32,159 bases of DNA, taken from positions 1 to 32,159 of the forward strand of contig JAGVKG010000035.1 in assembly GCA_020050685.1 (NCBI GenBank). The letters are read 5' to 3'. The position numbers and the translations under genes are program-made. Positions 1 through 32,159 of this stretch are shown here, piece after piece (the stretch's first letter is position 1; every line of letters begins with the position of its first letter). Source of the stretch: Candidatus Obscuribacterales bacterium (lineage in GTDB: Bacteria > Cyanobacteriota > Vampirovibrionia > Obscuribacterales > Obscuribacteraceae). The notes beneath the pieces were generated by a model that was not told where the DNA came from, did not search any database, and saw only the letters and a list, made by a program, of their open reading frames with translations.

Positions 1-403
1 ACAAGAACTCTTTGGCTAAATCTTTCAGACTGTGCCTGTCAGTATATGTACGCACAAGCTTGGAGGCAATTTTTGTGCACCAGATTGGCGATACTTTTAC
101 GCCAAGATAGTGCCTGAAAACAGCAACATCGAAACGGGCATAGTGAAAAAGCTTGATTGTCGATTGTGCTTCCAGAAGGATTTTTACATTTGGCGCTTCT
201 TTGTGGAAGCGGACGAGACTGACAGTGCCTTCGTCATCGCCAAATTGCATTAAGCAAAGACGATCGCGGGCAATGATCAGCCCGCGTGTTTCGGTGTCGA
301 CGGCAATCACCTTTTTACTCAAATAATGATTTAGCCTGTCCAGGGGCAGGTCGCCCTCATAGAAGTCCGGGGCTTTCACCTTGGTCGGATCCGGCGAGTG
401 CAA
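1..403 (-). CDS. rnd: RNase D-like 3'-5' exonuclease, N-terminal part (runs off the window)
   Basis: The gene has no stop codon inside the window, so only about 134 N-terminal residues are visible. The reverse-strand translation contains VIAVDTETRGL, the DEDD exonuclease Exo I motif with its Asp and Glu metal ligands. It continues with HYARFDVAVF (Exo II-like) and CTKIASKLVRTYTDRHSLKDLAKEFL-type sequence typical of RNase D just before Exo III. RNase D trims the 3' ends of tRNA precursors and other structured RNAs in the cytoplasm; small stand-alone DEDD proteins without the HRDC domains are common in Cyanobacteria, and which form this is cannot be told. I place the start at a TTG at 401-403 because AGGAGA lies 7 nt upstream (complement of 411-416); a GTG about 24 nt further in is an alternative. 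It is divergent from the FecR-like gene. Confidence 0.82.
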   Translation of the reverse strand, partial: MHSPDPTKVKAPDFYEGDLPLDRLNHYLSKKVIAVDTETRGLIIARDRLCLMQFGDDEGTVSLVRFHKEAPNVKILLEAQSTIKLFHYARFDVAVFRHYLGVKVSPIWCTKIASKLVRTYTDRHSLKDLAKEFL

Positions 404-484
404 AATTCTTTCTCCTGTTTTCAAATCTCTCCTCTTGCAATTCCAGCTGCCAAACGGGAAGCCGAATTGCCAAATGTCTATAGT

Positions 485-533
485 GCTTAATTATAAGCTT
501 TACTGACTCAAGTCAGCTCTTGGCTAATTAAGC
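485..533. repeat. Two-tier inverted repeat in the divergent rnd/FecR-like promoter region
   Basis: The outer arms GCTTAATTA (485-493) and TAATTAAGC (525-533) are exact reverse complements. Nested between them is a second exact inverted repeat, CTGACT (503-508) and AGTCAG (511-516), with a 2-bp spacer. The element sits in the 235-bp gap between two divergent genes, so a regulator-binding site or hairpin is plausible. No T-tract follows, which argues against a terminator. The rest of 404-638 shows nothing I recognise beyond AT-rich promoter-like sequence. Confidence 0.45.
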
Positions 534-638
534 TTACGCCTAGTAACTAATTAATAGTATGCTGGTTAAAGGAGTACACTTGAGTTATAAAGTTACTTCG
601 CGGGCGCAAATTAGGGACAAGTTAGGTATCAGTTAGAA

Positions 639-2060
639 GTGGAAACGTCGTTTTATTCAGGAAATTTCATTATCAAGTCCACGGGTAAGAGAATGTCTGG
701 GCTGGCCTTAGCTTTGTCTTTTTTGGCTTTATCGTTGTCGATCTGTCCTTGGCAATTGGCTTATGCTGCTCATCCAGCACCAATTGGTGGATTATCAGCT
801 GTCGAAAAGTTGAAAGGCAGCGAGGTTTTCGCCCACCAGGCAACCGATACTGCCTTTGATCCGCAGACGGCACCAATTATTGTCGACATGGCAAAGTTTA
901 TTGTGCGGGAAATGGCGGACCGCGGCTTTATCTTTATTGACAGCCCCACTCCTGGTCATCAGGGCATTAACTTGCAATTGCTTTATATGAACGCAATTAC
1001 GCCTTTGAAATTGCCGGCTGGCTCAGAGGTAGCCAAGATACCAATTCGTCCCAATCCTCATCCTGATACGGTGGGTTCACCTTCCGTCAAAATTCAAGCA
1101 CCAGCTTTGCGACCAGACGATAGCAAATTCAAAATTGAATCAAAAAAAGACCAAGCAATCAGAGAGGCAGCGGATAGTCCAAAAGTTAGCTTGCCGGAAA
1201 ATGAAACTCCGGCTGCCACTTCTCCCCATACCATGGGCAAGACCAAAATGACGGACAGGACAAATGCCCAAGGGCAATTGCAAATGCCCAGAGATACGGC
1301 GCGCAATTTACCGGAGAACCAATTCAACCAGAAAAACCAAGCGGACGGCGATAGTCTAAGAACTAGTGCAACATCTTTAGCCATGGGCTTTCCCGTGGCC
1401 AAACAAAATGGTGCTGCAGAAGACAAATCCAAATACGCATTCTTGATGTGGACTTTGCCTCAATCAGATAGTCTGCGTGTCGAGCTGCCGCAAGTTGCCG
1501 ACGATAGCAGCTACCAAGGTACATTTGTTGAGTGCAAAGCAGGAACGAAATTTAGCTCGATGTCCGGGCGTAGTTTTAAATTAGCGCAAGGTGCAGTCTT
1601 GGCTTTCAATCAAGCACCGGCCCCTCTGGCAAAACTTTCCTTTGATACGGATTTAGCCAAAGTGGAATTAGGAGAAGGTGCAGCGGCCATTCTCGATTTT
1701 AGTGATGGCAGCAATTTGCGCGTCATGGCATTATCTGGATCTGATACCAAGTTAGTGCAAGTGGAAATTAAGTCATCAGCAGAAAAGATTCAACTGGAAA
1801 CCGGTCAAGGTCTGATTATCTCGAAAGACAAATTGTCCAGCAAGGATCTTGAAGCTCTGATTGCCTATGGACAAAGATTGGTCTCGGATACAGGCAGTGG
1901 CAATCTGGCTCGTTTTTCTTTCGACATCAACACAGTTGTGGAAAAGTCAGAACTCTTCAATGTTGACTCCGGTCTTTTGGAGCCAAAGAAAGTTTCAGCC
2001 CTTTCCGGACTGAAAAAGCATTTGATTGAAATGGTCGTCAAATCACCAGCTTCAAAATAA
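639..2060 (+). CDS. Secreted FecR-like domain protein
   Basis: The 473-residue product begins with a basic stretch followed by a long hydrophobic segment (about residues 20-42, ending AYAAHP), which reads as a Sec signal peptide with cleavage near AYA. Residues ~45-110 form a small folded region, ~130-250 is a polar, Pro/Gln/Asn-rich and probably disordered linker, and ~290-395 resembles a FecR domain (pattern around FVECKAGTKFSSMSGRSFKL, then AAILDFSDGSNLRVMALSG). FecR-type domains occur in periplasmic signalling and scaffold proteins; no sigma factor or TonB receptor is nearby, so iron sensing should not be assumed. The start is a GTG at 639; an ATG at 693 (MSGLALALS) gives a more usual signal peptide length and is a real alternative, neither having a strong ribosome binding site. 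The gene ends 22 bp from convergent glcF. Confidence 0.6.
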   Translation: METSFYSGNFIIKSTGKRMSGLALALSFLALSLSICPWQLAYAAHPAPIGGLSAVEKLKGSEVFAHQATDTAFDPQTAPIIVDMAKFIVREMADRGFIFIDSPTPGHQGINLQLLYMNAITPLKLPAGSEVAKIPIRPNPHPDTVGSPSVKIQAPALRPDDSKFKIESKKDQAIREAADSPKVSLPENETPAATSPHTMGKTKMTDRTNAQGQLQMPRDTARNLPENQFNQKNQADGDSLRTSATSLAMGFPVAKQNGAAEDKSKYAFLMWTLPQSDSLRVELPQVADDSSYQGTFVECKAGTKFSSMSGRSFKLAQGAVLAFNQAPAPLAKLSFDTDLAKVELGEGAAAILDFSDGSNLRVMALSGSDTKLVQVEIKSSAEKIQLETGQGLIISKDKLSSKDLEALIAYGQRLVSDTGSGNLARFSFDINTVVEKSELFNVDSGLLEPKKVSALSGLKKHLIEMVVKSPASK

Positions 2061-2082
2061 TTTTGGCTTTCATGCGGGCTGC

Positions 2083-3450
2083 TTATTCTTCCGAGTAAGC
2101 TTCGTCCAAGAGTTCGGCTAAATGCATGACCTTCATTGGCACATCTTTGCCTTTCAAACCATAATCAATTTGCAGGAGGCAACCGGGATTGGTTGTCACA
2201 ACAATATCAGCGCCAGTTTCTTTCAAGTAATCAATTTTGCGATCGAGAACAGTTTTAGAAAGCTCAGTGTGTGTCAAATTGAATATACCAGCTGATCCGC
2301 AGCAATGCTCGGCTTCTGTTAGTGGTATCAGATCCACGCCTTCTAAGGATGAAAGCAGTTTCTTCGGTGCATCAAAAACCTTTTGCGCATGGCATAGGTG
2401 ACAAGCCGCATGATATGTGACTTTCTTGTCCAACGATTTTGGTTTGCGGGCAAATTCGGCGTCTGCTAAAAACTCCGTCAAGTCGGCAACGCGGGCTGAA
2501 AATGCTTCTGCCCTTTCTTTCCATTCCGCATCGTCGGCAAAAAGCTCAGGCAGCATTTTCAGCATGGCACCACAACCAGCCGCGCTGACAACAATTTTTC
2601 CTTCTTGTTTCTCGAAGTTCTCGATATTGCGTTTGGCTAAATCGCGAGCAATGTCTACTTCGCCGGCATGAAAGGCCAAGGCACCACAACAAGTTTGTTC
2701 TGGCACATAAACAATTTGACGTGTCAAAGCTAAAAGCCGTACAGCGGCATGATTAACTTGGTTGTAAAAAACATCCATGACGCAACCGGAGAAAAATTGC
2801 ACTGAGCCAAGTTTTTTCCCGGATGTCCAACTTTGTTTTGGTAGTGGTTTAAATTCAGGAATTTTTGGCAGGAAAGATTGCCATTGATCGAGTTTGCCCA
2901 GGGCCTTTTTTAGCCATGGTACTACATTTAGTGCCTTGTCATAACCGGTTTTCTGCCAGAGTCTCAAGAGCCCGCCCAGCCTTTGCAAGAGCGCGTAGTC
3001 CGGTAAAACTTTGGCGAAAATAAAACGGCCGAAGGCGCGCGATTGACGTGAGCGTTTTTCGGCAATTGCCGGGCGAGCCTGATTGAGAATCGCTTCATAC
3101 TGCACACCGGAAGGACAAGCTGTTTGGCAGCCCAAACAACCCAAGCAAGATTCCAAATGTTCAACCACGCGCTCGTTCAATGGTAGCTTGCCTTGTTGCC
3201 AGAGACTCATTAAGTAAATGCGTCCACGTGGTGATTCTGTTTCACGTCCGGTGGCCAGATATGTGGGACAAGCTGGAAGACAGAGTCCGCAGTGTATGCA
3301 AGCTGCGAGTAGATCGGCAGAGATGGTGGCATTGCCAACATCGCCGGAAATTTTGATTACATCTTGTGGTGCCGCAGGCGAAGCATTTACCGATGGTTCA
3401 GTGGCGTTCTGAATTTTTTCCGCCTTCTTGGAATTTTTCTTTTTTGCCAT
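2083..3450 (-). CDS. glcF: Glycolate oxidase iron-sulfur subunit GlcF
   Basis: This 455-residue protein has two ferredoxin-type 4Fe-4S clusters, CIHCGLCLPACP (Cys51, 54, 57, 61) and CLGCLGCQTACP (Cys102, 105, 108, 112), followed by two CCG domains (CCGALAFHAG and CCGSAG) that bind further cofactors in this family. That order is diagnostic of GlcF and related (S)-2-hydroxyacid oxidase electron-transfer subunits, which pass electrons from the flavin subunits to the quinone pool at the membrane. The N-terminal 40 residues are Lys- and Ala-rich and outside the family core. AGGAGA sits 6 nt before the ATG. It lies 59 bp downstream of glcE on the same strand, so the two are probably co-transcribed; the third subunit, GlcD, is not in the window. 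Confidence 0.9.
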   Translation of the reverse strand: MAKKKNSKKAEKIQNATEPSVNASPAAPQDVIKISGDVGNATISADLLAACIHCGLCLPACPTYLATGRETESPRGRIYLMSLWQQGKLPLNERVVEHLESCLGCLGCQTACPSGVQYEAILNQARPAIAEKRSRQSRAFGRFIFAKVLPDYALLQRLGGLLRLWQKTGYDKALNVVPWLKKALGKLDQWQSFLPKIPEFKPLPKQSWTSGKKLGSVQFFSGCVMDVFYNQVNHAAVRLLALTRQIVYVPEQTCCGALAFHAGEVDIARDLAKRNIENFEKQEGKIVVSAAGCGAMLKMLPELFADDAEWKERAEAFSARVADLTEFLADAEFARKPKSLDKKVTYHAACHLCHAQKVFDAPKKLLSSLEGVDLIPLTEAEHCCGSAGIFNLTHTELSKTVLDRKIDYLKETGADIVVTTNPGCLLQIDYGLKGKDVPMKVMHLAELLDEAYSEE

Positions 3451-3509
3451 AGAATCTCCTAAAGGATTGACTATCGGTAATTGTTCTTTCTAGCGATTGA
3501 GAGACTGAT

Positions 3510-4742
3510 TTATAAACATACGAGCGGATTGAGAATATTTGCCGGATCAAATTTTGATTTGAGCGCCAACTTTAGGGCGAAGGCTTGGGCATCTTGATTG
3601 GGCAAGGTTTTTACTCGCAAGCTAAATTCATGATCCGGACTTGCCACCACAAGTGATTGTCCATTTTCTTGGGCCCATTGGTTCAAGGCTTTTGTGGCCT
3701 CAGACAAAACATCCAGATCGTGAGCCAGGAATTTCAGTCGTCCACGTCCTGGCCGTGCTTGCCAGTACAAACCGTAAATTCGTTGTGTGATAAAAGAAAT
3801 AATCTGATCCATTTGACTTGGCAGGCAAGATATTTCCAAAGCATGTCTGGCTGTCGCCCTATCTGCTTGGGCTAGTCCGGTAAAAACATCTGTCGCATGT
3901 TTTTGCTCTAGATTTGTCAAACTTGTGTCGGCAAAACTCTCTTTTACCTTTTCGGCAATCTTGCTTTTGATCTCTTCAATTTCTTGCGCGTGTCCATGTA
4001 ATTCGATCAGCATCACAGCATTGGATGAATTTGTGTTCTGAGAATTGGGGGACAAAAGTCTTTCAAATAATTGTGATGAGATTATCTCCAATGTGGAAAT
4101 TGGTAGACCGAGACCGATTAGGCTGCGGCTAAGAGAAAATAATTTGTCTTGTGCATCAGTCTCTAAGCGGAAAGCAGCACTTTGCTCTGGTTTGGCAAAG
4201 AGGCGCAAATAGGCAGCCAGTACAATTCCCAAAGTGGCGTGAGAGCCGATAAGCAATTTCGATAAATCGTAGCCGGTAACATTTTTTACAACGCGCCCAC
4301 CAGTTTTGATTGTTTCTCCGTCCGCCAGTAAAACGTCCAGCCCAAGTACTAAATGTTTTGGACCACCAAAGCCATGTTCCAGAGTGCCACCGTCGCCTGC
4401 GTTGATGATTTCAGAAAGACTGGCACCAGGGGCACTGTGGCAAGGCCACCACTCATTAGTCTGGCTCAAAATTCGATCAAGCTCTTCTTTCTTGATACCT
4501 GCTTCCACCTTAATTACTTTGTCTTCGCTTGAATGTTCCAAGACGGATGCCAGCTTGCTTTGATCAAGAATGGTAATTGGTGATGATAAAGAAGCCGACT
4601 GAAATCGCGTGGGAATATAGAGAGGCAAACTAGGAACAATTGCCCGTGCTTCGCTGCCAGGCTTCTTCATCCAAGCAATTAGTTCTGCTTGTGATTGGCA
4701 AGATATGGTTTCGATATTGATGTCTAGAACCTTGGCACCCAT
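3510..4742 (-). CDS. glcE: Glycolate oxidase FAD-binding subunit GlcE
   Basis: The 410-residue product is an FAD-binding protein of the PCMH/VAO type. The flavin-binding core is visible as WWPCHSAPGASLSEIINAGDGG and the GlcE signature GGRVVKNVTGYDLSKLLIGS around residues 165-185, followed by a C-terminal cap that ends FDPANILNPLV, the usual end of this family. GlcE works with GlcD and GlcF to oxidise glycolate to glyoxylate. The ATG at 4740-4742 is directly preceded by an in-frame TAA, so it cannot extend further, and no clear Shine-Dalgarno is seen. It is divergent from csaB across a 125-bp gap and is the first gene of the glcE-glcF pair. The missing glcD must be elsewhere, or a different dehydrogenase fills its role. 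Confidence 0.87.
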   Translation of the reverse strand: MGAKVLDINIETISCQSQAELIAWMKKPGSEARAIVPSLPLYIPTRFQSASLSSPITILDQSKLASVLEHSSEDKVIKVEAGIKKEELDRILSQTNEWWPCHSAPGASLSEIINAGDGGTLEHGFGGPKHLVLGLDVLLADGETIKTGGRVVKNVTGYDLSKLLIGSHATLGIVLAAYLRLFAKPEQSAAFRLETDAQDKLFSLSRSLIGLGLPISTLEIISSQLFERLLSPNSQNTNSSNAVMLIELHGHAQEIEEIKSKIAEKVKESFADTSLTNLEQKHATDVFTGLAQADRATARHALEISCLPSQMDQIISFITQRIYGLYWQARPGRGRLKFLAHDLDVLSEATKALNQWAQENGQSLVVASPDHEFSLRVKTLPNQDAQAFALKLALKSKFDPANILNPLVCL

Positions 4743-4867
4743 TTAATTGTTGCTTCCAGCGGCATGCAATAGCAGGCGCTGCGTGTTAGTATCGGCAAGA
4801 GAAGTTTCGCCAAGAGAAATTTTAGCAAGTAAACTTCATATTAGTAAGTCATATCAGTAAGCAAGAC

Positions 4868-6019
4868 ATGCCGCCCATTAATAACAATCACAAAAGCCAA
4901 GACAAGAGAAACTTGATTGTCGTTTCCGGCTATTACGGATTTGGCAACCTCGGGGATGAGGCAATTCTCGAGGAATTATTGTCTGAGCTTGACGAGCTGG
5001 GTCTTCTTTCGTCCACAGTTGTTTTGTCCAATTCACCCAATCAAACGGCAAAGACATTTTCAGTCCGGACTTCCTCTCGCTGGGACTTTCTTGCCTTGGC
5101 AAATTTACTGAGACAAAGCCAGTTATTTATTTCTGGTGGTGGTGGCTTATTTCAAGATACAAAGTCGGCTGGCTCAGTAATTTATTATGCTTTGCAAATT
5201 GCTCTAGCCAAATTGCTTGGTGCCAAAGTGATGATTTATGCGCAAGGGCTTGGGCCTTTGCAACGTCAAATTTCGCAAGTTGTTTGCCGTCAAGCATTGA
5301 GCAAGGCTGAGGTCATTAGTTTGCGCGACGAAAGATCGCTTGAGATCGCAGGCAAGTGGCGACTTTCTGCTTGCCTGACAGAAGATCCGGTTTGGTGTCT
5401 TAAGCCAAGTGATTTGCCTGATGAAATAAAAGGTGAACTGGCTAGATTCTCGCAAGCCGGGCAAAAAAAATTGGTGGGCTTATCGCTCAGGCAATGGCGA
5501 TTATTTGGCGCCAGGCAGCTTGAGGATTTAGTGCATGCCATGGCAAAGGCATTGCCAAAGGACACTCACGTTGTCCTTCTACCCTTGCAAAAAGAGTTTG
5601 ACGAGCCATTGTTGAATCAGTTCAAATCAGCCTGGCAAGCCATTGGTCGTCAGGCTGATTTTGTTTCGACGCATTTGCTTTCTCGCCCCAGTCAGTGGCT
5701 CAGTTTGTTTTCCTCTTTGGATTTTTTGATTGCCATGCGCTTGCATGCTCTGCTCATGGCAGTAAAGTCTGGTGTGCCAGCAGTTGGCATCAACTATGAT
5801 CCCAAGGTTGCCAGTTTGCTTGCCCGCTTCCAGCAGCCCATGTTAAATCTTGGCAATGAGGAAAGCCAGATAAATTGGACAAATACGCTGGAGAAAGCCA
5901 TTGCTGGTGCCATTGAGCTTGCAACAGCGGCTAAGCAAGGCTCTCAAAAGGCCAAAGATCAAGCTTGCCAGAACTTTGACCTGCTCGCTAAGATCTTGGC
6001 AGCACAAAAGAGCTCCTGA
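4868..6019 (+). CDS. csaB: Polysaccharide pyruvyl transferase CsaB
   Basis: The 383-residue protein starts with VVSGYYGFGNLGDEAIL, the nucleotide/phosphoenolpyruvate-binding signature of the polysaccharide pyruvyl transferase family. Later motifs fit CsaB: FISGGGGLFQD, YAQGLGPL, SLRDERS and the C-terminal IAMRLHALLMAVKSGVPAVGI block. CsaB adds a ketal pyruvate to cell-wall polysaccharide, which in studied bacteria creates the anchor for SLH-domain surface proteins. The gene begins about 125 bp from divergent glcE and is followed after 1 bp by the wecG/tagA gene, so the two envelope enzymes are translated together. The Shine-Dalgarno is weak (AGTAAGCAAGAC before ATG), and the upstream 60 bp contains short imperfect repeats of CATATNAGTAAG. 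Confidence 0.9.
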   Translation: MPPINNNHKSQDKRNLIVVSGYYGFGNLGDEAILEELLSELDELGLLSSTVVLSNSPNQTAKTFSVRTSSRWDFLALANLLRQSQLFISGGGGLFQDTKSAGSVIYYALQIALAKLLGAKVMIYAQGLGPLQRQISQVVCRQALSKAEVISLRDERSLEIAGKWRLSACLTEDPVWCLKPSDLPDEIKGELARFSQAGQKKLVGLSLRQWRLFGARQLEDLVHAMAKALPKDTHVVLLPLQKEFDEPLLNQFKSAWQAIGRQADFVSTHLLSRPSQWLSLFSSLDFLIAMRLHALLMAVKSGVPAVGINYDPKVASLLARFQQPMLNLGNEESQINWTNTLEKAIAGAIELATAAKQGSQKAKDQACQNFDLLAKILAAQKSS

Positions 6020-6020
6020 C

Positions 6021-6839
6021 ATGATGTCTACGTTGTCTTGCACATTGAAATCACGGCAAAACGTTTTAGGTTATCCGGTTGACACGGTCGATTTGACTCG
6101 TGCCACGGAAGTGATTGAGCAGGCCTGGGCCGATGGCAAGCCCATGCATGTGGTTACCCTCAATGCGGAGATGGTAATTACGGCGCAAAAAAATTGTGAA
6201 TTGGATCGCATCATTCGTCGCGCACATTTAATTGTGCCGGATGGTGCAGGCGTTGTCTGGGCATTGGCTTTGGCCGGCAATAAAGTCCAGCGTTTACCGG
6301 GAATTGATTTAGCCTGGCAGGCCGTTGCCAGTGCGGCTAAGACCAAGCGTAAAGTGGCTTTGATTGGTGGCAAGCAAGAGTTGCTTGCCCAAGTGCAGAA
6401 AAATCTGGAGACGGCTCATCCGGGCTTGCAAATTGTTGCTTGTCAGGATGGCTATTTCGGCTCCGATCAAGAAGCCGAAATCGTTGATGCAATTTCCGAA
6501 AAAGAGCCGGATTTGATCTTGGTAGCTTTGGGTGTACCTAAGCAAGAATATTTTATTGACCGCTTTGCTGCCAGCCATTTTGCTAAGAGTGTTTCCATTG
6601 GTGTTGGTGGCAGTTTTGATGTTTGGTCGGGAGTGAAAAAGCGCGCGCCGATAATTTGGCAAAAGCTCAATTTGGAATGGTTGTATCGCCTGCTTTGTGA
6701 ACCGTGGCGTGCTCAACGCATGGCATCATCGTTGCCAAATTTTGCTCTGCAAGTGCTGTGGCATCAACTTCTGGGAAAAAACAAAATGGCATGCAACAAC
6801 ACAGATGATGCCTCCTCTGAGACAAGTGGTCAGAAGTAA
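6021..6839 (+). CDS. wecG: WecG/TagA/CpsF family glycosyltransferase
   Basis: I start this gene at the ATG at 6021, one base after the csaB stop; an open frame continues upstream but only inside csaB. The 272-residue product carries the family motifs in order: VVTLNAEMV near residue 45, the VPDGAGVVWA catalytic-Asp block, ALGVPKQE, GVGGSFDVWSG, and the C-terminal LNLEWLYRLLCEPWRAQR segment that contacts the membrane-bound lipid acceptor. Members transfer N-acetylmannosamine or a similar sugar from UDP-sugar to a lipid-linked intermediate at the inner face of the cytoplasmic membrane. Next to csaB this suggests synthesis of a pyruvylated wall or outer-surface glycan. Whether the sugar is ManNAc (TagA-like) or ManNAcA (WecG-like) cannot be told from sequence. 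Confidence 0.88.
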   Translation: MMSTLSCTLKSRQNVLGYPVDTVDLTRATEVIEQAWADGKPMHVVTLNAEMVITAQKNCELDRIIRRAHLIVPDGAGVVWALALAGNKVQRLPGIDLAWQAVASAAKTKRKVALIGGKQELLAQVQKNLETAHPGLQIVACQDGYFGSDQEAEIVDAISEKEPDLILVALGVPKQEYFIDRFAASHFAKSVSIGVGGSFDVWSGVKKRAPIIWQKLNLEWLYRLLCEPWRAQRMASSLPNFALQVLWHQLLGKNKMACNNTDDASSETSGQK

Positions 6840-7222
6840 TGTTTCTTGAAGGCCAAGTCGAGCCAAGTTTTGCCAAGTTACTTTCCCTCAAACAGCTTGC
6901 TCATTTGGGTGATGCGGTTTTTGATTTATTCGAGCGTGAGCGGCAAGTCCAGGCAGTGCACTCGGCCAAGCAGATGCACAAAGAGGTAGTTTTGCGAGTC
7001 TCGGCCATTTCGCAGGCAGATCTCTTGGATTCACTGGCTCCGCGATTGTCCGAGGAAGAAGCAGACATTGTTCGTCGGGCTCGCAATATGAAGGCATCCG
7101 GGCGAAAGAAGGCAGGGCAAGGCCTGGCTCGTAAATCGACGGCTTTTGAGGCTTTGCTGGGCTATCTTTACCTGACAGATTCGGCACGCCTTAAGGAAAT
7201 TCTTGCATTTACTGCAAATTAG
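6839..7222 (+). CDS. mrnC: Mini-ribonuclease III (MrnC)
   Basis: This 127-residue protein has the RNase III catalytic fold without a double-stranded-RNA-binding domain, which is the definition of mini-RNase III. AHLGDAVFDLFER carries the catalytic Asp25, RRARNMKASGRKK is the basic signature helix, and STAFEALLGYLYL carries the second acidic residue (Glu104). The enzyme matures 23S rRNA in Bacillus and occurs in Cyanobacteria. Its ATG overlaps the preceding stop codon as TAATG, so translation is coupled to the glycosyltransferase; the pairing of an envelope operon with an RNase is probably just operon packaging. A copy of the GAGGA-hairpin repeat starts immediately at the stop codon. Confidence 0.88.
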   Translation: MFLEGQVEPSFAKLLSLKQLAHLGDAVFDLFERERQVQAVHSAKQMHKEVVLRVSAISQADLLDSLAPRLSEEEADIVRRARNMKASGRKKAGQGLARKSTAFEALLGYLYLTDSARLKEILAFTAN

Positions 7223-7305
7223 GCGCTCCATCGTCGCTTACGGCTCCTCCTCCGCGCGATGAGGCGCTTCACTTCGCATTGCTCCTCGCAATGCTGCGCT
7301 TCGCT
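7223..7305 (-). repeat. GAGGA-hairpin dispersed repeat, copy C
   Basis: Read on the minus strand, this 83-bp block matches the two copies at 15545-15736: AGCGAAGCGCAGCATTGC, loop GAGGA, then GCAATGCGAAGTGAAGCG, CGCGCGGAGGA and a terminal GGAGCGC. The hairpin arms are at 7276-7282 and 7288-7294 in plus coordinates, around TCCTC at 7283-7287. It starts directly after the mrnC stop codon and could act as a transcript end or stabiliser, although there is no T-tract. The remaining gap up to 7397 holds only the leader of the next gene. Confidence 0.75.
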
Positions 7306-7397
7306 AGGGAAAGTATTTTTATGGAGCCAAATCTTAAGGATAAGTTGTAATGTAATAGTCTTGTTTCTTCTAATGCTAACTTAGCATTGGAGGGGCC

Positions 7398-8552
7398 TTG
7401 CAAGGCTCTACTGATGATACTTTCCAGAAATTGCGAGCAAAGTTGACGATTAAACCACAAGATATTTATCGTAGCTTCTTGCAGTACTCCGCTGATGGCG
7501 TTTTGGTCAGCGAGGCAAGCGGGGCAATTGTCGCTTGTAATCCAGCCTTTGCTCGCCTTTGCTCAGAGAATCCTGAGGCAATTGTCGGTCGCCACTTGTC
7601 GACAATTTTGGATTGTGGTTGTGTGAATGGTGATCCGAACGATGGCGAGAAATTGCTCTTGTCGACGGATGAAAATTTAAATGTACATGCCGGCACCGTG
7701 GTTAGCACGAATGGCATGGATCTGTCTTTTCCTATTTCGCATTCGCCGATCAAGACCGATGATGGCGGAGAAAGTGGTTTTCTCACTGTTGTTTATATCA
7801 TTCAAGCCAGTTCGGTTCAGCAAGCGCAAACAGAATTCGTTTCCACTGTCAGCCATGAGTTGCGTACGCCGCTCACTAGTATCAAGGGCTTTGCCGATAC
7901 TATTTTGCGTGCTGGCGAAAGACTAGAGGCCGGGCAACAAAAGCGTTACGTTGGCATCATCAAAGATCAAGCTGATCGTTTGACACGTTTGGTGGAAGAT
8001 TTGCTGGCTGTTTCCCGTTTGGAATCGCGCAAATTGCAAATGACGATTCGGGCGATTGATTTGAACGATGCTGTGCAGCGGGTTTGTCGCAACCTGATGG
8101 AGAAGACCCGCAATCACAAGATTGTCACCAAAATTCCGCAAGGCTTGCCACCGGTTTGGGCGGATGCGGATCGGCTTGAACAGATCTTGACCAATTTAGT
8201 GGACAATGCGATCAAATATTCTCCAGCTGGTACCACCGTTACCATTGCCGCCCGTGAAGTAATTGCTCGTGAGACGCAAGAGAATCCGGAAATGGTGGAA
8301 ATTGCCGTCACCGATCAAGGTGGTGGCATAACGCCTGAAAATATCAATCAGATTTTCAACAAATTCACTCTCTTGGATAATCCGCTCTCGCGGGCAACCG
8401 AAGGTACCGGTCTTGGTTTGTATATAACGCGTTCCTTGGTGCTGGCGCTTGGTGGCACTATCAACGTGGTGAGTGAGCCCGGAGAAACAACCTTTGTTGT
8501 GCTTCTGCCGCAAGCTACTTTGGAAAAGCAAGCCGCACGAGGCAGAGGATAA
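7398..8552 (+). CDS. Soluble PAS-domain sensor histidine kinase
   Basis: The 384-residue protein has no membrane segment. Residues ~20-135 form a PAS sensor domain (YRSFLQYSADGVLVSEASG, then CNPAFARLCSENPEAIVGR). HisKA follows with the phosphoacceptor His153 in VSTVSHELRTPLTS, and the HATPase_c domain shows the N box NLVDNAIKYS (Asn270), the G1 box VTDQGGGI and the G2 box GTGLGLYI. It should autophosphorylate and pass phosphate to a response regulator. A CGC pair (Cys73/Cys75) inside the PAS region is unusual and might be a metal or redox site; that is speculation. The start is a TTG at 7398 after GGAGGGG; there is an in-frame TAA upstream and no early ATG. The next gene begins 4 bp after the stop, but lacks phosphoacceptor aspartates, so the true partner may be elsewhere. 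Confidence 0.87.
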   Translation: MQGSTDDTFQKLRAKLTIKPQDIYRSFLQYSADGVLVSEASGAIVACNPAFARLCSENPEAIVGRHLSTILDCGCVNGDPNDGEKLLLSTDENLNVHAGTVVSTNGMDLSFPISHSPIKTDDGGESGFLTVVYIIQASSVQQAQTEFVSTVSHELRTPLTSIKGFADTILRAGERLEAGQQKRYVGIIKDQADRLTRLVEDLLAVSRLESRKLQMTIRAIDLNDAVQRVCRNLMEKTRNHKIVTKIPQGLPPVWADADRLEQILTNLVDNAIKYSPAGTTVTIAAREVIARETQENPEMVEIAVTDQGGGITPENINQIFNKFTLLDNPLSRATEGTGLGLYITRSLVLALGGTINVVSEPGETTFVVLLPQATLEKQAARGRG

Positions 8553-8555
8553 ACC

Positions 8556-9893
8556 ATGATTCTGCCAAAACCAGTTATTTTGATTATTCACCAGACGCGG
8601 CAAGCAGCAGCTTATGCCAGTGTGCTGGAAAAGACTGGTGCTAAAGTGCATGCAGCCACTTCTTTTGAAGAAGCAAATGAGCTTTTGTCTTTCCTCAGCC
8701 CGGATTTGGTTTTGTTGGCTGCGCATTTACCAGATGGTGATGGCAGGCTGTATTGCCAACAAATCCGTGCCACTTTATTGCATCCGCGGCCGGTGCTTGT
8801 GCTCTTGCATGAAGGTGATGATGTGAATGAGAGGATTAAGTCATTCCGTTTTGGAGCAGACGATGTGCTTGCCGATCCGATAGATAAAAACGAATTGGCA
8901 ATCAGAATTTTGGCTCACTTGCGCAGGCGTCAAGAAGAGCTTTCCAACCGGCTGACTCAATTACCGGGACCGAGCGTTATTCGGCGAATGCTTGAGCAAT
9001 GTTTGGTATCAGAAAGGCCGTGGGCAGCTCTTTCGGTTGACTTAAATAATTTGCGTGTTTATAACGACACTTATGGCGACATCGCCGGTGATCAGCTGAT
9101 TAAGGCACTGGGGGCAATTCTCTGTGACACGGCCTCCGACAACGATTTTGTTGGCCATGTGCAATCGGATGATTTCTTGATGATTGTTGATTTGGAATCG
9201 GCTGAGGCAAAGGCCGATTCTATTTGTCGCAAGTTTGATGCCATATCCAAACGTTTTTATCCTCCTGAGGATTTGGCACGTGGTTATTTGGTGGCAGCCG
9301 GACGTGGGGGTATTGCCCGTCGCGTACCGTTGATTTCCATTGCCATTGGTATTGTTTCCAGTGCCACCACTTCATCGACACGGAGATTCCCGAGCTATGT
9401 CGATGTGTTAACGGCGTCTGATGACTTTCGCTTGGCGGCAAAGACGCGTTCTGGCTCAAGCTGGGTTTGTGACTATATGTTGACGCCGGAACAAATTCAT
9501 AGCTGTGATTATCGCTCAAGAATTCTTGTCGTTGAGCCGGATGGTGCCATGGCATGTTTGCTTGAGGAAAACTTGGCGCTTGAAGGCTATGTTGTGCAAG
9601 TGACAAATTCTGCTGATGATGCTTTGGACATTGCTCGCAGTCAGCCGCATCCGGATTTGATTTTGCTTGAGTCCAATTTAGCAGACAGGCAAATGGATGG
9701 TTGGAACTTGTGCCGCACGCTCAAGGAAGACCAAGACTTGCGCGAGATTTGGGTAGTGATGGCAACTGCCCATCCGGATCAGTCGCTTGCCTTGGAAGCT
9801 GGTGCTGATCTTTATTTGCCTAAGCCTTTTGATATCCCATCGCTCTTGAAAGAACTTTCCGTTCTCTTGCGCAATGAATTTGCGAAGCGCTAA
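8556..9893 (+). CDS. REC-GGDEF-REC protein with degenerate signature residues
   Basis: The 445-residue product has a receiver-like domain at ~7-122, a GGDEF-like domain at ~155-305 and a second receiver at ~322-440. The first receiver has lost the acidic pair (LIIHQ), the phosphoacceptor (DLVLLAAH, Ala55) and the conserved Lys (LADP). The GGDEF domain keeps the substrate-binding DLNNLRVYNDTYGDIAGDQL helix but the signature loop is VQSDDF (202-207), so cyclase activity is unlikely. The second receiver keeps acidic residues (VVEPD) and LPKPF (Lys423), but the phosphoacceptor is Glu372 (DLILLESN), which can mimic a phosphorylated Asp. It is therefore probably a phosphate-independent scaffold or ligand-binding protein in the same operon as the kinase. 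The upstream GAGG overlaps the kinase stop region. Confidence 0.85.
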   Translation: MILPKPVILIIHQTRQAAAYASVLEKTGAKVHAATSFEEANELLSFLSPDLVLLAAHLPDGDGRLYCQQIRATLLHPRPVLVLLHEGDDVNERIKSFRFGADDVLADPIDKNELAIRILAHLRRRQEELSNRLTQLPGPSVIRRMLEQCLVSERPWAALSVDLNNLRVYNDTYGDIAGDQLIKALGAILCDTASDNDFVGHVQSDDFLMIVDLESAEAKADSICRKFDAISKRFYPPEDLARGYLVAAGRGGIARRVPLISIAIGIVSSATTSSTRRFPSYVDVLTASDDFRLAAKTRSGSSWVCDYMLTPEQIHSCDYRSRILVVEPDGAMACLLEENLALEGYVVQVTNSADDALDIARSQPHPDLILLESNLADRQMDGWNLCRTLKEDQDLREIWVVMATAHPDQSLALEAGADLYLPKPFDIPSLLKELSVLLRNEFAKR

Positions 9894-9914
9894 GTGATAA
9901 CCGTTATCCTGTAG

Positions 9915-9933
9915 GGGCGGGGTCTCCCCGCCC
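9915..9933. terminator. GC-rich hairpin between convergent genes
   Basis: GGGCGGGG (9915-9922), loop TCT, CCCCGCCC (9926-9933) is a perfect 8-bp GC stem lying between two convergent genes. It has no T-tract on either side, so if it stops transcription it does so in both directions and not as a classical intrinsic terminator. It could equally be a dispersed palindromic repeat. Confidence 0.4.
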
Positions 9934-9956
9934 TCTATCGCGCGCGGAAGGATCGA

Positions 9957-10568
9957 CTAAGATGACGATGGTTGTAGTCCGAGATCTTTTAGTATCCAGT
10001 CGACAGCAGAAACTATGTTGTCGCAAACGAAATCTGGCTCTACCCGCCACTGATATGTGCCGGCTTGCACTTGTTCGCCGTAGCCGGTGAGCACCAGTAT
10101 GCCTTTGCCGCCGATATTTTTTGCTAGTTCCACATCTGTGGATTTGTCCCCGATAACGTACGCGCGTTTTGCGTCCCATTCCGGATGCTCGGCGAGTGCT
10201 TGCTCGACCATGCCTGGTTTTGGTTTGCGGCAATTGCAGTCGATAGCCAAGGGACTGTCTGATATATCGGCCAGATGAGGGCAATAGTAAACAGCATCCA
10301 AACGGGCTCCGGACTTGGCCAGAAGCATCGTCAGCCTTTGATTGAGGTCTTTAATATGGTCTTCCGAATAATAGCCACGTGCCGCACCAGTTTGGTTTGT
10401 GGTCAAGACAGCGGCAATTTCATTTCGATTCAGGGTTTGGACAGCTTTATCTGCCCCTTCAATCAAAACCAAATCGTTCAAGTTGGAAATATAACCAACT
10501 TCCTTGTTTAGGGTGCCATCGCGATCGAGAAAGACAACTGGGCGTGAATTCGTCTGATTGAGAGTCAT
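9957..10568 (-). CDS. gmhB: D-glycero-D-manno-heptose-1,7-bisphosphate 7-phosphatase GmhB
   Basis: The 203-residue HAD phosphatase opens with VVFLDRDGTLNKEVGYI, containing the nucleophile Asp15 and the general acid Asp17. The zinc-binding insert Cys96-x-His98 ... Cys111-x-Cys113 (YYCPHLAD...CNCRKPKPGM) separates GmhB and HisB-N enzymes from other HAD proteins, and VIGDKSTDVELA supplies the magnesium-binding aspartates. GmhB removes the 7-phosphate during ADP-heptose synthesis for lipopolysaccharide core or S-layer glycans; a histidinol-phosphatase role is possible for relatives but no his gene is near. The cytoplasmic enzyme fits the envelope-glycan genes nearby. Its ATG has no obvious Shine-Dalgarno, and it is divergent from the BlaI-type gene. 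Confidence 0.88.
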   Translation of the reverse strand: MTLNQTNSRPVVFLDRDGTLNKEVGYISNLNDLVLIEGADKAVQTLNRNEIAAVLTTNQTGAARGYYSEDHIKDLNQRLTMLLAKSGARLDAVYYCPHLADISDSPLAIDCNCRKPKPGMVEQALAEHPEWDAKRAYVIGDKSTDVELAKNIGGKGILVLTGYGEQVQAGTYQWRVEPDFVCDNIVSAVDWILKDLGLQPSSS

Positions 10569-10688
10569 GCAGGAATTTTATCAGACGGGGCTTCTGAGAG
10601 GCGACGAGTGGATCTAATCTTGATCTTATTGTCATCAATGAAAAAGGTGTTAGGATGGAAAAAGGTTTTCCCTTGACGTGGTACGTAC

Positions 10689-11096
10689 ATGAGATTGCAC
10701 GACCAAAATGCATCTTTCCGTTTTAACCAATCGGGACTGAAGAAGTTTCTCGGTGATTTGGAATGCGATGTAATGGAGTTGGTTTGGAAGAAGTGCGCGC
10801 ACGGGCAAGCAACCGTGATTGTGCGTGACATATATGAGCCATTGCATAAAAGCCGCGGCATTGCCTACACTACGGTAATGACAACCATGGTGCGGCTGGC
10901 GGAAAAAGGAATTTTAAAAATTGTCGACAAGGCGGGACTGGCAAATTGTTATGCGCCAGCGCAGCCACGCAAGGAATTCATTCGTAAGAACGTTGCCTGG
11001 GTATTGGATACGTTTTTGAAAGAGTATCCAGATGACGCCGCCGAATATTTGGCGAATCGCAAATCGGGCAGTCGTACGGCAAAGAGATCTAGATAG
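10689..11096 (+). CDS. BlaI/MecI/CopY-type transcriptional repressor
   Basis: The 135-residue protein has a winged-helix domain with the family pattern LGDLECDVMELVWKKCAHGQATVIVRDI followed by the recognition helix region GIAYTTVMTTMVRLAEKGIL, both characteristic of the penicillinase-repressor family. The C-terminal helix (FLKEYPDDAAEYLANRK) would serve dimerisation. BlaI-type repressors are usually released by proteolysis through a BlaR/M56-family membrane sensor, but none is adjacent here, so its signal and targets are unknown. It has about 20 residues before the usual domain start. The gene is divergent from gmhB over 120 bp, which makes gmhB or its own promoter a candidate target. The sequence cttgacgtgg just upstream of the ATG resembles a -35 box but is too close to serve this start. 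Confidence 0.82.
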   Translation: MRLHDQNASFRFNQSGLKKFLGDLECDVMELVWKKCAHGQATVIVRDIYEPLHKSRGIAYTTVMTTMVRLAEKGILKIVDKAGLANCYAPAQPRKEFIRKNVAWVLDTFLKEYPDDAAEYLANRKSGSRTAKRSR

Positions 11097-11183
11097 TCTT
11101 TGTTTATCTGAATAGATTATCTGGATGGGAAATTGTCCAGGTAAGCTTTTGTATTGGCGCGAAATGCATTTGGTCATGTGAAA

Positions 11184-11210
11184 AAAACGGCTGGACATTT
11201 GTCCAGCCGT
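11184..11210. terminator. Bidirectional intrinsic terminator
   Basis: AAAACGGCTGGACA (11184-11197) pairs perfectly with TGTCCAGCCGT followed by TTT (11200-11213). The A-run before the stem and the T-run after it let the same hairpin end the BlaI-type transcript on the plus strand and the secretin transcript on the minus strand. It lies between those two convergent genes. Confidence 0.85.
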
Positions 11211-11240
11211 TTTGCATTTGTTACCAGTTGATTGACTGAA

Positions 11241-13865
11241 TTAGTCGCTATCTGGAATCGGTGCGTTGCCAGGTTGGATACCAGGTATCTTCTGGTTGCG
11301 TTCGCTACGTCCCGATGTGTTGTAGCGCTCATCAACAATGGTTGGTTCGACTTGCAACATATTGGTGTCGCGTGGTCCTTCCACCTTGCTGATTTCTTCT
11401 GGCAGCTTCATCTGTCCTGGTGCACCCGGTAGGATGATTTCCGGTCTGACTGCCACCACAAGTTCGCTTTCATTCTTGTTGAATGCTTTTGAACGGTAGA
11501 GGGCACCAAGTACTGGGATTTCACCGAGTAACGGGGTCTTGTTCACTTCACGACCGGAGTTGGCTGTGACTAAACCGGAGATGTAGAGCTCTTGTCCTGG
11601 TCTCATTTCCACAATTGTCTGAGTCTTTCTGACTGTGAATCCAGGAATTGCGCTGTTGTCTCCACCGAGAATTCTCAAGGAGTTTGCTTGTGAAAGCAGA
11701 CGCTCTTCAGGTGAGACTTCCAAGTTGATTGCACCATTTTCCATCAGTACCGGAATCATGTTCAGTCTCAAACCGAATGGTTCAAACACAACTGATTGTT
11801 GCGATGTACCAGCGGTGGCGATTGATTGGAGAATTGGGATTTCTCCGCCAGCCAGGAACGCAGCGCGCTCGCCAGACATGGTAACCAAGGTTGGCTCGGC
11901 TAAGACTCTGGCACGTGAGTGCGTGATGATACCTTGCATGGTCGGATTAAGTGACCAACGGCTGTTGGCGTTCTTAGCAAAGTTGGAGAATGCCGTAAAC
12001 GCGTTAGCTAAGTTGGCTGGACTAAACACAGCACCGGCTGGTGAACCAAGCAATGTTGCTTGTCCCAGAAGCGCAGATGGAGCGCCGTTCAATACGGCTT
12101 GACCGAGCGAGGCGATCGCCGATGAAGGCGAGAAGTTCACAGGCGAACTGACGGCACCATAGTTGATCAACTTTTGAGGAATTGATTGAACCAGCGCTCC
12201 GACTTGACCACTGGTAGTCCCGAAGGTTGGCACTGCAAATCCACCAGTATTGATGGCATTCGGCCATGGGAATGGAGAGCCGACAGGCATGTTGAATCCG
12301 CTATCAAGGGTAAATGGATTGAATGTGCCGTTTCCATTGATGGTGTTAACCACTGGGACTGACTGTTCCCAAATTTGTTGTCCAACACCTTGCGTACCGC
12401 TCAAACCTGGATTGGAGTAAAGCGATGTTGTGGTGCTGTTGGTGCCACTGGTTCCGGCGCCGCCTATGGCAAACGAGAAGTTTTGACTGGTCATTGCCAA
12501 ACCAAGTTGCACGCCAAGCTCGCGTACGGCTGCTGTATTCATTTCCATGAATGTGCAGTGCAGAACGATAAGTGGATTCTTGCGCACCCGGACCAAGCTG
12601 GTGACGCGACCGCCATCGGAGACGATGACTTGAGCTTTACCAACATTGTTATTCAGGTTAGAGAAGAATGTGTACTTGTCGACTTGGGCTAACTGGGCAA
12701 GTCCAGAAGTTGCACCGCCGCCACCGCCACCACCGGAAGATCCTCCACCGGCTGAGCTCTTCTCACCCAGTGATTTGTCGAGCAAGCGGTTGACTGCTGC
12801 GAGGATCTGCATGCCGCGATCGTCCATGAAAGCGTTGGCAGCACTAAATGATCTCAAAACCGATTCCGGGTGATCGACATCGCCTAATAGTAGTACGCGA
12901 TCTGAACCACCGACAGAGAAGGCCTTAACGATGATACGTGGATCTATTTCCCGCAAAGTGGCTTGCAATTGTGAATAATCGCGTGAAACTTTTACGTCGA
13001 TGGCGCTGGAGTTTCCGGAATCATCCCAAACTACAAGGGTTGTCGTTCCTGGCGCCTTGCCAAGAAGCATGAGTTCATGCTCGGACATCACGACTGCATC
13101 GGCAGATGCCGGATCGCTTATAGATGTACGGACAATTTTGTTTCTCAACTTAAATGTACGGGATTGTCCGACTTTAAGTTCGAGCACATTGCTTGGTTTG
13201 AATTCTTCAAGCTCAATTGCGCCTGATACCACGGGTGGTATCGGGGTTGCTGTTGTGCCTGCTTGATCGCCTTGAGCAACAATTTGATCTGGCGACAGCT
13301 GAGCGACAAATTTGTTGTTTGCCGAATCTGTCTTTGTGCTATCACCGCTATCGGCTGGGACTGAGGCATCCGAGACGACCGGGGCTTGTGATACGGCAGA
13401 AGATCCGTCAGTTACTGATGAATCATTCGTTTCGCTCATTGCCACAAGTGTCGGAGACTCGGTCTGTGACACCTGAACGTCGGCATTGACAGAATCAATT
13501 GATAAGGCAGGGTGAATAGTAAGTGCAGCCGCTGGCATCTGCAGATCAGACGACTGCTTATTCTTGCCTGAGAAGAAAAGCATCTCCTGTCCGCTTATCC
13601 CGCCGGTGGCAATGCTGTGTGCATTATAAGGTGCGAGACTTGCAGTCTTTTTGTGAGCCGGCGTTTTGACGGCAACTTTGGCAGTGACCGCTTTGGCTTT
13701 GCCAGCAAGTGCAGAGCTTGCCTTATTGGCTGCTGCCGACTCGGTTCCTGTTGAGACAGTGTGCCAGCTAGACGGCATCACCGGTTCTGCGAGCATGGGA
13801 ACTAAGTTGGCCTGCAGTAGTGCCAAAGACACACTCAGAGCTAAGCACAACTGGGGCTTTTTCAT
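11241..13865 (-). CDS. Secretin-type outer-membrane channel (CpaC/type II-III family)
   Basis: I start at the ATG at 13863-13865 because AGGAGAGAGG lies 8 nt upstream and a signal peptide follows at once (MKKPQLCLALSVSLALLQAN). The 874-residue protein has a low-complexity region (~30-205), then a pilus-formation N-terminal domain (~215-300: VLELKVGQSRTFKLRNKIVR...GTTTLVVWDDSGN) and a BON/secretin N-domain (~305-375). A glycine-rich linker follows, then a periplasmic ring domain, and the secretin barrel domain from about residue 645 (RVLAEPTLVTMSGERAAFLAGGEIPI...GLRLNMIPVL...GLVTANSGREVNKTPLLGEIPVLGALY). Such proteins form gated pores for tight-adherence or type IV pili and secretion. No other pilus or secretion gene is beside it, so it may act with machinery encoded elsewhere. 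A long leader with a strongly folded element precedes it. Confidence 0.87.
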   Translation of the reverse strand: MKKPQLCLALSVSLALLQANLVPMLAEPVMPSSWHTVSTGTESAAANKASSALAGKAKAVTAKVAVKTPAHKKTASLAPYNAHSIATGGISGQEMLFFSGKNKQSSDLQMPAAALTIHPALSIDSVNADVQVSQTESPTLVAMSETNDSSVTDGSSAVSQAPVVSDASVPADSGDSTKTDSANNKFVAQLSPDQIVAQGDQAGTTATPIPPVVSGAIELEEFKPSNVLELKVGQSRTFKLRNKIVRTSISDPASADAVVMSEHELMLLGKAPGTTTLVVWDDSGNSSAIDVKVSRDYSQLQATLREIDPRIIVKAFSVGGSDRVLLLGDVDHPESVLRSFSAANAFMDDRGMQILAAVNRLLDKSLGEKSSAGGGSSGGGGGGGATSGLAQLAQVDKYTFFSNLNNNVGKAQVIVSDGGRVTSLVRVRKNPLIVLHCTFMEMNTAAVRELGVQLGLAMTSQNFSFAIGGAGTSGTNSTTTSLYSNPGLSGTQGVGQQIWEQSVPVVNTINGNGTFNPFTLDSGFNMPVGSPFPWPNAINTGGFAVPTFGTTSGQVGALVQSIPQKLINYGAVSSPVNFSPSSAIASLGQAVLNGAPSALLGQATLLGSPAGAVFSPANLANAFTAFSNFAKNANSRWSLNPTMQGIITHSRARVLAEPTLVTMSGERAAFLAGGEIPILQSIATAGTSQQSVVFEPFGLRLNMIPVLMENGAINLEVSPEERLLSQANSLRILGGDNSAIPGFTVRKTQTIVEMRPGQELYISGLVTANSGREVNKTPLLGEIPVLGALYRSKAFNKNESELVVAVRPEIILPGAPGQMKLPEEISKVEGPRDTNMLQVEPTIVDERYNTSGRSERNQKIPGIQPGNAPIPDSD

Positions 13866-13976
13866 TTTATTTTCCTCTCTCCTAGCCTCTATCACCAAAG
13901 GCACCAAGTTATTGGGTTATCTACACGATGGGCGAACGATTCGTATCTACTACTTACTAATTAAGGCAACAAAAAT

Positions 13977-14081
13977 CCAGGTCTTGAGCTAGAGAAATCT
14001 CCTTCAAGGAGATCCCCAAGGGACTGGAAGTCCCCTTCGATCGTGATCCTGAGATCGTTGACCCTTTCTAGCTAGACCTGG
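13977..14081. ncRNA. Candidate structured RNA, four-way-junction fold
   Basis: The block can fold into a closing helix with three inner hairpins. The closing helix pairs CCAGGTCT (13977-13984) with AGACCTGG (14074-14081) and AGCTAGA (13987-13993) with TCTAGCT (14067-14073), 15 bp with one 2-nt bulge. Inside are ATCTCC/GGAGAT around TTCAA, GGGACT/AGTCCC around GGA, and CGATC/GATCG. On the minus strand it would be part of the secretin leader, ending 111 nt before the start codon; on the plus strand it could be an independent small RNA, possibly ended by the terminator at 14382-14410. I do not recognise it as a tRNA or a known riboswitch class. Confidence 0.5.
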
Positions 14082-14085
14082 CTTA

Positions 14086-14753
14086 CCAAAAGTATATTCA
14101 GTAGCAGTCTAAATTGACCGATAACCATATTTGGTGACAGTATGAATTACCGCCAAGTCATTGTCAATCAACTATCTAAAATTTTTGGCGATTTTTTTCA
14201 AATTTCATGAAATTCGACTGATACCACATTAGGTATCACATTATCTGTCGCATAAAATTGCAAGTGCCACCACTTGTGGTGACAACAAACTGAAGTCGTT
14301 GCCTTATCATATCTTGGCGAAACGCACTAAGGCGCTGCGTTTGCTGTTCTATTTTCTCGGTAGCTTTAATATTACATAGATAAGTGGTGTCATATACGCA
14401 CCACTTTTTTCGTCAGGCACGATTGATTATCAGACCTCGATTGTCGTCGGCATCTACATATATAAAGGAGGAGACAATCCGATTGTCAGCCTGTCAAGAT
14501 AGGAAGCCCCCGTATTCAAGCTCGCGAGGTTGCAACGTGCTTGAGGAAATTTATGGCTGAACTCAGCCGCTTATGGCGGTTTTCGGCATTTCCCCTGAGC
14601 ATTTTATGGTATATTCTCATCTAATCAGCCTGAAAGGGCGGAATTTTTGTTGGCACTTGGGCTTGCGGCCTTGGTGTCAAGAGAATGACCAAATTCTGGG
14701 ATAGCTTTTGCAACAAGCCTCTTGAACGAGATGCTTAGCTGGGTGATATTTAA
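14086..14753. other. Non-coding region with clustered inverted repeats upstream of the RpaB-like gene
   Basis: No convincing reading frame is present. Several short inverted repeats of related form occur: ACCATATTTGGT (14124-14135), TGATACC/GGTATCA (14219-14225 and 14232-14238), and CACCAC/GTGGTG (14268-14273 and 14276-14281). Three are followed by GTGACA- or ATCACA-like bases. Downstream of the terminator at 14382-14410, 14411-14753 should hold the promoter and leader of the regulator gene. TATATT near 14611 could be its -10 box, but no matching -35 is clear. Small hairpins such as ACAATC/GATTGT and TCAAGC/GCTTGA around 14475-14550 hint at a folded leader. Confidence 0.4.
14382..14410 (+). 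terminator. Intrinsic terminator without an upstream gene
   Basis: AAGTGGTG (14382-14389), a 9-nt loop, CACCACTT (14399-14406) and a T-run to 14410 form a classical plus-strand intrinsic terminator. No protein gene on the plus strand lies upstream within 3 kb except the BlaI-type gene, which has its own terminator. This suggests an unannotated transcript starting between about 13900 and 14300, or a transcription attenuator for the downstream regulator gene. Confidence 0.6.
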
Positions 14754-15518
14754 ATGAACATATCGGCCGATCACAAAGAGATGGATGCAGTGACTGACAA
14801 CCTCGCTGGTTTGGAAAGAGTTTTGGTGGTGGATGACGAGGCTTCGATTCGCCGCATTCTTGAAACACGATTGAAGATGGCCGGCTATAACGTGGCAGTG
14901 GCAGCGGATGGTCAAGAAGCGCTCGAGCAATTCAATGCCTTTCAACCTGACTTGGTAATTTTGGATGTAATGCTTCCCAAGATGGATGGCTATGAAGTCT
15001 GTCGCGAGATTCGCAAGACCTCCGATTGCCCAATAATTATGCTGACTGCGGTTGCTGATGTTTCCAATCGCATTCAAGGTTTGGAAATTGGTGCTGATGA
15101 TTATGTTGTCAAGCCATTTTCCCCAAGCGAACTGGAAGCCAGAATCAAAGCGGTTCTCAGGCGCACAGTTGAACGCCAGCAAGATCCGGCTCAATCCAAG
15201 AGCACAAATGTAATTAGCATCGGCGCACTCAAGATCGACTTGAACAAGCGTCAAGTAATCAGAAAGAATGAGCGAATTCGTTTGACCGGCATGGAATTTA
15301 GTTTGCTCGAATTGCTAGTGACAAATTCCGGCAAGCCTTATTCGCGCTCGGAAATCCTCCAACAAGTCTGGGCTTATCCGCCAGATCATCGAATCGACAC
15401 CCGCGTTGTCGACGTACACATAAGTAGACTGCGCTCGAAGCTCGAGGAAGATTCATCGAATCCCGATCTGATCCTCACCGCCCGCGGCATCGGCTACATG
15501 TTCCAAAAAATCAGCTAG
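14754..15518 (+). CDS. rpaB: OmpR-family response regulator, RpaB-like
   Basis: The 254-residue protein has a receiver domain (~22-135) with Asp27/Asp28, phosphoacceptor Asp71, Thr98 and Lys120, and an OmpR-type winged helix (~155-252). ERVLVVDDEASIRRILETRL, the DVMLPKMDGYEVC block, GADDYVVKPFSP and RIRLTGMEFSLLELL followed by HRIDTRVVDVHISRLRSKL are close to verbatim cyanobacterial RpaB/Ycf27 as I know it. RpaB is an essential regulator of stress and photosynthesis genes in Cyanobacteria, working with kinase NblS/Hik33; its role in a non-photosynthetic relative is unknown. All phosphorylation residues are intact. The soluble kinase at 7398-8552 is one possible partner, but it is not adjacent. 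The start is an ATG with a weak GGGTGA 7 nt upstream. The gene is convergent with ahcY. Confidence 0.85.
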   Translation: MNISADHKEMDAVTDNLAGLERVLVVDDEASIRRILETRLKMAGYNVAVAADGQEALEQFNAFQPDLVILDVMLPKMDGYEVCREIRKTSDCPIIMLTAVADVSNRIQGLEIGADDYVVKPFSPSELEARIKAVLRRTVERQQDPAQSKSTNVISIGALKIDLNKRQVIRKNERIRLTGMEFSLLELLVTNSGKPYSRSEILQQVWAYPPDHRIDTRVVDVHISRLRSKLEEDSSNPDLILTARGIGYMFQKIS

Positions 15519-15544
15519 AAACTTTCATAGCTAGAAACAAATCA

Positions 15545-15626
15545 CAGCGAAACGCGGCACTGCGAGGAGCAGTGCGAAGTGGAGCGTCTTAACGCGCGGA
15601 GGAACCGTCAGGTGACGGAGCGCTTA
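15545..15626 (+). repeat. GAGGA-hairpin dispersed repeat, copy A
   Basis: The unit begins CAGCGAA and contains the hairpin GCACTGC (15557-15563), loop GAGGA, GCAGTGC (15569-15575). It continues with AGCGTCTTAACGCGCGGAGGA, a second hairpin CCGTCA/TGACGG (15605-15610 and 15613-15618) and the end GGAGCGCTTA. It lies between the convergent rpaB-like and ahcY genes and is followed by copy B about 101 bp downstream. Confidence 0.8.
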
Positions 15627-15645
15627 CAAATGTAGCAACGATCAA

Positions 15646-15736
15646 CAGCGAAGCGCAGCATTGCGAGGAGCAATGCGGAGTAAAGCGTCTTGACGCGCGG
15701 AGAAGCAGATGCTTCGCATCTGCGCCGGAGCGCTTA
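15646..15736 (+). repeat. GAGGA-hairpin dispersed repeat, copy B
   Basis: This copy has the same architecture as copy A: hairpin GCATTGC (15658-15664), loop GAGGA, GCAATGC (15670-15676), then AGCGTCTTGACGCGCGGAG and GGAGCGCTTA. The first stem differs from copy A at one pair, C-G to T-A, with both arms changed. The second hairpin has been replaced by a different perfect one, GCAGATGC/GCATCTGC (15705-15712 and 15716-15723). It ends 3 bp before the ahcY stop codon. Confidence 0.8.
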
Positions 15737-15738
15737 TA

Positions 15739-17340
<1,602 letters not shown>

Positions 17341-17488
17341 CTTACGGCTTTCCAAGGGAACAACCTAGGTAGCCAAGGGAAGCATCCCAAAGCTCAGGCT
17401 TAGACCTGGACCTCACGACCATGTAACTGCGGAGTAATTTGCAGGCGCACAACCCAAGGGACTCTACGAGTTAGCCGGGTACCGTAAG
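17341..17488 (+). promoter_or_regulatory. Candidate riboswitch leader (cyclic-dinucleotide type?)
   Basis: A closing helix pairs CTTACGG (17341-17347) with CCGTAAG (17482-17488). Inside are hairpins GGG/CCC, CAGG/CCTG, CTGC/GCAG and ACTC/GAGT. Segments resemble the c-di-AMP ydaO/yuaA class: GGGAAC, then GGGAAGCATCC, and a 3' end with AGTTAGCC...CGTAAG directly before the ribosome binding site. Other parts (CAAAGCTCAGGC, TAGCCGGGTACCG) look equally like the c-di-GMP GEMM-I class. I cannot decide the class by eye. The 3' strand of the helix abuts AGAGG, the Shine-Dalgarno of the secreted protein gene at 17500, so the fold could directly control translation. Confidence 0.5.
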
Positions 17489-17499
17489 AGGACAAACCG

Positions 17500-18249
17500 A
17501 TGGAATCCTTTAGTAAAGCAATCATTGCCTCTGTAATAACGCTTACTTGCGTGTGCTTCAATTGCCCGGCTCAGGCAGTCTTGTTGCACGGTTATCTTGA
17601 ACGGGAAAGCGGACAGGAAGTTGCACCCGTGAATACCGACGACCAAGCGCGGGCTGAAATTTTGGCAGAGGCGGCGTCAAATCTTGATCAATCGCTCAAG
17701 CTTCATCAAGCAATCAGTCTTAATTCTGGCGTCGAGAGATCTTGCTTGCAAACTCAGGGCGCGCAAACTCAAGCTTTGCCGGCTCAAGCTGATGTCCCGC
17801 CACCGGCCAATTCTTTTCCTTATGCATACGTCGGTACATGGCGTTGCGTTTCAGAAGTAATTGATTCGCAAGTTGATTCAATTGAACAGGGCAAAAAGAT
17901 TGTCTCCGATATTGTCTTTGCTGTCGGTCGTGATGGTCGAGTGGTGGCGCAATGGAATCAGCCCGGCTGGAGCCAGACTAATGCGCAAGTCACCACCTTC
18001 AACGCTCAGGAAGCAAAATTGGTGCGTACGAATTATTATGCAGATGCCGGCGCTGATGGTTGGTGGGCAGCGCGCTCATCTGATCAATTCAAACAAATAT
18101 CCGCTGATCAAATGGTGGCACAAAGCTATGTCGACCAATACGTGGCTGGCGACTACAAAGGTCGCTATCACACCAAGTCCATGCTCTTCCGCGTATCAAA
18201 AGAGGCTCCGCGTGGCATAGCCTTGTCGGCTAACCCGTTAGCTAAATAG
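17500..18249 (+). CDS. Secreted protein of unknown function
   Basis: I do not recognise this 249-residue protein. It begins with a clear Sec signal peptide (hydrophobic residues ~7-24, cleavage near CPAQA-VLL). Residues ~25-110 are Gln/Ala-rich and likely flexible. From about residue 108 there is a compact region starting YAYVGTWRCVSEVIDS and rich in aromatic residues and beta-strand-like alternation (GRVVAQWNQPGWSQ, DGWWAARSSDQFKQI, YKGRYHTKSMLFRVS), which may be a lipocalin-like or other beta-barrel fold; that is a guess. AAGAGG lies 8 nt before the ATG. Its long folded leader suggests tight control by a small molecule, and it is convergent with enolase, 21 bp away. Confidence 0.7.
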   Translation: MESFSKAIIASVITLTCVCFNCPAQAVLLHGYLERESGQEVAPVNTDDQARAEILAEAASNLDQSLKLHQAISLNSGVERSCLQTQGAQTQALPAQADVPPPANSFPYAYVGTWRCVSEVIDSQVDSIEQGKKIVSDIVFAVGRDGRVVAQWNQPGWSQTNAQVTTFNAQEAKLVRTNYYADAGADGWWAARSSDQFKQISADQMVAQSYVDQYVAGDYKGRYHTKSMLFRVSKEAPRGIALSANPLAK

Positions 18250-18270
18250 ACCTGCGAATTTGCCGCAATA

Positions 18271-19596
<1,326 letters not shown>

Positions 19597-19774
19597 TCAA
19601 AGCTACTCTTTAAGGCAATTTGGAAATTTTTGCCTAAACGTTCTAATAATGGCCTTTACTTGCCGAATGTTCCAGTATAATTTTTTAAGTTGGTTTTAAC
19701 CGACCGACAATTAGTGGAATCAAAGGTGCGTCAAACTAGCTGCACCGCAAAGAACCTAGAAACGCTGGTTCAAG

Positions 19775-20149
19775 ATGGGCAAATCTTCAGGTGGGAGTTT
19801 CCAGGCTATCCAGGAATACTTCCGTAGACAGTCTTGTCGATTTTGCCTCAATTCCTTTACCGCCGAAGGTATTCAACTTTTGCGGGAGGAACCAGGCATG
19901 TTGGTTGTGAAAGTGGGTTGTTCGAATTGTGGCAAGCCGCTGGGTGTAGCTATAGTCGGGACGAATACGGTTTTGCATGATGCGCGCGCGGACTTTCCTG
20001 GCGATTGGACGAAAAAAGATATTAAGCGTCTGGCTGACATGCCTAAGATAACTTACGACGATGTTTTGTCGGCGCATCAGTTTTTCGAAGATTTGGGAGC
20101 TGATTGGTCTAAGCATCTTTGCCGGACGAAAAGGCGCAACGCCAGCTAA
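19775..20149 (+). CDS. Small zinc-ribbon protein of unknown function
   Basis: This 124-residue protein carries two CxxC pairs, Cys21-Arg-Phe-Cys24 and Cys49-Ser-Asn-Cys52, separated by a strand-rich stretch, which is the layout of a zinc ribbon. A second segment, ITYDDVLSAHQFFEDLGADWSKHL (~92-115), looks like a conserved helical tail; I have a sense of similar tails in cyanobacterial and Chloroflexi proteins but cannot name the family. The C-terminus is basic. No signal peptide or membrane segment is present. It lies 61 bp upstream of the radical SAM gene on the same strand and may share its transcript. No strong ribosome binding site is visible before the ATG. Confidence 0.65.
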   Translation: MGKSSGGSFQAIQEYFRRQSCRFCLNSFTAEGIQLLREEPGMLVVKVGCSNCGKPLGVAIVGTNTVLHDARADFPGDWTKKDIKRLADMPKITYDDVLSAHQFFEDLGADWSKHLCRTKRRNAS

Positions 20150-20210
20150 CTGACGCGGGTCTGGCGATCTATGCGGCATTCTGGGCGGCATTCTGTGCGA
20201 GAATGTAGGC

Positions 20211-21842
20211 ATGCTAGGCAAAGAAGTCGTTCTAGTACCGCGCCCGATCAAGACCAAGCCGCAAATAAGCGTGGCTTGGGCGTTTCCTAACAGCTACGAA
20301 ATTGGCATGGCAAGCTTGGGATACCAGCTTGTTTGGTGGCTATTGGAACAAGATCTTGATTTGGACGTTAGCCGCGTATTTACCAATTGTGCTGAGAGCA
20401 ATTGGCAGGAAAGCGAGCTCGTTGGTTTTACGCTTTCTTGGGAATTGGATTTCATCAATGTTTTGAGCATCCTGAAAAAATGCGCCGTCAGTCCACTTTC
20501 GTCCGACCGAACTGATACCTGCCCAATTGTTTTCGGTGGCGGACCGGCACTGGCTGCTAACCCGGAAACCTTTGCGGATATTTTTGATTTAGTACTTTTA
20601 GGTGATGCCGAAGCCGTGATACCAGATTTTCTGGCTGCCTGGAAAGAGATTCGCCAGATAACTTCTCGGCAAGAAAAACTTTTGCGCTTAAGCCAGATCC
20701 CCGGCATTTATGTGCCGTCGCTGTATCAATACAAGTTGGTATCAAATAAGGGACCAATCGAATCGGTTAACCCCGTAACTGATGGACCACCGGCAAAGCC
20801 GACAAAGCGTGTTTTTGATCCACCGGCGGATTACGCCGCACATACTTTGATCTTGGCACCAGAATCAACATGGGCGAATTTGTTTTGTATTGAAGTTGTC
20901 CGCTCGTGTCCGCAAGAGTGTCGATTTTGTTTAGCCAGTTTTTTGACCCGTCCTTTTCGAGCCTCATCGGTGGAAACACTTTTGCAGAAAATCGATTTAG
21001 GTTTGGCTCATACGAAAAAAATTGGTCTGCTTGGACCATCTGTTACAGAGCATCCAAAATTTGATCAATTGGCCGAAGGTCTAATGGCACGTCCTGACAC
21101 GGATATTTCCATTGCCTCTGTGCGTGTGGACTCTTTAAACGCCACCATATTAAATATGCTGCATACGCTTGGACAAAAGTCCGTAACAATGGCAATTGAG
21201 TCTGGCTCCGAACGCTTGCGGACGATTATGAAGAAGAACTTGAAAGAAGAGCAAATTTGGCAAGCCGTTGATTTGATTGATAAGACAGGTTTGAGCGGCC
21301 TGAAGTTTTACGGCATCGTTGGTTTGCCGGAAGAGGAAGATGCGGACTTGCAAGAAACCGTACGTCTTTTGACTCAATTGAAAAAGCAGTACAAAAGATT
21401 GCACCATGTTTTTGGTGTAAGTTCTTTTGTACCAAAAGCTCAAACGCCATTTCAATGGGCTGGTCGCGATCGTAAATCCGGTGAAAAATTAGAATACGTT
21501 CGCAAGAACTTGGCGAAACTTGGTATTGAAGTAAGACCGGAGTCGCACAATTGGAGCGATATCCAAGCTTTGCTTTCACGTGGTGACAGGCGATTGACAC
21601 CACTTCTATTGCAAATTGCAGACGGTAAGGGTAACGTCGGTGCTTGGCGGCAAGCGCTGAGGAATATGCCAGAAAATTGTCCGGACGCAGATTATTACAT
21701 CTATCGCAATATCCCCTATGAAGAAACTCTGCCTTGGTCCCATTTAGTGGACGAGCCGAAGGCCGGCATGTTGTTAAAACACAGTCATACTGCCGAACAA
21801 TTGGCAGGCGAGATTCCGGTCAAATTAGCTGACCGTAAATAG
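20211..21842 (+). CDS. B12-binding-domain radical SAM protein
   Basis: The 543-residue protein has an N-terminal Rossmann-like, cobalamin-binding-type domain (~15-145; VAWAFPNSYEIGMASLGYQL, VFGGGPALAANPETF, LVLLGDAEAVIPDF). The radical SAM core follows, its 4Fe-4S cluster bound by Cys233-x3-Cys237-x2-Cys240 in RSCPQECRFCLAS. MAIESGSERLR and YGIVGLPEEEDADL are further radical SAM landmarks (GxP and SAM-ribose regions). It resembles the family often annotated TIGR03960, whose members in other bacteria are fused or adjacent to a DUF2344 protein, but here no DUF2344 domain follows. The substrate is unknown. No B12-binding DxHxxG motif is evident, so cobalamin use is uncertain. Confidence 0.82.
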   Translation: MLGKEVVLVPRPIKTKPQISVAWAFPNSYEIGMASLGYQLVWWLLEQDLDLDVSRVFTNCAESNWQESELVGFTLSWELDFINVLSILKKCAVSPLSSDRTDTCPIVFGGGPALAANPETFADIFDLVLLGDAEAVIPDFLAAWKEIRQITSRQEKLLRLSQIPGIYVPSLYQYKLVSNKGPIESVNPVTDGPPAKPTKRVFDPPADYAAHTLILAPESTWANLFCIEVVRSCPQECRFCLASFLTRPFRASSVETLLQKIDLGLAHTKKIGLLGPSVTEHPKFDQLAEGLMARPDTDISIASVRVDSLNATILNMLHTLGQKSVTMAIESGSERLRTIMKKNLKEEQIWQAVDLIDKTGLSGLKFYGIVGLPEEEDADLQETVRLLTQLKKQYKRLHHVFGVSSFVPKAQTPFQWAGRDRKSGEKLEYVRKNLAKLGIEVRPESHNWSDIQALLSRGDRRLTPLLLQIADGKGNVGAWRQALRNMPENCPDADYYIYRNIPYEETLPWSHLVDEPKAGMLLKHSHTAEQLAGEIPVKLADRK

Positions 21843-21849
21843 TCTCACG

Positions 21850-22824
21850 TCAAATTGTTTCGCGAAGACCTGAGCGAATTGAGCGGCGAATGGCTTCTAT
21901 GACACGTATTTGTTTGGCTGCATCTTCTAAGCCAAAACGTGGTGGCTGATTGTTAATTACTGATTGCGAGAAATGCTCAAACTGCAAAACGTAGTGATTT
22001 GCTTTTGGCATTTGATGTGGCTCGTCATTGATAAACACTGTAGCAACTTCGTCAGGTTGCCAGGCCTTGGGCAGATAAATTCTGCCTTTTTCTCCGACAA
22101 TTTCTAAGTCTGTTCTGTAGGGTAAATCGAAGGCGCAATCAATTAGTGCTTTGCCTTGCTTGAATTCAAAAATTGCTTCTGCGCTTAATTCCACTTTTGC
22201 TTGTGGATGGAGCGAGCCTGTAGCATAAATGGCAACTGGCTCATCGGCAAAGTAATAACGAGCTGCCGATGTGGGATAAGCCCCGACATCGAGCAAACAA
22301 CCGCCACCTTGGTTTTCTTGCCAGCGGACATTGTCCTTGTCTTCTAGCGTGAAAGTAAACGCGCCGCGAATCAGGCGGATTTTGCCAATGGCACCATCGG
22401 CAATGGCACGTTTGGTGAATTCATGTTGAGGATGGAAGCGCCACATAAAAGCTTCCATTACTTTGCATGTGGTGCCAGAGATAACTTTTGCTACGTCTTG
22501 CACTTCTTGCGAGCTGACCACAAATGGCTTTTCACAAAGCACATGTTTGCCTTGCTTGAGAGCGGCAATTGTCCATTCGGAGTGCATGCCATTTGGTAGG
22601 GGATTGTAAATGACGTCAATATCCGGATCGGCTAAGAGTTCCTCATAGCTTGCATAAGCCTTTGGGATTTTAAATTCATCGGCAAATTCTTTGGCCTTTT
22701 GGCTTTGGCGGCTAGCAACAGCCGAGACTTCAACGGATGCAGTTTGCAGCATGGCAGGAATGGCTCGCCGTCTAGCAAATGCCGCACAACCAATAATTCC
22801 CCAACGTGTTTTTTGTTTCGTCAT
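21850..22824 (-). CDS. Gfo/Idh/MocA-family oxidoreductase
   Basis: The 324-residue protein begins with an NAD(P)-binding Rossmann fold (RWGIIGCAAFARRRAIPAML; the usual GxGxxG is altered to GCAAFA) and has the family's catalytic EKP motif at residues 98-100 (LCEKPF). GGGCLLDVGAYPTSAARYYF is the C-terminal-domain signature. Such enzymes oxidise or reduce sugars and related polyols; the sequence most resembles the D-xylose dehydrogenase/trans-1,2-dihydrobenzene-1,2-diol dehydrogenase subgroup. I choose the ATG at 22824; a TTG one codon earlier is directly adjacent to the lemA stop. Only 3 bp separate the two genes, so they are translated together, although the functional connection is unclear. 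It nearly abuts the convergent radical SAM gene (7 bp). Confidence 0.85.
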   Translation of the reverse strand: MTKQKTRWGIIGCAAFARRRAIPAMLQTASVEVSAVASRQSQKAKEFADEFKIPKAYASYEELLADPDIDVIYNPLPNGMHSEWTIAALKQGKHVLCEKPFVVSSQEVQDVAKVISGTTCKVMEAFMWRFHPQHEFTKRAIADGAIGKIRLIRGAFTFTLEDKDNVRWQENQGGGCLLDVGAYPTSAARYYFADEPVAIYATGSLHPQAKVELSAEAIFEFKQGKALIDCAFDLPYRTDLEIVGEKGRIYLPKAWQPDEVATVFINDEPHQMPKANHYVLQFEHFSQSVINNQPPRFGLEDAAKQIRVIEAIRRSIRSGLRETI

Positions 22825-22827
22825 CAA

Positions 22828-23460
22828 TCACTCACGGTCTTTTTGAGTTTGGCTTTCAGTGATTTGAATTTTTTGACCCTGATCCGAAATGGTAGATGAG
22901 CCAAAGCCGGAAATTTTTACCGGCTCGAATGCATCAGCGTTATCAATGCCAAAATAAGGCTCCTGGCGAAAGCCAGCGGAGCCGGCAATAAAATTGGCCG
23001 GAAAAGATTCGCAAGTTGTATTTAACTCGCGTACATTGGCATTATAAAAACGACGTGCTTGTGAAATGCGTGTTTCGGTGTCGCCCAATTCTTGCTGGAG
23101 TTGTTGAAAGTTTTGATTGGCTTTCAAGTCAGGATAGGCTTCACTCAAGGCAAAAACCTGCTTGAGCGCGGAAGAAAGTGCTGAGTTTGCTTGCTCTGCC
23201 GATTGTGGTGTCGATACTTGTGTCACGGCCGAGTTTCTGGCTTTGATCACTTGCTCAAGCGTATCTCGCTCGTGACTGGCATAACCTTTAACCACTTCCA
23301 CCAAATTAGGAATCAAATCGAAACGGCGGCGTAACTCGGTTTCAATTGCAGACCAGCTTTCGCGCACGTTTTGGCGCAGCCTGACCAAGCGATTGTATAT
23401 CGTAATGTAAAAGAAGATGAAAAGGGCGACAATGACAAGTACGCCAATCAGAAATTCCAT
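22828..23460 (-). CDS. lemA: LemA family protein
   Basis: The 210-residue product has one N-terminal membrane helix (EFLIGVLVIVALFIFFYITIY) and then the LemA coiled-helical domain: YNRLVRLRQNVRESWSAIETELRRRFDLIPNLVEVVKGYASHE, AYPDLKANQNFQQLQQELGDTETRISQARRFYN and a TCESFPANFIAG end. LemA proteins are membrane-anchored with the domain facing out of the cytoplasm; their biochemical role is not established. I place the start at the ATG at 23458-23460 because GAGGG lies 8 nt upstream; a longer frame to a GTG at 23487 lacks such support. It is divergent from a DUF2207 gene across 80 bp, a classic pairing seen in many bacteria. Confidence 0.92.
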   Translation of the reverse strand: MEFLIGVLVIVALFIFFYITIYNRLVRLRQNVRESWSAIETELRRRFDLIPNLVEVVKGYASHERDTLEQVIKARNSAVTQVSTPQSAEQANSALSSALKQVFALSEAYPDLKANQNFQQLQQELGDTETRISQARRFYNANVRELNTTCESFPANFIAGSAGFRQEPYFGIDNADAFEPVKISGFGSSTISDQGQKIQITESQTQKDRE

Positions 23461-23540
23461 GTTCCAATCCCTCGCTGAAATTGTCACTCTAATCTAAACA
23501 GACTCTCAATTATACCTGCACGTCCGGCTATAATTCCTAC

Positions 23541-25286
23541 ATGTTAAGAGTAAGCAGTAGTCAATCTATTTCGAAAAGCGCTGGCATGCTTTTGCTTGCG
23601 GCAATGCTTTCTCTTGTATGCAGTGTGCCGGCATTGGCTGAAGTCATTCGTGACTTTGATGTCTCGGTTAAATTAGAACGCGACTGTTCTCTTGACGTCA
23701 CTGAAAATATTACCGTTGATTTCGAGGACAGCCAGCGCCATGGAATCTATCGCATGATTCCGGTGCGTTTTGAGCGTTATGGTAATGCTTACTCGACGCC
23801 TCTCAAGATCTTAAGTGTTACCGATGAGCTGGGAAACAAACGCCCATACAACGAAACTCATCAAGGCGATGACATCAATATCAAAATTGGCGATCCAGAT
23901 ACTCTTGTCACCGGCATCAACAAATACCGCATTCATTATGTAGTGCGTCGAGCCGTGAACTTTTTTGCTGGAGCCCCAGAAGTATATTGGAATGCTACTG
24001 GCAATCAATGGCCTTATCCAATTGAAAAGGCCGAAGTACGGTTTTATCCGCCTGAAGGCGTCAGCTTAGGTGACGTCAAGGCAACTTGCTATATCGGTGT
24101 ACAAGGCTCACACGAAAATGGCAAGACAGAGCAGAAAGGCGATCATATTCTTTATTTCGCCACTAATTTGGAAGCAGGCAGCGGTATCACCATTGTCGCT
24201 GGTCTTCCTCAAGGCAGTGTGATTCGGCCTTCTGTCTGGCAGGAATTTCTCGCATGGCTTTCTGATTGGTGGCCGCTGATAGTTCTGCCTCTCTGTGCCT
24301 CCACTTTCATGTGGCAATGCTTCCATGGTGCTCGAGATCCGAAACAACAAGCAATATCAGTTGAGTGGAATCCACCAAAGGACTTAAGTCCAGCCGAAGT
24401 CGGGACGCTGACAGATCAAAGTTGCGACATGAAAGACATTGTTGCGACGCTTATAGATCTTGCTGCGCGTGGTTATCTGAAAATCAAAGAAGTGCCGGTT
24501 AATGGATTTCTCTTCTTTTCGAGTAAAGACTATTTGTTTATCCGGAGCGAAAAACCGGCTAGCGGTCTAAAATCGCACGAATACTTATTCCTAAATGGCT
24601 TGTTTGACTACAATAAGCAAGAGATGCATCTGTCCGATTTGAAATACAAGTTTTATACGCACTTGCCGAGCATTCGTGATGGAATCTATAACTCGCTTGC
24701 CTCGGGCAAGTATTTCAGAGAAAATCCTGCGAGCGTGCGCCACTGTTACCGATTCGCCGCATTTGCTTTGGCCGTGATTGGCATTTTTGTTGCAATTAAG
24801 ACGAGCACATCGTGGGGTTTTGGCGCTCTTGTATCGGCAATAATTATCTATTTTTCCTCCGGACAAATGGCAGCACGCACGGCTAATGGCTGGAAAGCTA
24901 TGTATGAGTGTCTTGGTTTTCAACGCTTTGTGAAGATGGCAGAAGCGGATCGGATTCGGGTTTTGGCTAAAGATGATCCGACTATTTTTGGCAGACTTTT
25001 AGCGTATGCCATGGTTCTTGGTGTGGCTGATGAATGGGCAACAAAATTCCAGGATCTACTTACACATCCGCCTGATTGGTATGAACCAATTGGTATGGGG
25101 CCAAATTACCATTTCTATCCTAATGTGTTTGTCAACGACTTAGGCAGCGGTATGAATACTATGGGTAATACTTTTGCATCGACACCCCCATCATCATCGT
25201 CTAGTGGTGGCGGCGGAGGCTTCAGTGGATTTTCTGGAGGATTCTCCGGCGGAGGCTTTGGTGGTGGCGGCGGTGGATCTTGGTAG
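23541..25286 (+). CDS. DUF2207 membrane protein
   Basis: The 581-residue protein starts with a signal peptide (residues ~12-34, SVPALAEV). An external beta-rich domain follows (~35-225: IRDFDVSVKLERDCSLDVTENITVDF, HGIYRMIPVRFERYG, YRIHYVVRRAVNFF), which is the DUF2207 signature. A membrane helix at ~233-253 (WWPLIVLPLCASTFMWQCF), a cytoplasmic region (~265-400), two more helices (~405-445) and a glycine-rich tail ending GGGFGGGGGGSW complete it. That tail is typical of the family and of partner proteins of LemA. Function is unknown, though co-occurrence with LemA suggests a shared surface complex. Its last codons overlap the start of the next gene. Confidence 0.88.
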   Translation: MLRVSSSQSISKSAGMLLLAAMLSLVCSVPALAEVIRDFDVSVKLERDCSLDVTENITVDFEDSQRHGIYRMIPVRFERYGNAYSTPLKILSVTDELGNKRPYNETHQGDDINIKIGDPDTLVTGINKYRIHYVVRRAVNFFAGAPEVYWNATGNQWPYPIEKAEVRFYPPEGVSLGDVKATCYIGVQGSHENGKTEQKGDHILYFATNLEAGSGITIVAGLPQGSVIRPSVWQEFLAWLSDWWPLIVLPLCASTFMWQCFHGARDPKQQAISVEWNPPKDLSPAEVGTLTDQSCDMKDIVATLIDLAARGYLKIKEVPVNGFLFFSSKDYLFIRSEKPASGLKSHEYLFLNGLFDYNKQEMHLSDLKYKFYTHLPSIRDGIYNSLASGKYFRENPASVRHCYRFAAFALAVIGIFVAIKTSTSWGFGALVSAIIIYFSSGQMAARTANGWKAMYECLGFQRFVKMAEADRIRVLAKDDPTIFGRLLAYAMVLGVADEWATKFQDLLTHPPDWYEPIGMGPNYHFYPNVFVNDLGSGMNTMGNTFASTPPSSSSSGGGGGFSGFSGGFSGGGFGGGGGGSW

Positions 25287-27535
25287 ACGCAGAACTACCG
25301 AGCGGGCAAATACGCCGAGTTGCTCTGGAACTCTTTGTCCTTAGCATTGTTTCGCTTTTTCTAGAGCTTTTGATTATTCGCTGGATGTCGTCTGATTTCC
25401 GTGCCTTCACAGTTTTCCGCACATTCCCGCTTATTGCTTGCTTCGTTGGACTTGGCGTAGGATTTGCGTTAGAGAAAGATGAGCATTTCAAGTTGACACC
25501 ATATTGGTTGCTCTTGTTTGTCCTAACCATGAAGTTGTGCGACTTAGCTAACGTTGGATTCTGGAGTTTCCCAGCGGCTTCTGTTTTTCAGTGGCAAACT
25601 CTGACCATGCCTTTGCAATCGTGGCCTTATGTCTTAGCCTTTTGTTTTATGATCGTGGTTGTCTTAGCCATTCCGTTTTTCATTTGTGTCTGTCTGGGTT
25701 CGCGGCTTGGTGTTCTCTTTAATCAATTGCGGCCATTGCCTGCATATTGCTACAACCTGGGTGGTGCAATTCTCGGCAGTATCGCCTTTCCTGTTCTTTG
25801 TTATTTTGAATTTGCCCCGTGGCAACTGCTCATCATGGCCTCCTTAGTACTTCTTTTATATGTCTTGCCCGAAACTAAAAAGAAGTGGCTGCCGGTACTT
25901 TGTGTTTTGGCCATTCCAGTAATTTCGCTGGCTTTGCCAAGCCAAGCAGCAAAGCCACTTTTCCCCAAAATTCTTGCCAATCAATATCTTAGGACGGCGA
26001 CGCTCTGGTCGCCTTATCAACGCATTGACTTAACGGTTTTGGAAGTGCCACCAGGATCTGCCCAGGACTCTGCTAGTCAGGCTTCGATTCAAGAGCACAA
26101 GCAAATGCCGCTTGATCTGCAAGAAACTACGACAGGTAAGTTTCTTGGTCTGGAACTTGGTGTTAATCGAGCCTTTTATCAATATTTCTTTCGTGATGAC
26201 CTGGCCAAGAATGAAGTTAATTCCAGCCTGGCGCAAATATTTGCAGATCGACGCCGTCAGTATATTATGCCGTACGGTTTCAATCAGCCGAAGTCCGTGC
26301 TTGTAGTTGGTGCTGGTACTGGGCAAAATGTTAGTGCAGCTCTTGAATCCGGCGCTACTCAAGTTGATGCCGTTGATATTGATCCGGTAATTCTGAAAGT
26401 TGGTAAACGCTACAATCCTTCCTATTCTTCCAGCAAAGTTAATTTGATTTGCGATGACGCTAGACATTACTTTGCCCATTGCACAAAGCGCTACGATGTA
26501 ATCAACTTTTCGCTTTTAGATTCGCATGCTGTCGCCGGACAAGGCTCGTCTGTACGCATTGATTGCTATGTGTACACAAAAGAAAGTATTGCCAGGGCGC
26601 TCGAGTTATTAAAACCAAACGGGATAATTGTCATAAGTTTTGCCGCTGCCGCGCCCTGGATTGGTGATCGCTTAGACGCCACAATACAGAAGGCTGCTGG
26701 GTATCCGCCGCTCAAACTATTTACCCGTGAAGGAAAGATATGGGGAGCCATAGACCTAGTTTTTGTCCTCGGTGATCCGGTAAAGAATGGAATGCTCAGC
26801 GCACCGACTGGATGGAAGGTAGTTGAAAATGTAAATACTCAACGCTCAGCAATTCGCATACTAACTGATGATTGGCCATATCTTTATGTTCAGCCAGACA
26901 TTGTTGATTGGACGTATATTCTGGTTGTCGCCGAAATTGTTTTGTTGAGTGTCTTTTCTGCTCGGCGATTTTTGTTTTCAAAACCTGAGCCGGCGGCATG
27001 GCAAATGTTTTTTCTTGGTTCGGCATTCTTGCTGCTTGAGCTGCATGCCATATCTTTTCTTTCCTTGCTCTATGGCTCGACTTGGCTGACAGCAGCAATT
27101 GCTATCAACGGGATTTTGCTGATGATCTTTCTGGCCAATTTGTTTGTCCTTAAATTAGGCTCCATAGTCACAAGTCGTCAGCCATTAATTTATCTTGGTT
27201 TATTTCTTTCGATTGCTTTGAGCTACCTGTTCCCGTCGTCCCAATTATTGAGAGAAGCAAGCGGCAGTGATTTTCTGCACTATGCCTTGGTTACCACTGT
27301 GACGATTTTGCCGATGGGCATAGCTGGTATTTTGTTCTCCAGCGCATTTTCTCAAACAAAGGATTCTGCCAAAGCGTTGGCGTTTAATTTGTTCGGAGCT
27401 GTAGTGGGCGGATTACTTGAATATTTGTCCAATTACCTTGGCATCAAAGCACTAGAACTTGTTTCTGCCGGCCTATACTTCGCCTCGCTTCTTTGCTACT
27501 TTGCTCAAAAAAGATTCTTAGAGAAAAAGTCATAA
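25280..27535 (+). CDS. Polytopic membrane protein with spermidine-synthase-like domain
   Basis: About seven predicted membrane helices (residues ~12-235) precede a soluble S-adenosylmethionine-binding Rossmann domain (~285-500), and about six helices follow (~540-745). The soluble domain has VLVVGAGTGQ (340-349), AVDIDPVI and NLICDDARHYF, the nucleotide-binding pattern of spermidine synthases. The catalytic region normally reading like DxxxxDxTDP is instead VINFSLLDSHAVAG, so aminopropyl transfer from decarboxylated SAM cannot be assumed. Proteins of this form are widespread and usually called spermidine synthase-like or fused-MFS proteins without proven activity. The start is a TTG at 25280 that overlaps the preceding stop codon by 7 bp. 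It lies 3 kb from speD/speB and could complete that pathway, which is an inference. Confidence 0.8.
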   Translation: MVDAELPSGQIRRVALELFVLSIVSLFLELLIIRWMSSDFRAFTVFRTFPLIACFVGLGVGFALEKDEHFKLTPYWLLLFVLTMKLCDLANVGFWSFPAASVFQWQTLTMPLQSWPYVLAFCFMIVVVLAIPFFICVCLGSRLGVLFNQLRPLPAYCYNLGGAILGSIAFPVLCYFEFAPWQLLIMASLVLLLYVLPETKKKWLPVLCVLAIPVISLALPSQAAKPLFPKILANQYLRTATLWSPYQRIDLTVLEVPPGSAQDSASQASIQEHKQMPLDLQETTTGKFLGLELGVNRAFYQYFFRDDLAKNEVNSSLAQIFADRRRQYIMPYGFNQPKSVLVVGAGTGQNVSAALESGATQVDAVDIDPVILKVGKRYNPSYSSSKVNLICDDARHYFAHCTKRYDVINFSLLDSHAVAGQGSSVRIDCYVYTKESIARALELLKPNGIIVISFAAAAPWIGDRLDATIQKAAGYPPLKLFTREGKIWGAIDLVFVLGDPVKNGMLSAPTGWKVVENVNTQRSAIRILTDDWPYLYVQPDIVDWTYILVVAEIVLLSVFSARRFLFSKPEPAAWQMFFLGSAFLLLELHAISFLSLLYGSTWLTAAIAINGILLMIFLANLFVLKLGSIVTSRQPLIYLGLFLSIALSYLFPSSQLLREASGSDFLHYALVTTVTILPMGIAGILFSSAFSQTKDSAKALAFNLFGAVVGGLLEYLSNYLGIKALELVSAGLYFASLLCYFAQKRFLEKKS

Positions 27536-27632
27536 TTTAGTACGTGGCCGTAAATTTAAGCTTCCAAATTTGAACTTTTTGACCCGTCGCGCGTCTTTAA
27601 AGATAGGGGAACCTTGGTTTTTTGATTAGTGC

Positions 27633-27666
27633 GTTAGTCAGATTTTTTGCTGAAAATCTGACTAAC
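27633..27666. promoter_or_regulatory. Perfect 14-bp inverted repeat, candidate operator of the DUF6088 gene
   Basis: GTTAGTCAGATTTT (27633-27646) and AAAATCTGACTAAC (27653-27666) are exact reverse complements around a 6-bp spacer TTGCTG. The palindrome ends 2 nt before the GGAGGAG ribosome binding site of the gene at 27682. AbiEi-type antitoxins are known to repress their own promoters through inverted repeats, so an autoregulatory operator is likely. As RNA it would form a stable hairpin next to the ribosome binding site, an alternative way to control translation. Confidence 0.65.
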
Positions 27667-27681
27667 CCGGAGGAGAAAATT

Positions 27682-28299
27682 ATGTACACCACAAGTTTTA
27701 TTAGGCGGCATATCTTTATGCTTCCGAAAGATGCAGTCTTTACAACTAGAGATTTTCTGAACTATGGAAGTCGAGCGGCGGTAGACAAGGCAGTTTCAAG
27801 GTTGGTCAAGTCGGAGGAGATTATTCGCGTGGCTTGGGGAGTGTTTATTAAGGCTGGATCAAAGATGCCTGATGTAGCAACGGTGGCGATGGTCAAGGCA
27901 CAATCGTTCGGCAGGACTATCGTAAAACACAGCACCGACATTTTAAAAGGTCTCGGTTTTTCGCAAACGCTAGAAGAGGGGCAGGCAGCCTTGGAAGAAG
28001 ACGGCAACGGCAAGCGCGGCGTTGAGAACATTTTGAAGTTTTCCACTGATGGTAAAAGCAGCTCGTTTAGTTTTGCCGGCTGGAAAGTCCAATTCATTTC
28101 CGTTACGCCAAGAAAGATGCAATTGAGCAAAACAAAAGCGGGACAAGTCCTCCTGGCACTGTGGGAACTTGGGAAGGACCTGTGTTCTCCGCAAGTTATA
28201 GAGCAAGCCTCGCGAACGCTTTATCGTACGGATAAGGAGGAGGTTAGAAAATCAGGCAGGCTAATGCCTGCCTGGTTAGCGTGTAATTGGATCTATTGA
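27682..28299 (+). CDS. DUF6088 / AbiEi-antitoxin-like DNA-binding protein
   Basis: I start this gene at the ATG at 27682, which has an excellent GGAGGAG 7-8 nt upstream. The 205-residue product begins with a winged-helix-like segment (FIRRHIFMLPKDAVFTTRDFLNYGSRAAVDKAVSRLVKSEEIIRVAWGVFIK), the pattern of AbiEi/DUF6088 N-terminal domains. A C-terminal region follows (VATVAMVKAQSFGRTIVKHSTDILKGLGFSQ, WKVQFISVTPRKMQLSKTKAGQVLLALWELG) resembling the antitoxin body that contacts DNA or toxin. In type IV systems AbiEi represses and counteracts the nucleotidyltransferase toxin AbiEii. No AbiEii gene is adjacent: the next gene is the convergent DHS-like enzyme. It is either an orphan regulator or its partner is distant. 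DUF6088 proteins are commonly accessory genes, so horizontal acquisition is possible. Confidence 0.78.
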   Translation: MYTTSFIRRHIFMLPKDAVFTTRDFLNYGSRAAVDKAVSRLVKSEEIIRVAWGVFIKAGSKMPDVATVAMVKAQSFGRTIVKHSTDILKGLGFSQTLEEGQAALEEDGNGKRGVENILKFSTDGKSSSFSFAGWKVQFISVTPRKMQLSKTKAGQVLLALWELGKDLCSPQVIEQASRTLYRTDKEEVRKSGRLMPAWLACNWIY

Positions 28300-28313
28300 G
28301 GCTCCGGCTGGTT

Positions 28314-29324
28314 TTATTCTGCCAGTACGTAAGCAAAAATTAGCGGAGCAACAATTGTCGCGTCTGATTCAATGATGAACCTTGGTGTGTCAGCCTCAAG
28401 CTTGCCCCAAGTGATTTTTTCATTGGGCACAGCGCCGCTGTATGAGCCGTATGATGTTGTGCTATCGGAAATTTGACAGAAGTAGCCCCAGAATTTGCAG
28501 TCTAGTTGCAAATCTTGTTGGATCAAAGGCACGACACAAATTGGGAAGTCCCCGGCAATGCCGCCAGCAATTTGGAAGAAACCAACTGAACTTGCTTTGC
28601 TGTTTTCCAAATACCAGTCTATTAAAAGAGACATCTGTTCCAGTCCGGACTTAACCACGTTGAATGAGGAAATATCTTTGCTGCGGACATGTGAAACGAA
28701 AATGTTTCCCAAAGTCGAATCTTCCCATCCCGGTGTAAAGATTGGCAAATTGGCCTGACAGGCAGCGATTATCCAGGAGTCTTTTGGATCGATTTGATAT
28801 TCTTTCTCCAACTTTCCAGATTGAATTAGCTGATACATAAATTCGTAAGGGAAATAACGCTTGCCTTCTTTATCCGCTTTCTGCCAAAGTTCAAGCACGT
28901 GCTTTTCCAGTTTGCGAATCGCTGTATCTTCTGGAATGCAAGTATCTGTCACTCTATTCATGCCGCGATTGCGCAGTTCAATTTCTTGTTCGGCAGTTAA
29001 TTCGCGATATTGCGGTACGCGGATATAGTCGTTGTGTGCCACCAAATTGAAGATGTCTTCTTCCAGGTTGGCACCGGTGCAGCAAATGGCGTGCACTTTG
29101 CCTTGGCGGATCATCTCTGCCAAAGAAATGCCCAGCTCTGCAGTGCTCATCGCCCCACCTAAGGTGACAAACATTTTTCCGCCTTTGTCCAAATGATTGA
29201 CATAGGCTTCGGCTGCATCAATGATGCTGGCGGCGTTAAAGTGGCGATAGTTATGCTTGAGGAAATCTTTCACACTGGCATAGTTTGCTACGTTTTTTTT
29301 GGTCTTCAATTCTGTCTGTGTCAT
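28314..29324 (-). CDS. Deoxyhypusine synthase-like protein (possible homospermidine synthase)
   Basis: The 336-residue protein has the deoxyhypusine synthase fold: VTLGGAMSTAELGISLAEMIR (NAD-binding), CCTGANLEEDIFNLVAH, LPIFTPGWEDSTLGNIF, and the catalytic Lys308 in ITWGKLEAD, matching the Lys of the eukaryotic enzyme's WGK motif. DHS proper moves an aminobutyl group from spermidine to eIF5A, which bacteria lack; bacterial family members are thought to use a diamine acceptor, making homospermidine from putrescine. The segment that in eukaryotic enzymes reads KHH is here GGIAGDFPIC, so the acceptor site differs. The gene begins 11 nt after the speB stop with GAGGA before the ATG, so the two are co-transcribed. 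It is the last gene of the polyamine cluster. Confidence 0.85.
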   Translation of the reverse strand: MTQTELKTKKNVANYASVKDFLKHNYRHFNAASIIDAAEAYVNHLDKGGKMFVTLGGAMSTAELGISLAEMIRQGKVHAICCTGANLEEDIFNLVAHNDYIRVPQYRELTAEQEIELRNRGMNRVTDTCIPEDTAIRKLEKHVLELWQKADKEGKRYFPYEFMYQLIQSGKLEKEYQIDPKDSWIIAACQANLPIFTPGWEDSTLGNIFVSHVRSKDISSFNVVKSGLEQMSLLIDWYLENSKASSVGFFQIAGGIAGDFPICVVPLIQQDLQLDCKFWGYFCQISDSTTSYGSYSGAVPNEKITWGKLEADTPRFIIESDATIVAPLIFAYVLAE

Positions 29325-29335
29325 CTCTAAGTCCT

Positions 29336-30277
29336 CTATTTCATTTCGGCATTAAAACGATAGCTGATGATTTTGTATGCCAGCTTGGCGGTCAAGAAAT
29401 CTGGCGCGTTTAGTCCGGCAATGGGAGAAAGTTCCACAATGTCGGCTGCAACCAGGTTCTTCTTGGCGCACAGGAGTTTAATTAATTTGGTCAGCTGGAA
29501 CCAGCTCATCCCGCCTGGCTCGGGTGTGCCAGTCGAGGGCATGACTTGGCAGTCAAGACCGTCGACGTCGACTGTGAGATAAACGTTGTCCGACAGCGTA
29601 TCAATAATTTTGTCAAAGTCCCACGACTCTTGTTCGTGAGCCCAAAAAATCTTGACGGCCGGTTTGGCGCTGTCCATCCACTCCACTTCTTCTTCGGAGA
29701 TGTTGCGAATGCCAACTTCGGTAATTGGCAAATTGCCCAGCCTTGTATTCATCTGATAAGTGACTGAAGCATGACTAAAAGGATTGCCTTCGTAACTTGA
29801 TCGGCAATCAGCGTGGGCATCAATTTGTAAGACTGATAAATTTGCATATTTTTTTGCACAAGCAGCAACAGCGCCAAATGACAAAGCGTGTTCTCCGCCT
29901 AAGATCAAGGGGAACTTCTTTGCTTCAAGCAGTTGGCTGACTTTATCTTCAAGTTCGCCGAAGGGCTTTCTCGTCGCACCATCAACTGGCTTAATGTTGA
30001 GCGGCTCAGCGCTATGAATGCCAATCTTGTACGGAGTTGACCAGAGCTCCTCGTCAAAAAGCTCGACTTGCTGGCTGGCATGAGCAATGGCTTGCGGGCC
30101 ATTCTTTGTGCCTTGTCCGTAGCTTGTCGTTGCCTCATACGGTACGGGCAAAATGACAACTTGGGAATTGGCCAGAGAAGAGAATTCTTCCGGCAAGCCA
30201 AAATAGGTTGAGCCAGAATGGTCCGGCTCGACTTTTGTCATTTCGCTTGTGCTGAGCTTTTCATAAACCTTGGTCAT
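29336..30277 (-). CDS. speB: Agmatinase SpeB
   Basis: This 313-residue ureohydrolase converts agmatine to putrescine and urea. The binuclear manganese ligands are all present: His130 in GGEHALS, Asp153/His155/Asp157 in IDAHADCR, and Asp237/Asp239 in VDVDGLD. The neighbouring MPSTGTPEPGGMSW is the family's substrate-loop signature and separates it from arginase. Length is typical. GAGGA lies 8 nt before the ATG. It is 114 bp downstream of speD and directly upstream of the DHS-like gene, so it sits in the middle of the polyamine cluster. No canonical biosynthetic arginine decarboxylase (SpeA) is present in the window to supply agmatine. Confidence 0.93.
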   Translation of the reverse strand: MTKVYEKLSTSEMTKVEPDHSGSTYFGLPEEFSSLANSQVVILPVPYEATTSYGQGTKNGPQAIAHASQQVELFDEELWSTPYKIGIHSAEPLNIKPVDGATRKPFGELEDKVSQLLEAKKFPLILGGEHALSFGAVAACAKKYANLSVLQIDAHADCRSSYEGNPFSHASVTYQMNTRLGNLPITEVGIRNISEEEVEWMDSAKPAVKIFWAHEQESWDFDKIIDTLSDNVYLTVDVDGLDCQVMPSTGTPEPGGMSWFQLTKLIKLLCAKKNLVAADIVELSPIAGLNAPDFLTAKLAYKIISYRFNAEMK

Positions 30278-30325
30278 CTGCTTGTCCTCGAATTATCTGA
30301 CGATGAAATACTTGCGCCTTCAAGC

Positions 30326-30355
30326 GGCTAGAACAAGAGCTTGTCTTGCCTAGCC
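30326..30355 (-). other. Hairpin in the speD-speB spacer
   Basis: GGCTAG (30326-30331) pairs with CTAGCC (30350-30355), and inside it ACAAG (30333-30337) pairs with CTTGT (30340-30344). On the minus-strand transcript this makes a stable stem-loop 48 nt before the speB start codon. There is no T-tract, so it may be an mRNA processing or stability element between speD and speB and not a terminator. Confidence 0.4.
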
Positions 30356-30391
30356 ACTGTCGGGACACTTATAGTGCCACGCCCAAAGAGC

Positions 30392-30820
30392 CTAGCTTGC
30401 TATGTCAGCAAAGCGTACTCTATCGTTGCGCATGATTTTTGAGACTTTCTCCATGCTGCGGGGAAAGTGGTAGCCCCTCATCAATACTTGCTTGTCGTAT
30501 GATTCAGGCTTGAATATTTTGCAAAAGTGCTCGACTGCGTTTTCGACATCGAACTCTTTGCAAGAAAAAATATCCAAGACCACAAAACCCTTTTCAGCAA
30601 AGGTGTGGATGGAGATATGAGACTCTGCAATCATCACAACTCCGCTTACTCCCCAGTCTTCTGGCACTGTGCCTTGGTACTTAAATACGTAAGGCGGCAT
30701 TATCTTAGTCATCGCCAGCTGATCTGGATATTCATCTAGCGTTTTACTAATTAGAGTTACGTCCCCTAGTAATTCTTCCGGGCATCCGTAGGCTTCTAAT
30801 ATGAGATGTGGTCCAAACAT
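30392..30820 (-). CDS. speD: S-adenosylmethionine decarboxylase proenzyme family protein SpeD
   Basis: The 142-residue protein is a class 1B pyruvoyl-dependent decarboxylase. The self-cleavage site is Glu66-Ser67 in VVMIAESHISIHTFAE, where Ser67 becomes the pyruvoyl group; His72 and Cys87 (DIFSC) match the processing and proton-donor residues of bacterial enzymes. A GGGGGAAG ribosome binding site precedes the ATG. Normal SpeD makes decarboxylated SAM for spermidine synthase. No canonical SpeE is in the cluster, whereas agmatinase and a DHS-like protein are, and some SpeD relatives (such as the crenarchaeal arginine decarboxylase) use arginine instead. Which substrate this one uses cannot be read from the sequence alone. 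An ~8-residue longer loop before the cleavage site than in Thermotoga SpeD is notable. Confidence 0.9.
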   Translation of the reverse strand: MFGPHLILEAYGCPEELLGDVTLISKTLDEYPDQLAMTKIMPPYVFKYQGTVPEDWGVSGVVMIAESHISIHTFAEKGFVVLDIFSCKEFDVENAVEHFCKIFKPESYDKQVLMRGYHFPRSMEKVSKIMRNDRVRFADIAS

Positions 30821-31134
30821 GTTTCTTCCCCCTTTTCTGCGAGTTCGCAGGGTAATGTGAAGTGAAAAACAAGACGGTTCGGTGCTGTCACCAATGTCTT
30901 GAGGGGTACACGAAACGCTTACCTTTTGCCAGTTGTGGACTCGGCCTGCTCTGGAGTTGGGCGTTTTTGTGTTGCGAGTCTTTCCTCCGTGATCAGTATA
31001 AAAACAGTTGGTTATTGTAACAAAAAAAATATTTTCGCGCTCAAATGTAATGTTTTGTTTCCAAAAGCAAGCGGCCCCCAGAAATTCTCTGGAAGCCGCA
31101 TGGCAAGCTGATTTTGTGCAATTCTCAGCCGAGA
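30821..31134. other. Intergenic region upstream of speD
   Basis: The gap should carry the minus-strand promoter and leader of speD and the terminator of the fasciclin gene at its far end. The stretch 31005-31060 is very AT-rich (CAAAAAAAATATTTTC), suitable for a promoter. I find no riboswitch or reading frame that I would defend; a 70-codon plus-strand frame at 30899-31111 has no supporting features. Confidence 0.4.
31071..31099 (-). terminator. Terminator of the fasciclin gene
   Basis: GCGGC (31071-31075) pairs with GCCGC (31095-31099) and CCAGA (31078-31082) with TCTGG (31088-31092), separated by a small internal loop. On the minus strand the stem is followed by TTGCTTTTGG, a weak T-rich tail. 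It lies 36 bp after the fasciclin-domain stop codon. Confidence 0.6.
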
Positions 31135-31674
31135 TTATTTGCCTCGGGCTGGGATCAACACTTCGTCAATGACATAAATTGTACCATTGCCGCACTTCAG
31201 ATCTGGTTTGGTGACGACAGCACCGTCAATAAAGATGGTTCCATCTTTGCTGTTAATCATCACCGACTCACCTTCGAGAGTCTTGGCTGAGCGCAAGGCG
31301 GCGATTTCATCTTTGCCCAACTTCTTTGGAACTACGTGATAGGCAAGTACTTTCTTCAGTTGCTTGCTGTCCCCTAAAAGTTTCTCCCGCTCTGCCTTCG
31401 GCATCTTGTCGAACGCTGCATCGCTTGGTGCAAACACTGTGTATGGACCTTTGCCGGAAAGAGTTCTGGACATGCCAGTCTTTTTGACGGCCGAGCCGAG
31501 TGTCTTCAAGTGATCACAAGATGTGACACAAGCGCCCACTGTCTTGCAGCAAGTCTTCTTGCTCGAGGCGTTGCAATTTTTTCCCTTGGCTTCAACCGAA
31601 GAAGCCGAACCAAGCGCAATTAGGCCAATTGCCAAAGTGGAAAGCATATAACGACCAATATTTTTCAATTCCAT
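31135..31674 (-). CDS. Secreted fasciclin (FAS1)-domain protein
   Basis: The 179-residue protein begins with a signal peptide (MELKNIGRYMLSTLAIGLIALGSASSVEA), followed by a short cysteine-rich segment (NCNASSKKTCCKTVGACVTSC, six cysteines) and one FAS1 domain. The FAS1 core is clear: SGKGPYTVFAPSDAAFDKMP, VLAYHVVPKK and the end GTIYVIDEVLIP. FAS1 domains mediate adhesion and occur in secreted bacterial proteins; the cysteine-rich insert between signal peptide and domain is unusual and may form disulfides or bind metal. I start at the ATG at 31672-31674 because AAGGAG lies 8 nt upstream; a longer frame reaches 31773 without such a site. The protein acts outside the cytoplasmic membrane. Confidence 0.9.
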   Translation of the reverse strand: MELKNIGRYMLSTLAIGLIALGSASSVEAKGKNCNASSKKTCCKTVGACVTSCDHLKTLGSAVKKTGMSRTLSGKGPYTVFAPSDAAFDKMPKAEREKLLGDSKQLKKVLAYHVVPKKLGKDEIAALRSAKTLEGESVMINSKDGTIFIDGAVVTKPDLKCGNGTIYVIDEVLIPARGK

Positions 31675-31798
31675 TGTCTTCTCCTTGAGTTGCTTCTGCT
31701 GCCGGGAAAATTCTAGCTTGAATCTCTGCCCAGAAAATACTTTGTAACCAAAAATCTTGGCAACGCGCAACACATCTATATAAAAGATCAGGACATAG

Positions 31799-31845
31799 CC
31801 TCAAGATACGGTGGGCGCGCAAGCTTGCCCCACCGTATCTTGAGG
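31799..31845. repeat. Perfect 17-bp inverted repeat
   Basis: CCTCAAGATACGGTGGG (31799-31815) and CCCACCGTATCTTGAGG (31829-31845) are exact reverse complements with a 13-bp spacer. The repeat lies 125 bp upstream of the fasciclin gene and immediately before a tandem array of the GAGGA-hairpin repeat. There is no T-tract on either strand. It could be a transcript end from the left, a small mobile-element terminus or a regulator site. Confidence 0.7.
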
Positions 31846-31860
31846 TCTGAGAAAGAGCTC

Positions 31861-32071
31861 GAGGCAGCGCTAATGAAATTGCAAGCGAAACCCAGCGAGA
31901 GAAGGACAGCGACGAGCTGTCCGCCCGCGAGCGTCTAATCGCGCGTACGAGCCGAGGGACGAGGCGAGGCAGCGCTAATTAAATAGCCAACGAACCCCAG
32001 CGAGCAAACCACCGCGAGGAGCGGTGGGCAGCGAGCGTCTTAACGCGCGGAGGAGCCGCGAGGCGACGGAG
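31861..32071 (+). repeat. Tandem pair of GAGGA-hairpin repeats, copies D1 and D2
   Basis: Two diverged units with a 105-bp period start at 31861 and 31966, each beginning GAGGCAGCGCTAAT. D1 has the hairpin GGACAGC (31904-31910), loop GACGA, GCTGTCC (31916-31922). D2 has CCACCGC (32009-32015), loop GAGGA, GCGGTGG (32021-32027). Both continue with GAGCGTCTNANCGCGCG and GAGCC, as in copies A-C. The rest of the window to 32159 shows no gene or repeat I recognise. Confidence 0.78.
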
Positions 32072-32159
32072 ATGGTATGTAAAGCGCCCTCAAGTAATAG
32101 CGTGAGGTAATGGAGTAAAGATTGCCGGCAGGTGCAGAGAAAGCTAAAGCTATCACTGC

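Follow-up and report, generated by a model that had tools for sequence, protein, structure and literature searches.

A conserved GEMM-I-like RNA lacking the contact base G20 encloses the Shine-Dalgarno sequence of a secreted-protein gene in Obscuribacterales

The leader of a gene for a secreted protein (gene X) in a Candidatus Obscuribacterales bacterium contains a real structured RNA at positions 17411-17491 of the window, which is the whole 32,159-nucleotide stretch of DNA analysed (contig 35 of the 4.2-Mb draft genome G000, 98.7% complete). Its structure is conserved, it is reciprocally similar to genuine GEMM-I (c-di-GMP-I, RF01051) RNAs, it lacks the contact base G20 and it holds the Shine-Dalgarno sequence inside its basal helix, P1. 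On balance, we consider it a divergent GEMM-I-fold element that would act as a translational OFF switch over the Shine-Dalgarno sequence, with a remodelled pocket whose ligand is likelier to be other than canonical c-di-GMP. It is probably a switch of this kind whose specificity for a ligand has changed or been lost, and for which we infer ligand binding, the direction of control and the changed specificity alike.

The + strand leader is flanked by a divergent adenosylhomocysteinase gene (15739-17013, -) on one side and by gene X on the other; gene X converges on an enolase gene (18271-19590, -). Relatives of the window are recorded under Candidatus Obscuribacterales, Obscuribacter and Melainabacteria, which are non-photosynthetic Cyanobacteria. 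No DNA similarity of the locus to plasmids was found. The features of the leader are listed in Table 1.

Table 1. Features of the gene X leader, in window positions
Feature	Positions	Strand	Basis or remark
-10-like box GATAAC, presumed promoter	17336..17341	+	G here in 26/28 aligned leaders, at fixed distance to the 5'-end motif; from comparison of leaders
5' arm CUUACGG of the earlier proposed helix	17341..17347	+	Between the -10 box and the inferred +1; probably outside the RNA
Inferred +1 (17347/17348) and conserved mRNA 5' end GCTTTCCAAGGGAA	17347..17360	+	28 leaders share TTTYCAAGGGNA at a constant distance
Variable 5' domain with hairpins	17361..17410	+	Folds and sequence comparison; a single hairpin instead in G002 and G018
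Conserved GEMM-I-like element	17411..17491	+	Fold, three-genus conservation, reciprocal models
P1 5' strand CCUCACG	17411..17417	+	Pairs with 17483-17485 and 17488-17491
J1/2 ACCAU	17418..17422	+	Genuine GEMM-I RNAs of the class have one base more here; U17422 at the place of G20
First hairpin (crystal P2)	17423..17448	+	GUAA loop 17434-17437; C17446 corresponds to C44
J2/3 ACA	17449..17451	+	Canonical J2/3 is one base shorter; A17449 corresponds to A47
Second hairpin (crystal P3)	17452..17480	+	AG bulge; G17474 corresponds to G83
C17482 (corresponds to C92) and P1 3' strand CGU-AA-GAGG	17482..17491	+	
Shine-Dalgarno AAGAGG	17486..17491	+	Inside P1; 8 bases before ATG 17500
Gene X	17500..18249	+	Secreted protein; C-terminal eight-stranded barrel predicted; no Pfam/NCBIfam family
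Gene X start codon and first codons (MESFSK...)	17500..17549	+	

A structured RNA conserved in three genera and its relation to GEMM-I

The same element precedes the orthologous gene X in two other genera, represented by the genomes AlinenLipids_bin-9350 (G002) and Obscuribacterales SW_5 (G018). The RNA of the window shares 77% identity with that of G002, compared to 54% for the gene X coding DNA and 47% for the protein. Alone, the window leader folds no more stably than its shuffles (z -0.61). Folding of the three RNAs together with alifold gave z -5.0 relative to column shuffles (0/500), with several pairs changed on both sides, a z-score that depends on a hand-adjusted alignment in which one G002 gap was moved. 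Covariation counts alone, on the unadjusted alignment, were not decisive, as expected because there are three sequences only. P1 (CCUCACG paired with CGUAAGAGG) takes in the Shine-Dalgarno sequence and closes a junction of two hairpins; the fold, the compensatory changes and the reciprocal models described below all agree with the P1 and two-hairpin junction of c-di-GMP-I RNAs. A sequence-only reading of this DNA had proposed a 148-nt riboswitch at 17341-17488. The inner hairpins that it described are present and the 3' arm of its closing helix does touch the Shine-Dalgarno sequence, but its boundaries are replaced by those of the conserved element.

Of the 53 genomes of the order Obscuribacterales, 44 yielded an orthologue of gene X, and only three of these 44 carry the element, which is therefore dispensable for gene X. 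No further credible copy was detected in the 53 genomes of the order or in 289 of the class. As to a single or repeated origin of the element, G002 groups with G018 in the gene X tree, which does not settle the placement of G000.

A cmscan search over all Rfam families matched the window element, at full length (17413-17487), to RF03168 (c-di-GMP-I-UAU) with 27.1 bits and E 8.7e-4, short of the gathering score of 65.9. At gathering scores no Rfam family matched the window element, and no riboswitch family of Rfam matched the elements of G002 and G018. With RF03168, its best Rfam match, the window element shares a U at the place of G20; it differs in its far lower score, in having C rather than U at the place of 92 and in its unmatched G002 and G018 counterparts. 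RF01051 was not found in the 53 genomes of the order, this genome included; across the phylum, 14 of 386 genomes gave RF01051 matches above cut-off, and the same class accounts for some of these. The sequence-only reading had noticed segments resembling GEMM-I and had called the RNA divergent, fitting the consensus in part, which agrees with this match. Of the signs that it had named as refuting it, a fold without conservation in relatives does not apply, as two relatives keep the fold, although no Rfam model reaches its gathering score.

We built one model (R1) from the three Obscuribacterales RNAs only and another (R2) from 16 genuine GEMM-I RNAs, with 90.6% of cells paired and covariation above all 500 shuffles. 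On 74 kb of sequence, the 13 best matches of R1 all fell on known GEMM-I positions in the correct orientation, with scores up to 27.4 bits, and the best unrelated place scored 12.0. R2 ranked the element first within the window (27.1 compared to 11.9 bits for the next match) and first among the 53 genomes, where the next match (21.4) was in an open frame. The G002 (13.6 bits) and G018 (7.3 bits) elements also ranked first in their own loci, at low scores; G018 alone would not convince as a GEMM-I relative. A match of R1 in G024 was rejected as AEKAAAEK-repeat coding DNA, and its matches in G032 (20.3 bits) and G146 (22.1 bits) were weak. Weak R2 matches in G005, G006, G042, G019, G050 and G036 were likewise set aside, as they overlap open frames or lack intact helices.

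The element and the GEMM-I RNAs of the phylum have sequence in common, for example GGGACUC-GAGU-AGCCGGGU. Shared with RF01051 are P1 with its bulged A's and two hairpins, a first hairpin that opens with a 2-bp helix and then an internal loop, the AG bulge of the second and, in the window copy, C44-G83, A47 and C92. P1 also adjoins the translation start, as in genuine GEMM-I RNAs of the class, where the same P1 with its AA bulge stands directly before start codons of genes whose products have signal-peptide-like starts. The element differs from RF01051 in the missing G20, the two junction lengths and contacts that vary among the three copies, as well as in the lack of RF01051 matches in the order. 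These similarities suggest that the element probably descends from, or closely mimics, a c-di-GMP (GEMM-I) riboswitch, with common descent the likely source. An unrelated structured leader, for example a protein-binding or thermosensing one, that converged on a GEMM-I-like shape would fit the weak GEMM-I model scores of G002 and G018 and the absence of RF01051 from 53/53 genomes. We regard such convergence as very improbable, given that the profile models match reciprocally at exact positions both ways and given the sequence held in common.

Six loci from a different family of this class (L141, L146, L147, L150-L152) carry genuine GEMM-I RNAs a few bases before genes whose protein products are related and have signal-peptide-like starts (DYDSLIV...RLMY...).

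The resemblance to ydaO/yuaA (c-di-AMP) riboswitches put forward in the sequence-only reading did not hold up. A cmscan search for RF00379 in the 401 bases around the site gave no match at E up to 10, which excludes a ydaO/yuaA identity at this sensitivity, and the architecture is different. What the element has in common with that class is the cyclic-dinucleotide theme, together with a diadenylate cyclase in the genome, which the sequence-only reading had proposed to search for. In addition to this one enzyme the genome encodes 17 GGDEF domains, so c-di-GMP and c-di-AMP are both plausible messengers. The window itself encodes a response regulator with a GGDEF domain (8556-9893) in which QSDDF replaces the GGDEF signature; judged by this signature, it is probably not an active cyclase.

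A pocket without G20

In the Vc2 riboswitch, G20, A47 and C92 contact the ligand, C44-G83 joins the hairpins and A95 is bulged in P1 (PMC3764141, PMC4744006). Mutation of G20 in Vc2 was reported to lower c-di-GMP binding ~30,000-fold, and in Vibrio cholerae Vc1 mutation of the equivalent base, G12, did not fully abolish binding (PMC4744006). The G20A form binds cGAMP and the G20A/C92U form allows c-di-AMP (PMC7288161), and the cGAMP-variant pattern at positions 20 and 92 of GEMM-I is supported by PMC7288161 and PMC7266159. Natural GEMM-I variants of altered specificity are few, c-AMP-GMP being the one named (PMC7266159).

The window copy keeps C44 (17446), G83 (17474), A47 (17449), C92 (17482), the bulged A's and the GNRA loop. 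G20, the J1/2 base that contacts G-alpha of the ligand, is absent in all three copies, with U in the window and A in G002 and G018. J1/2 reads CG-ACAAAG-GC in canonical relatives of the class, CG-ACCAU-GU in the window, CG-ACAAA-GC in G002 and CG-AGUAA-GC in G018. All three copies have one base less before the first hairpin and one base more after it, junction lengths unlike those of all 16 genuine GEMM-I RNAs compared. In the register used, the places of A47 and C92 hold A and C in the window, U and C in G002, and A and U in G018; with the register moved by one base, G002 would read A20-A47-C92. Judged from sequence, the C44-G83 interhelical pair is present in the window and G018, and G002 lacks C44. 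The loop of the first hairpin, which in GEMM-I RNAs is a GNRA loop that docks into the second hairpin, is GUAA in the window and GCAAU in G002, and G018 has no GNRA loop.

Because G20 is lost and the junctions on either side of the first hairpin have each changed by one base, the pocket appears to be remodelled, and canonical c-di-GMP is therefore less likely as the ligand than a cyclic dinucleotide that is different or is read less strictly. As a ligand, c-di-GMP is not assured, and because the base whose mutation was reported to weaken c-di-GMP binding so strongly is missing, we do not class the element among c-di-GMP riboswitches; it probably works in the manner of a GEMM-I element. The cyclic-dinucleotide riboswitch suggested in the sequence-only reading thus stands as a GEMM-I-type RNA, and is weakened as to its ligand by the missing contact base. 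G002 and G018, with A where G20 would be, and G018 also with U at 92, resemble in these bases the c-AMP-GMP (cGAMP) GEMM-I variants and the engineered G20A/C92U form, from which the element differs in its altered junction lengths. More tentatively, the element may belong to a GEMM-I-derived riboswitch subclass of Obscuribacterales, its pocket rebuilt by the deletion of G20 and by an insertion on the facing strand to take some other ligand, whether another cyclic dinucleotide or a nucleotide signal; such a riboswitch would govern translation of a secreted barrel protein.

The main rival explanation is a GEMM-I descendant that no longer binds a ligand and whose fixed hairpins lower translation through the Shine-Dalgarno sequence in P1. 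Loss of G20 in every copy, loss of other contacts singly in G002 and G018, the many gene X orthologues that manage without the element, and an additional pair, U-A or A-U (17422-17449 in the window), that can close the pocket are all consistent with it. We nevertheless hold it somewhat unlikely, in view of the strong conservation of the junction and P1 while gene X drifts, and of A47, C92, C44-G83, the bulged A and the GNRA loop, which the window copy keeps. Quite unlikely is an ordinary working c-di-GMP (or cGAMP) riboswitch with a pocket that tolerates the missing G20, as C92 and A47 of the window, the residual binding of the Vc1 mutant and the binding of cGAMP by G20A would permit. The loss of binding reported for the Vc2 mutant and the junction lengths, different from 16/16 genuine GEMM-I RNAs, argue against it.

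Transcription start and the proposed closing helix

The leaders of 28 gene X orthologues could be aligned without gaps on GATAA-N7-GTTTYCAAGGGNA. Numbered from the C of CAAGGG, G at -17 is kept in 26/28 and G at -5 in 27/28, and the C, GGG and A are invariant. This arrangement fits a -10 box, a putative +1 and a conserved mRNA 5' end. The spacing before gene X is fixed in the window (17336-17360) and the 27 other leaders, from ~20 genera, although the leaders are otherwise unrelated; the motif may be an operator over the transcription start or a conserved mRNA 5' end. TTTYCAAGGGMA occurs in this genome as a single copy, that of the 5'-end feature at 17347-17360. The 5'-end motif is partly complementary to the start-codon region, in excess of controls (10/28 leaders at or below 5% of controls, mean rank 0.23) among genomes that are not independent. 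We leave this pairing as a lead because of that non-independence and because some of the 28 leaders have no such complementarity. In the window leader CCAAGGGA occurs three times (17352-17360, 17374-17382 and 17453-17460), and relatives keep the first copy only. Gene X leaders of one genus (g21: L028, L032, L033, L039, L040 and L066) lack CAAGGG and have GGAACTTT followed by GGGTTAATCC, possibly another type of promoter. Upstream of the leader, a good sigma-70-like promoter sequence, TTGACG-N16-AATAAT (10/12), is seen at 17214-17241, from which a longer transcript is possible.

The 7-bp closing helix of the sequence-only reading is correct as pairing, CUUACGG at 17341-17347 being complementary to CCGUAAG at 17482-17488, and is near chance level, since 8% of dinucleotide shuffles (82/1000) and 9% of ordinary 159-nt window pieces (18/200) have a Watson-Crick helix of 7 bp with a span of at least 100 nt. 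It is without counterpart in G002 and G018. Folding from 17335 gave this helix, and folding from the inferred +1 at 17347 gave P1 instead; with transcription starting at 17347/17348, the 5' arm would stay untranscribed. We rejected the helix as a chance-level pairing whose 5' arm is probably untranscribed, with the caveat of the promoter-like site at 17214-17241. A 148-nt aptamer closed by this helix, for c-di-AMP (ydaO/yuaA) or of a new class, is extremely improbable. In its favour, the helix would be the minimum-energy choice if transcription began upstream of 17341, as the sigma-70-like site would permit, and the genome encodes a diadenylate cyclase. The chance-level helix and its lack of conservation, a 5' arm between the inferred -10 and +1, and the unmatched RF00379 all speak against it.

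Gene X and the control of its translation

The sequence-only reading had described the downstream product as a secreted protein of no recognised family, and in agreement gene X matched no family in Pfam or NCBIfam; a sequence search against solved structures gave nothing significant. Its conserved C-terminal domain starts with GxWxC and is predicted to form an eight-stranded barrel. Among solved folds, the CpeS lyase and DUF3598 come closest to this barrel, and these matches are weak (low TM-scores and a best E of 9e-4, with a whole-chain model at pLDDT 68). Lipocalin/calycin-like is the most we would say of this predicted product. For the collection scan we used a closer set of gene X sequences because the alignment from all genera was too variable; it returned 32 loci, all from this group and largely from genomes already searched.

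In the mechanism that we propose, the two hairpins would stack on P1, whose 3' strand contains the Shine-Dalgarno sequence. When the junction closes and P1 forms, through ligand binding or folding alone, the Shine-Dalgarno sequence would be buried, and a closed junction should therefore mean that the secreted protein is not translated. Opening of P1 would let ribosomes enter and gene X be translated.

A GEMM-I variant whose missing base is considered essential for the ligand, and which was retained in three genera as its gene drifted, would allow the evolution of the GEMM-I pocket to be tested directly. It would also bring gene X, which matches no known family and is widespread in a largely uncultured cyanobacterial order, under second-messenger control.
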